In this document: positions 1 through 64,000 of the stretch, in pieces
Layout: every line of letters starts with the position of its first letter
Numbering within the stretch: the first letter of the stretch is position 1
From: an uncultured Coriobacteriaceae bacterium
Lineage (GTDB): Bacteria; Actinomycetota; Coriobacteriia; Coriobacteriales; Atopobiaceae
Assembly (NCBI GenBank): GCA_902786015.1
Contig: CADAAU010000008.1
Location: 1 to 64,000 of the forward strand
Direction: 5' to 3'
DNA: 64,000 nucleotides
Program-made: the position numbers and the translations under genes
Notes under the pieces: model-generated
Told to the model about the DNA's origin: nothing
The model's input: the letters and a program-made list of their open reading frames with translations, nothing else
The model's database searches: none

Positions 1-1
1 C

Positions 2-565
2 AACGGCGACCCGGCCGGAACCGAGGGCCTCTCGAGGAGGCTCGAGGCCATCGAGGTCCGCATCACGGCCAAGGGCTCGGGCGCCCCGGGGAGCACGGAG
101 GGCGCGTTCGTGGAGGCCGGACCCATTTATAGCGGTGACGCCGAACTCGACGGCATAGTCGAACAGATCATCAACAATCATACCGGCAGGGATTCCGACG
201 CACTCCGCAAAGCGTTTGACTACATCGTCGCTTTCCCATATATCGATGGAGAGGTAATGATGACCGGTGACTGGACGACTTGGTCCATCCCCAAGGCAAA
301 GCAGATGTATTATCGCCCCGGTGGCAATTGTTATCACTACGGCTCTCTCATGGCTTGGGTCGCCCGCGGACTTGGGTATGACGCACGCGCCGTATCCGGA
401 GAAGTCCAGGGAGGCGTTCTTGGGTGGTCTTATCATGGATGGTGCGAAGTAACTGTCGATGGTACAAAATATGTTATCGACCCCGATCTTCAGAAGTACA
501 TTCCAAATCGGAACTTCTTTATGGTGACTTACGATCAAGCTCCCACGTATTACCGAGGATACTAA
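2..565 (+). CDS. ChW-repeat / transglutaminase-like surface protein, 3' part only
   Basis: The reading frame is open from base 2, so the gene starts left of the window. The first ~38 residues are the end of a ChW repeat (GTEGLSRRLEAIEV), a module of secreted or wall-associated proteins. It is followed by a ~145-residue transglutaminase-like domain: Cys in GGNCYHYGSLMAWVARGLGYDARAV, His in SYHGWCEV and Asp in YVIDPDL form the expected Cys-His-Asp triad. In this family the triad fits a cysteine peptidase or a cross-linking enzyme outside the cell. GC is 91/120 in the first 120 bases and 29/60 in the next 60, a sharp change inside one frame. The signal peptide must lie outside the window. Substrate unknown. 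Confidence 0.8.
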   Translation, partial: NGDPAGTEGLSRRLEAIEVRITAKGSGAPGSTEGAFVEAGPIYSGDAELDGIVEQIINNHTGRDSDALRKAFDYIVAFPYIDGEVMMTGDWTTWSIPKAKQMYYRPGGNCYHYGSLMAWVARGLGYDARAVSGEVQGGVLGWSYHGWCEVTVDGTKYVIDPDLQKYIPNRNFFMVTYDQAPTYYRGY

Positions 566-590
566 TACGAGCCGATTCCTTTATGGTCGT

Positions 591-625
591 GCGCCCCGCA
601 GGATTATTCCTGTGGGGCGCGTTTT
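591..625 (+). terminator. Intrinsic terminator after the transglutaminase gene
   Basis: A 10-bp GC-rich stem (591-600 with 611-620, one G-U pair) has a 10-nt loop and is followed by TTTT. It lies 25 nt after the plus-strand stop and just before the convergent recO stop. There is no U-tract on the minus side. Confidence 0.8.
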
Positions 626-1373
626 ATATACCTCGAAGAAACTCAAACGCTCGTAAACGAGCGTCCAAATGAGTGGCCGCCCAACGGTGCGCGACATCCA
701 AGAGCTTCGAACTTGTAAGGTCGTCGACAGGCGCCACAAGAAGCTCGTCAAAAGTCAGTCCGATGAGCGCGCCAATCCAGTCCAATTCGTTTTGGGAGAC
801 GGGCATGGCTTCTGCAACATTCCGCGCGCAGCTCTCGCAGAGTACCCCACCGACGCTCACGCAAAACCGCGTTGCGGCAGGCTCCTCACACGCAATGCAC
901 GCGTCAAGTACAGGTCTCCACCCAGCATGGCTCATCACCTTGAACACATATGCCGCTGCCACGATGTCAAGATGCGGGCGATCTGTCGATTCCTCGCACG
1001 CTCGCAAGGACCTTGAGAGGAGCGGAAACAAGAAGGGGTCTTTTAGGTCCTCGTAGCAGGTCAAACGCGCAATCTCGCACATCGCAGAGGCGCACGCAAC
1101 GTGTTCGATGTCCACGCGGGCACCAACGTGGGCGTCGCTCACCTCGGCCTCGGTCAAAATCCCCAAATTCCGGCCCTTCGAAATCATCACGTCAGCCTCA
1201 ACAAATAGCTCAGACCTCGCGGAAAGCCTACTACCAGGCTTGCGCGCCCCCTTTGCCACCGCGCGTAGCTGCTCGCCTTCCTCCGTCATCATGGTGACGA
1301 TCAGATCCTGCTCAGCAAGCTTGGTTCGACTGAGCATGACGGCCTTATACCGTACGGCTGGGCGCCTGGCCAT
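624..1373 (-). CDS. recO: DNA repair protein RecO
   Basis: Recombination mediator that works with RecR to load RecA on SSB-coated DNA. The 249 residues match the family length. The N-terminal OB-fold region is followed by a helical domain carrying a zinc site (Cys159, Cys162, Cys179, Cys182). The gene begins 1 nt after the era stop, so it is the last gene of a phoH-ybeY-dgkA-era-recO operon, a common bacterial order. It ends convergent with the transglutaminase gene. Confidence 0.93.
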   Translation of the reverse strand: MARRPAVRYKAVMLSRTKLAEQDLIVTMMTEEGEQLRAVAKGARKPGSRLSARSELFVEADVMISKGRNLGILTEAEVSDAHVGARVDIEHVACASAMCEIARLTCYEDLKDPFLFPLLSRSLRACEESTDRPHLDIVAAAYVFKVMSHAGWRPVLDACIACEEPAATRFCVSVGGVLCESCARNVAEAMPVSQNELDWIGALIGLTFDELLVAPVDDLTSSKLLDVAHRWAATHLDARLRAFEFLRGI

Positions 1374-1374
1374 G

Positions 1375-2286
1375 CTATGCCCTTGCGTCGTACCCGAGCC
1401 GCGTGATCTCCGCGCGGTCCTTGCGCCACTTGGGCTGTACGCGTACGTTGAGCGCCAAATAAACTTTGCATCCCAACAAACGCTCTAGGTCTTTCCTAGC
1501 CAGCATGCCTATGCGTTTGATCATCGAACCGCCCTTGCCCACTACGATGCCCTTTTGCCCGTCACGTTCCACGAGAATGGTTGCGTCTATCGACGCGTGA
1601 CCATCCTTGCCATACGCAATAGAATCGCATCTCACACCAATCGAATGCGGTATCTCGTCACGGAGGAGCATGAATGCCTTTTCGCGCACGAACTCGGCGA
1701 CGACGTCCTCTTCGGTCGCGTCATGCCGCATGTTTTCGGGAAACCACCGCGGCCCTTCGGGAAGCCAGTGTTCCACTAAAGACAAGAAGGCGTCGACATT
1801 AAATGATTCTTGTGCGGACACGACGATAGAGTCATCAAAGTCCAAAAGCGAAGAAGCAGCTTCTAGCTGCTCCTGCACTTGCTCGGGCGTCGACGCATCC
1901 GCCTTGGTAAGCACGAGCAGCTTGGTTGCGTCACAGTTTGACACATGCCGGGCCACCCACGCATCCCCCGTACCTACGGGCTTGGTCGCATCCACGAGCA
2001 TGGCGACAACGTCGACGTCCGCAAGCTCGCCTAAGGCCGATCGGTTGAGTTCCTTTCCGAGCGCATCCTTGGGCTTGTGCAAGCCCGGCGTATCGACGAT
2101 GATGATTTGCCCGTGTTCGGTGCTCACGACGCCGCGAAGCCTCTTTCGCGTTGTCTGTGCCACAGGACTCGTTATGGCAACTTTATTGCCAAGGCAGGCA
2201 TTGAGCAATGTGGATTTTCCGGCGTTCGGCCTGCCCACCAACGCGACAAACCCACTCTTGAACCCAGACGACTGCTCCATATGCAT
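1375..2286 (-). CDS. era: GTPase Era
   Basis: Ras-like GTPase that binds the 3' end of 16S rRNA and checks 30S assembly. Visible motifs: G1 GRPNAGKS (18-25), G3 DTPG (65-68), a TKAD G4 (127-130, a variant of NKxD), and a C-terminal KH domain with GKGGSMIKRIG (250-260). The 303-residue length is typical. A purine-rich RBS lies a few bases before the ATG at 2286. It follows dgkA by 29 nt and is followed almost at once by recO. Confidence 0.96.
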   Translation of the reverse strand: MHMEQSSGFKSGFVALVGRPNAGKSTLLNACLGNKVAITSPVAQTTRKRLRGVVSTEHGQIIIVDTPGLHKPKDALGKELNRSALGELADVDVVAMLVDATKPVGTGDAWVARHVSNCDATKLLVLTKADASTPEQVQEQLEAASSLLDFDDSIVVSAQESFNVDAFLSLVEHWLPEGPRWFPENMRHDATEEDVVAEFVREKAFMLLRDEIPHSIGVRCDSIAYGKDGHASIDATILVERDGQKGIVVGKGGSMIKRIGMLARKDLERLLGCKVYLALNVRVQPKWRKDRAEITRLGYDARA

Positions 2287-2315
2287 TTCCGTCCTCTCGT
2301 CCGCTCAGAACTTCT

Positions 2316-2696
2316 TTAGATTAGGCGTAAAAACGCGTTGAAGAACACGATTAATCCCACGATCGCAACGATAAGGCATAGCGACCAAACGGCTCCAGCA
2401 GCTATATCTTTCGCTCGCCCCGCCAACGGATGGTACTCGGGAGACACAAGATCGACTACTGTCTCGACTGCCGTGTTTAGCAACTCCGCCGCAACGACGA
2501 CCCCGCAGCACAGAATCACTATGGCCCACTCGAGGGGCTGGAATCTGAGGATTATGCCCATAAAAAGAGCAAAGACTCCCCCTCCCAGCATGACTTTGAT
2601 GTTGCGCTCGGTTCTGAGCGCAGTCCTGAATCCCTGTATCGCAAAGAGGAAGCTGCGTCTGAACGTAGGGTGGTTCTCTTTCTGACCGGGTATCAT
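2316..2696 (-). CDS. dgkA: Diacylglycerol kinase / undecaprenol kinase (DgkA family)
   Basis: Small integral membrane lipid kinase of 126 residues. Three hydrophobic helices are visible (about 37-50, 57-70, 100-120), and the active-site signature AELLNTAVETVVDL (70-83) is followed by AKD (95-97). In Gram-positive bacteria such enzymes usually phosphorylate undecaprenol for wall-lipid recycling, which suits its place between ybeY and era. The start overlaps the ybeY stop by 4 nt. Substrate choice is inferred from lineage. Confidence 0.9.
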   Translation of the reverse strand: MIPGQKENHPTFRRSFLFAIQGFRTALRTERNIKVMLGGGVFALFMGIILRFQPLEWAIVILCCGVVVAAELLNTAVETVVDLVSPEYHPLAGRAKDIAAGAVWSLCLIVAIVGLIVFFNAFLRLI

Positions 2697-3202
2697 GCCA
2701 CGTCGTCACCTCGATGTCTCGTAAGATGCGTGTGTTCCACAACGTCGCTCTTGCTGCAAATTGCAACAAGTTCATCTTCGCGGGCTTCCATGACGTGGGC
2801 ATCATCCTCAGCAAGATGATCATACCCCAGCAGATGCAGCAGGCCGTGAACCAACAGAAGCGTGCACTCTTGCTCAAACGTCGTGCCGTACTCCCACGCC
2901 TGCCGCTCAATGTAGCTCGGCGCCAATACGATGTCGCCAAGCTCACACGGTTCGTCTTCTGCCAACTCTGGATCGTCCGGACGATCGCATTCGAGCGATA
3001 TAACGTCTGTTGGGCGATCTTGCCCTCTCCAATCACGATTGAGTTCGCGAATCTTCTCGTCGTCCACCACCGCGACAGAGACGAAGCAAAGGCGCGTGAC
3101 GCCCTCCTCCTTGAGCACTGTCTCGCATATGGAATGTACTTCCTCTCCAGTGAGCGGAAAGTCATGCCGCGCATCGTTTGCGAAGTCGACGTGTACGCCC
3201 AT
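2693..3202 (-). CDS. ybeY: Endoribonuclease YbeY (rRNA maturation)
   Basis: Zinc-dependent RNase for 16S rRNA 3' processing and ribosome quality control. The metal motif HGLLHLLGYDH (about residues 119-129) is intact. The ATG at 3202 shares one base with the phoH stop and has GAGGAGG nine bases upstream; a GTG one codon earlier is also possible. Usual order phoH-ybeY-dgkA-era. Confidence 0.95.
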   Translation of the reverse strand: MGVHVDFANDARHDFPLTGEEVHSICETVLKEEGVTRLCFVSVAVVDDEKIRELNRDWRGQDRPTDVISLECDRPDDPELAEDEPCELGDIVLAPSYIERQAWEYGTTFEQECTLLLVHGLLHLLGYDHLAEDDAHVMEAREDELVAICSKSDVVEHTHLTRHRGDDVA

Positions 3203-4164
3203 CACGAAGAACCTCCTCGCCTATGCTCAAACTTATCGTAGGCATCCACAATCTTTGCCACCAGCGAGTGACGTACGATATCGGAACGGGAAAGGTCACA
3301 AAAACAAACGCCTTCTATTCCCTCGAGCGCCTCACGCGCAATCTTGAGGCCGCCGCGACCCAATAGGTCACTTTGCGTTGCGTCACCCGTCACAACGAAC
3401 CTGGACGCAAAGCCCAGGCGGGTGAGAAACATCTTCATCTGTTCAGGTGTAGTATTCTGCGCCTCATCCAAAATCACAAAAGAGTCATTGAGCGTACGGC
3501 CGCGCATGTACGCGAGCGGTGCAATCTCGATCGTTCCGCGCTCTATAAGAGAATTGACATGGCCTGCTTCCATCATGTCGTACAACGCATCATAGAGAGG
3601 CCGAATGTAGGGATCGATCTTTTCCTGTAGTGTGCCGGGCAAATAGCCGAGCGACTCCCCCGCCTCTACAACGGGTCTGGTCAATACGATGCGAGCTACC
3701 TCGCGCCGTCGAAGCGCGGAAACCGCCATCGCCATGGCGAGGTATGTCTTTCCGGTGCCCGCAGGTCCTATGCCAAACGTTATTGGGTTCGATTGCATAG
3801 CTCTCACATAACGAGCCTGGCCTTCCGTCTTTGCGCGCACAGACCTATCCCTATGCGTAAGCAGGACCTCTCGCCCCTCGTTTTCTTGTAACGAATCGCC
3901 TCGAGAGACTCCGGCAACAATCAAGTCAACATCAGCAGATGTGGGCGCAAACCCCTTTTCCGTCATCTGTATGAGTCGAGAAAAAACGATCGTCGAAGCT
4001 TCGACGGCATGCGCGTCACCAGCCAGCTGGACGCGGTTGCCGCGAACTGTGACAATCACATCGAAGGTGTCCTCGACTCTTCGAAGGTTAGCGTCAGCAT
4101 TGCCCATAACAAGTGCTGGATCTACGGAATCCGGAATGCTAATACGCACGTGCGTCGGCTCCAA
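3202..4164 (-). CDS. phoH: PhoH-family ATPase
   Basis: PhoH/PhoL-type P-loop ATPase with Walker A GPAGTGKT (about 133-140) and Walker B FVILDEAQN. An N-terminal KH-like segment suggests RNA binding. The exact role is unsettled, but its fixed link to ybeY and era points to RNA or ribosome quality control. I chose the TTG at 4164 because GGGGAG lies 5 nt before it; the frame stays open to a TTG at 4200 without an RBS. The 320 residues fit the family. First gene of the phoH-ybeY-dgkA-era-recO run. Confidence 0.9.
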   Translation of the reverse strand: MEPTHVRISIPDSVDPALVMGNADANLRRVEDTFDVIVTVRGNRVQLAGDAHAVEASTIVFSRLIQMTEKGFAPTSADVDLIVAGVSRGDSLQENEGREVLLTHRDRSVRAKTEGQARYVRAMQSNPITFGIGPAGTGKTYLAMAMAVSALRRREVARIVLTRPVVEAGESLGYLPGTLQEKIDPYIRPLYDALYDMMEAGHVNSLIERGTIEIAPLAYMRGRTLNDSFVILDEAQNTTPEQMKMFLTRLGFASRFVVTGDATQSDLLGRGGLKIAREALEGIEGVCFCDLSRSDIVRHSLVAKIVDAYDKFEHRRGGSS

Positions 4165-4271
4165 GCGATCTCCCCTTCTTTTCTCGTGCAAGCTACACAA
4201 GTCTATGATACCCCTCGTCCGCTCGTTCGTCGCTAAGCATCTTCGTTTGTTTGATTATCGTCAATCAAGTC

Positions 4272-5552
4272 TTAAGCCTTACCCTCTAGTTGACCTTTAG
4301 TGTTACATAAGAGTTGTACTCTCTCGTAAGCCCCAATGCTAAAGCTGAGGTTTACACTTACTTCAAAGAGACGCCCGTCGACGCTTCTCCCTGGCTCGAG
4401 CACGAGGACATCGTCGACTTCGCCACTTAAGCTTTTGGCAAAAGATGCCCGCATTGCGCGCGATAGGTTCCGTAATTCTCCTGCCCTCACAGCAGAGTCG
4501 GATGGACTCACTTGAAGCGGTGCCGTCGCAGCAGGCGTACCTGGACGCTTGGAGTATCTAAACACGTGCATCTTTGAGAAGGCCATTTCTTCACAGAAAC
4601 GCATGGTCTGTAAGAACTCATCGGACGTTTCTCCCGGGAATCCCGCAATTGTGTCGGTCTCCAATGCGGGCTTATGTAAGTACGATCTTGCGAGCTCGAT
4701 AACGCGCCTAAAGTCATTTGTTGTATATGGTCTACCCATCCGCCTGAGCGTCTCGTCACAACCCGACTGAAGACATATGTGTAGATAGGGCGCAACCCGA
4801 CCCGACGAATTCGCCATGACCTCCAAAAGATCTTCCGTCACATCAAGGGGCTCAATCGAAGAAAGACGAATTCTTTTGATGCACGTCTGATTCAAAATGT
4901 GCGCAAGCAAGTCACCGAGCTTTGCACCTGATCCCAAGCCGTCTCCCCCGCTAGTTCGGTAGGTGCCCAGGTTTATGCCCGTCAAGACCACCTCGTGAGC
5001 ATTTCGATCGCACGCCTCGCGAACGGCACGGATGACCTCGTCGCTCGGTAACGATCTGGAGGGTCCTCGTGCCTTCCAAACAATGCAGTAGGTGCATCGA
5101 TTGTCGCAGCCGTCTTGAATCTTTATACCGGGTCGCATGCGTCCGGTTGGCGTAGGCGATACGGAGAGGTGTGTAGAGGAAGATTCGTATTCCTTCTCTG
5201 CGCCAACAAGACGCAATACTCGTTCGGCCACCCGACTCTTTTGCCGTTCAATATGGATATCGGAAGCAACGTCACGCAGCTCTTGTGCAAATAGGTTTGC
5301 GGCACACCCGCATGCCACAATCAGAGGGGCATTCGAAAGCCGTGCGGTACGCCGCACGGCCTTACGCGTCTTTGCCTGAGCTTCGCCCGTAACGGCACAG
5401 GTGTTTATAACCACCACATCCGCATCGTCTGGAGTCGTAAGCACGCAACCATGTTCAACAAGCTGCGAAGCGATAAGATCGGTCTCGACTCGGTTTACAC
5501 GGCAGCCCAGATTGATCATGGAGACACGCGGCATTGCCGATCCAGGTGTCAC
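4272..5552 (-). CDS. mtaB: tRNA t6A37 methylthiotransferase MtaB
   Basis: Radical-SAM enzyme that adds a methylthio group to t6A at tRNA position 37. The N-terminal UPF0004 domain has its Cys set (GCRVN, CAVTGEAQAKTRK, CGCAAN). The radical-SAM cluster motif is CDNRCTYC, followed by ARGPSRS, and a C-terminal TRAM-like region is present. The 426-residue length and the phrase GARGPSRSLP-like context fit MtaB rather than MiaB. The GTG start overlaps the dnaJ stop by 4 nt, so it is translated with dnaJ, an arrangement also common in Firmicutes. Confidence 0.92.
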   Translation of the reverse strand: MTPGSAMPRVSMINLGCRVNRVETDLIASQLVEHGCVLTTPDDADVVVINTCAVTGEAQAKTRKAVRRTARLSNAPLIVACGCAANLFAQELRDVASDIHIERQKSRVAERVLRLVGAEKEYESSSTHLSVSPTPTGRMRPGIKIQDGCDNRCTYCIVWKARGPSRSLPSDEVIRAVREACDRNAHEVVLTGINLGTYRTSGGDGLGSGAKLGDLLAHILNQTCIKRIRLSSIEPLDVTEDLLEVMANSSGRVAPYLHICLQSGCDETLRRMGRPYTTNDFRRVIELARSYLHKPALETDTIAGFPGETSDEFLQTMRFCEEMAFSKMHVFRYSKRPGTPAATAPLQVSPSDSAVRAGELRNLSRAMRASFAKSLSGEVDDVLVLEPGRSVDGRLFEVSVNLSFSIGAYERVQLLCNTKGQLEGKA

Positions 5553-6748
5553 CGTTTACCGCCAAAGGGGCCTCGATGTCGCCTTGGACGCGCTTTAGTA
5601 CGCTTGGACTCCGTTGATCGCTCTGTATGCTCGCTGTCATTCGGAGTGCCGCCACGGTCGTTTTGCGCCTTTTTGCGGGACCGCACGGCTTCAATTGCCG
5701 CGATGTCCTCCGATGTCAAATCCTTGGGCACCTCGACTCGCACGACAACAATAAGACTTCCACGTGTCGTACCACCCAGACGCGGCATGCCATGCCCCTC
5801 GACATATACCTTTTGGCCATATTGGCAACCTCGAGGTACTTCTACCGTAACCTGCTCGTCTTTGAGAATCCCCTCGAACGAAATCTCGCAGCCGAGCATT
5901 GCATCGAAGGCGTCTATGTCGATAATGCGAACGAGGTCATCACCCTGACGCTCATAGTGCTCATCCTCGGATATTTGCACCGTCACGACCAAGTCACCGC
6001 TCGTGTCGCCCCGCACACCCGCCTCTCCACGTCCATTGACGCGGATCGACTGACCGGAATGAATGCCGGCTGGAATATCTACCGTTACCGTCTCGTGGGA
6101 CGGCGTGCGTCCCTCGCCTTGGCAGATATCGCAAGGGTTGTCGACCATCCGTCCCGAACCATGGCACACGGGACACACCGTCTGGCTCTGCATCTGGCCA
6201 AAAATCGTGCGTTGCACCTCAACCACTCGACCAGTGCCATGGCAGTGCTCGCAAACAGTCTCGTGGCCTCCTTCGGCCACACCGGAACCATTGCAATCGT
6301 CGCAGGGGGCAAGGCGATCATACGCCACGGTCTTTGTCGTACCTGCCGCAGCCTCCGCAAGCGATATTCTTAACGTTATGCCCATGTCGCGGCCACGCGT
6401 GCGTGAAGCGCCACCTCGCGCACTGCCTCCTCCTCCAAAGAAGGAGTCAAAGATGTCGCTTATGCCGCCAAAACCGCCACCAAAGATGTCGGACATATCG
6501 ACGAAGTCGGATCCAAAGCCTCCGGGTCCGTCCGGATTGCCATATTGGTCGTAATTTGCACGCTTGCGCTCATCAGACAATACCGAGTAGGCCTCGTTGA
6601 CTTCCTTAAAACGTGCCTCGGCATCTGGCGCCTTGTTTACGTCGGGATGCAGCGTGCGTGCCAACTTGAGGAAGGCTCGCTTGATGGTACGTTGATCGGC
6701 ATCGCGAGCAACGCCCAGTATCCCGTAGTAGTCTCGTTGTGATTCCAC
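5549..6748 (-). CDS. dnaJ: Chaperone DnaJ
   Basis: Hsp40 co-chaperone for DnaK. The order is J-domain with HPD, Gly/Phe-rich linker (GGFGGISDIFDSFFGGGG), four CxxCxGxG zinc repeats (CDDCNGSG, CEHCHGTG, CPVCHGSG, CDICQGEG) and a substrate-binding C-terminal domain. GGAGG lies nine bases before the GTG at 6748; a TTG two codons upstream is less well spaced. The usual hrcA-grpE-dnaK neighbours are absent, so DnaK is encoded elsewhere. The last 40 residues are a charged, low-complexity tail. Confidence 0.95.
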   Translation of the reverse strand: MESQRDYYGILGVARDADQRTIKRAFLKLARTLHPDVNKAPDAEARFKEVNEAYSVLSDERKRANYDQYGNPDGPGGFGSDFVDMSDIFGGGFGGISDIFDSFFGGGGSARGGASRTRGRDMGITLRISLAEAAAGTTKTVAYDRLAPCDDCNGSGVAEGGHETVCEHCHGTGRVVEVQRTIFGQMQSQTVCPVCHGSGRMVDNPCDICQGEGRTPSHETVTVDIPAGIHSGQSIRVNGRGEAGVRGDTSGDLVVTVQISEDEHYERQGDDLVRIIDIDAFDAMLGCEISFEGILKDEQVTVEVPRGCQYGQKVYVEGHGMPRLGGTTRGSLIVVVRVEVPKDLTSEDIAAIEAVRSRKKAQNDRGGTPNDSEHTERSTESKRTKARPRRHRGPFGGKR

Positions 6749-6841
6749 GTGCAAAAACCTCCGAACGCAAATTTCCGGCCACGGATATCCCGCAGCGACT
6801 CGTTAGTCATCATCGCGTCGCATATGAGCGCATGTATGTGG

Positions 6842-7978
6842 CTACCTAACACGACGTGACGTAAGTGACATAAAAACAAACATCAGAATCAAGAATGCTA
6901 TGGGGTACATGAGCATGCCTGATACAAGGAAGGACAGCAGCAACGCCACGACAAGTCCCGAAATAGCACCTCCTGCGAGAGCCGCCCCGGCCTGTCGCAA
7001 CCATCGCATGTTGAAATGCACGCCTTCCCTGATGGTCATCGCAAGGCCCGAGGCAATCATCACAGCTCCAAGCACCACGCTGAGCAGCGAGAACGGCGTG
7101 CTAAAGATACCGAGTACGAGGATGGGAATGCCGATGCCGGCCAAACGCAATCCGTTCTGTTGCTGGGGCGTAACCCGTTCTTCGGCAACACGCACCACGC
7201 ATACAAAGTCTCCTGCTTCACGGCCATTCGTGCCAGCGTTGCCCATGCCTTTTACACGGACCTCATCACCATCATGCGAGTCGGCAGGTATGTCTACCAC
7301 GACTTCTGTAGCCGTAAGCACGCGACCAGACCCACCACATGCGGTACAAGGATCCACGACCACCTTTCCCGAGCCCTCGCACTCGGGACAGGTGACGTCA
7401 AAGAAACCAAAGCCAAAGATGCCGCCAAGGTCGACCCTCATGCTGCCTACACCGCCACACGTGGGACATGTCGTCGCCTCCGTGTGCTCGACAGAACCAG
7501 CTCCGTGACAGACTTCGCACGTCGCATAGTGTTGGTAGGTGACCCCGCGACGGACACCCTTTTGTACGGCATCATGATCAAGATCAACCTCAAAGTGGAT
7601 GTCAGCACCCGCACGCGGACGATAGCTACGCGACGTCGTTTGCCCACTCGTCCATGATCCCGTCCAAGCATTGTCGAAGGGAAACCCGCCCGTAAAGGGT
7701 GACCCCTGACCAGAACCGGCAGATGCCCCACCAGCATACCCGCCGGCAAAGGGCATGCCCGAGCGCATCGCATCATATCTTTTGCGCTTCCCCTCGTCAG
7801 AGAGGACCGCATATGCCTCACTTACTTCCTTAAAGCGATCCTCGGCGTCAGGCTCCTTATTTACGTCCGGATGCAGTTTGCGTGCCTTCTTTTGAAAGGC
7901 GCGCCGAATCTCATCCGTTGAGGCGCCCTCGTCGACCTCAAGAATGGCGTAATAGTCTTTTTCGTTCATTGATGCCAT
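6842..7978 (-). CDS. Membrane-anchored DnaJ-like protein
   Basis: A second J-protein of unusual build. It has a complete J-domain with HPD (36-38), a short Gly/Ser linker, all four zinc repeats (CEVCHGAG, CPTCGGVG, CPECEGSG, CTACGGSG) and only the start of the substrate-binding domain (VVVDIPADSHDGDEVRVKGMGNAG). From residue 275 the chain becomes about 100 residues of hydrophobic sequence with roughly four membrane helices, ending in RRVR. This suggests that it recruits DnaK to the membrane; that role is inference. GAGGAG lies eight bases before the ATG at 7978. It probably leads the dnaJ-mtaB transcript (93-nt gap, no terminator seen). Confidence 0.85.
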   Translation of the reverse strand: MASMNEKDYYAILEVDEGASTDEIRRAFQKKARKLHPDVNKEPDAEDRFKEVSEAYAVLSDEGKRKRYDAMRSGMPFAGGYAGGASAGSGQGSPFTGGFPFDNAWTGSWTSGQTTSRSYRPRAGADIHFEVDLDHDAVQKGVRRGVTYQHYATCEVCHGAGSVEHTEATTCPTCGGVGSMRVDLGGIFGFGFFDVTCPECEGSGKVVVDPCTACGGSGRVLTATEVVVDIPADSHDGDEVRVKGMGNAGTNGREAGDFVCVVRVAEERVTPQQQNGLRLAGIGIPILVLGIFSTPFSLLSVVLGAVMIASGLAMTIREGVHFNMRWLRQAGAALAGGAISGLVVALLLSFLVSGMLMYPIAFLILMFVFMSLTSRRVR

Positions 7979-8159
7979 ATGTCGAGCTCCTCAGTTTGGG
8001 GGCATGACGCCGTTACACACATATGAAAGGATTTTACCCAATACGCCGTACTATATGCACATTATTTTGGACGATAGTGACCTAAAGGCTTGAGCAAAAG
8101 ACGTCTTTCGTTATGTGCCATACTGTCAGGACAGTGCCTTTTGCCCAAGGAGATCGATC

Positions 8160-8687
8160 ATGCGCATACGGCAGGCAACCACAAATGACTTTTCTAGCAT
8201 TATGGATCTCTACCATGAGGCCTCCGACGCAATGGCGGGGACCCCATACGACTGCTGTTGGCGCCGCGATGGGCATCCGTCACCAGACTTCGTTCACGGA
8301 CTCATATCCGGCAATGGCATGCTCGTCGCTGAGGAGAAAGATGAACTGATAGGTGCGATAGGGGTAAACCACGACCTCGGACACGACTACGAGGACGTCA
8401 TGTGGCTTGCCAACGTGTCTACCCAGCTGGTTTGTGCAATACACCTGCTTGTGGTCCGAATGGGCCAGCGCGGACAAGGCCTCGCGCGCACAATACTGCG
8501 CGAGTGCCTTATGTGGGCCGCCAACAAGGGTATGCGCACAGCGCGTCTCGACGCCACGGCAAACAACGAGCCCGCAATAGCGCTCTACCAAAGCGAGGGA
8601 TTCGCTCTTGTGGGAAAGGGTGACTTGGACGTCAATCCCGACGATGACTCTCTGGTGCCGTTCGTCGTAATGGAGCGCCTGCTCTAA
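8160..8687 (+). CDS. GNAT-family N-acetyltransferase
   Basis: 175-residue single-domain acetyltransferase. The acetyl-CoA loop is RMGQRGQGLARTIL, and the late NNEPAIALYQSEGF segment is typical of the fold. The start at 8160 has AAGGAG seven bases upstream; the frame extends 45 bases further without an RBS. Substrate cannot be read from sequence. It is the only plus-strand gene in the first part of the window after the left-edge gene, and it is convergent with hemW. Confidence 0.85.
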   Translation: MRIRQATTNDFSSIMDLYHEASDAMAGTPYDCCWRRDGHPSPDFVHGLISGNGMLVAEEKDELIGAIGVNHDLGHDYEDVMWLANVSTQLVCAIHLLVVRMGQRGQGLARTILRECLMWAANKGMRTARLDATANNEPAIALYQSEGFALVGKGDLDVNPDDDSLVPFVVMERLL

Positions 8688-8731
8688 GAGAATGGGCGAT
8701 GGAAAACGGTGTATTGCTGCCGCTCGGATGA

Positions 8732-9958
8732 TCATGGCTCCGCAAGCGCCCACAGCGCACCGTACAGCTCGTTTCCCAAAAGCCATCCCTCATGTGTGGG
8801 TACAAGACGGTTTCCACGCTCCTCTACAAGTCCTCGGCAAATAAGTTCCGCACGAACGCTTGGCTCTCCATCCAGAAGACGGGTTTCGATTCCATCTGTC
8901 ATGCGCATGCCAAGCATGAGGTCCTCTGCCCATGCCTCACGGCTAGTCAAGAACTCCACGTCGCCATCGTATGCAGTAAACCTCATCCTTGAGGCTCCTG
9001 GCCTACGCGAGGGCAACCATTCAAGGACCTGTTGGGCCAGATCATATTCAGCGGGACCGAGCATGCTTGCGGCGCCCTTGCCCACTCCCAAATAGGGAAC
9101 ACCTGTCCAATAGGCAATATTGTGCTCGCAGCGTTTGCCTAACCGCGCATAGCTCGCCACCTCGTATCGCACGAATCCGCAAGCCGTGAGCACCTGTTCC
9201 GCCATCTCCATCCTACGAGCCTGAACATCCTCGTCGTTCCATTCGCACGTATCATGTTCGAAACGCCGATACAGCGGAGTTCCCTCCTCTATCGTGAGGG
9301 GATAGACGCTAATATGACAGACCCCGAGGTCAATCACGCCACGCAAGCTCGCAGCCCATGAGACGTCGCTCTGCCGCGGTATAGCGCACATGAGGTCGAC
9401 GGAAACATCCAAACCGGCAGAGACGGCCGCCGCAACACGCTCTTTCGCCTGTTCCGCAGTATGGACCCTGCCTAGCTCCATTAGCTCGGCATCGTTGAGC
9501 GACTGCACACCCACTGATATCCTGCTCACATCCGATGCGACCATCGCAGTGAGCACGTCATCGGTCAGGGAGTCGGGATTCGCCTCACACGTAAACTCCG
9601 TGAGCGACGGTGCAACACCGCGAACGCATCCCGCAAGCATTCCCAATCGCGATCCGCCCAGCAACGTTGGTGTCCCACCCCCAATATATGCCGTCCTGCA
9701 TCCTTCGAGTAGCCCACGGTCATGCAATGCGTGCAGTTCTCGTACTGTCGCCTCCACGTAGGAATCGAGACAAGGATCCGATGCTGACGTCGGCCAGCTC
9801 AGGAAATCGCAGTAGGCACACTTCTTGGCACAAAAAGGAACGTGAATGTACAGGGCTTTGACACTCGGCTTGTTGATCGGCACCCGGAGTGTCGATCCGC
9901 TGTGGACCGACACTCCGGGTGCCGTGGCCTTTGCCCCAAAAGACGCTATTTGCGACAT
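8732..9958 (-). CDS. hemW: Heme chaperone HemW (radical SAM)
   Basis: HemW/HemN-like radical-SAM protein that binds heme and passes it to apoproteins; it is not the oxygen-independent coproporphyrinogen oxidase. CxxxCxxC is Cys43, Cys47, Cys50 in HVPFCAKKCAYC, followed by YIGGGTPTLL, CEANPDSL and RISVGVQS. The ATG at 9958 has AGGAG 11 nt upstream, and that RBS overlaps the stop of the ChW gene. The frame runs open to 10141, but that part is only the ChW repeats read out of frame. An inverted repeat falls within codons 12-27. The lepA-hemW-dnaJ neighbourhood is conserved in many bacteria. Confidence 0.9.
   Translation of the reverse strand: MSQIASFGAKATAPGVSVHSGSTLRVPINKPSVKALYIHVPFCAKKCAYCDFLSWPTSASDPCLDSYVEATVRELHALHDRGLLEGCRTAYIGGGTPTLLGGSRLGMLAGCVRGVAPSLTEFTCEANPDSLTDDVLTAMVASDVSRISVGVQSLNDAELMELGRVHTAEQAKERVAAAVSAGLDVSVDLMCAIPRQSDVSWAASLRGVIDLGVCHISVYPLTIEEGTPLYRRFEHDTCEWNDEDVQARRMEMAEQVLTACGFVRYEVASYARLGKRCEHNIAYWTGVPYLGVGKGAASMLGPAEYDLAQQVLEWLPSRRPGASRMRFTAYDGDVEFLTSREAWAEDLMLGMRMTDGIETRLLDGEPSVRAELICRGLVEERGNRLVPTHEGWLLGNELYGALWALAEP
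9879..9923. repeat. 16-bp perfect inverted repeat inside the start of hemW
   Basis: Arms 9879-9894 and 9908-9923 are exact reverse complements around a 13-nt loop. On the minus strand it begins 50 nt after the ChW gene stop and lies within the hemW N-terminal codons. No U-tract follows in either direction. Confidence 0.8.
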
Positions 9959-10018
9959 GGCTTGGACTGCTCCTACTGCTCCCGGAACGCTCCGTCCGTA
10001 TCGCCAGGAACGGGGGCA

Positions 10019-10162
10019 TCTTTGGGAAGAACTTGAATCTCTATACCTTCCAGACGCTTGGAGAATCCCGCGGTGCCGGCCTGCTCGTCGTTCTTTGCCC
10101 AGCCCATCCAGCCGAACGTCTGGGCGTGGACGCGGTACCACACGTCGTAGTGCTCGGCCATG
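10019..10162. repeat. ChW repeat direct copy 1
   Basis: Near identical to 10371-10514, 352 bp away. From the GACGCTTGGAG motif onward the two copies differ at one base. Such recent duplication is a substrate for recombination and for assembly errors. Confidence 0.85.
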
Positions 10163-10370
10163 TGGACGTGGGTGCGGTACTCGATGGAGCCGGGATATGG
10201 AACGTTGAGTAGCGAAATCTGGATTCCCTCAAGACGTTTGGACTGGCCCTCGGTGCCGCTCATCTCGCCGTCGCGAACCAATTCCTGCCAGCCGTAGGTC
10301 TGGACATGGGTACGATATCCCACCATAGTCTTGCGGAACGCGTTCTGGGTGCTGCCAGGTGCGGAGCTAC

Positions 10371-10514
10371 CCTTTGGAAGAACCATAATCTGGATGCCTT
10401 CCAGACGCTTGGAGTATCCCGCGGTGCCGGCCTGCTCGTCGTTCTTTGCCCAGCCCATCCAGCCGAACGTCTGGGCGTGGACGCGGTACCACACGTCGTA
10501 GTGCTCGGCCATGT
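10371..10514. repeat. ChW repeat direct copy 2, ending at the frameshift
   Basis: Partner of 10019-10162. Its right end coincides with the point where the surface-protein frame breaks. Confidence 0.85.
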
Positions 10515-12081
10515 TCGGTGCCGCTCGTCTCTCCGTCCTTGTGGTAGGACTCCTCCCAGCCGTAGGTCTGGACGTGGGTGCGGTACTCGATGGAGCCGGA
10601 GTAATCGGTATTATCGAGCTTGATCTTTATACCCTCGAGGCGTTTTGACTGGCCCTCAGTCCCCGCAACGGCGCCATCATATGCGAACTGCTGCCAGCCA
10701 AACGTTTGCACGTGCGTGGCGTATGCGACCCCGGGACCAACGATGTTGAAGTCTCTTGCGGTAGATCCGGCATAGTTGCCCTTGCCCGTGATTGTGACAA
10801 CGGCCTTTCCACGCGCGACGTTGTTTTCGTACGAGAGCGTGTAGTCCTTATCGAGTACAAGCGTCTTTCCTGCCAACGTGACGGTAGGCTTTGGCGTAAC
10901 GGCAGTTCCCGTATACGCTTGATCGGCAATCTCGGCTACGGTGGCATTCGCGATGTCCGCACTCACGGAAACTGGAATGCTTAGCGTCGAGAAATTACCA
11001 TTGAGAGGCTTTACGTTCACGTTGCATGTGGTTGGTGCGATCGCCGACACAAAGCCGTTGGCAACCGTGGCTACTCCCGTGTTGTCGGACGACCAGGTAA
11101 GGGACTCGGGCTTGATGCTAACATCACCTGCCGACGCGGGATTGCTACATGTTGCGGTTATCTCTACCTGCTTGGTCTCGCCCGCCTTGAGTACCAAGGT
11201 GTCGCCGTCAACGTTGCTGGGAGCGAATTCCAACCCCATCGTCTCGTTCACAAGAACCTTGGTCTCGTACGCCCCGTCGAGGTTGCAGGTCTCACCGGAC
11301 AATTGGTCAGAGAAAAGCTCCACCCAATAGAGCGTGCCATCCGCCCCTTCGAAGCATGCGGCACCCATGGCGACGAACTGGGGGTCCATCATATTGGCAT
11401 TGTCGGTTGCAGAGCTCTTGAAAACGTCGTTGAGCTCCTTTGCGCTCACGCTACCCGCAGCAAAGCTCTGCGCCTGCTTGGTTCCCGTCTTGCACAGTGT
11501 CGAGAAGTTCGAGCCACCAGGCCGCGACGCATCAAGGTACAGGCTCGTCTCTGCAGCGCGTTGTATGGCTGCCCGTTCGAGACCCTGGTCCCATGTAAGC
11601 TTCGCTGTGGGACGGCCTTGGTTCACCAAGTCCAATAGCGTCTTTGCTTCGGCTTGATTTAGAGTGCCCATGACCACGACGGAGGGAGCGTCCGTCATCG
11701 GCTCCAGATAATCCTCCCCGCTGTTTACTTCGACAGCCGTGCTTTGACCAATGATGAGGTTGCCCGACGGACCATCGGAAGCGCCTTCGGCGCCATTTGC
11801 GATTTCGTCACCGAATGAAGCCTCAACTGCCAGCGCCAACGACGGAGCCGCCATTGCGCACATGAGGACAATGGCCATGAGTATCCCCAGAGCCATGCCC
11901 CATCTTCTCCGTGCAACACCTACGCACTGCATGCCTTCTCCTTTCGCCACCCCACAAAGAACGTACATATAACAATATATTCGCATTTGCATGCTTTTCT
12001 CCTCGCGATTTGCAGCCAATCCGCGAAAAGCAACAGTATGCGCCCTCTAATGCACGTACAAGGGTCACGTCCAATATGAGC

Positions 12082-13119
12082 TTAGGCTTGAATCTGTTGA
12101 GAAAGGCGCAAGAAATCACCGGCGGTGACACACTCCATCGCCCGGCGCCTCCACATCGCAGCGCCCGGCATTCCCTTAAAATACCAGCCGGCCAGACTCC
12201 TCGCACGAGCCATATGTGCGCCCGTGGCATCAAGCAACCTCACGTGTGTCGAAAACGCCTCAATGCGCTCTGTGGAGGTTGGGACTCTTCCACTAAATAC
12301 CCAAGGATTGCCGTAAGTTCCCCGTGCAATCATGACCGCCGCACAACCGGTCACATCTTGCATGCGTTGCGCGTCATCATATGTGTAAACATCGCCAGAT
12401 CCGACGACTGGTATCTTTACCGCCTGGACCACACGCTCTACGCATCCCCAGTCAGCCTCACCCCTATACATCTGGTTTGCAAAGCGCCCGTGAACAGCAA
12501 TGGCGGCAGTGCCCGCCGCCTCCATTGCCATCGCAAATTCTGGTGCAACCTCCTCATCCATGCGTCTCCCCCGACGAATCTTCACGGTAACGGGTACACC
12601 CGAACGAACCGTGTCCAATCCTGCGTGACACGCTCGCACGATCTCTGCCGACCTTTGCGCATCGTCTAGGAGAGCCGACCCAGCACCACCCTTCGTAACC
12701 TTGGGTACCGGACAAGCCATGTTCACGTCTAGGAGCACGAGCCTGTCACCCAGACGCCGCGCGACGGCGGTTGCCGCCTCCTCGAATTGTTGCGGCTCGC
12801 TCCCAAAGAGCTGTACCGCAATGTCGGGCTCAACGGCATGCGGAACCACAAGATCCCACGTCTTGTCGCTTCCGTAGTGCAACCCAGCCACACTCACCAT
12901 CTCGCTGTAGGCAAGTGCCGCCCCACCCGAGCGGGCCATTATCCTATATGCGGCATCGCTCACGCCAGCCATGGGCGCCATAATTAACGGATTGCCCGCG
13001 AGCCGCTCGTGCATTCTTCCTTCCAGGGGGAATCGCCGCAACTCCGCAGACAGCCCCGCCCCTTCCGCGTACCGAGAAAGAATATCCGATACCGAAGGAG
13101 CGGCAGCTCCGCTACTCAT
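12082..13119 (-). CDS. dus: tRNA-dihydrouridine synthase
   Basis: FMN-dependent reductase of uridines in the tRNA D-loop. TIM-barrel marks: [16 protein letters not shown] near the N-terminus, the catalytic-Cys segment [39 protein letters not shown] and [11 protein letters not shown]. The 345-residue length is normal (DusB-like). It overlaps the lepA stop by 8 nt; AAGG lies 6 nt before the chosen ATG, and another ATG sits one codon earlier. Co-transcribed with lepA. Confidence 0.93.
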
Positions 13120-14923
13120 CATCCACCTTGAGCACCGCCAGGAAGGCTTCTTGCGGGACGTCCACCCTACCGATGGACTTCATGCGCTTCTTGCCTTCCT
13201 TTTGCTTCTCGAGGAGCTTTCGCTTACGCGAGATGTCGCCGCCGTAACACTTTGCAAGAACGTCTTTGCGGTGCGCCTTCACCGTGGAGCGGCTTATGAT
13301 CTTGTTGCCAATGGCACCTTGGATGGGCACCTCGAACTGCTGGCGCGGAATAATCTCCTTGAGCTTGTCGCAGAGGCCGCGTCCCATCTGGTATGCCTTG
13401 TCGCGATGCACTATAAAGCTCAGCGCGTCGACCTCTTCCCCTGCGAGCAGGATATCTAGCTTAACCAGGTCGGATGGCGCGTAGCCGCTGAATTCGTAGT
13501 CAAGCGAGGCATAGCCCTTCGTGCGGCTCTTGAGCTGGTCAAAGAAATCGAGTATGAGTTCGGCCAACGGAATGTCAAAGTGCATCTCGACAGACTTCTC
13601 CGAGAGGTACACCATGTCGGTTGACGTTCCACGATGGTCGACGAGCAACTGCATGACGGCACCCACATAGTCGGGCGGCACAATGACAGTTGCCTTGAGG
13701 TATGGCTCTTCGATGCGCTCAATCTTTTCGGGGACGGGAAGGTCCTGTGGGCTCGTAACCTCAATCATGGTTCCGTCAGTGAGGTACACATGATAGTCCA
13801 CCGAGGGACTCGTTGCGATAAGGTCCATATCAAACTCGCGCTCAAGACGTTCCTTCACGACTTCCATATGTAGAAGGCCCAAAAAGCCGACCCGGAAACC
13901 AAAGCCAAGTGCAACGCTCGTCTCGGGCGTCCACGTCAGCGACGGGTCGTTGACCTTGAGCTTTTCCAACGCGTCGCGCAGGTTCTCGTAATACTTGTTG
14001 TCGATGGGAAATATGCCCGTAAACACCATGGGCTTGGCCTCATGGTAGCCAGGGCACGGCTCGGCGCAACGACGCGTCTCTCCCGTTATCGTATCGCCGG
14101 TTCTCACGAGGGCCGGGTCCTTGAGGCCGGTTACCAAGTATCCGACCTCTCCCATCGCCAGCATGTTCAGCGGCTGCTCGAGTGGTCGCTTTACCCCGAC
14201 CTCCTCGGCGAGGAACGGCTGGTCCTCCGCCATCATCACCAGACGGTCTCCTGCACTGACGCTTCCGTCGAACACGCGAATCATGGCCACCACACCACGA
14301 TAGGCGTCAAAGTACGAGTCCAAGATAAGGGCCTTGAGCGGTGCCTTGGCATCTCCTTCGGGCGGCGGAACAAGATAGCAGATGCTCTCGAGAAGGTCGT
14401 GGATGCCCTCTCCCGTCTTGCCGCTCACGCAAACGGCGTCATCGGCAGGAATCGCCAAGACTTCCTCGATCTCTTCGCGTACGCGCTCAGGCTCGGCAGA
14501 TGGAAGGTCAATCTTGTTTATTGCGGGCACGATCTCTAGGTTGGCATTCATTGCTAGCAGCGCATTGGAGACGGTCTGTGCCTCGACACCCTGAGTGGCG
14601 TCCACTACGAGAACGGCTCCTTCGCATGCGGCGAGAGAGCGCGACACCTCATAGGTAAAGTCGACATGACCCGGAGTGTCAATAAGGTTGAACTGATAGC
14701 GATTTCCGTCATCGGCGTCATACATCACGCGGACGGCATTGGACTTGATGGTAATCCCACGCTCCTGCTCAATGTCCATGGAATCGAGCATCTGTTTGTA
14801 CAGATCGCGCTGTTCCACGGTATGCGTAAGCTCAAGGATGCGGTCGGATATGGTGGACTTCCCGTGGTCGATATGTGCCACGATCGAGAAGTTCCTTATG
14901 AGTGAGGTATCTGTCGTATTCAT
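13112..14923 (-). CDS. lepA: Elongation factor 4 (LepA)
   Basis: Ribosome-associated translational GTPase. G1 AHIDHGKST, a GITIKS segment, DTPGH, NKID, EF-G-like domains and the specific C-terminal domain ([34 protein letters not shown]) are all present over 603 residues. There is no Shine-Dalgarno before the ATG; instead an extended -10 box ends only 7 nt upstream, so the transcript may be leaderless. It sits between rpsT and dus. Confidence 0.96.
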
Positions 14924-14930
14924 GGGTTCG

Positions 14931-14939
14931 ATGATAGCA
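14931..14939 (-). promoter_or_regulatory. Extended -10 promoter just upstream of lepA
   Basis: On the minus strand TGCTATCAT (TGn plus TATCAT) is followed by 7 nt and then the lepA ATG. No convincing -35 is seen. Initiation at the usual distance would fall on or next to the A of the ATG. Confidence 0.5.
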
Positions 14940-14960
14940 CAAGCCGACTGGTATTAGGAG

Positions 14961-15034
14961 CTGTTCACAGGCGATGGGGATACTCCCCTATGCCTGGACA
15001 GGCAAAGGGGACATGCCCCATCGCCTGCGAACAG
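14961..15034. repeat. 29-bp near-perfect inverted repeat between rpsT and lepA
   Basis: Arms 14961-14989 and 15006-15034 match except for one base near the outer end and a short interruption (ATAC against CATG). The loop is 16 nt. No U-tract follows, and the rpsT terminator is separate (15050-15085), so this is an additional structure. Confidence 0.75.
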
Positions 15035-15049
15035 TAACGTCCGTGCAGC

Positions 15050-15085
15050 AAAAAAATCCCTTTTCGACTTTTGCCGGAAAGGGAT
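15050..15085 (-). terminator. Intrinsic terminator of rpsT
   Basis: On the minus strand an 8-bp stem (ATCCCTTT with AAAGGGAT) and a 14-nt loop are followed directly by seven T. It lies 41 nt after the rpsT stop. Confidence 0.85.
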
Positions 15086-15126
15086 ATGAGTGCTCTATAA
15101 ACAGAAGCGTACGTTTACTGCTTCCG

Positions 15127-15390
15127 TTACTCCATATTGTTCACGAGCATCTGCACGCCGCTCTTGCGCTTTGCGGCTTGGTTCTTGTGGATGATGCCCT
15201 TGCTTGCGGCTTTGTCGAGCTTACGGCAAGCTGCATATGCGGCTTCCTGTGCTGCTGCCTTGTCGCCTGACTCCGCAGCTACGCGGACCTTCTTTACATA
15301 GGTCTTGAGCTCGGAACGGACAGCGCGATTGCGAATACGAGCCTTCTCCGCAGTGAGAATGCGCTTCTTTTGAGACTTAATGTTTGCCAC
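15127..15390 (-). CDS. rpsT: Ribosomal protein bS20
   Basis: 87-residue basic 30S protein that binds 16S rRNA early in assembly. It starts ANIKSQKKRI, as is typical, and contains AAKRKSGVQMLVN at the end. The GTG at 15390 with AAAGGG seven bases upstream gives the standard length; the frame is open 48 bases further without family similarity. It is transcribed alone from a promoter near 15463-15476 and ends at its own terminator. Confidence 0.95.
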   Translation of the reverse strand: MANIKSQKKRILTAEKARIRNRAVRSELKTYVKKVRVAAESGDKAAAQEAAYAACRKLDKAASKGIIHKNQAAKRKSGVQMLVNNME

Positions 15391-15462
15391 GTGCGTACCC
15401 TTTCGGTCATGAACAATGAGGCCCCTACGCTGAGACACGGTTGCATTGAGGTCAACTTTGGA

Positions 15463-15476
15463 AGTATAGCATTATA
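15463..15476 (-). promoter_or_regulatory. Probable rpsT promoter -10 region
   Basis: The minus strand has TATAAT (15471-15476) and, overlapping further down, TATACT (15463-15468) in an AT-rich stretch. A TTGAAG 19 nt upstream of the first is a possible -35. Which -10 is used cannot be decided by eye. Confidence 0.45.
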
Positions 15477-15546
15477 TTTGCGAATGGCTACCCCTCTTCA
15501 AAAAATCTTACTCCTCAATTTTTTTCTACCAAGACCAAGACGGGAT

Positions 15547-16530
15547 CTACCAAGACGAGTTGGATTGGGTGGAATCGGGAGCCACGCAAAACGTTGAAAT
15601 GAGTCGCAAAAAGGCGGTCTCCTCGTCAGATCCGCTCTTGAGCTCTCTCTCACACGTCGCGCATGCGGACAGACAGGCCGTTAGCTGCGCGGGAGAGTAC
15701 CGCGCCGCAGCCCGTATTGTGTCACGAACCTGCCACTCCGCCTTGCCAAGCTCGTGCGCTACGTCCCGCTGCCTGCCGCGCTCAGCGAGCGAACGCGCGC
15801 AAATGAGCTCTCGCACGCGTTGGGTGAGCAGCGAAACAAGCGCAAGGTGCGAAGGGTTTATCATGTGTCTATATAGCTCGAGCGCTCGACGAATGTCTCC
15901 CATTGCCACCATGTTCAAGAATTCCCATGGCTTCACCTCCGCCGTACGCGCGATGTTTTGCTCCACGTCAGCAATGGTGATTCGTCCGCCACATTGCTCA
16001 CCGAGCGAGCGAATGGTACGTTCGATAAGTGTCGTGTCATCCCCCACCCTGCTCACAAGCTCTTGCGCTGCCGAGGAATCGATGTCTATCCTCAGCGATT
16101 TCGCAAGACGCATGACGTATGCAGGCAAGTCGCGTGGTTTAATGGCGTCGCACACGATGACGGACTGTCTTCCCACTGATGCGACTGCCTTATAGAGACG
16201 CGTTCCCTTAGAGAGGGACTCGGTCTCTAGGCACAGAACGCAGTCTGGATTGGGGTTCTGCAAATACCCGATGATGGCCTCGGAAACAGCTTTGGAAAGC
16301 GCGCCGGCATCATGAATGAGAACCAACCTGAATCCAGACCCCATGGGAAGCGTGTTGAGCGAAAGGACCACATCGTTTGCGGACAAATCCGAGGACGCCG
16401 TCCGCTCGTCGAGGTTAAACGCCTCCAAACCGCTTTCGAGCCGACCCTTGAGTCTGCGCACGACCGTCTCGCGCTTGAGCTGGTCGGCACCCACCGCTAA
16501 ATAGGCAGAAAGAAGACCATGGTCCGCCAT
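15547..16530 (-). CDS. holA: DNA polymerase III subunit delta
   Basis: Clamp-loader subunit that opens the beta sliding clamp. The 327 residues show the usual divergent AAA+-like N-terminus with no intact P-loop, and a helical C-terminal collar (PWEFLNMVAMGDIRRALELYRHM, HLALVSLLTQRVREL). GGAGG lies 5 nt before the ATG at 16530; the longer frame lacks an RBS. It follows comEC, the common comEA-comEC-holA-rpsT arrangement. Confidence 0.9.
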   Translation of the reverse strand: MADHGLLSAYLAVGADQLKRETVVRRLKGRLESGLEAFNLDERTASSDLSANDVVLSLNTLPMGSGFRLVLIHDAGALSKAVSEAIIGYLQNPNPDCVLCLETESLSKGTRLYKAVASVGRQSVIVCDAIKPRDLPAYVMRLAKSLRIDIDSSAAQELVSRVGDDTTLIERTIRSLGEQCGGRITIADVEQNIARTAEVKPWEFLNMVAMGDIRRALELYRHMINPSHLALVSLLTQRVRELICARSLAERGRQRDVAHELGKAEWQVRDTIRAAARYSPAQLTACLSACATCERELKSGSDEETAFLRLISTFCVAPDSTQSNSSW

Positions 16531-16573
16531 GCAAACCTCCAATGTGTTTACCGTCGTGGTTGCCCATTATACG

Positions 16574-18913
16574 TCAGCGTTGCAGGCGTACCTCAACGTC
16601 TTCTTTTCCCGGACGCACCTCAACGTCACCAACATCTTTTGTGCACCAGAATTCTGATCCGGCCTCCCTTAGAGCCATAACGCACTCCTCACGCGGATGC
16701 CCATATTTATTGTCTATACCCGCACTTGCAACAGACACTTCGGGGTCGATCTTGCAAGCTTGCTCACGCGTTATGGAAACCTCGGAACCGTGATGCCCCA
16801 CCTTTAGGACATCTATGTCATAGAGGTCGCCTCTTCGCAGCACCTGATCGAGTACGTCTTGCTCCGCATCACCCGTCAGAAGCGCCGTGAGCCCCCTCTC
16901 GCCTTGAGCATAGGTTGCCAAAAGCACGAGCGACTCCGCGTTCTCGTCCCCATCAACTTCCGTCACCGGCGAGACAACACGCATGCAGAACGAGCCCACA
17001 TGAATGACGTCTCCATACCCCACCTCCATCACGTCGTCGTCGACCAGACCATGAATAGCATCGCCTGCTTCCGTGCCCATGTGCTCGCGCACGCCCTTCG
17101 CAACGATCACGTGGCCGCAATCCACACGTCCCGCGAGGCTCGCTACTCCACCATAATGGTCGTCATGAAGATGCGTGACGATGACCGCGTCTAGGTGCAC
17201 GACATGTGCGCGCGCCAATGCATCGAGCACCGCGTCGTCGGGACCCGCATCGACCAAAACAGCGCTTGCCCCATCCTGAACCAGAATCGCATCCCCTTGC
17301 CCCACATCAAGTACGGTGATTCTGGCGGGAGCAAACAGGCGCCAACGGGCGGCAACAATCGTCATGGCACAAAACGCACTGACGACGATGACACGGATCC
17401 ATTTTTGTGACACCTTTGGCCACACCACCAGCAAGGAAACAAGAAAGACGACGCACGCCCAAGGAATTTTCGCGTCAGCCGTTCTAAGCACGGGTAGCGG
17501 CATGGCGTCAACAGCTCTCAACACGCCAAGCGTCACGCATGCACAGCCGTTCGCACCGAAAAAGAAGGCATCACGCACCGGCGTCATCCACATAAAGGCG
17601 CCTGCCGCAGCCCCGCATGCCTGCATGGCCGAAAAGGGCACCGCAACGATCGCGTTTGCAACAGGCCCGGCAAGGGACGTCTCGCCAAAAGCGCTCGCCA
17701 CAAACGGAAGCGTCACGACCTGAGCCACAACTGAGGTGGCGATAGATTGTCGTAGTCCCGTCGATATGGCTCGCAGCGTTCGTTTTGCGCGATTCGGAAC
17801 GAACCGCGGGATCATACGTTGGGGAACCAGAGCCCGAATCGCATAGTCGGCATAGGCGCCGTACACGCAAAGGCCAATGACTGACGCAATCGAAAGAAGG
17901 AACGACATGCTGCCAGAGAGGGCTGGCTCGGTCAGAGCCATGACCAAGCCAGCAGCGCAAACGCCCGATAATGAATGGGTCCTTCGTCCCAGCAACCCGC
18001 CCGCCAGAGACGCGGTTGCCATGACCCAAGCACGTAATGCCGATGCCGGCATGCCGCACATGAAAACAAAGAGGCCCGACGCGATGGCCGTAACCAAGGC
18101 ACGTGCCAGAGGCCTGAATCGCGCCTTGCGCATAGTCGCATCCAGCATACCCGCCATAATAGCCAGATGCCCACCCGAAACGGCGACCAGATGAGACGCC
18201 CCACAACGTCCAAAGAGATCTTGCAGCCCCTTTGCCCGGAGCTCCAGACGCCAGCCGCAAAGGCATCCAGCAACAAGTGCCCGAGCATCGTCGCGACATG
18301 GATCGATTGCCTCAAGTAGCGCCCGTCGTACCCAACACACCATGCCACGCAAACCTTGTACGGAACACGCTTCGGTAATCCTCTTCGCATTAACCGTTCC
18401 ACATATGCCTTGGACTCTCGATGTCTGTCCCCATTCGTTATCGCTAAGCCGTTGAAACCTTCCAGTGCAGCGCAGGCATGTGCCAAAGTCGTAAGCCTCA
18501 TCAGAAACCAGCCATACCGAACCCGACGGCATTCCCTCGCATCTTGCCTGCGCTCTGCATCTGTATCCCCGCGACGTCTCCTTTGAGTCTTCCTCGACCT
18601 CAAACGTCCAGTCCGAAACAGGCGTCGATCCCAGCGCCACCGCAACGGACTCCTGTCGCAAGAGACAAAGCGAAGCCACAACCAAGGCGACTGCAAGTGA
18701 TGCCGCGATCAACGATCCCACGGTACGTACCTGGTGCACGAATATGCACAGAACGAGGAGCATCGCCGCAATCCCAATTGCCACCTTTCCCGAAACACCG
18801 ACCCAAGGGCGACCTTCCACAAGAACGGCCCGCTCCGTAATCAACGTACAGGCAAGTGCATATAGCAGGGTCGGGATTGCTGGGCGCCTTGCCTGACGTA
18901 CGCCCTCAGACAC
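16574..18913 (-). CDS. comEC: ComEC/Rec2 DNA uptake channel protein
   Basis: Polytopic membrane protein that passes single-stranded DNA into the cytoplasm during transformation. It has N-terminal membrane helices, the Competence domain (GASHLVAVSGGHLAIMAG) and a C-terminal metallo-beta-lactamase-like domain with VTHLHDDHYGG and a late VLKVGHHGS. The 779-residue length is typical. I chose the GTG at 18913 because it overlaps the comEA stop and has AAGGG 7 nt upstream; the frame extends to 18952. With comEA it suggests natural competence, though the pilus and ATPase genes are not in the window. Confidence 0.92.
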   Translation of the reverse strand: MSEGVRQARRPAIPTLLYALACTLITERAVLVEGRPWVGVSGKVAIGIAAMLLVLCIFVHQVRTVGSLIAASLAVALVVASLCLLRQESVAVALGSTPVSDWTFEVEEDSKETSRGYRCRAQARCEGMPSGSVWLVSDEAYDFGTCLRCTGRFQRLSDNEWGQTSRVQGICGTVNAKRITEACSVQGLRGMVCWVRRALLEAIDPCRDDARALVAGCLCGWRLELRAKGLQDLFGRCGASHLVAVSGGHLAIMAGMLDATMRKARFRPLARALVTAIASGLFVFMCGMPASALRAWVMATASLAGGLLGRRTHSLSGVCAAGLVMALTEPALSGSMSFLLSIASVIGLCVYGAYADYAIRALVPQRMIPRFVPNRAKRTLRAISTGLRQSIATSVVAQVVTLPFVASAFGETSLAGPVANAIVAVPFSAMQACGAAAGAFMWMTPVRDAFFFGANGCACVTLGVLRAVDAMPLPVLRTADAKIPWACVVFLVSLLVVWPKVSQKWIRVIVVSAFCAMTIVAARWRLFAPARITVLDVGQGDAILVQDGASAVLVDAGPDDAVLDALARAHVVHLDAVIVTHLHDDHYGGVASLAGRVDCGHVIVAKGVREHMGTEAGDAIHGLVDDDVMEVGYGDVIHVGSFCMRVVSPVTEVDGDENAESLVLLATYAQGERGLTALLTGDAEQDVLDQVLRRGDLYDIDVLKVGHHGSEVSITREQACKIDPEVSVASAGIDNKYGHPREECVMALREAGSEFWCTKDVGDVEVRPGKEDVEVRLQR

Positions 18914-19628
18914 AGATAAGCCCTTCCAGCTTGGCGAACTTCTTCTCGCCAATACCAGAAACGCGCATGATGTCTTCTGGGCTCACGAACGGACCACCCT
19001 GCGTCCGCTCTTCTATGATCGCCGATGCCGTCGCCTCTCCAACACCTGGAAGCTCGCACAGCTCTGTTTCCGATGCGGTATTGATGTTGACAAGGGCAGA
19101 GCCGCCCGCATCTTTGGATTCCGTGTCTACGGTTGGAGTCTCTATGGGATGCGAGTCCGCTTCCCCGATAAGAGGAATGTGGATCTTTTGCCCGTCGGCT
19201 AACGGTGCAGCCAGATTCAATGCGGAGGTATCCGCATCCGGCAGGAGCCCTCCCGCTCTTTCGACCGCATCGTTGACCCTCTTTCCCGAGCCCTCTATTG
19301 CATAGACACCAGGGCTCACGACGGCACCATCCACATGAACGACACTCGCTGTGTTGTTTGACGAGGTCGTCTCGGCCTCCCTGGGAGCATCTTGATGCTC
19401 GTCACTCGGCTGAGTGTTGTTCCCCTGCGTTTGTTGTTCCTGTCGCTGCTCTTCTTTTCGCTCCACGCTTATGGCGCCGTCGCTCAGTGCGGCCACGGAG
19501 CTCAATATGCCCACGATTGCAATCAGCAGCACTCCCGCAACGGCAATTGATCCTTTTGCAGAGAGCCCGAATCTCCGCAACAACGCCCTCAGTTTTCGTC
19601 CCGCAGTGGGTCTCGCTTCCTGTGCCAT
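18906..19628 (-). CDS. comEA: ComEA-like competence DNA receptor
   Basis: Membrane-anchored extracellular DNA-binding protein. It has a basic N-terminus, one membrane helix (GSIAVAGVLLIAIVGILSSVAAL), a Gln/Ser/Glu-rich linker, a SLBB domain (VVHVDGAVVSPGVYAI...HIPL) and two helix-hairpin-helix motifs at the C-terminus (VNINTASETELCELPGVGEATASAII, IMRVSGIGEKKFAKLEGLI). GAGG lies 8 nt before the chosen ATG; two earlier ATG codons are possible. It overlaps comEC by 8 nt and so is expressed with it. Confidence 0.92.
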   Translation of the reverse strand: MAQEARPTAGRKLRALLRRFGLSAKGSIAVAGVLLIAIVGILSSVAALSDGAISVERKEEQRQEQQTQGNNTQPSDEHQDAPREAETTSSNNTASVVHVDGAVVSPGVYAIEGSGKRVNDAVERAGGLLPDADTSALNLAAPLADGQKIHIPLIGEADSHPIETPTVDTESKDAGGSALVNINTASETELCELPGVGEATASAIIEERTQGGPFVSPEDIMRVSGIGEKKFAKLEGLICV

Positions 19629-19807
19629 CCGCATCACCTCACGAGTCCATGGTGCATCCACAGGTAACGTCTCCTCGTGTACGGAATCTGGCTGGTGACA
19701 GCAAGCTTGCAGCTATTGAGCACCATTTGAGCGAAAAACGTGATTTGCACAGCTCACAATAGGCACAAGTTCCAACGCTCTTCCAGAGTTGCGCATGATG
19801 AAAATGT

Positions 19808-19831
19808 GAAGCGCCCCGTACCGGGGCGCTT
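19808..19831. terminator. Hairpin terminator at the thiI 3' end
   Basis: An 11-bp GC-rich stem (AAGCGCCCCG pairing with CGGGGCGCTT) has a tiny loop. On the minus strand it is followed by TTCACATTTT, an imperfect U-tract, 4 nt after the thiI stop. Confidence 0.7.
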
Positions 19832-19834
19832 GGT

Positions 19835-21073
19835 TTACCACTCTGCGGGAGCAAGCTCTTTGTGTCGAGCCCTCAGCTCACGTGGAGGACGATATGAGGG
19901 GCACTGGTCATAGTCAACGTATTCTACGTCGCGCACGAGTTGCTCAATGATCTCGTCGTGGTCAATCATGTCCCACGCCTCGTGCACCTCGCGCATACGC
20001 GCATGGGTCTCGGGCCTTCTTGGCATAAACAGCGTGCAACAATCCGGAGCATCCTGACTGCTGATCTCGTGCGTCCCGATTTGTTCCGCACGTCTCATTA
20101 TCTCCTGCTTGTCGGAACCAATGAGGGGCCTCAAAACGGGCATTGAGCACATCTCATCCGCCGCCGCTATGTTGTCGAGCGTTTGGGACGCCACCTGCCC
20201 CAAGGATTCGCCGGTGACCAGTGCCTTCGCACCTTCGATACGCGCAATTTGCTCACCGACTGCAAACATCACGCGACGATACATGATCACGCGCAGGCTC
20301 TGCGGCACTTTGAGCGATATCTCACGCTGCCGCTCACCAAAGGGCACCACGTACATGCGCCCGATGATGCCCGCAGGAGCCAAAGCCTCAACCAAGTCCT
20401 GACAGAGCCATTCGCTCGCGTCGGAAGTCATGGGACGACCCGAAAAATGCACGGGGACACAGATGGCGCCACGACGCCCCACCATCCATGTGGCCACAGG
20501 CGAATCAAAACCGCTCGAGAACAGCGGGACCACCTTGCCTGCCGTACCAACGGGAAGACCCCCGACCCCCGGTCCGGTGTCGGTATATACGTACACATCG
20601 CCTTGGACAGCGTGCACGACTACCGTAACATCAGGCTTGTGCATCTTTACCACTTTTGCGGGAAACGCCTCGCACAAAACCGAGCCGACGAGCCGATTCA
20701 TGTCCAAAGAGTGACGCTCATAGTTCGTCGCAGACCTCCGGGCATGCACTTTGAAGGTCTCCCAGGGCGCATCGACTTCCGCCAGTGCGTGAACCGCAGC
20801 GTTACAGTACTCTTCCTCATCCTGGGAGCATCTATATGCCAAAGACACGCGCGCCACTCCCGGCACCTGCGCAATTGCACGCGCCATTTGAGGCGTTGCG
20901 TTCCCGTCTTCGGACTCGACCAACAGGTGCCCAGATATGCGGCGGACCTTCTTTAAGCCAAGACCGCGCAACGCATGATTGAGGTTTCCCAACAAGCGGT
21001 TCTCAAACGTAGCGCGGTTCTTTCCCTTGAGGCCTATTTCGTGATAGTGAACGAGACACACGCGCTCGCTCAT
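19835..21073 (-). CDS. thiI: tRNA 4-thiouridine synthetase ThiI
   Basis: Adenylates and thiolates U8 of tRNA and may feed thiazole synthesis. The THUMP domain is followed by the PP-loop SSGFDSPVATWM. The 412-residue form has no C-terminal rhodanese domain, so sulfur must come from a separate partner. CCTLFMPRRPETHA near the end is family-typical. The ATG overlaps the rpoZ stop by 4 nt, making it the last gene of mihF-gmk-rpoZ-thiI. Confidence 0.92.
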   Translation of the reverse strand: MSERVCLVHYHEIGLKGKNRATFENRLLGNLNHALRGLGLKKVRRISGHLLVESEDGNATPQMARAIAQVPGVARVSLAYRCSQDEEEYCNAAVHALAEVDAPWETFKVHARRSATNYERHSLDMNRLVGSVLCEAFPAKVVKMHKPDVTVVVHAVQGDVYVYTDTGPGVGGLPVGTAGKVVPLFSSGFDSPVATWMVGRRGAICVPVHFSGRPMTSDASEWLCQDLVEALAPAGIIGRMYVVPFGERQREISLKVPQSLRVIMYRRVMFAVGEQIARIEGAKALVTGESLGQVASQTLDNIAAADEMCSMPVLRPLIGSDKQEIMRRAEQIGTHEISSQDAPDCCTLFMPRRPETHARMREVHEAWDMIDHDEIIEQLVRDVEYVDYDQCPSYRPPRELRARHKELAPAEW

Positions 21074-21363
21074 GAGTTCTGCTGCACCTGTGCGTTGGAC
21101 CCACGAATCTGATCGTCAAACTCGTCCTGCACGAACCCCAGAACATCATCGTTGATCTCTTGCATGGCAATTGACACGGTGTCCTCGCCAGAAACCATGG
21201 TGGTGATGTCGTCAAAGTCCTGTATGGCCGTCACGCGCAGGTGTTGGCCACGCAGCATGTTGTTTATGTCGCAGGCCCGCTTCGAGGCTATAGAACAAAG
21301 CAGAAACGGGTTCTCTTCTGTCTTTGACAGCAGCGTGTCAATCTCTGGGCTGGTAATGGACAT
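21070..21363 (-). CDS. rpoZ: RNA polymerase omega subunit
   Basis: 97 residues. The core segment NPFLLCSIASKRACDINNMLRG with the following acidic C-terminus matches RpoZ, which assists beta-prime folding. A strong RBS (AAGGAGGG) lies 5 nt before the ATG. Standard position right after gmk. Confidence 0.92.
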   Translation of the reverse strand: MSITSPEIDTLLSKTEENPFLLCSIASKRACDINNMLRGQHLRVTAIQDFDDITTMVSGEDTVSIAMQEINDDVLGFVQDEFDDQIRGSNAQVQQNS

Positions 21364-21374
21364 GTAAGCCCTCC

Positions 21375-21941
21375 TTAGTTCCTCTCGTATTTCTCAAGCG
21401 TGCGGGCCAATTCTTCCGTTGCCTCTTCGAGGTTGTCGTTAACGATTCTCACGTCATACGTATCTGCCTGCTCGAGTTCTTTGCGAGCCGTCTGCAATCG
21501 CAACGCCAAGGATTCTGCAGACTCCGTTCCGCGGCCCTTGAGTCGTTCGACGAGTGTATCCCATGAGGGAGGCTCGACAAATATGAGCACGGCATCAGGG
21601 AACAGCCTCTTTACGCTATAGCCACCCTGCACGTCAATCTCTAGGATAACGGACTCGCCCCGCTCAAGACAAGCATCCACTTCACTTTTGAGCGTACCGT
21701 ATCGATGGTCATGGACTTGCGCCCACTCGAGGAATTCGCCCTTCTCGATGCGTCTCTGGAACTCCTCCTCTACGAGGAAATGGTAGGCCTCACCGTCAAC
21801 CTCGCCAGGTCGAGGGTCGCGCGTGGTAGCCGAAACCGGCAAGCCCAGCAAAGGACGCATCGATCGCACACGCGATACGAGCGTACCCTTACCGACACCT
21901 GCCGGCCCAGAGACGATGAAGAGTCTAGCTCGACGTTCCAC
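21375..21941 (-). CDS. gmk: Guanylate kinase
   Basis: Phosphorylates GMP to GDP. P-loop GPAGVGKGT, SATTRDPRPGEVDGEAYHF for GMP binding, and RLKGRGTES as the lid are visible over 188 residues. The GTG start shares one base with the mihF stop (TAGTG), giving tight coupling. It is preceded by mihF, the actinobacterial order. Confidence 0.95.
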   Translation of the reverse strand: MERRARLFIVSGPAGVGKGTLVSRVRSMRPLLGLPVSATTRDPRPGEVDGEAYHFLVEEEFQRRIEKGEFLEWAQVHDHRYGTLKSEVDACLERGESVILEIDVQGGYSVKRLFPDAVLIFVEPPSWDTLVERLKGRGTESAESLALRLQTARKELEQADTYDVRIVNDNLEEATEELARTLEKYERN

Positions 21942-22249
21942 TACTTCGTCAACGTTTCGAGTAGCTGCTCGCGCTGACGCGCGCCAAGACCCTTGATACG
22001 ACGCGAAGGAGAGATGTTGAGGTCCTCCATGATCTTTGCGGCCTTTGCCTTGCCGTAACCGGGAAGCGATTCGATGAGTGCAGATACCTTCATGCGATTG
22101 GCGATGGGGTCATCGGAATTCAGGACTTCCTCAAGCGACACTTTGCCCGACTTGATGTTATCACGAAGCTCTGCACGCTCATGACGAGCCTTGGCAGCCT
22201 TCTCGAGAGCTGCCTTACGCTGCTCATCAGTCAGCTGTGGAAGTGGCAT
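21941..22249 (-). CDS. mihF: Integration host factor, actinobacterial type (mIHF)
   Basis: Nucleoid protein of 102 residues, unrelated to IhfA/IhfB. The core IANRMKVSALIESLPGYGKAKAAKIMEDLNISPSRRIKGLGARQREQLLE is the helix-hairpin-type DNA-binding part seen in mycobacterial and streptomycete mIHF. GGAGG lies 5 nt before the ATG at 22249; a longer frame to 22276 has no RBS. It carries its own promoter and a long leader. Strong lineage marker for Actinomycetota. Confidence 0.93.
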   Translation of the reverse strand: MPLPQLTDEQRKAALEKAAKARHERAELRDNIKSGKVSLEEVLNSDDPIANRMKVSALIESLPGYGKAKAAKIMEDLNISPSRRIKGLGARQREQLLETLTK

Positions 22250-22309
22250 AAGTTCCTCCAAACGAAACGATTTCAAAACTGCTTTTGTCTTCTACCTCGC
22301 AAGGTTTCC

Positions 22310-22331
22310 AAAAAAGCACTAGCAATAGTGC
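22310..22331 (-). terminator. Intrinsic terminator between pyrF and mihF
   Basis: On the minus strand GCACTA-TTGC-TAGTGC is followed by TTTTTT. It lies ~97 nt after the pyrF stop but also inside the predicted mihF leader, so it may be the pyr operon terminator, a mihF attenuator or both. A second stem (AACGACA with TGTCGTT) lies directly upstream. Confidence 0.75.
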
Positions 22332-22402
22332 GGCAACGACAGGAGTTTTACAAGCATTATTGTCGTTACCTGCACGAACACAACACAGACAATACCATCA
22401 CA

Positions 22403-22431
22403 GTTATATTCTGAGCTTCTAGCGACTTCAA
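22403..22431 (-). promoter_or_regulatory. Promoter for mihF-gmk-rpoZ-thiI
   Basis: On the minus strand TTGAAG (22431-22426), a 17-nt spacer, then TATAAC (22408-22403). It overlaps the pyrF stop codon and would give a leader of about 145 nt. Confidence 0.6.
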
Positions 22432-23135
22432 CACGCCATCAGTTCATAAACGATAGAGTCAAACGCCGCTACAGGATCATCTGCCTTTGTGATGGGCCTG
22501 CCAACCACGAGCTTGCTCGCGCCCGCACTGATGGCTGCCGCCGGGGTCGATATGCGCTTCTGATCCCCCACGTCGGAACCCGCGGGCCGAATGCCGGGAC
22601 ATATGATGAGCGCCTCGGGGCCAAGCAGTTCGCGCATCTGTGCCGCCTCCTGTGGGGAGCAAACAATGCCGTGCGCCCCGGCGCCCACCGCAAGCTGGGC
22701 AAGTCGGGACACTTCGGTCGCCACCTCATCGCGTACGCCGATTGACTCCAATGCGCTCTGGTCCATGCTGGTAAGCACCGATATGGCGACGAGCTGCGTT
22801 CCCGTGCCCGCCGCTTCCACGCCCTTGCGCGCTGCGGCGGCCATCTGTGCCCCACCAAGTCCGTGAAGCGAGAGAATCTCTGCCCCTACGCGTGCGGCAG
22901 ACTCAGCTGCCCCCTCGATCTGAAAGGGAATGTCATGAAGCTTGAGGTCCAAAAAGACCCTCAGTCCACGAGCACGCATCTCGTCGACGATGGACGGTCC
23001 ATAACGGTAGAAAAGCGTCATACCGACCTTGACCCATATCGCCTTGCCCTCGAGCTTGTCACACAGCTCAAGAGCCTCTTCCCTGCTCATGTCCAACGCG
23101 ATGATAATGGCATCGCGAGCTTGGTTCTCTAACAT
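22428..23135 (-). CDS. pyrF: Orotidine-5'-phosphate decarboxylase
   Basis: Last step of UMP synthesis. Active-site segment FLDLKLHDIP (D-K-x-x-D network), and CPGIRPAGSDVGDQKR for phosphate binding. 235 residues from the ATG at 23135, which has GGAG 7 nt upstream and overlaps the pyrD stop by 7 nt; the longer frame runs into pyrD. Last gene of the pyr operon. Confidence 0.95.
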   Translation of the reverse strand: MLENQARDAIIIALDMSREEALELCDKLEGKAIWVKVGMTLFYRYGPSIVDEMRARGLRVFLDLKLHDIPFQIEGAAESAARVGAEILSLHGLGGAQMAAAARKGVEAAGTGTQLVAISVLTSMDQSALESIGVRDEVATEVSRLAQLAVGAGAHGIVCSPQEAAQMRELLGPEALIICPGIRPAGSDVGDQKRISTPAAAISAGASKLVVGRPITKADDPVAAFDSIVYELMAC

Positions 23136-24067
23136 TCGAACGCTCCAATCAATTCTCTGACGTGCGAAACTCCTTGCTCCGACGCCCACTGCTCCAGCCC
23201 TCTGACTATGCGCGCCGCAACGGTGGGATCGTAAAGATTTGCCGTTCCCACCGAAACTGCAGTGGCCCCGGCCAAGATCATCTCGGCTGCGTCATCCACC
23301 GTACTGATTCCGCCGATACCGCAGATGGGAATGCCTACAGCCTGGGCACATTCCCAAACCATACGCACGGCTATGGCATGAATTGCTGGGCCCGAAACTC
23401 CGGCAGTGGGACGACACACCTTGCTTCGACGTGTCCTGACGTCAATGGACATACCGGGTATGGTGTTTATGAGCGCAAGCGCATCGGCGCCTTCCGACTC
23501 GAGGGCACGACCAATCTCGGCCACATCACGCGGGGCCATCTTTACCACAACCGGCCGCTTGGTGTGTCCACGCACTGCCCTCATAACCCCAGCGGCACTT
23601 TGCGGCGTCGCACCCATCGCGGCGCCGCCCGCCGCGATGTTCGGACAGCTAATGTTTATCTCGAATCCCGAGGCGAACGGCGCGAGCTCCTCAAAGAGGT
23701 CCATGGCACGTACGTACTCTTCCACGGAATGCCCTGCGACCTGACAGATAACAGCACATCCCTTGTCACGCAACCCCTGCAGGTATGTCCCGTATTGCCT
23801 GACGAACTCCTTGACGCCAGGGTTCTGCAGTCCCACGGAATTGAGAATGGCAGACCCGCCCAGCTCGGCAATCCGCGGCACAGGATTGCCTTTCCAAGGC
23901 TCGGCTGCGACTCCCTTGCACGTTATGGCACCCAACGTCGAACCCACATCGTAGAAGCCCTCGAACTGCCTGCCATTGCCAAAGGTACCTGATGCCGTGT
24001 TGACGGGATTTCGCATTGCGATTCCACCCAAATCGACGTCCATGCCAACGTTGCTCTTTGTCACCAT
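23129..24067 (-). CDS. pyrD: Dihydroorotate dehydrogenase, class 1B catalytic subunit
   Basis: Oxidises dihydroorotate to orotate with FMN. The catalytic base is the Cys of EINISCPN, as in class 1 enzymes, and GGISTVDDAAEMILAGA binds the FMN phosphate. 312 residues. Class 1B needs the adjacent electron-transfer subunit PyrK, which overlaps it by 7 nt. GGAGGAGGTGGC precedes the ATG. Confidence 0.94.
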   Translation of the reverse strand: MVTKSNVGMDVDLGGIAMRNPVNTASGTFGNGRQFEGFYDVGSTLGAITCKGVAAEPWKGNPVPRIAELGGSAILNSVGLQNPGVKEFVRQYGTYLQGLRDKGCAVICQVAGHSVEEYVRAMDLFEELAPFASGFEINISCPNIAAGGAAMGATPQSAAGVMRAVRGHTKRPVVVKMAPRDVAEIGRALESEGADALALINTIPGMSIDVRTRRSKVCRPTAGVSGPAIHAIAVRMVWECAQAVGIPICGIGGISTVDDAAEMILAGATAVSVGTANLYDPTVAARIVRGLEQWASEQGVSHVRELIGAFEC

Positions 24068-24864
24068 GCCACCTCCTCCGCGTCAAAGACGGGACCATCC
24101 TTGCAACAAAGCGCGTATTCACCCGAGACCAACTCGACGTTGCAGCAGCTGCACGCACCAAACCCGCAGCCCATCATACGCTCTAGCGACGTCTGACATG
24201 CCACGTTCCTTTTGCGAGCGATGCGTGCGACGCCCCCCATGAGGCCCAACGGACCGCAAGTGTAGACCTGCACGTAAGGATGGTCTGCCATGAGCCCCGC
24301 CATCGCATCGGTGGGAAACCCGTGAATCCCACGCGTGCCGTCATCGGTTGTCACCACGACTTTGCGAGCGCAATCGCAACCTTGCTCGGGCGGCATGTTT
24401 CGCAGCTCGTCAAGAAGGAACTCCACATGACGATCGGAGGTTTGCGATCCTACAATCGCATCGAAACCCACGCCGGATCGGGCCAGCATGCGCGCGCATG
24501 CCACCACGGGAGGCAGACCGACTCCGCCCGCCACGAGAAGTGCACGGCCGCTCTTCTTTGGCAGCCACCAACCGCGACCACAAGGCCCCACCATTGTCGA
24601 CACTTCGCCTGGCCTCATTGCAGAGAGACGACTCGTGCCCTCCCCAACCACGGCATACACCAGCTCGAGCGTTTGCCTTTGGGCATCCGCTGCCGAAAAC
24701 GACAACGGGATTCTCAGTATGTGCGACGCGTCTCCCGGAACGGCAATGTTTACGAACTGGCCAGGCTCGATTTGCGCCGCGACGGGAGTGTGGCACGTCA
24801 TGCACCAAATGTCCTTCGTAACATGTGCGTTAGTCAGGACCTCAAACGGGTGCTCCGATGTCAC
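24061..24864 (-). CDS. pyrK: Dihydroorotate dehydrogenase electron transfer subunit
   Basis: FAD and [2Fe-2S] subunit that passes electrons from PyrD to NAD+. It has an N-terminal FAD domain (RIPLSFS), an NAD-binding domain (LLVAGGVGLPPVVACARML, YTCGPLGLM) and a C-terminal iron-sulfur site (CGFGACSCCNVEL...CKDGPVF). 267 residues. The GTG overlaps the pyrC stop by 4 nt. Confidence 0.93.
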   Translation of the reverse strand: MTSEHPFEVLTNAHVTKDIWCMTCHTPVAAQIEPGQFVNIAVPGDASHILRIPLSFSAADAQRQTLELVYAVVGEGTSRLSAMRPGEVSTMVGPCGRGWWLPKKSGRALLVAGGVGLPPVVACARMLARSGVGFDAIVGSQTSDRHVEFLLDELRNMPPEQGCDCARKVVVTTDDGTRGIHGFPTDAMAGLMADHPYVQVYTCGPLGLMGGVARIARKRNVACQTSLERMMGCGFGACSCCNVELVSGEYALCCKDGPVFDAEEVAW

Positions 24865-26156
24865 GAGGCAGCCACCTCACCATCTACCAAAGTCCTACGG
24901 CCATCGACAAATACGTCACAGGCACATCCTTTGAGCGTGAGGCCAAGGAACGCGGAGTTCTTTGACTTGCCCACCAAATACTCAGGCGTAACGTGCACGA
25001 TGCGCTCCGGATCTATGAGCGTGAGGTCCGCCGCAGACCCGGCCTCTATGCGAACGGGCGCGAGGCGCAGCAGTCGACGTGGGTTGATGGCCATGACCTC
25101 CACCATGCGTTGCCAACTCATGCGCCCAGGTATCACCATGTTCGCCAGCATGAGTGGCAGTGACGTCTCGAGCCCCACGCATCCAAAGTAGGATATCTCC
25201 CACTCGCAGTCCTTCTCGTGAGCGGCATGAGGTGCATGGTCAGTCACGACGCAATCGATCGACCCGTCAAGAATGCCCTCACGCATGGCGGCCGCATCTT
25301 CTGCGGTACGCAAAGGAGGATTCATCTTGAGATTGGTGTCATAGGCATCCGTGATGTCGTCTTCGCAAAGGAACAGATGGTGCGGGGTGACCTCGCAGGT
25401 TACGGGAAGCCCTTCCGCCTTCGCACGTCGGACATATTCCAAGCCACGCGCCGTAGATATGTGACAGACGTGGAAGTCGCAGCCCGTGATCCGCGCAAGC
25501 TCGATGTCGCGCATGATCTCGAGCTCCTCGCCAAGCGCCGGCCATCCAAACATGCCCAGACGAGTGCTCGCCCTTCCCTCGTTCACCACGCCGTTGTTGG
25601 TAAGGGTCTCAACTTCGCAATGAGCACACACGACACGATCGAACTGGCTCACGTACTCCATGCAGGTTCTCATCATGCCCGCACTCTGCACGCCATGACC
25701 GTCGTCCGAAAAAGCGCTCGCGCCCTCGACTACCATGTCGCCAATCTCGGCGAGCGCCTCGCCCTTTTGCTCTGAGGTCAGCGCGCCCATAGGCCTCACA
25801 TGGCACAGGTTTGCCATCCGCGCCTGCTCTATCTGATATCGAATCTCGGACCCCGAGTCAGTGACAGGCGACGTGTTTGGCATAGTCGCGACGTCAGTGA
25901 AGCCGCCATGGGTCGCCGCTCGTGCGCCAGTCGCTATGGTTTCCTTGTACTCGAACCCTGGATCCCTAAAATGCACGTGCATGTCGACAAGGCCAGGGAC
26001 AAGATACTTGCCCGACCCGTCAACGACCTCGGCATCCGGCGCTTCCAGATGTGCCCCCACGCACGATATCTTGTCATCCACTATGAGTACGTCGAGCACC
26101 TCGTCCAGATCCACCTGCGGATCCACGAGATGGGCGCCCTTAATTAGATAAGCCAT
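24861..26156 (-). CDS. pyrC: Dihydroorotase
   Basis: Zinc amidohydrolase that closes carbamoyl aspartate to dihydroorotate. DMHVHFRDPGFEYKET carries the HxH metal site, with further His in CHIST and the catalytic Asp in VVTDHAPH. 431 residues, type I. It overlaps pyrB by 17 nt and pyrK by 4 nt, and GGAGAGAG precedes the ATG. Confidence 0.95.
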   Translation of the reverse strand: MAYLIKGAHLVDPQVDLDEVLDVLIVDDKISCVGAHLEAPDAEVVDGSGKYLVPGLVDMHVHFRDPGFEYKETIATGARAATHGGFTDVATMPNTSPVTDSGSEIRYQIEQARMANLCHVRPMGALTSEQKGEALAEIGDMVVEGASAFSDDGHGVQSAGMMRTCMEYVSQFDRVVCAHCEVETLTNNGVVNEGRASTRLGMFGWPALGEELEIMRDIELARITGCDFHVCHISTARGLEYVRRAKAEGLPVTCEVTPHHLFLCEDDITDAYDTNLKMNPPLRTAEDAAAMREGILDGSIDCVVTDHAPHAAHEKDCEWEISYFGCVGLETSLPLMLANMVIPGRMSWQRMVEVMAINPRRLLRLAPVRIEAGSAADLTLIDPERIVHVTPEYLVGKSKNSAFLGLTLKGCACDVFVDGRRTLVDGEVAAS

Positions 26157-27078
26157 CGCTCTCTCCTCCCAACAGAAGATACATCTCGGCCATGCGTGTC
26201 GCGACCCCCGCAGTCACCTGATCGAGAATGCGCGAACGTTTGCAGTCGGCAACTTCGGTGTTTATCTCCATGCCCCTGTTCATAGGACCTGGATGACAGA
26301 TGATCGCATCCGGACGCATCATGGTCTCTCGGCGCGAGTCCAGACCATAGAGTCGATTGTATTCGCGCTTGCTCGGAATGGCGGCTCCCTCCATCCGCTC
26401 GAGTTGTACGCGCAACATGTACACCACGTCCATATCGGGAATCACAGAATCAAAGTCCGATGTCTGCGGGCATCCATAGTAGGTCGGATCGTCCACCAAG
26501 AACGTCGGAGGACCGACGAGCGTGACGTTTGCCCCCATGGTCTTGAGAGCGGGCGCAAGCGAGCCACATACGCGACTGTGCGCCAAGTCGCCGACGATGG
26601 CCACGTTGAGCCCATCCAAATGACCAAAATGCTCTCGGATGGTGTACAGGTCCAGCATGGCCTGCGTAGGATGCTGGTGCTTACCGTCACCGGCGTTGAT
26701 GACTATGGCATCGGTGTTCTCCATCACCTTGACGGGCGTGCCTGCCAAACGGGCGCGCACGACAAACATGTCGACGTTCATGGCATCAATGGTTTGGATG
26801 GTGTCCGCGAGACTCTCGCCCTTTACCACAGAGCTCGTCGATCCGCCCATGTTCAGCGTGTCCGCACTCAGGCGCTTCTCTGCGAGCTCAAACGAGCTGC
26901 GCGTACGGGTGGACGGCTCCAAGAACAAATTGACGATCGTGCGACCGCGCAAGGCCGGAACCTTCTTTATTCCCTTGCGCGAGTTGATTTCGGCAAACGA
27001 GCGCGCAGTGTCCAGAATCTGCGTGATGTCATCTGCGGTGAGGCTTGGCGTGTCGATGAGGTGTTTGACAGAAAGCAC
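26140..27078 (-). CDS. pyrB: Aspartate carbamoyltransferase catalytic subunit
   Basis: Joins carbamoyl phosphate and aspartate. STRTRSSFE binds carbamoyl phosphate, and HPTQAMLDLYTI and CHPGPMNRGMEI are diagnostic. I chose the GTG at 27078, which shares one base with the pyrR stop and has GGGAGGG 8 nt upstream, giving 312 residues. No pyrI gene is present, so feedback control probably works through PyrR. Confidence 0.95.
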   Translation of the reverse strand: MLSVKHLIDTPSLTADDITQILDTARSFAEINSRKGIKKVPALRGRTIVNLFLEPSTRTRSSFELAEKRLSADTLNMGGSTSSVVKGESLADTIQTIDAMNVDMFVVRARLAGTPVKVMENTDAIVINAGDGKHQHPTQAMLDLYTIREHFGHLDGLNVAIVGDLAHSRVCGSLAPALKTMGANVTLVGPPTFLVDDPTYYGCPQTSDFDSVIPDMDVVYMLRVQLERMEGAAIPSKREYNRLYGLDSRRETMMRPDAIICHPGPMNRGMEINTEVADCKRSRILDQVTAGVATRMAEMYLLLGGESDGLSN

Positions 27079-27644
27079 TACTGCAGCCCTCCCTTCTTTG
27101 CGGCGTCCTCCCAAATGGTGACGGAGTTGTCTCCGTCGATGTCCTTAAGATGCACGCGGACATCCTCGGTATGTGACGAGGGGACGTTCTTTCCCACGTA
27201 GTCCGCTCGAATGGGTAGCTCTCTGTGGCCTCGGTCAATCATTACGGCAAGCTGCACGGTACGCGGCCGCCCAAGGTCGATGAGCGCGTCAAGGGCAGAC
27301 CTAACGGTACGCCCGGTGTACAGCACGTCGTCGATCAGAACGACATTGGCGTTGTTGATGCTAAACGGAATGCTCGTGGCGTGACGAACGGGCACGATCG
27401 AGCGCGAAATGTCATCGCGATAGAAGCTCACGTCCAACTCTCCAACCGGCGGACGCGTGCCTTCAATCGACTCGATCTCGGATGCGAGAATAGATGCCAG
27501 TGGTACGCCACGGCTCACGATTCCCACAATGACCAAGTTTTTCGCACCCTCGTTACGTTCACAGATCTCGTGGGCAATGCGCGTCATGGCGCGTCTCATC
27601 GCATCGGCATCCATGATGGTTGCCTTACGAACATAGTCACCCAT
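27078..27644 (-). CDS. pyrR: Bifunctional PyrR regulator / uracil phosphoribosyltransferase
   Basis: Binds pyr mRNA in response to UMP and also has uracil PRTase activity. PRPP motif [21 protein letters not shown] is intact over 188 residues. The ATG at 27644 has AAGGGAG 6 nt upstream; the frame upstream is open but covers the attenuator. First gene of pyrR-B-C-K-D-F. Confidence 0.95.
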
Positions 27645-27658
27645 ACGACTCCCTTCAT

Positions 27659-27734
27659 AAAAAACGGACGTCTTGCACGTGGCACAAGGCGTCCGGGAAA
27701 GTCTGGGTCCGGCCTTGCGGGCATCTCGTGCCAC
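27659..27734 (-). promoter_or_regulatory. pyr operon transcription attenuator
   Basis: On the minus strand an intrinsic terminator (CGGACG-c-CUUG pairing with CAAG-a-CGUCCG, then UUUUUU; 27695-27659) ends 15 nt before the pyrR ATG. Upstream, GUGGCAC (27734-27728) and AAGGC (27716-27712) can pair with GCCUU and GUGCCAC in the terminator 5' half, forming a competing antiterminator. This is the PyrR-type attenuator layout. I could not match the classical PyrR-binding loop consensus, so the binding site is unassigned. Confidence 0.75.
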
Positions 27735-27753
27735 GCTTAAAGGTCGAAACAAA

Positions 27754-27762
27754 ACTATACCA
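27754..27762 (-). promoter_or_regulatory. pyr operon extended -10 promoter
   Basis: The minus strand has TGGTATAGT, an extended -10 (TGn then TATAGT), placed to start the ~100-nt leader. No clear -35. Confidence 0.55.
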
Positions 27763-27954
27763 TACACACGCGCCATGAAATTGACCAAGACGATCTACAG
27801 ACGTTCTGTTCACTAGATGGGTATGAGTGGGTATGAGCGCCGAGCGCGAGATTCAGCGCATCAGCCATTTATTCTTCATTACGCTGTCCCCTAAACTGCG
27901 ACACTTATGACGAATAACCGCCAACCGAAACATTGAGTGTCTTTCTTACACGAA

Positions 27955-27977
27955 AACTGTATAATGGTTATACTGTT
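27955..27977. promoter_or_regulatory. Palindromic operator over the hicAB -10 box
   Basis: GTATAA (27959-27964), TGG, TTATAC (27968-27973) is a perfect dyad, extended outward by AAC (27955-27957) and GTT (27975-27977) with one mismatched pair. The left arm contains the -10 TATAAT, so binding would block transcription. The HTH-bearing HicB is the likely ligand. Confidence 0.65.
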
Positions 27978-27998
27978 TAGATGAAGGGACACCTGGGC

Positions 27999-28184
27999 AT
28001 GCCGATGACCAAGCGTGAAGCGGAGAAGCTCGCGAATGAGATGGGTGCAAGGTTCTATAGGAGTGGATCTAGGCACGATATCTGGATTACAAAAGACGGA
28101 AAGAAATTCCCGATACCGAGACACCCGGGCGATCTTACTGGTGGCACCGAACGATCAATAAAAAAGGTACTCGGGATAAGGTAA
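27999..28184 (+). CDS. hicA: HicA-like mRNA interferase toxin
   Basis: 61-residue small double-stranded RNA-binding-fold toxin. It has the catalytic-His context GSRHDIWITKDGKKFPIPRHPG and the ending TERSIKKVLGI. AAGGGA lies nine bases before the ATG at 27999; ATGs at 27981 and 28005 are alternatives. HicA cleaves mRNA when free of HicB. It is followed 2 nt later by hicB, in the usual toxin-first order, behind a palindromic operator. Confidence 0.88.
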   Translation: MPMTKREAEKLANEMGARFYRSGSRHDIWITKDGKKFPIPRHPGDLTGGTERSIKKVLGIR

Positions 28185-28186
28185 GG

Positions 28187-28651
28187 ATGGCCAGCATGGA
28201 CAATCTCAGATTCCTTTTTGAGGCTGTGTTCTATCCGAGTGGTAATGGATATGAGGTCAACGTTCCTGATCTTGGTGTTTTTACACAGGGTGATGACTTG
28301 ATGGATGCGGCTTATATGGCGCAGGATCTTGTTGAGACTTATGTCTCAATGCTTATGGAAGACGGAGACAGAGTTCCAGAAGCGACATACGGAAGGAAGT
28401 CCCCAGACGGCGGATATGTGATGCTTATAGCAACCGATGGAAAAGTCCCAGAAACTGAAGACATGAGCGTACAAGACGCCGCTGACATACTTGGCGTCAG
28501 CGCGTCGAGAGTCTATGCGATGTGTAGGGATGGCGTGCTAAAATCACATAAGATTGGTAATACCGTCATGGTATATACGAGCAGTGTTAAGGAACGACAA
28601 AATTCGCATGTTCGATCAGGTCGGCCAAAGAAGGAGCTAACAACGGCGTAG
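28187..28651 (+). CDS. hicB: HicB-like antitoxin with DNA-binding domain
   Basis: 154 residues. The N-terminal half is the partial RNase-H-like HicB fold (FEAVFYPSGNGYEVNVPDLGVFTQGDDLMDAAYMAQDLV). The C-terminal half is an excisionase/MerR-like helix-turn-helix (MSVQDAADILGVSASRVYAMCRDGVLKSHKIGNTVMV). The first half neutralises HicA; the second probably autorepresses the operon through the dyad at 27955-27977. An ATG three codons on is an alternative start. Confidence 0.88.
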   Translation: MASMDNLRFLFEAVFYPSGNGYEVNVPDLGVFTQGDDLMDAAYMAQDLVETYVSMLMEDGDRVPEATYGRKSPDGGYVMLIATDGKVPETEDMSVQDAADILGVSASRVYAMCRDGVLKSHKIGNTVMVYTSSVKERQNSHVRSGRPKKELTTA

Positions 28652-28691
28652 ACGCTGTCAAAAACCAAGCTAGCAAAACGCAAGCCGCCGC

Positions 28692-29813
28692 CTATTGTTT
28701 GTCCAAATACTCTTGGGAGCGATTGTCCTGGCGATTCCGACGCTCCAAATAGACGCCAGTGCGCACGGCTGCGAATCCAAGGCCATTCGTAGATATCGAA
28801 TATCCGAACTCGTTTACCAGAGCGCGCGCATAGCCAAGGCCAGAGATTTCTGGAACTTCTCGCCCTGCAAGTTCAAATGAGATTGCCCTCAGCTGCGGAG
28901 AGACGTTCTCGAGAGAAAGTATGATGTCTGGGTCCATGCGCCTAAACATGGCTGCCATCATGTCATGCAGCTTAGGGTCTTCGAGCGCCCCCCTGCTTAT
29001 TGCCTCGCCTGCATAGCGGAAGCCAATCACCGTGAGCGCCCGCCGTATACCAGTATCCTCGGGACAGACTCGATCCACGACGTCTGCCATGTCATTCCAA
29101 CGTACGAGAGATAGTTCGAGGACGCGTGTCACAGAGGAAGAGCCGGGCAAGTCTTCTCGGTAGCAGTAGTACGGTTCGTCTAGATAGACAATTGACTCGG
29201 CTTGGCACATGGTTTCAAACAGCCAGGGATTGTCAACCCATCCAGCACCGGGCACCTCTCGCATACGGATGGGGACGCGATTTAGGAAATCGCGTAAGTA
29301 GAGTGCCGACCAAATGGAAGGATGATGCTGCACGAGGCGCGGACAGTCACTGAGCACGAACGGCTGATGTGGAGGCTCGATTCGATTATAGAACGAACAG
29401 TGCAGGAGTCGCTCACGCTTGGTAGTTGGCATCCATACGCGCCAGTAGGGCGTCTTTACGATGTCGGGAAGTGCGGAAAACGAGCACGCAAAATCAAACA
29501 GGTCATCGTACATGTGCGGCATTACCCAGTCATCAGGCTCAACGATGGCGATGTACGACCCCCGCGCCTCGTCGATGCCGCGGTTTATTGTGGCGCCATA
29601 GCCTTGGTTCTCTTTGTCGATAATGCGAATTCGCTCGTCGCGTGAAGCATGGGCTCGCATGATGTCCAAGGAGGCGTCAGTCGAACCATCGTTTAGAACG
29701 ATAATCTCTAGGTTGCAACGCGAGTTTTGCTCGGCTGACGAAAGAGCCTGGCTCAAAAATCTCTCGGTGTTGTAGCAAGGTACGATAACCGAAACATCAA
29801 CGGCGTGCTTCAC
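28692..29813 (-). CDS. Family 2 glycosyltransferase
   Basis: 373 residues with a GT-A fold: VSVIVPCYNTERFLSQAL, LNDGSTDASLDIM and the metal-binding YIAIVEPDDWV. It probably adds a sugar to a surface polysaccharide or lipid-linked intermediate at the inner membrane face. The GTG at 29813 has GGGGGG 5 nt upstream. It follows the ABC permease on the same strand, a small remnant of a polysaccharide cluster. Donor and acceptor cannot be told. Confidence 0.88.
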   Translation of the reverse strand: MKHAVDVSVIVPCYNTERFLSQALSSAEQNSRCNLEIIVLNDGSTDASLDIMRAHASRDERIRIIDKENQGYGATINRGIDEARGSYIAIVEPDDWVMPHMYDDLFDFACSFSALPDIVKTPYWRVWMPTTKRERLLHCSFYNRIEPPHQPFVLSDCPRLVQHHPSIWSALYLRDFLNRVPIRMREVPGAGWVDNPWLFETMCQAESIVYLDEPYYCYREDLPGSSSVTRVLELSLVRWNDMADVVDRVCPEDTGIRRALTVIGFRYAGEAISRGALEDPKLHDMMAAMFRRMDPDIILSLENVSPQLRAISFELAGREVPEISGLGYARALVNEFGYSISTNGLGFAAVRTGVYLERRNRQDNRSQEYLDKQ

Positions 29814-29828
29814 AGCATCCCCCCACAA

Positions 29829-30650
29829 TTATACGTACAGGATGAACTTTCGTTGCGCCTTGCGGAAAACAAAGAAGCCTACCGCCAGTGAGATGACGGC
29901 AAAGCCAATGCAGATGACGTTGAGCCGCAGAGTGGGCATTCTTTGATAGAGCAGAAGCTCACGAATGTAAGCCACGTAGTGGAACATGGGATTGAAGCGC
30001 TCGATCGAGAGCATCCAGCTTGGAAGAATCTCGATGGGATAAAACAAGGGAGTGGCATACGTCCATGCGGTAAGAACCACGCCCCACAGATGCATCACAT
30101 CGCGAAAGAACACCGAGAGGGCGCTGAGCATGAGGGAAAGACCGCAGCAAAAGACCGTGATGTACAAAAGGAATATCGGCAGCATGAGGACGGTCCATGA
30201 CGGGTACACGCGTACAAACAGCATAACGACCAGAACCGCCACCAGCGAAAACACGAAGTTGACGACCGCAAAGAGAACCTTTTCGACGGGGAAAACCCAT
30301 CGCGAGATCTTTACCTTCTTGAGTAGGGACGCGGCATCTATGATGGAAGCCATGCCCTGGCTGCTCGAATCGCTCATAAGGGCAAACGTAACATTGCCCA
30401 GTATGATGTAGAGCGGATAGCTCGGAATGGCGTCCGACGAGAACCTCATGAGGGTCGAGAACACTGCCGCCATAACGGTCATCATAAGAAGTGGGTTAAG
30501 GACGCTCCAAGCGACACCCAAAGCGCTTCTGCGGTACTTGAGCTTGAAGTCTCGACCAACGAGCTGCAAAAGAATATAGAGTGCCTTGTGACGCTCAGGG
30601 TACCACGAATCGGAAGCCTCGAGTTGCGCATTAGGTACGGTGCTTGCCAC
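29829..30650 (-). CDS. ABC-2 type polysaccharide export permease (TagG/Wzm-like)
   Basis: 273 residues with about six membrane helices and the family opening RDFKLKYRRSALGVAWSVLNPLLMMTVMAAVFS. Such permeases export teichoic acid, O-antigen or rhamnan chains together with an ATPase (TagH/Wzt). No ATPase gene lies next to it or elsewhere in the window. GGAGG lies 4 nt before the GTG at 30650. The open frame upstream reads through the tRNA gene and is not coding. The start is only 21 nt past the tRNA-Asn terminator. Confidence 0.88.
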   Translation of the reverse strand: MASTVPNAQLEASDSWYPERHKALYILLQLVGRDFKLKYRRSALGVAWSVLNPLLMMTVMAAVFSTLMRFSSDAIPSYPLYIILGNVTFALMSDSSSQGMASIIDAASLLKKVKISRWVFPVEKVLFAVVNFVFSLVAVLVVMLFVRVYPSWTVLMLPIFLLYITVFCCGLSLMLSALSVFFRDVMHLWGVVLTAWTYATPLFYPIEILPSWMLSIERFNPMFHYVAYIRELLLYQRMPTLRLNVICIGFAVISLAVGFFVFRKAQRKFILYV

Positions 30651-30670
30651 GTTGCCTCCTATGTATGAAT

Positions 30671-30697
30671 ACAAAACAACCCACCCTAAGGTGGGTT
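30671..30697 (-). terminator. Terminator of tRNA-Asn
   Basis: Perfect 8-bp stem (AACCCACC with GGTGGGTT), 4-nt loop, then GTTTTG on the minus strand. It lies 13 nt after the tRNA 3' end and 21 nt before the permease start. Confidence 0.8.
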
Positions 30698-30709
30698 GGA
30701 AAGGTCTGG

Positions 30710-30781
30710 CTCCCCAGGCTGGATTCGAACCAGCGACATACGGATTAACAGTCCGCTGCGCTACCACTGCGCCACTGGGGA
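30710..30781 (-). tRNA. tRNA-Asn (GTT)
   Basis: 72 nt. Acceptor stem TCCCCAG with CTGGGGA, D-arm with AGTGGTAGC, anticodon loop CTGTTAA (GTT), and T-loop GGTTCGAATCC. CCA is not encoded. Confidence 0.97.
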
Positions 30782-30807
30782 ATAAATGCTCCCTCACACG
30801 AGAAATT

Positions 30808-30835
30808 ATTATACATAACGTCACGCACAATGCAA
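30808..30835 (-). promoter_or_regulatory. Promoter of tRNA-Asn
   Basis: Minus strand TTGCAT (30835-30830), 16-nt spacer, perfect TATAAT (30813-30808). A start near 30800 precedes the tRNA by about 20 nt. Confidence 0.75.
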
Positions 30836-30849
30836 GGACTTTTTTTGAC

Positions 30850-31461
30850 AAAGTTCCGATTGAGGTATTGAGGTATTGGAACCTGGACGCGATAATCGGC
30901 CATTACGTCTTCGAGTTCATTCACCCGTTCTATGACGGAAATGGTAGAACAGGATGTTATCTGCTGGCCCTTTATTTGAGTAGGCCTTTGTCAGTACTGA
31001 CAGCGTTATCCCTGTCCAGGGTCATAGCCGAGAGAAGAGGCGCATACTACAAGTCTTTTGAGGAGGTCGAGCACAAACTGAACCATGGGGAGCTTACTGG
31101 GTTCGTCATAATTATGCTCGAGAACGTCTGGCAAGCCCAGTCGAAACTCGCCGTCGAATTGGAGACACGCCGCGATGAGCTCCACAAGGCAGAGTCAAAG
31201 CTTCAAGACCTTAAATCGCATCTTGGACTCAGCGAAAAGCAGGGCGAAGTCTTGCATCTGCTTATCCAACTATCGTTGTTTGGCGCCTTTCCTGATACGA
31301 CGTTATCCGAAATTGCCGAGTTTTCGAAGGTTAAGTCACAGCAGTCGAGGAAGTACACCAAGCCGCTCCTTAAGGCGGAATTAGTGGAAATGACAAGATC
31401 GAGGGAAGCCCATTTTCAGCTTTCGGATTCCGGGAGACGCTTTCTGGGGTTTAATGGCTAA
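30850..31461 (+). pseudogene. 5'-truncated Fic-family protein gene
   Basis: The reading frame carries the Fic core IIGHYVFEFIHPFYDGNGRTGCYLLALYLSRPLS and the C-terminal winged-helix region (LSEKQGEVLHLLIQLS...TTLSEIAEFSKVKSQQSRKYTKPLL). Fic enzymes AMPylate proteins at HPFx[DE]GN[GK]R, and that site is intact (His codon near 30922). The N-terminal half, including any ATP-loop or inhibitory segment, is missing: upstream the frame runs into the tRNA-Asn promoter and gene, and no start with an RBS is seen. An 8-bp tandem (ATTGAGGT twice) lies at the break. Probably a remnant left by deletion or insertion next to the tRNA. Confidence 0.75.
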
Positions 31462-31487
31462 CTGAAGCAAGCAGAGTGCTCAGCTAA

Positions 31488-31524
31488 ACAAAATGGGGAC
31501 ACACTTTTGAATGCGTCCCCATTT
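31488..31524. terminator. Bidirectional terminator between the Fic remnant and rpoD
   Basis: Perfect 10-bp stem (31491-31500 with 31515-31524) and 14-nt loop. On the minus strand TTTTGTTT follows, serving rpoD. Confidence 0.75.
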
Positions 31525-31549
31525 ACCTGCGAAATCTTTGAAAGCCCTT

Positions 31550-32887
31550 CTAGTCTTCCATGTAATCCTTGAGCTTGCCCGACCGGCTGGGGTGGCGCAG
31601 CTTCACAAGGGTCTTGCTCTCGATCTGCCTGATGCGCTCGCGCGTGACCCCAAATTCGCGGCCAACCTCCTCCAAGGTTCGCGGATGACCATCTTCGAGG
31701 CCAAAACGGAATTTGATGACTTTGCGCTCGCGGTCTGCGAGGCCGTCAAGAACCTGCTCAAGTTGTTCGCGCAACATTGAGTCGCTCGCCGCCTCGGGAG
31801 GGGCCACGGCTGTCGAATCCTCAATGAAGTCTCCCAACTGCGAATCCTCCTCTTCTCCGATGGGCGTTTCGAGACTAACCGGCTCCTGGCTGATGCGCTG
31901 AATCTCGCGCACGCGCTCGGCACTCATACCCATCTCCTTGCCTATCTCTTCGGGAGTTGGGTCTCTACCAAGGTCCTGCAGCAATTGACGCTGAACGCGC
32001 ACGAGCTTGTTGATCGTCTCTACCATATGCACCGGAATGCGAATCGTACGTGCCTGATCGGCGATAGCGCGCGTTATGGCCTGCCGAATCCACCAGGTCG
32101 CATACGTTGAGAACTTGAAGCCCTTGGTATAGTCGAACTTCTCGACCGCACGAATGAGACCGAGGTTGCCCTCTTGGATGAGGTCCAAGAACAACATGCC
32201 ACGCCCAACGTAACGCTTGGCAATGGACACAACGAGTCGAAGGTTTGCGCTGATGAGCGCCTGCTTTGCCTCAAGACCCACCTGCTCAACTCTCATGAGA
32301 CGTCGCATCTCGCGGCGGTCGATTTCGATCTCTCCCGCCTCTGCGGCCTCAAGTCGTTCCATCGCCTCAGTGCCCGCCTCGATCTTCATTGCGAGATCTA
32401 CCTCTTCGGCGGCCGTCAGCAGGTCTACCTTGCCAATCTCCTTTAGATACATGCGCACGGGATCGCCCGTAAGCATGACCGTAGAGCCTTCGACCCGCCG
32501 CGCGTGGACGCGACTGGAGCGCTTCTTTGTCTTGGGACGGGGGGCAGCCCTCAACGCCTCGTTGACGACCATTACTTCCTTGACCGCCTCCGAACGCTCG
32601 TCGTCATCATCGACCGGGTCGGTTGGAAAATCATCGTCGAGCGCGTCGTCTATGACGTCGTCGGCAGATGCGTCGCCAGCAGTTGTTATCTCGACGCCCC
32701 TTTCGCGAACGGCGTCATAGAGATCTGACAACTCTTCGCTGTCGATGTCTATGTCTTTGACAGCAATCTGGATATCGTCTTCGGTAAGCATGCCATGCGA
32801 AGTTCTGGCTTTGCCCACCAGTGTATTTGCCACGTTTTCGAGCTCATCGGTGAGTACGACACCGGATTTAGACTTGTTTGTAGCCAC
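31550..32887 (-). CDS. rpoD: Principal RNA polymerase sigma factor RpoD/SigA
   Basis: 445 residues. N-terminal region 1.1-like part and an acidic linker are followed by sigma 1.2 ([26 protein letters not shown]), 2.1-2.4 ([57 protein letters not shown]), region 3, and region 4 HTH ([20 protein letters not shown]). The GTG at 32887 has AAAGGA 5 nt upstream; the longer frame lacks support. It follows dnaG, as in macromolecular-synthesis operons. Confidence 0.96.
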
Positions 32888-32929
32888 AAGCTTCCTTTCG
32901 ACGCATAGACCAATCAATTCTACCCGATT

Positions 32930-34813
32930 TCACTTGGTCTTATTCACAGAAAGATGCAATTCAAGCTCGTTTACTTTCTTTTGCAATGCCGTCGCCTCAG
33001 CAAACAAAGGCTCCGGATCCTTGGTCCCCTCACGCAGCTGCGCTCGCAGGGACCTGATGCGTTGCTTTGTGGAGTAAAGCTCTACGGTATCGAGCAGAAA
33101 CGCGATCTTCTGCTCGTCCCTCATAGACGCATCGTATGCGATCTGCCCAGACGCAAGTATTGCCGCCGCTTCTGGCACGACCGATTCTGCAGCACGAACA
33201 ACCTCTGCCGGAGGCGTTCCTTGGGGCGTGGACAGCATAGCCCAAGCCATTGCCTCATGCCGCGCGTCCGCCCAGGTGAAGGTGCCGATGCGCGTGTCAT
33301 GCGCACGCATGAGGTCCGGTGCGACCGCCATCATCGAGAGCAGTTCCCTCTCTGCCTCCATTTGCACGCGCTCGTCCGTCGTCAATCCGCTGAACCCATA
33401 CTCATACTCGTTCACGGAGGCCACATCCGTCATTGCTCCATACGCCTCGACAGGCACGTATTCGTCTGGAACGGCAGCGCCCTGAAAAGAGTAGTCCGCA
33501 GTGTTTTGCCCTGATGCCATTCCATCCTTTGCGACAGGCTTCGACATGATTTCCCGCCTCACGTCATCGACCGAGAAGCCCAGTCGCTCGGCAACCTCAA
33601 GCGCGTATCCCTCCAATACATAAGATTCCCGCAAGGGTGCAAGAATCGTTGCCACGTCACTGAGCACCGCCGTGCGACGCCCTGCCGAAGATGTAGGCCC
33701 TACGCCTTCGAGCCTCTTTGCCAGCACGAACGACATGAGCGGTTGTGCACTGTCGATGGCATCTTGCATCTCCCCGACGTCATGGTCATCCAAAAACTCC
33801 GCGGGGTCTTGCCCACCGGGAAGAACGACACACCTTAGGTCCGCTTCGGATTTATCGATGAACTGGATGGCGCGCTCAGCTGCACGTTGCCCAGCTGCGT
33901 CACCGTCAAACATGCACACGATCCGTTGGGCAAATCGTGCGAGCGTTCGTACGTGATCTGCCGAGAAAGAGGTTCCCAAAGCAGCCACCGCGTTCTTGAA
34001 TCCCTTTTCGTGCATAGCTATCACGTCGGTGTATCCCTCACAGACAACGGCGACACCACATGCGGCAATTGCCTCTTTGGCACGGTTGAAGGCAAACAGG
34101 TGCTTCCCCTTGTGAAAGACAGAGGTTTCCTTGGTGTTGAGATACTTTGGCTTGCCATCGCCGACCACACGACCACCAAACGCGATCACGCGTCCCTGCT
34201 CATCGCATATGGGGAACATAACACGGGCATAGAAGCGATCACGCAGTTGCCGGCCATTGATAAGAGCAACGTCGACGGCCTCCATCTCTTGCCTGCTGAA
34301 TCCGAGCCTCGTCAAGTGAGCTGCCAAGGTACCACGGCCAGGAGCATATCCCAGTCCCCATCTCCGGCAGACGTCGGAGCCAAAGCCTCGGCCCGCAAAG
34401 TATCGCCGCGCCGCGTCTGGCCCCTCTCCTTTGCCGCGCAGCAACATAGTTGAGTAAAAGTCCTCTGTAGCAGCCAGGCACTCCAACAGTCGATTACGCT
34501 TGGGCCCTCGACGCGCACCACGTTCCTCGGCAAGTTCAATACCAGCTCTGTCGGCAAGGAATCGCACGGCATCGGGAAACTCGAGCCCCTCACGACGCAT
34601 GACGTAGCCAAAAACGTCACCGCCTTCGCCGCACCCAAAGCACTTCCAGAGTCCCGTGGAAGAATTCACATGAAACGAGGGGGACTTCTCGTGATGGAAG
34701 GGGCAGCATCCCCACCAGTCCGTGCCACGCTGCCGCAGCTCGACCGTTTCGCTGACAAGCTGAACGAAGTCCGTCGCCTGGCGCACACGCTCCTTGTCCT
34801 CATCGCCAATCAC
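32930..34813 (-). CDS. dnaG: DNA primase
   Basis: Makes RNA primers for replication. Zinc-ribbon CCPFHHEKSPSFHVN...WKCFGCGEGGDV at the N-terminus, then a TOPRIM domain (VVCEGYTDVIAMHEKG, CMFDGDAAGQRAA), and a helicase-binding C-terminal domain. 627 residues. The GTG overlaps the ribF stop by 4 nt with GGAGGTGGGCAT before it. Confidence 0.95.
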   Translation of the reverse strand: MIGDEDKERVRQATDFVQLVSETVELRQRGTDWWGCCPFHHEKSPSFHVNSSTGLWKCFGCGEGGDVFGYVMRREGLEFPDAVRFLADRAGIELAEERGARRGPKRNRLLECLAATEDFYSTMLLRGKGEGPDAARRYFAGRGFGSDVCRRWGLGYAPGRGTLAAHLTRLGFSRQEMEAVDVALINGRQLRDRFYARVMFPICDEQGRVIAFGGRVVGDGKPKYLNTKETSVFHKGKHLFAFNRAKEAIAACGVAVVCEGYTDVIAMHEKGFKNAVAALGTSFSADHVRTLARFAQRIVCMFDGDAAGQRAAERAIQFIDKSEADLRCVVLPGGQDPAEFLDDHDVGEMQDAIDSAQPLMSFVLAKRLEGVGPTSSAGRRTAVLSDVATILAPLRESYVLEGYALEVAERLGFSVDDVRREIMSKPVAKDGMASGQNTADYSFQGAAVPDEYVPVEAYGAMTDVASVNEYEYGFSGLTTDERVQMEAERELLSMMAVAPDLMRAHDTRIGTFTWADARHEAMAWAMLSTPQGTPPAEVVRAAESVVPEAAAILASGQIAYDASMRDEQKIAFLLDTVELYSTKQRIRSLRAQLREGTKDPEPLFAEATALQKKVNELELHLSVNKTK

Positions 34814-35841
34814 ATGCCCACCTCCAACGCATGGTCGCCGAGGTTTTTTGCTACCCAGTCGATGTTTCCGAGCACCACGCGCTCTAGCTCCTCGACCGAT
34901 TCAAACGTACGAGATGGCCTAAGGAAGCTTACAAACGACACGCACACCTCTCTTCCATAGAGGTCACCCGCATACCCCAGAAGGTTCGCTTCCAAAAACG
35001 CCTCTCCTTGACCTCCGAACGTTGGAGGGGCGCCCACGTTAACAGCAGCCGGCCATCCAAGTCCGTCCATAATCACGTAGCAGGCATAGACGCCTTGAGG
35101 AGGCATAAGGTCTCTGCAATCGCAGCGGACGTTTGCTGTCGGAAACCCGAAGGATGTTCCCTCTCCCCGTCCATGCTCGACTACTCCTCGGACGTAATGA
35201 CACCTGCCCAGCAACTCATTTGCGTCTTGCAGGTGCCCTTCCAAAATCTGGGTTCTTGCACGTGTGGCGCTTATCGGCATGCCAGACACGCTCTTGAGGG
35301 CATGCGAACGAGTCTCGAATCCACTTTGGTTGCCTATTCGATGCAAGAGTGCAACATCCCCCGCGCCACCGTTGCCAAACCTAAAATTATCTCCAACATG
35401 CAAAGAAATGGGCCGGATCGTCTGTAAAAGAAAGCGGTCGACGAACTCATGTGGTTCCGTATGGGCCAACTCAGCATCGAACGAAAGACAAAGGACCGCA
35501 TCCGCCCCCAAATCGAGCAGGCCAGCCACCCGGTCCTCACATCGCAGCAGTCTCGTCCCGGTTTTTGTCTTGTGCGTATCAAAAAACTCCGAAGGATCGG
35601 GATCGAACGTCACGGCTACACACTGCACACCGCGACGGTCGGCCTCCTTACGAGCCCCACGAAGAAGTTCTTGATGTCCAAGATGCAACCCGTCAAAAGC
35701 ACCTATTGCCGCAACGGCGTCAAATTGTTCGTCGATACCCGCATCGAGCGTTACGCGATGAGCCAGCCTGCCATGGAATGCGGGTTCCCACCGAAACGTC
35801 TCTGTGTCGTATGGCCACCATCGAGCAACACTACGCCTCAT
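34810..35841 (-). CDS. ribF: Bifunctional riboflavin kinase / FAD synthetase
   Basis: Makes FMN and then FAD. The N-terminal adenylyltransferase has GAFDGLHLGHQELL and SATRARTQI (variant of SSTxIR). The C-terminal kinase has GTSFGFPTANV and GVYACYV. 343 residues. ATGA overlap with truB, GTGA overlap with dnaG, so the three are coupled. Confidence 0.94.
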   Translation of the reverse strand: MRRSVARWWPYDTETFRWEPAFHGRLAHRVTLDAGIDEQFDAVAAIGAFDGLHLGHQELLRGARKEADRRGVQCVAVTFDPDPSEFFDTHKTKTGTRLLRCEDRVAGLLDLGADAVLCLSFDAELAHTEPHEFVDRFLLQTIRPISLHVGDNFRFGNGGAGDVALLHRIGNQSGFETRSHALKSVSGMPISATRARTQILEGHLQDANELLGRCHYVRGVVEHGRGEGTSFGFPTANVRCDCRDLMPPQGVYACYVIMDGLGWPAAVNVGAPPTFGGQGEAFLEANLLGYAGDLYGREVCVSFVSFLRPSRTFESVEELERVVLGNIDWVAKNLGDHALEVGM

Positions 35842-36761
35842 GGACGTATCCCCTCGATTCCCAAGGGGTAGTTGGCCTTACAGATCAGTTGTCCGTTCCT
35901 CTCTTCCCAAACTCCCCACAGGCGTCGCTCTCTGACGAGTGCAACCATTTTGCCGGCACGAATATCTCCTGCATCGATGGGGCGCCCGGAAGCTACATCA
36001 CGTGCCTCCCTCGCGCTCAACTCTCTGCATTCGACGCCTAGTGCCTTTACCGGATCGAGCATTCCATCGGCAAGCGACGCCCTACCCTCTTGCTCGAGTC
36101 GTTCAAGAGAGACGCACTGCCTTAGCGTGACGCTTCCCGACGCGGTTCTGCACAATTGCTCAAGGAATGCGGCGCTACCCGTCCGCCTGCCTATATCACG
36201 CGCAATGGCGCGAATGTAGGTGCCTTTGGATACGGTAAATGCACACTGCCACCTTACGGCCTCATCTTTCGTAACAGAAAGCGCCTGAGCCGACATGACC
36301 TCTACGGGCCGTGCCTCTAGCTTTACTTCCTCGCCTGCGCGCGCCCTCGCATACGAGCGCTTTCCGTTCACCGCTATCGCCGAATACGCAGGTGGAACCT
36401 GCTCTTGCTTTCCTACGAACGATTCCAAGACAGACTGTGCGTATGCCATGTCTTCATGCTGCGCTGTCGTCGTTGCAGTTCGCGTGACCTCGCCTTCAGC
36501 ATCGTCAGTGGTCGTCTCCGACCCAAACGTGATGGTTGCCACATAGGATTTTGTTTCGGCCGTGAGCAAGCTCATGAGTCGCGTGCCCTGCCCCACGCCA
36601 ACCACCATGACACCCGTCGCGAGCGGATCCAAAGTTCCGGCATGTCCCACGCGGCGCTCGCCGATTGAGCGACGTACGACATTCACGACATCATGGCTAC
36701 TCATCCCCGCGGGCTTGTCGATGCCAAGCAAGAGGTTCAGACCGCTTGAGCCCCTTTTCAA
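35838..36761 (-). CDS. truB: tRNA pseudouridine-55 synthase TruB
   Basis: Isomerises U55 in the T-loop. DKPAGMSSHDVVNVVRR and the catalytic Asp in GHAGTLDPLATGVMVV, then SKGTYIRAIARDIG. A PUA-like C-terminal region completes 307 residues. TTG start overlapping the nrnA stop by 4 nt. Confidence 0.94.
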   Translation of the reverse strand: MKRGSSGLNLLLGIDKPAGMSSHDVVNVVRRSIGERRVGHAGTLDPLATGVMVVGVGQGTRLMSLLTAETKSYVATITFGSETTTDDAEGEVTRTATTTAQHEDMAYAQSVLESFVGKQEQVPPAYSAIAVNGKRSYARARAGEEVKLEARPVEVMSAQALSVTKDEAVRWQCAFTVSKGTYIRAIARDIGRRTGSAAFLEQLCRTASGSVTLRQCVSLERLEQEGRASLADGMLDPVKALGVECRELSAREARDVASGRPIDAGDIRAGKMVALVRERRLWGVWEERNGQLICKANYPLGIEGIRP

Positions 36762-37837
36762 GACATCGCCCCCCGATTTCCCTTCTCCTCTAGGCTCTCT
36801 TCGTTGACGACAACACGAAGAAGCGGGAGCACGGCCGACAAAGCCTCGTCAATGTCGCCCTCATACGTGAACCCGGCAGCCGCACGATGTCCCCCGCCGC
36901 CCATGAGACGCGCAACCTGCGATACGTCGTGCTTCCCTTTGGACCTTAGGTTCCCCCTGACCTTTCCACCCGGCACCGTCTTTAGAAAGAGGGCAATCTC
37001 GGATCCCTCCACGCTCCGTACCGCATCGATAAGTCCGTCGCACTCATCCAAGTCCGCGCCGGTACGTTCCAAGTCGTTCTGAGTCGCATAGCTATAGGCA
37101 ATACGACCCCTCTCGAACGTGCAAATCCTTCCCAACACCAGAGCTTTAAGATGCAGGTACTGAAGCCTAAAGCTTTGATACACCCTGAGGGATATCTCGG
37201 AAGGCGAGGCGCCCTTGTCTACCAATAGAGATGCGACCTTGAACGCCTCCCCGTCTGCATTCTGGTACTGGAATCTTCCCGTGTCCGTCACGATTGCGCA
37301 CATAAGACACTGTGCGATACGCTCGTCTATTTCGATTCCTGCGAACAGGGCGAACTCAGCTACGATGACGCCAACGGCAGCGGCGCCCGGTCGGATGCAT
37401 GCAGTATCCGCCTGTATGTTTCCGTCTGGGTGGTGGTCGATAACAACCACCTTCATTGCCCGGTCCAACACGCACTGTGCCTTGTTGAGCCTTGCCGCCA
37501 CCGACAAGTCGAGCACGACAAACAAATCTGGATCGGCTTTGTAATCTCCCGCACTTACCATTTTGCCGGCCCCGCACATGTATTCGTATATGCGCGGGAC
37601 GGGAGCGTCGTCAGCGAGCAGCGAGACGACGTCCTTGTCGGGCCAACCCTTGCGTATGATTTGCTCCATGCCAAGAACCGAGCCCAAGGCATCTCCATCA
37701 GGTGAGGTATGAGCGCACAGGGCAATAGACGTTGCGCCTTCTATTGCGTCGCAGATTGCTGCAAAAGACTCACGCTGCCGAGCGCGCTCTTCAGGATCGC
37801 ATGGCTCCAATCCGATGTTACATCCCCCCATCGTCAT
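36758..37837 (-). CDS. nrnA: DHH/DHHA1 phosphoesterase (NrnA-like)
   Basis: Nano-RNase/pAp phosphatase type: degrades very short oligoribonucleotides, linear dinucleotides or pAp. Motifs: HTSPDGDALGS, VVLDLS, DHHP and a C-terminal DHHA1 with GGGGHRAAAGFT. 359 residues from the ATG at 37837 with GAGGAGG 8 nt upstream; it overlaps rbfA by 20 nt. Its position between rbfA and truB is common in Gram-positive bacteria. Confidence 0.9.
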   Translation of the reverse strand: MTMGGCNIGLEPCDPEERARQRESFAAICDAIEGATSIALCAHTSPDGDALGSVLGMEQIIRKGWPDKDVVSLLADDAPVPRIYEYMCGAGKMVSAGDYKADPDLFVVLDLSVAARLNKAQCVLDRAMKVVVIDHHPDGNIQADTACIRPGAAAVGVIVAEFALFAGIEIDERIAQCLMCAIVTDTGRFQYQNADGEAFKVASLLVDKGASPSEISLRVYQSFRLQYLHLKALVLGRICTFERGRIAYSYATQNDLERTGADLDECDGLIDAVRSVEGSEIALFLKTVPGGKVRGNLRSKGKHDVSQVARLMGGGGHRAAAGFTYEGDIDEALSAVLPLLRVVVNEESLEEKGNRGAMS

Positions 37838-38243
37838 CCCCCTCGGCCTCCTCATCGTTATCGCCGACTATGGGATAGCCAAACTCGTCCTTCTGTATGG
37901 ATAACGTGGCGGGAGCGTCTCCCAGAGCTTTGGCAATACGCTCCGCCTCGTCAGTGCTCGTGTCAATGATAAAGGTGATGTTCGGAGTTACCCGCCATCC
38001 AAGCGAGCGCCCCAATTTGGAGCGTATACGACCCTTTGCTCGCTCAAGAGCCTCGCTTACCTCCGCGTACCTTCTAGGGTCGCAGCTCACGTATGCCCGG
38101 AGCTGCGACTTGTCAATGCTGACCTCACAACCCATAAGGGTCACGAGCTCGAGCGCCGGATCAGACACTTCGAACAACAGAATGTAACTAAGCTTCTCGC
38201 GCGCGGCTTCAGCCAGTCTTCTAGAATTTGAGTTCTGTTTCAT
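37818..38243 (-). CDS. rbfA: Ribosome-binding factor A
   Basis: 30S maturation factor with a KH-like fold. 141 residues, with SDPALELVTLMGCEVSIDKSQLRAYV and GWRVTPNITFIIDTSTDEAERI. The C-terminus is an acidic, Gly-rich tail. RBS AGGAG before the ATG. It lies 8 nt after infB. Confidence 0.93.
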   Translation of the reverse strand: MKQNSNSRRLAEAAREKLSYILLFEVSDPALELVTLMGCEVSIDKSQLRAYVSCDPRRYAEVSEALERAKGRIRSKLGRSLGWRVTPNITFIIDTSTDEAERIAKALGDAPATLSIQKDEFGYPIVGDNDEEAEGDDDGGM

Positions 38244-38251
38244 GGCATCTC

Positions 38252-40924
38252 CTACTCGGTACGAGCGACCTCCTCGATGCGGTACGCCTCGATTACATCG
38301 CCAGGATGGATGTCTTGGAAGTTCTCAAGGCCGACGCCACCTTCGAGGCCGGCACGAAGACTCTTGACATCATCCTTATAGTGCCTGAGTGATGCGACAC
38401 GGCCTTCGTACACAACGATGCCGTCGCGCACCAATCGCACGTTGTCGGTTGCCGCAATCTCGCCTTCCTCGACGCGAACGCCAGCAGCAATTCCCACCTT
38501 GGGCACCTTGAATGTATCGAGGACCGTAGCGGTAGCCGAGGCAACCTCAATCTCGGTAGGCTTGAGCATACCGATGCGCGCTGCATCGATGTCTTCCATT
38601 GCCTTGTAGATGACGCTGTAAGTACGAATCTCGACGCCCGTGCGCTCTGCAGCCGTACGAGCCTTCGCATCGGGACGTACGCCAAAGCCAATGATAATGG
38701 CATTGGAGGCATCCGCGAGGACGACGTCGGTCTCGGAAATGGCGCCTACCGCAGAATGGATTACGTTGATGCGAACCTCGCTCTGGTCCATCTTGCTGAG
38801 CGAATCCTCCAAGGCTTCGATCGAACCCATGACGTCTGCCTTGATGATGAGGTTGAGCTCCTTGACCTCGGCATCCTCCATGGTGGCAAAGAGGTTTTCG
38901 AGCGTGACGTGCTTGACCTTGTTCTGTTCCTCAATACGCGCCTTGAGCGCACGCTCGTCCGCCAGACTGCGGGCGTCACGGTCGTCTTGGAAGACTCGGA
39001 ATTCGTCTCCGGCCATCGGGACGCTCGAGAGACCCAGTATCTCCACGGGATAGCTTGGTGTTGCTTCTCGAACTGTCCTACCCTTCGGGTCGACCATTGC
39101 GCGAACTTTTCCGTATGCCATTCCTGCGACCAGCGCGTCGCCCACATGGAGTGTACCGCGCGTCACGAGAACCGTCGCCACGGAACCGCGGCCACGATCC
39201 AGCTTTGCCTCAAGTACGTTTCCGGATGCGAATGTGTCGGGATTCGCCTTGAGCTCAAGCACGTCGGCCTGCAGGAGGACCGACTCGAGCAACTCGTCGA
39301 TGCCGATCTTCTTCTTTGCCGAGATGTCGACGAACATGTTGTCGCCGCCCCAGTCCTCTGGGATGATCCCGTATTCCGTAAGCTCTTGACGCACGCGCGT
39401 GGCGTCGGCACCGGGCTTGTCGATCTTGTTGACGGCTACGATTATGGGAACCTCAGCGGCCTTCGCGTGATTGATCGACTCGATGGTCTGTGGCATGACG
39501 CCGTCGTCTGCGGCTACGATAAGGATGACGATGTCGGTCACCTTTGCACCACGTGCGCGCATTGCCGTAAACGTCTCGTGACCAGGCGTGTCGATAAAGG
39601 TTATGATGCGCCCGTCAATACTCACTTGCGACGCGCCGATGGCCTGAGTAATGCCGCCAGCCTCGCCCTCCGCGACACCCGTGTGTCGTATGGCGTCAAG
39701 AAGGCTCGTCTTGCCGTGGTCAACGTGGCCCATGACCGTGACCACCGGAGGACGCGGCTTGAGGTCGGACTCGTCATCATAGAACGTAAAGGAGTTCTCC
39801 TCCTCCTTGGTCATAACTTTGACGTCACGCCCCAAGTCGTCTGCCACCAGCTCGATTTGCTCGTCGCTCATGCTCTGTGTCATGGTAAGCGCCTCGCCAA
39901 GAAGGAACATGCGCTTGATGATCTCGGTGGGGGCAACCTCAAGAAGCTCTGCAAGCTCGGCAACAGTGGAACCTTGCGGCACACGAATCGTGTCGAGTTG
40001 CGAAAGGTCCTGGTCGTTTGCTATGGCCTGCTCGATGCGCTGCTGCTCGGCAGCCGCCTCCGCCTGCTGCTGACGACGCTCCTTGCGCTTACGCCTGCGA
40101 CCGGTAGATTCCTTGTTGGCTTCGCGCACTGCCGCACGCGCGTCGGCAAGAACGCGCTCGCGATTGTACTCTTCGGCCTCGCGTGCCATACGGCTGTAGC
40201 GATCCTCCGTCTCGCCCCTGCCGCCACGTCCGCGGCGGTTGCGTTGCCTGCCCGTGTTCTTTTCGCTCTCGGGCTGGGGCTGTGCGGCAGCCATAGCCTC
40301 CGTGCTTACGCGAGTGCCCTGCTGGCGCGTCCTTCCACGTGCCGGAGCCTCCTGGCTGGCGCGCTGGGGACGATTCTGCTTTTGTTTTTGCTTCGGCTTA
40401 GGCTTCGGCTCCTCGGTCTTTGCCTCTTGCTCCTCCTGCCGCTTCATGATTTCGTCTTGCTGGGCGATCTGCTCCAACAAGCTCGTATATGCCGGCATCG
40501 ACTTGGGGGCATTGTCGCGGACGCGATTACGCTCAGCCTCCTCGGCTGCCTTGCGTTCGGCCTCCAAGCGCTTTTGCTCGGCCTTTCTGCGGGCCTCCTC
40601 GGCCGCCGCACGACGTCGCTCGTCCTCTTCGCGCTCTTTTCTGCGACGCTCCTCGGCAGCAAGACGCTCGGCCTCTGCCCGAGCCTTCGCCTCGGCTTCT
40701 TCTTTGGCCTTTGCCTCTGCCGCAGCACGCTTCTGGGCTTCGATCTCGGCCGCGCGGGCTTCCATAATGGGCTTAAGCCGCTTCTTTATGATGGAAACGT
40801 ATGCCGCCTCCAGCGTAGATGATGCTGACTTTGCCGGTATCTTCATGTCACGGAGATGTCCGAGCATCTCCTTGCTCGTCATGCCATATTCCTTGGCGAG
40901 GTCATGCACTCGTGTCTTTGCCAT
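38252..40924 (-). CDS. infB: Translation initiation factor IF-2
   Basis: Delivers initiator tRNA to the 30S subunit. The start at 40924 (GGAAGG 6 nt upstream) gives 890 residues: an IF2-N domain ([20 protein letters not shown]), a long Ala/Glu/Arg/Lys-rich coiled region, a second IF2-N, then the GTPase ([23 protein letters not shown]) and C-terminal domains. It is preceded by nusA with no ylxR gene in between. Confidence 0.96.
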
Positions 40925-40964
40925 AGGGAACCTTCCTTGTATGGGCGTATTGCTCGCCAAGCCG

Positions 40965-42215
40965 TTAAATCAACGAATCGGGGTCGTCGGACGCTTCTGT
41001 ACCCGCCATCGCATCGAGACGCTCATGCACTCCACAGAATCTGGAGCCGGGGCGGGCACTGTTCCTGCATCGACGACCGTCAGGGAACAAGAACTCGCAT
41101 CGGCCGTCGCCCTCCTGCTCCTCCTCCACGGGGCTCACGATGCTCGGGATATCGCGCAGGATCTCCCGAGCAAGAGACTCGTTCTTTATGTCGATGTGGT
41201 AGCCGGTGAGTCGAGCCGCAAGACGGGCGTTCTGGCCTTCCTTGCCAATTGCAAGCGAAAGCTGGTCGTCAGGCACGATAACCGTCGCATACTTGTTTTC
41301 CGAGTCAACCATCACGCGAGAAACGCGGGCGGGAGAGAGCGCGTTCGCGACGCAACGCGCTGGATCGTCGCTCCATAGAACCACGTCTACTCGTTCGCCC
41401 CTCAACTCGCTCACAACAGTGCGAACGCGGCTTCCCTTTGGTCCCACACAGGCGCCAACCGGATCGAGCTTGTCGTCATTGGACGAAACCGCCACCTTTG
41501 AGCGAATGCCCGGTTCGCGCGCGACAGAGCGCACCTCCACCACACGGTCATAAACCTCAGGCACCTCAAGCTCAAACAGCCGCTTCAGCAAATCTGGGTG
41601 AGTGCGGCTGATGACAATGGGGGGACGCTGGCGCTCGCCACGAACAGGCTGTTGTGTGCTGTTGGGATCGCGTACTTCGATGATAAGTGCCTTTAGGCGC
41701 TGGTTGTGCATGTAACGCTCTCCTGCAGGACGCTCGTTGCGCTCCTCAGGATACCGACGAGGGTCGAAGTGCGGCAGCTCCGCCTCAACACCCTCGCGAA
41801 TCTTTACGATTTCGAAGTCAGGGGTCGACTGGAGGACGGTACCGGTGATGATGTCGCCCACACGGTCCGAGAACTCCTCGTATATTTGCTGGCGAGCAGC
41901 GTTACGCACGATCGCCTTGATTTCGATTTTTGCCTGCTGGGCAGCAATGCGACTCGTGCCGGAAGGCGTAACGTCAATCTCATCAAAATCCTCGTACTCG
42001 CCCGTCTCCTCATCAGGCTCGCCCTTGGGAATGAGCTTGTACACATACACCCTACCGGTGGCTCGGTCGATGGTCACCTTTGCGCCATACGGAAGATGCA
42101 GCACATCCGCATAACTCTTTGCGAGCGACTGTTCGAGCCTGTCGATTAGGTACAGCTGGTCGATGTGACGCTCCTGGCACAATGCCGTCAGCGCATCCAT
42201 CATCTCTGAAGCCAT
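40965..42215 (-). CDS. nusA: Transcription factor NusA with C-terminal zinc-finger-like tail
   Basis: Binds RNA polymerase and influences pausing and termination. 416 residues from the ATG at 42215 (TAGGAGGATAACG before it): N-terminal RNAP-binding domain, S1 domain (GDIITGTVLQ), two KH domains (VGACVGPKGSRVRTVVSELRGERVDVV, LAIGKEGQNARLAARLTGYHIDI). The last ~45 residues hold a CEFLFPDGRRCRNSARPGSRFCGVHE motif, a likely CCCH zinc site not part of standard NusA. The usual downstream ylxR/rnpM gene is absent here. Confidence 0.94.
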   Translation of the reverse strand: MASEMMDALTALCQERHIDQLYLIDRLEQSLAKSYADVLHLPYGAKVTIDRATGRVYVYKLIPKGEPDEETGEYEDFDEIDVTPSGTSRIAAQQAKIEIKAIVRNAARQQIYEEFSDRVGDIITGTVLQSTPDFEIVKIREGVEAELPHFDPRRYPEERNERPAGERYMHNQRLKALIIEVRDPNSTQQPVRGERQRPPIVISRTHPDLLKRLFELEVPEVYDRVVEVRSVAREPGIRSKVAVSSNDDKLDPVGACVGPKGSRVRTVVSELRGERVDVVLWSDDPARCVANALSPARVSRVMVDSENKYATVIVPDDQLSLAIGKEGQNARLAARLTGYHIDIKNESLAREILRDIPSIVSPVEEEQEGDGRCEFLFPDGRRCRNSARPGSRFCGVHERLDAMAGTEASDDPDSLI

Positions 42216-42225
42216 CGTTATCCTC

Positions 42226-42756
42226 CTAACGCTTGCCCGCAGACGAGCTTTTCTTGCCGTTCTTGCGGCTGCCTTCGTCAAATGTGGGCTTGATTGCACA
42301 CGACTCTATTTCATCGATGCCAAATGCGAAGTCGCCTTCGTCACACGACACCAAGACCTTGCCATCCTCGTAGCCCTTAAGTAAGCCCGTGTACTTCCTG
42401 CGGCCTTCAGTTGCCCTTGTCTTGAGCGACACTCGCTCGCCTGCAAACCGCTCGAAATCACGAATCCTCCGAAGCGGACGGGCCAAGCCAGGCGACGAAA
42501 CCTCAAGTAGATACGAACCCTCTAGGGGATCCAGCTCATCCAAGAGCTCAGAGATCCATCCCGTTTGTGCGCTGACCTCCTCAAGGGTTATGCCATCGGC
42601 CTCCTCGTCCACATGATCGATGCGCACGCGGACCGTCCGCGCCTTCGTCGAACCAACGACCTCGACGTCTACGATGTCGATCCCATGGTCAGGTGCCGAT
42701 GCCTCTAGCGCTGCAAGCAACGCATTGCGCACATCCCCCGGCGTCTTTCCCTCCAT
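42226..42756 (-). CDS. rimP: Ribosome maturation factor RimP
   Basis: 176 residues, required for 30S maturation. TLEEVSAQTGWISELLDELDPLEGSYLLEVSSPGLARPLR is the family core, followed by an SH3-like C-terminal domain and a basic Ser/Lys tail. The ATG at 42756 has AGGGGAG 4 nt upstream; the longer frame reads into a leader hairpin. First gene of the rimP-to-rpoD run. Confidence 0.93.
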   Translation of the reverse strand: MEGKTPGDVRNALLAALEASAPDHGIDIVDVEVVGSTKARTVRVRIDHVDEEADGITLEEVSAQTGWISELLDELDPLEGSYLLEVSSPGLARPLRRIRDFERFAGERVSLKTRATEGRRKYTGLLKGYEDGKVLVSCDEGDFAFGIDEIESCAIKPTFDEGSRKNGKKSSSAGKR

Positions 42757-42781
42757 CTCGCTCCCCTCTGTATACATACAC

Positions 42782-42815
42782 AAAAGAAGCGGGGCGATAC
42801 GTTCCACCCCACTTC
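42782..42815 (-). terminator. Attenuator-like hairpin in the rimP leader
   Basis: On the minus strand a 9-bp stem (GAAGTGGGG with CCCCGCTTC, one U-G) and a 12-nt loop are followed by TTTT. It ends 26 nt before the rimP ATG, downstream of the predicted promoter. Confidence 0.6.
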
Positions 42816-42839
42816 CTCGTCATGACTACGTTTAATGTG

Positions 42840-42866
42840 ACTCTACCATATGTAGGCCACTATCAA
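42840..42866 (-). promoter_or_regulatory. Possible promoter of the rimP-nusA-infB run
   Basis: Minus strand TTGATA (42866-42861), 15-nt spacer, TGG TAGAGT (extended -10 ending at 42840). The spacer is short, so the -35 is uncertain. Confidence 0.4.
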
Positions 42867-43028
42867 GAAATGCCCACAATTTGCCGACTTCAAATCGTTT
42901 GTAGGCTAGGAATTCTCGGAAACGTCGTGTACTCATGAACCTCGTATTCCATTTGCACATCCGGAATCAGATATACCTAAAGTCATAATACGTTAATAAT
43001 TACGCGATAATCGCTTACTGCAGGCATA

Positions 43029-44465
43029 CTATCGCCGGCGAGCAAGCACCACGATTGCAACGACCGCAGCCACAGCGATCACGGCAATTGGGACTATCAC
43101 GAACAACGGATTCAGCTTAGGGGTCTCAGTCTGCTCCGCATTCGACTCTTCCGCATCGCCGGCGGCCTCGCTTGACGATGCGTCGGATTCCTGAGTTGCG
43201 TGGGCCAAGGCCTGCTCGTACACGGTTGCGCCACATCGCTTGCAAACGCCTTCCACAAGCGCGCCTCCTCCCACATTGGAGGCCGTCCACGTTTCCACCT
43301 CATGTACGGTGGGAGTCCAGTTGCAGGGATACGTGTAGCCACAAAGCGTACAGGTGCGCTGCGTGTGCCCGCGGTCGGTGCATGTGCCTGCCACAACCTC
43401 CTCTGTCCACTGGGGGTTCTCGCAGGTATGCGGAACCAAGTCCACACCGTACTCAAAGCGCTCGTCAGGCGTAAAGTCGCTCGTGTTTCCTTCCCGCGTG
43501 GTAATGGCCTCCATGCTCATGTTCTCGCCTATCTCTGGCTCGCAATAGGCACGACGATCCTCGTTGTCCTCAAAGAAGGTGATGAACCCTTGCACGTGGT
43601 TGTTCGCGACAGTTCCCGCATGCTCTGCGCCTTCGGGATACACGATATACATGCCAATCATGCCACCATTGTGCACATAGCCATGGTCGGAGTCATATCC
43701 ACGAAGCGTGATGGAGTTTCCCACAAGGTCAGCATATCCTACTGCATACGCACCACCCAAGAACTGCTCGTCTTTTGCAGTAGCGTCAAGATCACGGCAC
43801 ACAAGCGTGACGTCAGCCACGTTGTTGAGGATGCGCCCGCGTCCGAATCCCGCAATACCGCCCACTCCGAAGCTCGCACCCGACGTGGCAAGCGATACCT
43901 CGCCGCCTACGGTGCATCCTTCGATAACCGAATTATCCATGTAGCCACAGACTCCACCTACGAAGGTGGGCTCGCTTGTATTCACGTTGACGGACAGCCC
44001 AAGGAACACGACGTTTCGTACGACAGCGTTCTCCAAGGTGTCAAAGAAGCCGGAAAAAGCGGTAGTGTATTCCTTCATGTTGCCATCGTAGGTGGACCTA
44101 CGCGCCTGCCCTGCGCTTGTAATGTTGGCATTGAGAATGGCGTGTCCGTTTCCCTCGAGCGTGCCATGGAACTCGATAGGTTGCCAGACCGTACCCGCAA
44201 GGTCCACATCGCACATGAGTTCATAGCTTCCGCTTGGGTTGTTTGCCATTGCCAGAAGGCCGCTCGCATCGAAAATCGGAGTTGCTTCTTGAGCGGCGGC
44301 GGTTTGTTGTGTCATTCCTCCTGCAACATCTCCCTCTGGAGTGACCGTCTGACCCGCCGCGTTACCAGCTGCTTGCCCTTCGGTCGCATATGTCACATCC
44401 GCTACTGCCAGAGTCGCAATCAACACTGCAACGAACGCCACGATCAGATTTCGTGCCATCCTCAT
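43029..44465 (-). CDS. Membrane-anchored surface protein, beta-helix-like repeats
   Basis: 478 residues. The N-terminus is a signal peptide (NLIVAFVAVLIATLAVADVTYA). The body shows GLUG-like turns (FHGTLEGNGHAILNAN, FSGFFDTLENAVVRNVVFLGLSVN, FVGGVCGYMDNSVIEGCTVGGEV, GVGGIAGFGRGRILNNV), typical of right-handed beta-helix adhesins. A Cys-rich part with four CxxC-like pairs (CTLCGYTYPC, CKRCGATVY) and a Ser/Glu-rich stalk follow. The C-terminus is a membrane helix ending in ARRR, so it is held in the membrane rather than sortase-anchored. The start at 44465 has GGAGGAG 3 nt upstream. Function unknown. Confidence 0.8.
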   Translation of the reverse strand: MRMARNLIVAFVAVLIATLAVADVTYATEGQAAGNAAGQTVTPEGDVAGGMTQQTAAAQEATPIFDASGLLAMANNPSGSYELMCDVDLAGTVWQPIEFHGTLEGNGHAILNANITSAGQARRSTYDGNMKEYTTAFSGFFDTLENAVVRNVVFLGLSVNVNTSEPTFVGGVCGYMDNSVIEGCTVGGEVSLATSGASFGVGGIAGFGRGRILNNVADVTLVCRDLDATAKDEQFLGGAYAVGYADLVGNSITLRGYDSDHGYVHNGGMIGMYIVYPEGAEHAGTVANNHVQGFITFFEDNEDRRAYCEPEIGENMSMEAITTREGNTSDFTPDERFEYGVDLVPHTCENPQWTEEVVAGTCTDRGHTQRTCTLCGYTYPCNWTPTVHEVETWTASNVGGGALVEGVCKRCGATVYEQALAHATQESDASSSEAAGDAEESNAEQTETPKLNPLFVIVPIAVIAVAAVVAIVVLARRR

Positions 44466-44610
44466 GTTCTCCTCCTCCATCTGGGAACCCCATCGTTCCG
44501 ACTTTTTCCGTCCTCTATGAATTGCCGTATCTTTTCGCAATGTCACTCTACTACATGCAATCAGAATGCGTCAGCCTATATTCGAAAACCTGTTTTGTCG
44601 ATGCCAAACA

Positions 44611-44799
44611 TCCGCGTTTGCGGTGCAGTTTGCAACCGCTACGCAAAACCGAAGCGATAGCAGCCCATATACGTCCGTTCATGCGTAGCACTTCTCAACT
44701 ACCACGCAAAGTTGGAGTGATAGCACCTCGTAAACTTCCGCTTCTGCGTAGTACTTCTCAACTGCCACGCAGTAACGTAAGTATTCCCACGATCGTTCG
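44611..44799. repeat. Left array: three 63-bp palindromic repeat units
   Basis: Units start at 44611, 44674 and 44737, an exact 63-bp period. Each opens with TCCG, then 4 variable bases, TGCG, a ~17-20-nt loop region, CGCA, 4 variable bases and a CGGA-type closing motif (CGAA, TGGA and GTAA here, so degenerate). The unit therefore folds as a stem with a 4x4 internal loop. The rest of 44466-44610 holds nothing I can identify. The array lies directly after the nuclease gene stop. Confidence 0.85.
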
Positions 44800-44807
44800 C
44801 TATCTGC

Positions 44808-45815
44808 TCAGTCCTTGTTGAGCGGATTGTCTGTACGCGCGACATCAGGAACCGCATAGCCAGACGGCACGCCAAACACATCGAGCAGATATCTGAAACG
44901 TGAAACGCGTGTAACATCACGATATCCAAATCGTAGAATCTTGACACCATTAATGCTAATCCGCGACTCCCGGAGCCGCTCGTCGGCTAGAACGTCCACC
45001 GAATCTCGACCATGTGTCATCTCTGGATTCGTATACTTCTCTCGGCCGTCCATTTCGCCGTAAATCGTGCCGCTCGATAGATACCAACAAAAGTCTACGT
45101 AATATGAAGCGCCATAATCCACCATATTTGGCACCTCCACCTGCAGCGTCGGTAACATATAGCCTTGTTCGATCATCGCCGCACGCGCTAGCGACTCCCC
45201 ACCACTCTCGCTTAGGTTATTTGCAAAAGACATAATGCTACTCGCACGCCCATGGTTATGTGCGCTACGATGAAATGAGTCGAACGCTTCGATAAAATGC
45301 CCTATGTCTTTACCCGACACGCGCAGGGTAGAATCGGCAATGGGTAGAGACTGTCTGAAGGAAAGTCGCCGCAGGCAGTCGAAACACGTTCGCTCCAATG
45401 ACGTTACGCGAACACCATCAACAACTTCTGTATCAAGACACGCGATTTGGTGTCGGCTTACATAGCGGCTGCTTCTTGAGTGCGCATGCGGAGAAGTGAC
45501 TATATGGACGGCATTCAACAACGGATAAGACACCCATAGTCCATGCACAATCGCGGCGGAAACATCGGCAAATATCCAATCGGGATGTTTAGAAGCAAGC
45601 GATCGAACAATATAGAGCTCCTGCTGATATCGATTGATAGTAGACCACAAATTGGGCAGGGTGTAGAGTTGTGGAAATGGTGACATCACGCTTCCGGCAC
45701 GAAGCGCCTCACGCAATCGATGCGCATCGCTTTGCGAGGCTGTCACTGCGCACATTCGCTGCAAAAAGCATTCTTCTAGTCTTTCAGTCAAATCGCGTCG
45801 TACGCCTCTGGCCAT
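44808..45815 (-). CDS. AbiEi-like / DUF559 (Vsr-type nuclease fold) protein
   Basis: 335 residues from the ATG at 45815 (AAAGGGG 6 nt upstream). The N-terminal half resembles the AbiEi-type regions seen in actinobacterial DUF559 proteins (VDGVRVTSLERTCFDCLRRLSF...IADSTLRVS). The C-terminal half has the Vsr/PD-(D/E)XK pattern: Glu in ESGGESLARAAMIEQGY, Asp in SYYVDFCWY, and GEMDGREKY. This suggests DNA nicking or cleavage, but no activity is known for these orphans. No methylase or toxin partner is adjacent. It is flanked on both sides by direct-orientation 63-bp repeat arrays, suggesting that it travels as a cassette. Possible alternatives are an antitoxin or a defence nuclease. Confidence 0.7.
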   Translation of the reverse strand: MARGVRRDLTERLEECFLQRMCAVTASQSDAHRLREALRAGSVMSPFPQLYTLPNLWSTINRYQQELYIVRSLASKHPDWIFADVSAAIVHGLWVSYPLLNAVHIVTSPHAHSRSSRYVSRHQIACLDTEVVDGVRVTSLERTCFDCLRRLSFRQSLPIADSTLRVSGKDIGHFIEAFDSFHRSAHNHGRASSIMSFANNLSESGGESLARAAMIEQGYMLPTLQVEVPNMVDYGASYYVDFCWYLSSGTIYGEMDGREKYTNPEMTHGRDSVDVLADERLRESRISINGVKILRFGYRDVTRVSRFRYLLDVFGVPSGYAVPDVARTDNPLNKD

Positions 45816-46049
45816 TGTCCACCCCTTTCGCTTTGGACCCATCCGTAGAATCGATGTGCGCATGATACACGACGAGATTATTTCAATTTCCCCACTGGCA
45901 CACAGCAATTGAGCGGTATAAAAATAAGGCCGACGCATAGCTTGTCATTTCTGCTGGTATTACAGCTGACCACGAATCAATAATTTGCCGTTTCAAAAAT
46001 GCACGCATCGTTTTGGGAACGCTGTGCCGCAAACGAGCATGGCCATGCG

Positions 46050-46219
46050 TCCGAATTTGCGGGGCAGTTTGCAACTGCCACGCAAAACCGGAGGGATAGC
46101 AATACGTATACGTCCGTTCATGCGTAGCACTTCTCAACTACCACGCAAAGTCGGAGGGATAGCGTCACGAAAACCTCCGAAGTTGCGGGGCCGTTCTTAA
46201 CCACCACGCAGATTCGGAG
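46050..46219. repeat. Right array: three 63-bp palindromic repeat units
   Basis: Units start at 46050, 46113 and 46176, with the same 63-bp period and orientation as the left array 1439 bp away. All three close with an intact CGGA. Unit 1 has a perfect inner hairpin GGCAGTT-TGC-AACTGCC; the middle unit is almost identical to the middle unit of the left array. Bases 45816-46049, between the gene and the array, hold its upstream region and nothing else I recognise. Confidence 0.88.
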
Positions 46220-46227
46220 GCATGGAC

Positions 46228-46266
46228 AAAAAAGGCCGCTCGCGTTGAACTGCTACGCGAACGGCC
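46228..46266 (-). terminator. Intrinsic terminator of leuS
   Basis: Minus strand stem GGCCG-t-TCGCGT with ACGCGA-g-CGGCC, 9-nt loop, followed by TTTTTT. It lies 28 nt after the leuS stop. Confidence 0.9.
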
Positions 46267-46294
46267 ACTGTCTCAGGCTCTTTTGCTTGACAAA

Positions 46295-48841
46295 CTATTT
46301 CGCGACGATATTGACCAGTCGACCTGGCACGACGATTACCTTGCGCACCGTCTTGCCTTCGATGAACTTGGTGACCGCCTCACGCGCCACAGCCTCGAGC
46401 TCGTCTTTCGGTGCATCGGCTGCCACATCAATGCGAGCACGCACCTTTCCGAGCACCTGCACGGCTATTTGAATCGTGCTCGCCTTTGCGGACTCCTCGT
46501 CGAACTCCGGCCATGGCTCGTCATACACAGACGTCTGGAAGCCAAGTGCCTCGTGATAGAGCTCCTCTGCCCAATGCGGGCAAATGGGACTGAGCATGGC
46601 GACGATGGCACGCGCCACGACGAAGGTGAGCGCAGCGTCGCGCTTGTCGATACGTACCTTGTTGAGATAAGCGCTCGCATCATTCACAAGCTCCATGACA
46701 GCGCTGATGGCCGTGTTGAACTGAGCGCGATCGAAGTCCGTCGTACACTTGATGCCCATCTCATGCATGCGACGATAGAGCTCCTTGCCTGCCGCATCGA
46801 GCTTCGCCACGTCAAGCGACACGTTAGCATCGGCCGTCTCGGCAAGCGACCATACCGTGCGCCACGCACGCTTGATGAATCGGTTCGCACCTGCCACGAC
46901 TTCCTCGTCCCAGTTAAAGTCTTTCTCGGACGGAGCAATAAAGAGGATGGCAAGCCGCATGGTGTCGGCACCATAGGGCCCTATGACGGAACTGGGTGGA
47001 ACCACGTTGCCTTTGGACTTGCTCATCGTGTCACCGTTCTTGTCCTTTACCATGCCTTGGCACAGAAGATTGGTAAACGGCTCGTCGAAATCGAGCATCC
47101 CAAGATCACGCATGACCTTAGTCCAGAAGCGAGAGTAAAGGAGGTGCAGAATAGCATGCTCAATGCCACCGATGTAATTATCTACTGGCATCCAGCGGTC
47201 CACGAGCTCCTTCGAGAAGGGAGCCTGGTCGTTGTGGGGGTCGCAGTAACGCAGATAGTACCAGCTCGAACAGGTAAAGGTATCCATCGTGTCAGTAATG
47301 CGCTTGGCAGGCTTACCACACTTGGGGCACGTCGTCTCATAGAAGGGCGCATACTCCGCAAGCGTCTCGCCAGCGCCGAGGTCGAGGTCATCCGGCAGCC
47401 TTACGGGCAAGTCCTCGTAAGGCACGGGCACGTCTCCGCAGCAGTCACAGTGAATCATGGGAATGGGATTGCCCCAGTAGCGTTGACGGCTGATGAGCCA
47501 GTCGCGCAGTCGGAACTGCACTTTGGAGCGGCCAATGCCGCGCTCCGAGAGATGGGCAATGATGGCATCTACGGCCTCGGAGTGTTTTCCACCCTTCATC
47601 CCTGTAAAGGGGCCAGACTGGATAAGATAGCCCTCGGCATCCATGGCATGATCCCAGTCCACGTTCGTAACGCGAAGACCTTGCTCGTCCTTGAGCTCTT
47701 CGTAAAGAGGATCGTCCTTCTGGGCAATAATCGGAGGAATCGGCAGGTCGTATTTACGCGCGAAGTCAAAGTCGCGCTGGTCGCCCGAGGGAACGCCCAT
47801 TACGGCGCCCGTACCGTAGTCGAGCAGGATGTAGTCGGCCACCCAAATCGGGGCAGGCGCACCCGTGAGCGGGTTTATTACATAACGACCGGTAAACACG
47901 CCATGCTTCTCGCGGTCGGAACCCTGACGATCGACCGACGAAATCTGTTCGACGGACTTCTTGAGCTCGTTGAATGCCTCTTCGTACTCAGTGCCCGCAA
48001 CAAGCTCGGCAGCCAACGGGCTCTCGGGCGGAAGCAGGAAGAACGACACGCCATAGAGCGTGTCGGCACGCGTCGTAAACACGGTGATAAGACGGTCGGT
48101 GGGGGTCACGCCATCCTCCGCTGCAAGGGCAAAGTCAATCTCGGCACCCTCAGACCTGCCAATCCAATTCCGCTGTTGGGCCTTTACGTTCTCGGGCCAA
48201 CCGGTAAGCTTGTCGAGGTCGTCGAGCAACTCCTGTGCGTAGTCGGTTATGCGCAGGTACCACTGGCTGAGCTCGCGCTTCTCGGGAACTTCGCCACAGC
48301 GCCAACACTTGCCGTCCACGACTTGCTCGTTTGCAAGCACGGTGTTGCAGCTCGGACACCAGTTCACGGGACTGGTCGCACGATACGCCAGACCCTTCTC
48401 CCACATCTTGAGGAACGCCCACTGGCCCCAACGATAGTAGTCGGGATCACACGTGCGAACAAGGCGGTCGTAGTCATAGCTAAAGCCCATGCGCTTCATG
48501 GTGGCAACTGCCGTGTCCATGTTTTGGTACGTCCAAGCGCCAGCCTGCGTCTTGTTCTTTATGGCCGCGTTCTCTGCGGGAAGACCGAAGGCGTCAAAGC
48601 CCATGGGGTGAAGAACCTCAAATCCGCGCATCCTCGCCTGACGAGCCATGGCATCGCCGATGGAGTAATTGCGTGCATGACCCATATGAAGGTCACCGGA
48701 AGGATATGGGAACATCTCGAGCACGTATTTCTTGGGGCGGTCGGACTCGTCGCGCGCCTTAAACGTGTCGCTCTTGTCCCATTCCTCCTGCCACTTTGTC
48801 TCTATGGCCTCCGCATCGTAGACGGGAATCTCGTTCGCCAT
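46295..48841 (-). CDS. leuS: Leucyl-tRNA synthetase
   Basis: Class I synthetase of 848 residues. HIGH motif [17 protein letters not shown]1 editing domain with the expected zinc-type Cys pairs (CPSCNTVL...CWRCGE), KMSKS motif TMSKSKGN, and anticodon-binding C-terminus. GAAGGAG lies 6 nt before the ATG at 48841. I saw no T-box leader. It ends at a strong terminator next to the repeat array. Confidence 0.97.
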
Positions 48842-48877
48842 GCGCATCTCCTTCGTTCGTTGGCAAAGCATCACGCA

Positions 48878-48908
48878 AGTATAGCCCAACTTAGCAGTTA
48901 CGGCACAA
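48878..48908 (-). promoter_or_regulatory. Possible leuS promoter
   Basis: Minus strand TATACT (48883-48878) with TTGTGC 19 nt upstream. The -10 is good, the -35 weak and far. Confidence 0.35.
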
Positions 48909-48935
48909 ACGAACCGGGTTCGTTAGCACCACTTT

Positions 48936-50588
48936 CTACCCTTGCGTTATGGCGCTCCAACGGTCATATCCTCCCGCAAGGTTGTAGCATTCGTATCCAA
49001 GTCCCGTGAGGATGCGATACGCGATATAGCTCCTCTGGCCACTCTTGCAATGTAGGTACACCGGCTTCTCTCGATCAATCTCTTCCACGCGATCGCGAAG
49101 CTCATCCACGGGAATGTTTTTGAACCCCTCAATCATTCCACGCGAATACTCTCCCGGCGTCCGCACATCGAGCAACGTCACGGAGCCATCGCGGGGAAGC
49201 GTGGCAACATCCTCTGGATAGAACTGTCGAAGCTTTCCCTCCAGAACGTTCTCGGCAACGAAGCCCGCCATGTTTACGGGATCTTTTGCGCTGTTGAAGG
49301 GAGGCGCGTAGCACAGCTCCAACGAAGCAAGGTCCCGAACGTTCGCCCCAAATCGGATGGCTGTGGCTATAACGTCCACACGTTTGTCTACGCCCTTTTG
49401 TCCAATCGCCTGGGCTCCCAGAAGCTTGCCCGTGCCCTTCTCCCAAAGCACCTTGAGCCCCATCATCTTTGCGCCCGGGTAATACGTTGCGTGAGAGGGT
49501 TGCGTAAGATAGGTTTTGTCGACGTCAATTCCCTGCGCCCGAGCGGATTCCTCTGTCATGCCAGTGGAAGCAGCCGCGAGGTTGAACACCTTAACAACGC
49601 TCGAACCTTGCGTGCCCGTATAGGTACGGTTCCCGCCCAACATGTTTTCTGCGACGAGACGTCCCTGGCGGTTTGCAGGTCCAGCCAGCGGAATGGCCGT
49701 CTGTGCGCCAGTAAGAAAATCGGTGACCTGAATGGCATCACCGACCGCATATACATCCTCGGCGCTGGTACGCATCCGCTCGTCCACGACAATATGCCCA
49801 CGCGGTCCACACTCGATGCCCGCAGAAACCGCAAGCGCGGACTCGGGCCGGACGCCAATGGCGAGGATGACGATGTCACAACTTATGTGTTGGCCCTTGT
49901 GGGTATTTACCACCAGTACGTCCTTGACACTTTCGATGCCCTTGAGTCCCTCGCGTAGGTGAAGATTGACGCCGTTCGCCTGCAGCTCACGATGCAAGTC
50001 GACGGCCATATCGAAGTCAAGTGACTTGATGACATGATCGGCCATTTCGAGCAGCTCAACGCTAAGTCCTCGTTCAACAAGGTTCTCGGCCATTTCGACG
50101 CCGATGAAGCCACCGCCCACGACGACCGCTCGCCTTGCCCGCGTTGCATTTGCCGACTCGCACACCCGGTCGACATCGGGAATAGACCGCACGGTAAACA
50201 CACCGGGAAGGCCTACGCCCGGAAGCGGTGGCTTTATGGGTTCTGCGCCCGGCGAAAGGAGCAGCTTGTCGTATGTCTCGCGGTATGAGGTCCCCTTTGC
50301 GTGGTCTATGACTTCGACCTCGTGCTTCGCAGTATCGATACCAACAACTTCGCTCTCGATGCGCACGTCAATGTTGAAGCGACTGTGCAGGCTACGTGGA
50401 GTCTGCACCGTGAGCTTCGAGCGCTCGTGTATGGATCCCCCAACGTAATACGGCAGGCCGCAGTTAGCAAAGCTCACATACGAACCCTTTTCGAACAAGA
50501 CGATTTCTGCCTTTTCGTCTAGTCTGCGAGCTCGACATGCTGCGCTAGCACCACCGGCAACTCCGCCTACGATAACGATCTTTGTCAT
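48936..50588 (-). CDS. cdr: CoA-disulfide reductase with C-terminal rhodanese domain
   Basis: 550 residues. The first ~440 are a FAD/NAD(P)H disulfide reductase (IVGGVAGGASAACRARR, VVVGGGFIGVEMAENL, VYAVGDA) with the single redox Cys in SFANCGLPYYVGG, which forms a mixed disulfide with CoA. The last ~100 are a rhodanese domain (LLDVRTPGEYSRG, active-site YLHCKSGQRSY). This CoADR-Rhd fusion reduces CoA disulfide or per/polysulfide. Strong RBS (AAGGGAG). It follows pckA but is separated by a long inverted repeat. Confidence 0.92.
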   Translation of the reverse strand: MTKIVIVGGVAGGASAACRARRLDEKAEIVLFEKGSYVSFANCGLPYYVGGSIHERSKLTVQTPRSLHSRFNIDVRIESEVVGIDTAKHEVEVIDHAKGTSYRETYDKLLLSPGAEPIKPPLPGVGLPGVFTVRSIPDVDRVCESANATRARRAVVVGGGFIGVEMAENLVERGLSVELLEMADHVIKSLDFDMAVDLHRELQANGVNLHLREGLKGIESVKDVLVVNTHKGQHISCDIVILAIGVRPESALAVSAGIECGPRGHIVVDERMRTSAEDVYAVGDAIQVTDFLTGAQTAIPLAGPANRQGRLVAENMLGGNRTYTGTQGSSVVKVFNLAAASTGMTEESARAQGIDVDKTYLTQPSHATYYPGAKMMGLKVLWEKGTGKLLGAQAIGQKGVDKRVDVIATAIRFGANVRDLASLELCYAPPFNSAKDPVNMAGFVAENVLEGKLRQFYPEDVATLPRDGSVTLLDVRTPGEYSRGMIEGFKNIPVDELRDRVEEIDREKPVYLHCKSGQRSYIAYRILTGLGYECYNLAGGYDRWSAITQG

Positions 50589-50658
50589 GGTCCTCTCCCT
50601 TCAACATGATTGCATTCCTACCTTATCCGATAATCCCACATCGCGACAGACATACCAA

Positions 50659-50715
50659 GGTGGCATCTCGGCCAGGAATCGAAGTCCCACTCCGTCCCCT
50701 AGCCGAGATGCCACC
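50659..50715. repeat. 18-bp inverted repeat between pckA and cdr
   Basis: Arms 50659-50676 and 50698-50715 pair with one G-U, around a 21-nt loop, 42 nt after the pckA stop. No U-tract follows on either strand, so if it terminates pckA it does so without one. Confidence 0.75.
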
Positions 50716-50756
50716 ATTCGTCCAGATAATAGTTTAATCCGCCTACAAACGCATGG

Positions 50757-52349
50757 CTACTTGGAATGCGGACCAGCTGCGCGGACCTCGGGATCCATGT
50801 TTGGATACTTGGTGGCCGCATTCTCCTCAAACATCGCAGCAAGCTTCTTTGCTTGCGTGTCGTACGCAAGCTTGTCCTTCCAAGTCCGACGCGGGTCAAG
50901 CACGATATCGGGAACGCCCTCAATGTGCGTGGGAACCTCAACGTTAAAGATGTTATGGTGTCGATAGTCCGACTTCTCGATATCGCCGTTGAGTGCGGCG
51001 GTTACCATGGCACGCGTGTAAGGAAGGTTGATGCGCTTCCCCTCTCCGTATGCGCCGCCGGTCCAACCAGTATTGATGAGGTAGACCTTGGTTCCGTATT
51101 TCTCCATGCGCTCGCCAAACATCGCCGCATAGCGCATCGGATCAAGCGGCATAAAGGGCTCGCCAAACAGCGTGGAGAACGTAGGCGTGGGCTCCGTGAT
51201 GCCGCGTTCGGTTCCAGCAACCTTGCTGGTAAAGCCACTCACAAAGTGATACATGGCTGCCTCACGCGACAGACGACTGATGGGAGGAAGCACGCCAAAC
51301 GCGTCTGCCGTGAGCATAATAACGACCTTTGGCGCTCCACCGTAGCCAAGCAACTGCGCGTTCGATATGTATTCCACCGGGTACGCGACACGTGTGTTTT
51401 CGGTATATGCCTCGTCAAAGTAGTCTGGCACTCGGCTGCCCGGCGTAAGCACGACGTTTTCGACCACCGAGCCAAAGCGAATAGCCTGGAAGATCTCCGG
51501 TTCCGTGACATAGGAGATGCGGATGGCCTTCGCATAGCAGCCACCCTCGAAGTTAAACACGCCGTCATCCGACCAACCGTGCTCGTCGTCGCCAATAAGC
51601 GCACGATGCGGGTCTGCCGAAAGCGTCGTTTTACCCGTGCCCGAAAGGCCAAAGAAAACTGCCGTATCGCCCGAAACGGGATCCATGTTGCACGAAGAGT
51701 GCATGGGAAGCACGTTCTCCTCTATGGGCATCAGGTAGTTCATGACCGAGAATATGCCCTTCTTGATCTCTCCGGAGTACTGCGTGCCCGCAATGACGAT
51801 CTTTCGGTCGGCAAAGTTGATGAGTACGACCGCCTCGGAATGGGTCCCATACTCCTCGGGATCGAGTTTGAGCAGCGGAGCAGCCAGCACAGTGAAATCC
51901 GGCTCCCCGTATTCGTCAAGCTCCTTCTTGGAAGGGCGCACGAGCATCTGTGTTACAAACAATGCCTGGCTGGCCAACTCGGTGATGACCGCAAACTTGC
52001 GCGAATACTTGCGCTGGGCACCGGCCATACCATGCACCACAAACAAGTCGTGATGCGATAGATGCCTGCACACGGCTTCTTTGATCTTTTCGTACCCCTC
52101 AATCGAGAAAGGCTTGTTGACATTGCCCCACGCAATAACGTCGTGCACATCCGGCGTATCCACAATAAAGCGGTCCTCGGGAGAACGACCGGTGTACTTG
52201 CCCGTCTTCACGCGCAACGCGCCAGTGTCCGTAAGCTTACCTTCGCGCCTCGAGAGCGCCTTCTCCACAAGCTTTGCAGGACTGCCGTCAATCAGCACGG
52301 CGCCAGTGCGGTCACATATCCCACACTTTGTAAGCTCGTCGTCGATCAT
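50757..52349 (-). CDS. pckA: Phosphoenolpyruvate carboxykinase (ATP)
   Basis: Interconverts oxaloacetate and PEP with ATP/ADP. GLSGTGKTTLSAD is the kinase-1a P-loop, with TGRSPEDRFIVD and HGWSDDGVFNFEGGCYAK further on. 530 residues from the ATG at 52349 (AGAAGGAGG 4 nt upstream). In an anaerobic fermenter it may work toward oxaloacetate for energy gain; that direction is inference. Confidence 0.96.
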   Translation of the reverse strand: MIDDELTKCGICDRTGAVLIDGSPAKLVEKALSRREGKLTDTGALRVKTGKYTGRSPEDRFIVDTPDVHDVIAWGNVNKPFSIEGYEKIKEAVCRHLSHHDLFVVHGMAGAQRKYSRKFAVITELASQALFVTQMLVRPSKKELDEYGEPDFTVLAAPLLKLDPEEYGTHSEAVVLINFADRKIVIAGTQYSGEIKKGIFSVMNYLMPIEENVLPMHSSCNMDPVSGDTAVFFGLSGTGKTTLSADPHRALIGDDEHGWSDDGVFNFEGGCYAKAIRISYVTEPEIFQAIRFGSVVENVVLTPGSRVPDYFDEAYTENTRVAYPVEYISNAQLLGYGGAPKVVIMLTADAFGVLPPISRLSREAAMYHFVSGFTSKVAGTERGITEPTPTFSTLFGEPFMPLDPMRYAAMFGERMEKYGTKVYLINTGWTGGAYGEGKRINLPYTRAMVTAALNGDIEKSDYRHHNIFNVEVPTHIEGVPDIVLDPRRTWKDKLAYDTQAKKLAAMFEENAATKYPNMDPEVRAAGPHSK

Positions 52350-52740
52350 GAATCCTCCTTCTCTGGCCACTGAACTATGGGAACCATTGGCTCATCGGCC
52401 ACGCATTCAAGCTGTGTTAGCATAGCGCAACATTTTGTACAGCTTCACATCGGACGCTCAACTAGCACAATCCTAGTAAAGATACGCGAACTTTTCCCTA
52501 TTCGGCGTATATTATCGATTTATGGCGAAACAATGAAGGAAATCCATAGAAATATAACTTGTATTATATCGCATATGCTCCTACCACATAGGCTACCCGA
52601 CGGGCACCACAGAAATGGAGAAATCGCACGTCAATGCCACTCGCGGAAATTGCATCATGAAATTCGTCACCCGCAGCAAATATATGCCAAAGTGTAAACA
52701 GATTTCCATGCAGAGCTCACCCATAGAGAAAGGACGATGC
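52350..52740. other. 391-bp divergent intergenic region, pckA / epimerase
   Basis: AT-rich for this window. A minus-strand TATGCT (52424-52419) could be the pckA -10, without a clear -35. Near 52560-52575 there is TTGTATTATAT toward the epimerase. A long frame continues from 52615 into the epimerase, but the first 126 bases lack family similarity and the best RBS is at the downstream ATG. No hairpin or RNA gene was recognised. Confidence 0.5.
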
Positions 52741-53625
52741 ATGAGCGAGATAATCACCATTCATGACGATGCCATGGAAGCCAGCATAGACACGGCGGGC
52801 GCACAACTCATGAGCCTCAAGAAGGACGGAGGAGAATACCTCTGGCAGCGTGACCCCAAATGGTGGCCTCGGTGTGCTCCGGTCCTGTTCCCCATCGTGG
52901 GTAACATCCGTGACAATCGCGCCGATTCCGAACAGGGAGAGATTCGTTTTGGTCGTCACGGCCTCGCACGCAACTATGAGTTCGAGGTGACCGAGGCAAC
53001 CGAATCACTCGTACGCATGCAGCTCGAATCGTCTGACGACACCCGCGCCGCCTTTCCATATGACTTTAGACTCGAAATGACCTACGCGCTTTCCGGCGGC
53101 GCCCTCGAACAACGCTTTACCGTTACCAACATCGGTGAGGTCACCCTTCCCTTTGTGGTGGGCGGTCACCCCGCATTCAACGTTCCGGCGCCTGGCTGCG
53201 CAAACGAGGACTTTGGCGATTACGTCCTTAAGTTTGCCGAACCGTGGACCTATTCCTCCCCCACCATCAACACGACCACCGGTCTCATAGACTTCCAAAC
53301 AAGGTTCTCGCTGGTCGAGGATTCCGACACACTGCAGCTGTCGCACCGCCTCTTTGACGTCGACACCCTCATATTCGAAGACGTTCCCCGTCGCACGGTA
53401 AAGATGGTGGGACCCTCGGGCCATGGAATGCAGATTGACTTTGACGGCTTTGACTATTTTGGCGTTTGGAGCGCAGCGAACGACGCGCCGTTCGTGGCAC
53501 TCGAACCGTGGCGCGGCACTGCCACAGGCACTGACGAGAATGACGTTTTTGAGAGCAAACGCGGCATGGATCTGCTGGACGCCGGCGACACGGCCGAGTA
53601 TGCCTTCTTCATGCGTCCTCTCTAG
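52741..53625 (+). CDS. Aldose 1-epimerase family protein
   Basis: 294 residues with the galactose-mutarotase-like beta-sandwich fold: WPRCAPVLFPIVGN, catalytic-His segment VVGGHPAFNVP, and FVALEPW with the Glu base. It resembles the LacX/YeaD branch, which acts on hexoses or hexose phosphates, more than GalM. The ATG at 52741 has AAAGGA 6 nt upstream. Convergent with ackA across a large hairpin. Confidence 0.88.
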   Translation: MSEIITIHDDAMEASIDTAGAQLMSLKKDGGEYLWQRDPKWWPRCAPVLFPIVGNIRDNRADSEQGEIRFGRHGLARNYEFEVTEATESLVRMQLESSDDTRAAFPYDFRLEMTYALSGGALEQRFTVTNIGEVTLPFVVGGHPAFNVPAPGCANEDFGDYVLKFAEPWTYSSPTINTTTGLIDFQTRFSLVEDSDTLQLSHRLFDVDTLIFEDVPRRTVKMVGPSGHGMQIDFDGFDYFGVWSAANDAPFVALEPWRGTATGTDENDVFESKRGMDLLDAGDTAEYAFFMRPL

Positions 53626-53650
53626 ACCCTCACACCCAACAAATCAATCC

Positions 53651-53718
53651 GTCACGTAAGACGTCATCCCTTCTACTGGTACCAAACAACCAATAGGAGG
53701 GATGACGTCTTACGTGAC
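53651..53718. repeat. 21-bp perfect inverted repeat between convergent epimerase and ackA
   Basis: Arms 53651-53671 and 53698-53718 are exact reverse complements. The 26-nt loop continues pairing (CTACTGGT with ACCAATAG, one mismatch), so the whole folds into an about 30-bp rod. No U-tract on either side. Confidence 0.85.
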
Positions 53719-53742
53719 CTTATCAAGAAAAACGTTTGTGCC

Positions 53743-54915
53743 TTAGCCAAGCAGCTCGGCAACGTCAAGCGCGATCATGTATTCCTCGTTGGTGGGAACC
53801 ACAAGCACCTTGATCTTTGAGTCAGGCGCAGAGATGCAGCGAACCTCGTCCGAGCGAACCTTGTTTGCCTCCTCGTCAATCTTTACGCCCATCCACTCGA
53901 GCTCCTTGGCAACTCCGAGGCGCATGACATCCGAGTTCTCGCCAATTCCAGCGCTAAAGGCCATCGTGTCGAACCCGTGCATAGCCTGCGCCATCTCCAT
54001 GATGAGCTGGCTCGTACGATAGTAGAACATATCGAATGCCATCTGGCAGTTTGCGTCACCCTTGGCAGCGCCATCCTCGATGTCGCGAGAGTCAGAGCTG
54101 ATGCCAGAAAGCGCGAGCAGGCCAGACTGCTTGTTCATCATTGTGTCGACCTCATCGATGGTATAGCCCCCCTCGCGAACGAGGTAGCAAACCGTGGCGG
54201 GGTCGATCGTGCCGCACCGCGTACCCATAATCAGGCCGTCAAGCGGGGTGAGGCCCATGGTGGTATCCATGTCTTTGCCATCCTGAATGGCCGAGAGAGA
54301 AGCGCCCGAACCGAGGTGGCAACTCACGAGCTTGTGCATGTCGTCACCCAGGAACTCCTTTGCCGCGCGCCAGATGTAGCGATGGCTCGTGCCATGTGCG
54401 CCGTACTTGCGAATGTGGAGCTTGTCCACCACATCTCGCGGCAAAGCGTAGCGCCAAGCCTTCTCGGGGATGTTGTAGTGGAACGACGTGTCGGCAACGA
54501 CGACGTTGCCCTTGTCGGGGAAGAGCTCTCGACACACCTGGATGGCGTCGGCCTCAGCATAGTTGTGCAGAGGCGCCAGAGGTGCGACCTCTCGTACCCA
54601 TCCGAGCGTCTCGTCAGTAACCACCTTTGACTCGGGGAAGTACCAGCCACCCTGAACGACGCGATGGCCAATGCCGATGAAATCCTTGCCCGTGGCATTG
54701 ATGATCTCGATCACGTACTGCATGGCGTCCTTATGGGTAGGCAACGGGGCCTCGATCTTTTGCTTGCCCTCTACCGCAATGGACTCGTAGCCAACAAAAG
54801 ACCCGTCGATTCCAATACGCTCGCAGTTGCCCTTGGCATATACCTCGCGCGTGTCGACGTCAAGAAGCTGGAACTTAAGCGACGAGCTGCCAGCGTTGAT
54901 GACCAGAACGTTCAT
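53743..54915 (-). CDS. ackA: Acetate kinase
   Basis: Acetyl phosphate plus ADP to acetate plus ATP. VINAGSSSLKFQLLD at the N-terminus, GHRVVQGG, HLGSGASLSAI and FSAGIGENSD for nucleotide binding. 390 residues from the ATG at 54915 (GAGGAGAG nine bases upstream). No pta gene is nearby. Confidence 0.96.
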   Translation of the reverse strand: MNVLVINAGSSSLKFQLLDVDTREVYAKGNCERIGIDGSFVGYESIAVEGKQKIEAPLPTHKDAMQYVIEIINATGKDFIGIGHRVVQGGWYFPESKVVTDETLGWVREVAPLAPLHNYAEADAIQVCRELFPDKGNVVVADTSFHYNIPEKAWRYALPRDVVDKLHIRKYGAHGTSHRYIWRAAKEFLGDDMHKLVSCHLGSGASLSAIQDGKDMDTTMGLTPLDGLIMGTRCGTIDPATVCYLVREGGYTIDEVDTMMNKQSGLLALSGISSDSRDIEDGAAKGDANCQMAFDMFYYRTSQLIMEMAQAMHGFDTMAFSAGIGENSDVMRLGVAKELEWMGVKIDEEANKVRSDEVRCISAPDSKIKVLVVPTNEEYMIALDVAELLG

Positions 54916-54993
54916 GAGATGTTGCTCCTCTCCTCGGCGCATTTTGCGCCCTTGCAGTTAGCACCATATTAACAGTTATCGAGTCCCACAACC

Positions 54994-55332
54994 TTAGACG
55001 AGACCCTCTCCAAGAGAAGTACCTCCCAATACGTGCCAATGCAGGTGATGCACCGTCTGGCCGGCGTCATCTCCCGTGTTCGCGATCACGCGGAAGCCGG
55101 AATCCCTCACTCCCTCGGCTTTGGCAACCTCGTCAACCGCATGCGCCATAGCCGCAAGGGTCTCTGCTGGCACGTCATCCACGATGTTTGCGTAGTGCTT
55201 CTTGGGAACGACGAGAACGTGCGTCGGTGCTTGCGGATTCATGTCGCGAAACGCTGCGACAAGATCGTCCTCATACACATAGTTCGACTCGATTACGTGG
55301 TTGGCAATCTTACAAAAAATGCAGTCTTCCAT
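54994..55332 (-). CDS. HIT-family hydrolase (Hint-like)
   Basis: 112 residues. CIFCKIAN at the N-terminus and the histidine triad QTVHHLHWHVLGG. Hint-type purine nucleoside phosphoramidase is the likely activity. GAGGA seven bases before the ATG. It follows xseB on the same strand with a 16-nt gap. Confidence 0.93.
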   Translation of the reverse strand: MEDCIFCKIANHVIESNYVYEDDLVAAFRDMNPQAPTHVLVVPKKHYANIVDDVPAETLAAMAHAVDEVAKAEGVRDSGFRVIANTGDDAGQTVHHLHWHVLGGTSLGEGLV

Positions 55333-55348
55333 AGCTCATTCCTCTTTT

Positions 55349-55621
55349 CTATTCGTCGATAAAGGCACTCGATGGGGCCGAAGTCGTGTCAGGAGCAACG
55401 ACCTCTTGCGACGCATCAAGCAAAACGCGTACGCGCTGCTCGGCATCGGTAAGACGCGCGCGCAAACTGCTAAGCAACTCGACACCACGCGCATAACGCT
55501 CCAACGCAACCTCAAGCTCCAGATCTCCCGCCTCAAGAGACCGTACGATCTGCTCCAACTCGGTGGAGGCATCTCTGAAGGTAAGCTCTTCTACGTTTCT
55601 GTACTCTTGCTTTTCTGCCAT
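55349..55621 (-). CDS. xseB: Exodeoxyribonuclease VII small subunit
   Basis: 90 residues. LTFRDASTELEQIVRSLEAGDLELEVALERYARGVELLSSLRARLTDAEQRV is the complete XseB coiled core. GTGAGGA lies 4 nt before the ATG at 55621, 7 nt after the xseA stop. Confidence 0.92.
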   Translation of the reverse strand: MAEKQEYRNVEELTFRDASTELEQIVRSLEAGDLELEVALERYARGVELLSSLRARLTDAEQRVRVLLDASQEVVAPDTTSAPSSAFIDE

Positions 55622-55628
55622 GGGTTCC

Positions 55629-56999
55629 TCACCCCTCCTGTTTTTGTGGTCCATTGTCCAAATCGTAGTCCTCGGTTTCCGTGACACAAGCCAAGAAGGA
55701 ACCCTTTGCCAGCCTCACGCGCACGTTGTCCCCATTGCTGAGCTCGCTTGCATTAGATATCACGTGCCCCTGCTTATCCTGCGCTATGGCATAGCCTCTT
55801 GAAAGCACGGCCAATGGCGAGAGTGCTTCCAGCGATGCGGCAGAACGGGCCATCGTAGCCTCAAATGGCCTCAGAAACGACTCCGCGCAGTTCTTGAGTC
55901 GTGTGGCCGACATGGTGATCTCTCTTTGGTCTCTTTCCAATAGTCGAGGAATTGCATCGTGTAACCTCTGCTCGCTCTGCATGAGCTGAACAACTCGATC
56001 CTCCACAAATGCCATGGGGTCTTCGAGACACCGACGAGACGCCATGGCCTCGAGCACGGAACGTTCCTTTGCCACACGTCCCAGCACTGCCTGACGAGCG
56101 CGAAGGTCATAGCCTTCGAGCCGCTCGCTTTGGGTTCCCACCAAAGCCTCAAGCGCCGCTCCCATGCGTTGCCTTCGGCCTTCTATGACCGTAACCACCT
56201 CATCGATGGCCGGTGCAACCGACTCGGCCGCAGCGGTCGGCGTCGAGCTTCGTCGGTCCGACACCATGTCACAGATGCTCACGTCCGGCTCATGTCCAAT
56301 ACCGGTGACAACTGGCACAGGGCAGTTTGCCACTGCCCGAGCAAGTGCCTCGTCGTTGAACGTCATAAGGTCTTCGAACGAACCGCCGCCGCGTACGAGC
56401 AGTATCGCCTCCGGCCGTGCAGCCGCGGCAACCTCCAACGCCCGAATGATGGTAGACGTCGCCCCAGGTCCCTGAACGGCACATCCCACCACGTCCAGTT
56501 CGACCAAGGGATTGCGTCTTCTGAGCGTACGCTTCACGTCGTCAATGACGCTCCCCGAAAGCGAGGTCACCACAGCCACGCGCACACAGAATCGAGGGAT
56601 GGGCCTCTTTCTCTCGGCCGCCATCAGACCTTCTGCCTCCAGTTTTCGCGCAAGCGCCGCAACTTGCTGGCGGAGAAGCCCCTCTCCCGCCAACTCCAAC
56701 GAGCGCACGATGAACGAGAGCCTGCCTGTACCTACATACACGTCAAACTTACCGGTAAGCACGACTGCCATGCCGTCGCGGAGCTGTGCGCCGAGGTGCG
56801 CATACGTGTTGCGCCATACGATTACATCCATAGAGGACGTATCATCCTTGACTTGAAAATAGCAGTGACCCGATCGGGCATTCGGTCCACGGAAGCCGGT
56901 AACCTCCCCCGCAACAACGAGCGTCGGCATCGATCCCACCTGCGCCTTCGCAGAACCCACGGCCTCGCTCACCGTTAGGGTGCTCTTGCCTGCAGCCAT
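55629..56999 (-). CDS. xseA: Exodeoxyribonuclease VII large subunit
   Basis: 456 residues. N-terminal OB-fold (LVVAGEVTGFRGPNARSGHCYFQVKDD) and the catalytic domain (VAVVTSLSGSVIDDVKRTLRRRNP, ILLVRGGGSFEDLMTFNDE, VVTGIGHEPDVSICDMVSDRRSSTPTAAAE), then a coiled-coil. GGAGGTGAT lies 8 nt before the ATG at 56999. Confidence 0.95.
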   Translation of the reverse strand: MAAGKSTLTVSEAVGSAKAQVGSMPTLVVAGEVTGFRGPNARSGHCYFQVKDDTSSMDVIVWRNTYAHLGAQLRDGMAVVLTGKFDVYVGTGRLSFIVRSLELAGEGLLRQQVAALARKLEAEGLMAAERKRPIPRFCVRVAVVTSLSGSVIDDVKRTLRRRNPLVELDVVGCAVQGPGATSTIIRALEVAAAARPEAILLVRGGGSFEDLMTFNDEALARAVANCPVPVVTGIGHEPDVSICDMVSDRRSSTPTAAAESVAPAIDEVVTVIEGRRQRMGAALEALVGTQSERLEGYDLRARQAVLGRVAKERSVLEAMASRRCLEDPMAFVEDRVVQLMQSEQRLHDAIPRLLERDQREITMSATRLKNCAESFLRPFEATMARSAASLEALSPLAVLSRGYAIAQDKQGHVISNASELSNGDNVRVRLAKGSFLACVTETEDYDLDNGPQKQEG

Positions 57000-57129
57000 A
57001 TGCAACGATCACCTCCATCCGCTTCCAATGATTGCCACTCTACCACAGCCGCGGGACTTCATTTGCGGCCGTTGTCATTCGCATTGCGCATGCCCTTCAC
57101 TTGCGGGTACTCAATTCACGTCCCCGCGC

Positions 57130-57135
57130 TATAAT
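57130..57135 (+). promoter_or_regulatory. -10 box upstream of the STAS gene
   Basis: A perfect TATAAT 26 nt before the start codon. The -35 is not clear. Confidence 0.5.
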
Positions 57136-57161
57136 ATGGCAAACTATCGAAAGGAGAACCC

Positions 57162-57452
57162 ATGACCATCAACAAAACCATCGAAGGTTCCGTCGTAACG
57201 TTGGCGATTGCGGGTTGGCTCGATACAAGCACTACTCCCGAGTTCGCTTCTGCACTTTTGGATCTTGGCGATAGTTGCGAGAAACTCGTCATTGATCTTG
57301 CGGAGCTTGAGTACATCTCATCTGCGGGTCTACGCCAACTCGTCTCTGCTCACAAGCAAATGAAGGGAAACCTCACCATCGCCAACGTACCCGTCGAAGT
57401 CATGCAGGTTCTTCGTATGGCGGGTTTCGATAAGCGCCTAAACATCGTCTAG
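57162..57452 (+). CDS. STAS-domain anti-sigma factor antagonist (RsbV/SpoIIAA-like)
   Basis: 96 residues forming one STAS domain. Ser53-Ser54 in LEYISSAGLRQLV is the site phosphorylated by an RsbW-type kinase in this family. The dephosphorylated form binds the kinase and frees its target. AAAGGAG precedes the ATG. First of a three-gene unit with the phosphatase and kinase that act on it. Confidence 0.9.
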   Translation: MTINKTIEGSVVTLAIAGWLDTSTTPEFASALLDLGDSCEKLVIDLAELEYISSAGLRQLVSAHKQMKGNLTIANVPVEVMQVLRMAGFDKRLNIV

Positions 57453-57463
57453 GCATCCTCTCG

Positions 57464-59038
57464 ATGAAGCACTCCATCTTCAAACGATTTGCAATTGTCA
57501 GCATCCTCGCATTTGTTGTAGGGACTGTTGCTTCGCTATTGCTGAGCATCAACTACAACTCAAACGAAGTGTTCAAGGAATGCCAAGGCAAAGCCCAAAT
57601 CGCCCTCTCGGAAGCTAAGGCGGCCCTCAATGGAGAGAGTTATGACGAGATCATTGCATCAGACTCCAGCAAAACGTACCAAAGCATACGAGAGACCCTA
57701 CGCACCATATGTGAGCTCGTCAAACTCAAATACATCTATGTCTTTGTGGTAGACCAGCAAACAGGTGAGCAAACATATCTGTTTGTCGTAGCCTCAAATG
57801 ATGAGGATGACGAATTTGTGCTCCATAGCAGGCCGCTAGGTTCGAAGTCGAACTACGAATTATCCAATCAGGAATTGGATGCGCTTAAGGGAAAAGAAAT
57901 CTCCACTCGCGAGACGGTCAATAACGAATATGGGCATGTTTCCAGTTGGTACGCCTCATACGAAATCGAGGGCTCAAAGAATCCCGTGCTCATTGGCGCA
58001 GACATCAATGAGTCGGAAATCGAGAAGTCGTTATTCCATAACACTCTCGCGTTTGCCGTACCGATGGTCATTGTTATATCGGGTATTATTGTTCTTGAAG
58101 TTGTATACCTCAAGAGAGGAGTATCGAACCCGCTCCATGAGGTCTCGGAACACATGCGTCTTTATACCGAGAATGGAATACACGATGATGAGCCGCTCAG
58201 GCTTGGCCATGACGACGAAATCGCAGAGATCTCGAACTCGTTCAACCAAATGACCAAAAACATCGAGAATTACGTTGATCGTATCTCGGAGATGACGGAA
58301 GAACGAGTGCAGGCGGCCACGGAACTCGACATTGCTCGTCGCATCCAGCAAGGCATAGTGCCCCCCGTTACTCACTTGCAGCGTCCAGGATATGACGCGT
58401 ATGCCTTCATGAGAACCGCCCGCGCCGTGGGAGGCGACTTCTATGACATTGCGACGCTTGACGATGACAAGCTACTCATCGTTATGGCCGACGTCTCGGG
58501 CAAGGGTGTGAGCGCAGCGCTCTTTATGGCGATGGGCAAAACGCTCCTGCGCGACAAACTCCAATCTGCTCCAGATCCTGCGACTGCACTCAACGAGGTA
58601 AACGACATCATCGAAAAGAACAACCCCGCAAACATGTTTGTGACTGTTTTGGCCGGCGTTTTTGATCCTTCCTCCAGAACCCTCACATATGCTAACGCGG
58701 GTCACATGCCTCCTCTTATTATAGGCCGCGGTTACGAAGACCCCGATCCCGGAATCGCCATTGGCCTGTTTGAGGATGCCGGAATCGTAAACAATACCAT
58801 TACGCTCGCACCAGGAGAGGGTATTCTCTTCTATACTGATGGCGCGACGGAAGCGATAGACATAAACAACAAGTTCTTTGGCGAGGGCAGACTTGCCGAG
58901 GCGGTTGCGGATGCCCAAAACCCACAGGACGCCATAAAGGCTGCCGTTGATGCCATAGACATCTTTGGAACCGGCCACGAGCAGTTTGACGATCTTACTC
59001 TACTGTCCCTATTTTCGAGAGGCGATAACGATGGCTAG
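57464..59038 (+). CDS. Membrane sensor PP2C/SpoIIE-type serine phosphatase
   Basis: 524 residues: first membrane helix (~9-28), an about 165-residue extracytoplasmic sensor region (predicted Cache-like), second helix (LAFAVPMVIVISGIIVLEVVYL, ~198-218), HAMP (~220-275), and the PP2C domain with DIARRIQQGIVPP, GGDFYDIA, MADVSGKGVSAALFMA, YANAGHMPP, FYTDGATEA and FDDLTLLSL. An external signal would drive dephosphorylation of the STAS protein. It starts 11 nt after the STAS stop and overlaps the kinase gene by 8 nt. Confidence 0.93.
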   Translation: MKHSIFKRFAIVSILAFVVGTVASLLLSINYNSNEVFKECQGKAQIALSEAKAALNGESYDEIIASDSSKTYQSIRETLRTICELVKLKYIYVFVVDQQTGEQTYLFVVASNDEDDEFVLHSRPLGSKSNYELSNQELDALKGKEISTRETVNNEYGHVSSWYASYEIEGSKNPVLIGADINESEIEKSLFHNTLAFAVPMVIVISGIIVLEVVYLKRGVSNPLHEVSEHMRLYTENGIHDDEPLRLGHDDEIAEISNSFNQMTKNIENYVDRISEMTEERVQAATELDIARRIQQGIVPPVTHLQRPGYDAYAFMRTARAVGGDFYDIATLDDDKLLIVMADVSGKGVSAALFMAMGKTLLRDKLQSAPDPATALNEVNDIIEKNNPANMFVTVLAGVFDPSSRTLTYANAGHMPPLIIGRGYEDPDPGIAIGLFEDAGIVNNTITLAPGEGILFYTDGATEAIDINNKFFGEGRLAEAVADAQNPQDAIKAAVDAIDIFGTGHEQFDDLTLLSLFSRGDNDG

Positions 59039-59417
59039 CATACTCTGGAGTGCAACGCTCAAACCTGAGTTCTCTTCGTTTGCCGAGCTGGGAGAGCAGC
59101 TCGAGCTCGCAATCGACAACATGCGGCATTCCATGAACGCGACTCTGGCTTGTGACGAAGCCTTCACAAATGTCGTGATGTACTCGGGTGCCACAGCAGT
59201 GGAAGTCGAGATTGCCAAGGAGGGAGACCTGCTTATCGTTCGCATCGCTGACGACGGAACTCCCTTCGACCCCGTGTCTGCGAAGCCTATTGAGCGTGCT
59301 TTTGAGGACCTCGACAAAGGGGGCATGGGCATCAAACTCATCAAGAAGATCTGCGAGAGCGTCGACTATGCGTACGTAGATGGCAAGAATGTCCTTACCC
59401 TGCGACTGCCGTGTTAA
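59031..59417 (+). CDS. RsbW/SpoIIAB-like serine kinase, anti-sigma type
   Basis: 128 residues with a GHKL ATPase: N-box DEAFTNVVMYSG, G1 DDGTPFDP, G2 GGMGIKLIKKICESVDY. The start at 59031 lies inside the phosphatase end with GAGAGG upstream. It would phosphorylate the STAS protein and, by analogy, bind a sigma factor or another target. No sigma factor of the SigB/SigF group lies in the window. Confidence 0.9.
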   Translation: MASILWSATLKPEFSSFAELGEQLELAIDNMRHSMNATLACDEAFTNVVMYSGATAVEVEIAKEGDLLIVRIADDGTPFDPVSAKPIERAFEDLDKGGMGIKLIKKICESVDYAYVDGKNVLTLRLPC

Positions 59418-59433
59418 CAAGCGCCAGCCGAGC

Positions 59434-59531
59434 GCCTAAGCCGCAATACTTTTGACTTAGTCTCTGTATACCAGCCTTAGGCAAAGGAACCTCCCCTTTG
59501 CCTAAGGCGCAATACTGGTTCACTAGTCCCA
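59434..59531. repeat. Hairpin and partial tandem between kinase and rnd
   Basis: Arms 59475-59487 and 59495-59507 (13 bp, perfect) form a hairpin without U-tract. GCCTAAG-C/G-CGCAATACT recurs at 59434 and 59500, a 66-bp partial duplication. It separates two convergent genes. Confidence 0.65.
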
Positions 59532-60677
59532 TCAAAGGACTTCAACATGCCCTTCTTTTACCGTGAGCCCCGTATCTCCCGAGATTAAATCCTGCAAACG
59601 CTCTCCCGCGACTTCCCATCTCCACCCATGAAATAGCGGCGACTCCTTGTCTCCCAAAAAGAATCCCAGCAAGTCGTCACGCGTCGCTATAAGCGGAATC
59701 GCCACGCCGCATTTGTCGGCACTCAACCGAAGCATCGCATACATGAGGTCCAAGACACTATCCGTTTCGGCGCTCGTGCGAGCCCGATGCTTCACGCGAG
59801 GATACCTGCTCGGATCACATGCGACGCCCACACGCACAGCGCGCACGACTTCCTCAGCGTCGCGCTTCGAGAGCTGATCGGTACCCCGTATCCTTAGCAG
59901 CCGCTCTGACGTACGCGGAGTGCGACGGCATACCTCCACAATCACTTCGTCCGAGAGAACCCATTTTCGGGGAAGGTTACGTCGTTCGGCGCATTTCTCG
60001 CGCCAGGCACATACTTCGCGTGCAACGGCAAGCTGTTTTCTGGTAAGCGATGAGGATCGCTTAAGATGCACGTAAGCCTCGCGAGGATCGCGCACAAATC
60101 TCGAATGCTCACAAACGCCCGCCAGCTCAGGCTCGAGCCATGAGAGCCTATCGCGAGATATAAGATCGTCCATCATCTTGTTGTAGATGGACGGAAGATA
60201 CAGAACGTCTTCTTCGGCATAGCGAAGCTGCTCGTCATCGAGCGGGCGCTTAGACCAATCGGTAAGACTATCGGCCTTGTCGAGGTGAATGCCCTCATAT
60301 GACTGCACGAGTGCTCCAAGCCCCATCTGCATTCGATGGCCCAAAAACGCTGCTGCCAGCTGTGTGTCAAACACCGGACGCGGCACGCAACCCAATCCAT
60401 CGTAAAGTACCTCAAGGTCCTGGTCGCAGGCGTGAAACACCTTGGTTATTGATTGATCCTCTAGGAGGCTGATGAGGGGAGAAAGATCGTCTATGGCCAA
60501 AGGGTCTATGGCAGCGGCCTCATTGAGCGTTGCTACCTGCACCAGACAGAGCTTGGGGTGATAGGTGCGCTCGCGCAAAAACTCGGTATCCACGGCAATG
60601 ACCTTACTGGTGTGTGCTCGCTCGCAAAAGGACAAGAGCTCTTCCGCTTCGCAGATGTACATATGATCTCGTTTCAT
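59532..60677 (-). CDS. rnd: Ribonuclease D
   Basis: 3' exoribonuclease for tRNA maturation. DEDDy residues: VDTEFLRERTYHPKLCLVQV (DxE), FHACDQDLEVL, and YAEEDVLYLPSIY, followed by HRDC-type helical domains. The start is uncertain: ATGs at 60701, 60677 and 60662 all lack a good RBS; 60677 gives 381 residues. It is divergent from the lipid kinase gene with little space for two promoters. Confidence 0.88.
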   Translation of the reverse strand: MKRDHMYICEAEELLSFCERAHTSKVIAVDTEFLRERTYHPKLCLVQVATLNEAAAIDPLAIDDLSPLISLLEDQSITKVFHACDQDLEVLYDGLGCVPRPVFDTQLAAAFLGHRMQMGLGALVQSYEGIHLDKADSLTDWSKRPLDDEQLRYAEEDVLYLPSIYNKMMDDLISRDRLSWLEPELAGVCEHSRFVRDPREAYVHLKRSSSLTRKQLAVAREVCAWREKCAERRNLPRKWVLSDEVIVEVCRRTPRTSERLLRIRGTDQLSKRDAEEVVRAVRVGVACDPSRYPRVKHRARTSAETDSVLDLMYAMLRLSADKCGVAIPLIATRDDLLGFFLGDKESPLFHGWRWEVAGERLQDLISGDTGLTVKEGHVEVL

Positions 60678-60750
60678 TCGGCTCTGATTAACATCTACCA
60701 TGGTACCCAAGAAACGAGTATCATGTGCTCCACACTGGGAGGGAGGTTTT

Positions 60751-61728
60751 ATGCGCATCCTCATCATTCACAATTTGGCGTCGGGCTTTGGCTCCGACTC
60801 CATCTATGAGTTTCAGCGTTCCATCGTGCGAGAAGGAGACGAGTGCGTAATGCGTCTCCTCACCAAAGATGCGCCCGACAAAGGCGCGGCCCTGCTAAGG
60901 GACGCAGAAGACTTCGACTTAACGGTGATTTCGGGAGGCGACGGAACTGTTGCAACCCTTCTCTATTTGTTGCGCAATCGTGACGTTCTGACCTGCATCT
61001 TTCCATCCGGCACTGCAAATCTGTTCTTCTTGAACCTTGGCAATGCCGCCGAGCCAAGCACGCTCGCTCGCGCATGCCGCATCGGACACTCTGCCCACAC
61101 TGACCTTGGCGAGCTTTCCTGGAAGGACGAGTGGGGCGTTTCGCACACACAAGGCTTCTCCATTATGGCGGGACTCGGCTTTGACGCACAGATCATGCGG
61201 GCAGCCGTACCCGCAAAACGTGCCATGGGCCAAGCCGCTTACTTCGCGGCGGCCATCGCTCATCCCAAGCCATCCGTACAACACTTCACCATCACGGTAG
61301 ATGGCGTCACGTACGAACGGACGGGACTCTCGTGCCTTGTGGCCAACAATGCCATGATGCAGGGAGACATAGAAATCATCCCCAATTGCTCAATGGCGGA
61401 CGGACTTTTGGACGTCATCGTCTTTGAGGTGGGCGATAGAGCGCAGCTTTTGAGGCCAATCTTCAGCGGCTTGGTAGACCCCAATGGCAAGCGCATAGGT
61501 CGTCCGTTCATCGAAAGCTTTACGGGCAAGGAAGTGGTCGTAGAAGCCAGCGTGCCGGTAAACATGGAGATAGACGGAGATCCCATGGAGGGCGTTGTTC
61601 GTTCCTACAGCGCGCGAATCATCCCCAAAAGCAACAGGTTGGTGGTCGATGGTCTTTCGCGCTATGCACACGAGGATAACAATGCACCGCTCTTTGGCGA
61701 TACCGAGCAAATGCCGTTCCCGGTCTAG
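60751..61728 (+). CDS. YegS/DagK-like diacylglycerol or lipid kinase
   Basis: 325 residues. The catalytic-domain motifs VISGGDGTVATLL, FPSGTANLF and MAGLGFDAQIM are present, and a C-terminal beta-sandwich carries NMEIDGDPM. Soluble or peripheral enzyme that phosphorylates diacylglycerol or a related lipid. A strong RBS (GGGAGGGAGG) lies 4 nt before the ATG. Monocistronic. Exact substrate unknown. Confidence 0.88.
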   Translation: MRILIIHNLASGFGSDSIYEFQRSIVREGDECVMRLLTKDAPDKGAALLRDAEDFDLTVISGGDGTVATLLYLLRNRDVLTCIFPSGTANLFFLNLGNAAEPSTLARACRIGHSAHTDLGELSWKDEWGVSHTQGFSIMAGLGFDAQIMRAAVPAKRAMGQAAYFAAAIAHPKPSVQHFTITVDGVTYERTGLSCLVANNAMMQGDIEIIPNCSMADGLLDVIVFEVGDRAQLLRPIFSGLVDPNGKRIGRPFIESFTGKEVVVEASVPVNMEIDGDPMEGVVRSYSARIIPKSNRLVVDGLSRYAHEDNNAPLFGDTEQMPFPV

Positions 61729-61775
61729 CGCGCTGAGCCGTTCGCACATTCGTCATTCGGGATGGAATCGTTCTC

Positions 61776-61794
61776 ACGTATGATGGTCATACGT
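61776..61794 (+). promoter_or_regulatory. Operator upstream of the GH32 gene
   Basis: ACGTATGA-TGG-TCATACGT is a perfect 8-bp dyad, 23 nt before the start. A TATGAT -10 (61779-61784) lies inside it. This suits repression by a sugar-responsive regulator; none is encoded in the window. Confidence 0.6.
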
Positions 61795-61817
61795 ATGAGC
61801 GTACAGAAAGGATGAAC

Positions 61818-63290
61818 ATGAGCAACGATTCCTGGCGTCCCAAACTGCACATTGCCCCTTATAGCGGATCGATTTCGGACCCCAATGGACTGTGCCAGTT
61901 CAAGGGCACCTATCACTTCTTCTGCCAGAACGCGCCCACCTATCCCGGTGACTTTGACTCTCCCCATGGCTGGGGACATTTTGCAACGCGCGACCTCGTT
62001 CACTACGTGTTCCTAGGTTGTCACATCTTCCCCGGATCTCCCGCCGATGCCGACGGATCCTATTCGGGCGGTGCCTACATCAACGAGGATGCAGACGAGG
62101 CTTGGTTCTATTACACGGGCAACATTCGTGAGGGCGACGGCGACGGCACTACATCGGGTCGCCTGGCCAACCAGACACTTATGCGCTCCTACAACGGCAT
62201 AAACATGGAAGGCAAGGAGATCGTTCTCGACAACTCCGGCTACCCCGCCTACTGCAGCTGCCACGTGCGCGATCCCAAGGTATGGAAACAGGACGGCAAG
62301 CTCCACATGCTGCTTGGCGCGCGCACGCTTGCCGACTCGCGCGGCGCCATCATGATGTACGACTCCGATGACGGATACGCATGGGAGATGTCTGGCTCCG
62401 TCACGAACCTCGAGGAGAAGCCCTTTGGCTACATGTGGGAGTGCCCCGACCGCATCGTACTTGGCGGCAAAGAATTCCTCTCCACATGTCCTCAGGGCAT
62501 GTGCAAGGCGATCGAATCCCAGGGGTCGACCCGCCCGACTTGTCAGAACGTCCACGCCGCTGGATACTTCCCCGTCGATGGCACTATCGTCGACCTCCTT
62601 CATCTTGACACCGAGCGCATGGATGCCAAGGCGCCTCGTGCTGCCATTGACGAAAGCACCTTCGTGGACTGGGACTATGGTTTTGACTTCTATGCCTGCC
62701 AGACCCTCGTGGCCGAGGATGGGCGGACCATGCTTGTGGGTTGGATGAGTTTGCCGCACGATGAGGACGACGTACGCGCCTACGACAACCCCACCGAAAC
62801 CTGGCGAGGCGTCCTCACCGTTCCTCGCGTACTCACGTACTGCGAGAAGTGCGGACGCATTCTGCAGGCACCTCCCGCCGAAATTGATGCGCTGCGTGGC
62901 GACGCACAGACGTTTGACGGCTCGGTCACCTTGCCCAAAAAGTGCGCAGACGTCGTGCTTGATGGCATCGAGGGCAAAGGAACGATTAAGTTTGGCGACT
63001 TCCTCGAACTTCGCTTCGAGGAAGACGGTATTGCCAAGCTCGAGTTCACCGATATGACAAAGAGCGGTGACCGCAAGTTGCGGCAAGCCCCCATCAGCGA
63101 CGTGCGGAAGGTACGCATCCTCGTCGACACCTCCGTACTGGAGATTTTCGTCAACGATGGTTGCTACGTATTTGGCACCCGCTTCTTTGAGGAGTCTGAC
63201 ACCCTCACCATTTCCCATGACCTGAAGGCCGCTTCTCAGGTCTGGTATCCCATGGACGAGGTCGAGGTAAACTACCTAGTGTCTCGTTAA
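61818..63290 (+). CDS. GH32 beta-fructosidase (sucrose / fructan hydrolase)
   Basis: 490 residues. Five-bladed propeller with the nucleophile Asp in ISDPNGLCQF, stabilizing Asp in VRDPKVW, and acid/base Glu in MWECPDR; a C-terminal beta-sandwich follows (VDTSVLEIFVNDG). No signal peptide, so it acts inside the cell on sucrose, sucrose-6-phosphate or short fructans. GAAAGG lies 6 nt before the ATG at 61818. No transporter, fructokinase or regulator is adjacent. Confidence 0.92.
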   Translation: MSNDSWRPKLHIAPYSGSISDPNGLCQFKGTYHFFCQNAPTYPGDFDSPHGWGHFATRDLVHYVFLGCHIFPGSPADADGSYSGGAYINEDADEAWFYYTGNIREGDGDGTTSGRLANQTLMRSYNGINMEGKEIVLDNSGYPAYCSCHVRDPKVWKQDGKLHMLLGARTLADSRGAIMMYDSDDGYAWEMSGSVTNLEEKPFGYMWECPDRIVLGGKEFLSTCPQGMCKAIESQGSTRPTCQNVHAAGYFPVDGTIVDLLHLDTERMDAKAPRAAIDESTFVDWDYGFDFYACQTLVAEDGRTMLVGWMSLPHDEDDVRAYDNPTETWRGVLTVPRVLTYCEKCGRILQAPPAEIDALRGDAQTFDGSVTLPKKCADVVLDGIEGKGTIKFGDFLELRFEEDGIAKLEFTDMTKSGDRKLRQAPISDVRKVRILVDTSVLEIFVNDGCYVFGTRFFEESDTLTISHDLKAASQVWYPMDEVEVNYLVSR

Positions 63291-63296
63291 TCGCCC

Positions 63297-63328
63297 AAAA
63301 AAGCGCCGGGACGTCAATCCCGGCGCTT
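63297..63328. terminator. Bidirectional terminator GH32 / lipoprotein
   Basis: Perfect 11-bp GC-rich stem (63301-63311 with 63318-63328), 6-nt loop. The minus side is followed by six T, the plus side by TGTCTTGTTT. Confidence 0.88.
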
Positions 63329-63364
63329 GTCTTGTTTGCAACTCCCCTATCAATTCATCTTGCC

Positions 63365-64000
63365 CTATGAGACCACCTGAACCGTCTTTGAGGATGGCTC
63401 GTTCAAAGGAAGTCTGGCATCGGTGGGGAACCAGATGTCTTCCGCCTTGGCCGCAATTTTTACTTGTTTGCCATCAAGACTCTTCCACAAATCAAGATCG
63501 CCATACTCGATGACGAAGCTCTCGTAATCGGTGTGTTCGCCTATACCAAACATCTTTGATTTTCTTGTAACTTCTCCCGACCCGTCGGCAAGCATTCCCG
63601 TGATGTCTTTCTCGGAGTCAAAAACGAGAACTGCATATGTTCCGCCATTGCTCACGGCTGCAGGGTCGACGTCGACTCCCTGCATCTTGATTATTTCTTC
63701 GGCATTAGTCACGTGCACCGTGCCCTCGAGCACTTGATTGCCCTGCGCAATGGCGTCCTCTTCCGATATCTGGGATTGAACAGTATCCGCTACGTCCTTC
63801 GCCTCACCTCTACTCATTTCGTTCGAATCTGTCGTGGCATTCGCGTCCGCAACGGTTGCCTCATTCTTTTCCTGGTCCTTGGAGGAGGCATCTCCCGTAA
63901 CCGACTCGGTTGTTGGGCTCTCCGAGACAGCATTACCGCCAACGTCTTCTTTGCTGGCCCCCGATGACGAGCAACCCATCATCAACGCAAGCGAAAGTCC
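63365..64000 (-). CDS. Putative lipoprotein, 5' end outside the window
   Basis: The frame is open to the right edge (…GLSLALMMGCSSSG), where MMGC is the lipobox with Cys as lipidation site, so the start and most of the signal peptide lie beyond base 64000. A Ser/Glu/Thr/Asp-rich linker of about 75 residues leads to a C-terminal domain of ~115 residues (EGTVHVTNAEEIIKMQGVDVDPA...YAVLVFDSEKDITGML...KQVKIAAKAEDIWFPTDARLPL), which resembles surface lipoproteins in related genomes only in general layout. No known domain recognised. Confidence 0.75.
   Translation of the reverse strand, partial: GLSLALMMGCSSSGASKEDVGGNAVSESPTTESVTGDASSKDQEKNEATVADANATTDSNEMSRGEAKDVADTVQSQISEEDAIAQGNQVLEGTVHVTNAEEIIKMQGVDVDPAAVSNGGTYAVLVFDSEKDITGMLADGSGEVTRKSKMFGIGEHTDYESFVIEYGDLDLWKSLDGKQVKIAAKAEDIWFPTDARLPLNEPSSKTVQVVS

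Follow-up and report, generated by a model that had tools for sequence, protein, structure and literature searches.

Several described systems share elements with the locus analysed here. In REPtrons, the gene of a TnpA-REP/RAYT enzyme, a HuH/Y1 transposase (PF01797), is bracketed by palindromes of a REP/BIME family whose other members are scattered over intergenic sites; every enzyme is paired with a repeat family of its own, in which the copies beside the gene resemble each other most, and the boxes of BIMEs lie in alternating orientation. The co-evolution of TnpA-REP and REP has been described (PMC8266576), and in a survey of REPs the CGTC REPs, one of two large super-families, were apparently without a dedicated transposase (PMC3733652). 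TIRtrons consist of RAYT-like genes situated between long inverted repeats (PMC3733652), which are near-identical long palindromes, some of them with dispersed copies. With respect to the protein, AbiEi, the antitoxin of the AbiE type IV toxin-antitoxin systems, whose toxin AbiEii is a DUF1814 nucleotidyltransferase, and Rv2827c autoregulate by binding to 23-bp inverted repeats that occur as pairs in their own promoters (PMC7319586), and I-Bth0305I is a Vsr-like homing endonuclease.

The locus lies in a window of 64,000 nt, which is the whole stretch of DNA analysed (positions 1 to 64,000 of contig CADAAU010000008.1, from an uncultured Coriobacteriaceae bacterium). The nuclease gene has as neighbours leuS and the gene for a surface-like protein, followed by rimP and nusA-like genes, and the features of the locus are:

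43029-44546: gene between rimP and the cassette, for a surface-like protein of 505 aa that has a membrane anchor at its C-terminus
44601-44663, 44664-44726 and 44727-44789, minus strand: left array, made up of three repeat units of 63 bp, on the 3′ side of the nuclease gene; 59.0-63.9 bits with the covariance model
44619-44645, 44682-44708 and 44745-44771, no strand assigned: core dyads TGCG...CGCA of the left units
44808-45815, minus strand: nuclease gene, 335 aa from M42, within a 376-aa ORF (44808-45938)
44856-45221, minus strand: PD-(D/E)XK nuclease domain, residues 199-320, with predicted active site E207, D241, E254-x-D256 and K260
45222-45815, minus strand: AbiEi-like part, residues 1-198, with a winged-helix DNA-binding domain and the AbiEi C-terminal domain
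46040-46102, 46103-46165 and 46166-46228, minus strand: right array, likewise of three 63-bp repeat units, separating leuS from the nuclease gene; 59.5-74.1 bits
46058-46084, 46121-46147 and 46184-46210, no strand assigned: core dyads TGCG...CGCA of the right units

The nuclease probably starts at M42 of the longest ORF (position 45815, minus strand), where its homologues begin. The AlphaFold2 model of the window protein, built with 38 homologues, has a mean pLDDT of 90.6 and a pTM of 0.88. Foldseek gave no match for this model below E 0.001, and the structural assignment rests on a second look with VIA-align. In this comparison, model residues 4-199 aligned to AbiEi from S. agalactiae (6y8q, Z 10.3, 178 residues, rmsd 6.5) and the AbiEi part also to Rv2827c from M. 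tuberculosis (1zel, Z 7.1), while residues 204-317 aligned to the catalytic domain of I-Bth0305I (3r3p, Z 10.7, 94 residues, rmsd 2.5) and the nuclease part also to TnsA (1t0f, Z 6.6). The homologue alignments (A2, A4) show no variation at E207 (in the motif GGES), D241, E254, D256 and K260, and the model shows the order of secondary-structure elements of PD-(D/E)XK enzymes together with their invariant acidic and lysine residues. The earlier note on this DNA had called the gene DUF559/Vsr-like; the second half of the name agrees with the predicted fold, but not the first, because the window protein had no match in Pfam up to E = 1, DUF559 included, and DUF559 had none up to 0.1 among 26 homologues. 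NCBIfam did not match the window protein either, and the AbiEi models of PADLOC match weakly, in up to 18 of the 26 homologues. The predicted fold and the conserved active site thus point to a putative nuclease in which a whole AbiEi fold is fused to a Vsr/I-Bth0305I-like PD-(D/E)XK domain.

This architecture sets the protein apart from both of its closest structural relatives. Compared with AbiEi antitoxins, it carries a fused nuclease, its repeats lie on both sides of the gene and are also dispersed, and the flanking ORFs, judged by translation, include no recognisable AbiEii toxin or defence gene; a complete AbiE toxin-antitoxin pair was rejected for this reason. It differs from I-Bth0305I in having no link to an intron or a phage gene, in a site that apparently is not interrupted by the gene, and in its other DNA-binding part.

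The two arrays enclose exactly one gene and each contain three units, whose core dyads recur at exactly 63 bp (TRF reports 46050-46220 with period 63 for the right array). They align to each other without gaps over 170 nt, with 81% identity (44603-44772 and 46042-46211, offset 1439 bp; blastn E ~1e-41). Identity between corresponding left and right units is 79% for the first pair, 88% for the middle one and 61% for the third, the latter being the background level, no closer than between unrelated units. Each unit is a dyad of the form TCCG-4-TGCG ... CGCA-4-CGGA, with outer and inner blocks that pair in 14 to 20 of 20 units and 4x4 columns that are variable and pair at about chance level. The earlier description of the arrays, with their exact period, single enclosed gene, variable internal loop and almost identical middle units, was therefore borne out. 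The repeat had no match in Rfam, and in a covariation test the halves of its dyad covaried no more than shuffled columns. Helical phasing was considered and discarded as a general feature: 63 bp corresponds to six turns, with boxes every 31.5 bp, but the spacing in other families is 36-36.5, 35.5, 31 or 19.

Contrary to a picture of repeats confined to a cassette, the 63-bp units are not restricted to the nuclease gene, and occur at five further intergenic sites of the same 3.49-Mb genome (C1:162450, C2:76513, C9:3888, C10:255661 and C14:29589), with a 63-bp spacing at all four of these that contain several units. A covariance model built from 19 units was used to search 59 relatives, and identified the set from the own genome and few other high scores; weaker matches lie around nuclease homologues in several congeneric species. 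One relative, G003, contains many copies similar to the window repeat, spaced by 72 bp (e.g., C10:4-421 of that genome) and in many cases close to contig ends, and had no nuclease match. Its genome is a draft of 360 contigs, so that these are either orphan repeats or the gene was lost in assembly gaps. The earlier note had proposed that widespread repeats with no link to this gene family would speak against a functional pairing; the repeats are dispersed indeed, yet a link to the gene family does exist.

Bracketing of the nuclease by lineage-specific palindromes recurs throughout the family, which was found in 47 of 396 Actinomycetota genomes scanned. A first scan of relatives, window included, revealed left and right repeats at E<1e-4 in 18 of 30 nuclease loci. 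Among 80 homologous loci from Coriobacteriia and Bifidobacterium, the left and right 700-bp flanks share a repeat in 51, versus 2 of 252 other genes from the same loci; likewise, 50 of the 80 have a 40-nt stretch with at least 30/40 identities between the 500-bp flanks, versus none of 74 windows situated 3 kb away. Outside the class, left and right repeats were found in 16 of 20 distant homologues at E<0.01, in 11 of these at E<1e-6. In many genera the gene sits between two near-identical palindromes with a sequence private to the lineage, such as the 90-nt repeat of L032 (91% left/right identity, arms 97% complementary), the 56-nt perfect palindromes of L033, the 70-nt repeat of L035 (97%) and the 120-nt repeat of L034 (97.5%), with further examples in L044, L046 and L051. 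In L033, a tandem array with a 27-bp period (1153-1314) abuts the left palindrome of the cassette. Approximately 35-40% of the homologous loci, including those from G011 and G014 of the window's genus, have no detectable left/right repeat; the objection named in the earlier note, of related genomes that carry the gene without repeats, thus applies in part. Plasmids and phages hardly ever carry the gene, and no relatives were found in viral contigs.

The separation of repeat families is clearest in G027, a complete genome of 2,276,002 bp that was covered entirely and that contains three nuclease paralogues, each bracketed by its own family:

Class A: 70-nt palindrome, 97% left/right identity, 12 dispersed places
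Class B: 93-nt palindrome, 96% left/right identity, 8 dispersed places
Class C: array with an 83-bp period, 92% left/right identity, 48 dispersed places

Copies of classes A and B have sharp ends, and sites of class C are mostly doublets with a period of 83-84 bp. Within each family the greatest similarity is among the copies flanking the gene, which are 95-100% identical to the query copy, whereas dispersed copies are mostly 73-94% identical. There is no Y1_Tnp/RAYT gene in this genome. Two palindromes of class A, at 1259930 and 1261426, lie 1.5 kb apart and have a common 30-nt 3′ flank, and represent a local duplication, possibly with the intervening DNA included. Class A shows 16 compensatory changes versus 6.3 +/- 2.9 expected, and classes B and C show none. 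The idea that the repeats act as structured hairpins is consequently supported in one of the four families tested, but not in the other three.

Similar nucleases tend to have similar repeats: these were found in 24 of 32 nuclease pairs with at least 70% identity, in 17 of 118 with 55-70% and in 1 of 908 below 45%, largely because most close pairs share a locus by common descent. In the pair L118/L120, nucleases and repeats are similar and the outer flanks have no detectable homology. The pair L086/L094 occupies a common locus with ~90-100% DNA identity, and its nuclease domains are 94% identical, but the repeats are unrelated on both sides, which suggests a switch of both repeats. An accelerated change of the AbiEi part accompanying this putative switch was rejected, since the nuclease part is the better conserved of the two in six of the seven pairs compared.

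In the window's genus, none of the relatives with available sequence downstream of leuS has the cassette there. In five of them leuS is followed directly by rimP, indicating that the site in the window has gained two genes, those for the nuclease and for the surface-like protein. The leuS gene of G012 is the most similar in the genus to that of the window (94% identity), and this genome lacks both the nuclease gene and any repeat, although it retains an orthologue of the gene adjoining the array on C14; gene and repeats are therefore absent together. We found no empty cassette site holding a single repeat, and both flanking repeats are complete; the comparisons likewise yielded neither a target-site duplication nor a precise empty site of a dispersed copy. 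A related situation exists in Bifidobacterium felsineum (L128, 5054-7212), where a segment of ~1.9 kb carrying a gene for a 528-aa surface protein lies between two near-identical nuclease palindromes. The sister species L124 has a single palindrome before rpmA at this site, and L127 likewise a single one, an arrangement consistent with DNA having been gained or lost through recombination at the repeats.

Taken together, the bracketing, the dispersal, the recurrence across the family and the presence of one repeat family per paralogue are reminiscent of REPtrons and, as to the near-identical long palindromes, of TIRtrons. The system nonetheless cannot be classed as a REPtron, since the Y1/HuH enzyme that defines these is missing and an AbiEi fold with a PD-(D/E)XK nuclease takes its place, although it appears to work like one. 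It also differs in that no tagged GTAG motif was noted, in its units of ~60-90 bp with ~8-50 copies instead of hundreds, in its occurrence in Actinomycetota and, probably, in the use of dyads in double-stranded DNA; from TIRtrons it is separated by an unrelated enzyme superfamily. The genome of the window contains, at C10:55818-56150 (L284), a TIRtron-like element in which a Y1_Tnp (RAYT-like) gene is flanked by a different 64-nt palindrome with 94% left/right identity, and thus two non-homologous enzyme-palindrome pairs coexist in it.

On balance, we favour, with moderate confidence, a REPtron-like system of enzyme and repeats without homology to RAYT/REP. The interval would be a self-contained cassette, formed by a palindrome array, the gene for the AbiEi/Vsr-like nuclease and a second palindrome array. 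The arrays consist of inverted boxes in alternating orientation, and inverted repeats are a known binding target of AbiEi proteins (PMC7319586); the AbiEi part may then bind the dyads, as pairs of inverted boxes, in double-stranded DNA rather than as single-stranded hairpins, and the fused PD-(D/E)XK domain would cut or nick at the bound dyads. Repair of the breaks through gene conversion or recombination between repeat copies could homogenise the two flanking arrays, change the length of the arrays and seed new intergenic copies, and recombination between two copies could move or excise the enclosed DNA, including the nuclease gene. The comparison with REP elements and RAYT transposases made in the earlier note, with a nuclease of unrelated fold, is in this respect supported by the family-wide bracketing, the private families of paralogues and the predicted fold, the action of the enzyme on the repeats being the conjectural part.

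Some of these observations also agree with other explanations. The nuclease could be a homing parasite that cuts palindromes of other origin and copies its own gene into them by recombination, never creating repeats. The resemblance of its catalytic domain to that of a homing endonuclease (3r3p, Z 10.7) and the absence of the cassette from the leuS site of relatives agree with this proposal, and the cargo of B. felsineum, between two repeats where the sister species have one, could derive from insertion into a repeat as well as from recombination at it. However, each paralogue of G027 has a private repeat family, with gene-flanking copies that are the closest to each other, and no other spreading agent is seen in this genome (no Y1_Tnp); besides, the two flanking repeats are intact, so that a filled site would remain a target, and we regard this explanation as rather unlikely. 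Still less probable is that the repeats are immobile operators of AbiEi type, serving autoregulation and the control of other genes, with the nuclease domain serving another function. One array does lie upstream of the nuclease gene, inverted repeats are the sites of autoregulation by AbiEi and Rv2827c (PMC7319586), and the lack of compensatory changes in three of the four families tested is as expected of double-stranded DNA sites, but most loci have an equally good copy downstream of the gene, and the dispersed copies, whose number varies and whose sequence is not the same in sister lineages, often follow the 3′ end of a gene or separate two convergent genes.

Two further possibilities have the lowest probability. 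AbiEi is known from abortive infection and is the target of the PADLOC models that match the family, so the nuclease might attack foreign DNA, with the palindromes as self-markers, decoys or control elements similar to those of toxin-antitoxin systems; we consider such a defence system highly improbable, given the lack of a recognised AbiEii toxin or defence gene nearby and the near absence of the family from phages and plasmids, and it would leave bracketing and dispersal unexplained. As for a role in RNA, many copies are situated 3′ of genes, and class A of G027, with its excess of compensatory changes (16 versus 6.3 +/- 2.9), behaves as expected of terminators or mRNA-stabilising hairpins. 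Their location around the gene would then be due to chance, which is very difficult to maintain when the repeats on either side are near-identical and come from a single family private to the nuclease, and bracketing distinguishes this gene so sharply from others at the same loci (51/80 versus 2/252); the chance of this explanation being right is slight.

The REPtron-like system favoured here could be part of something broader, a second, independent replicator composed of enzyme and palindromes, in which AbiEi-Vsr nucleases across Actinomycetota would create, disperse and homogenise private palindromes by cutting dyads, with subsequent repair, and with an enzyme/repeat pair for each lineage; we advance this proposal tentatively, giving it somewhat less than an even chance. 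No description of a pairing of AbiEi nucleases with palindromes was found in the CC-licensed literature of PubMed Central, which points to a partnership so far undescribed in that literature. The spread of palindromic repeats in bacteria has until now been tied to RAYT transposases, and here a different enzyme, amenable to testing, is paired with palindromes in Actinomycetota. If the nuclease acts on the repeats, a class of repeats dispersed in the genomes of Bifidobacterium and Coriobacteriia would have its explanation, and many orthogonal pairs of nucleases and sites, with long palindromic sites, would become available, together with a natural setting in which to test how the specificity of DNA binding changes jointly with a dispersed family of sites.
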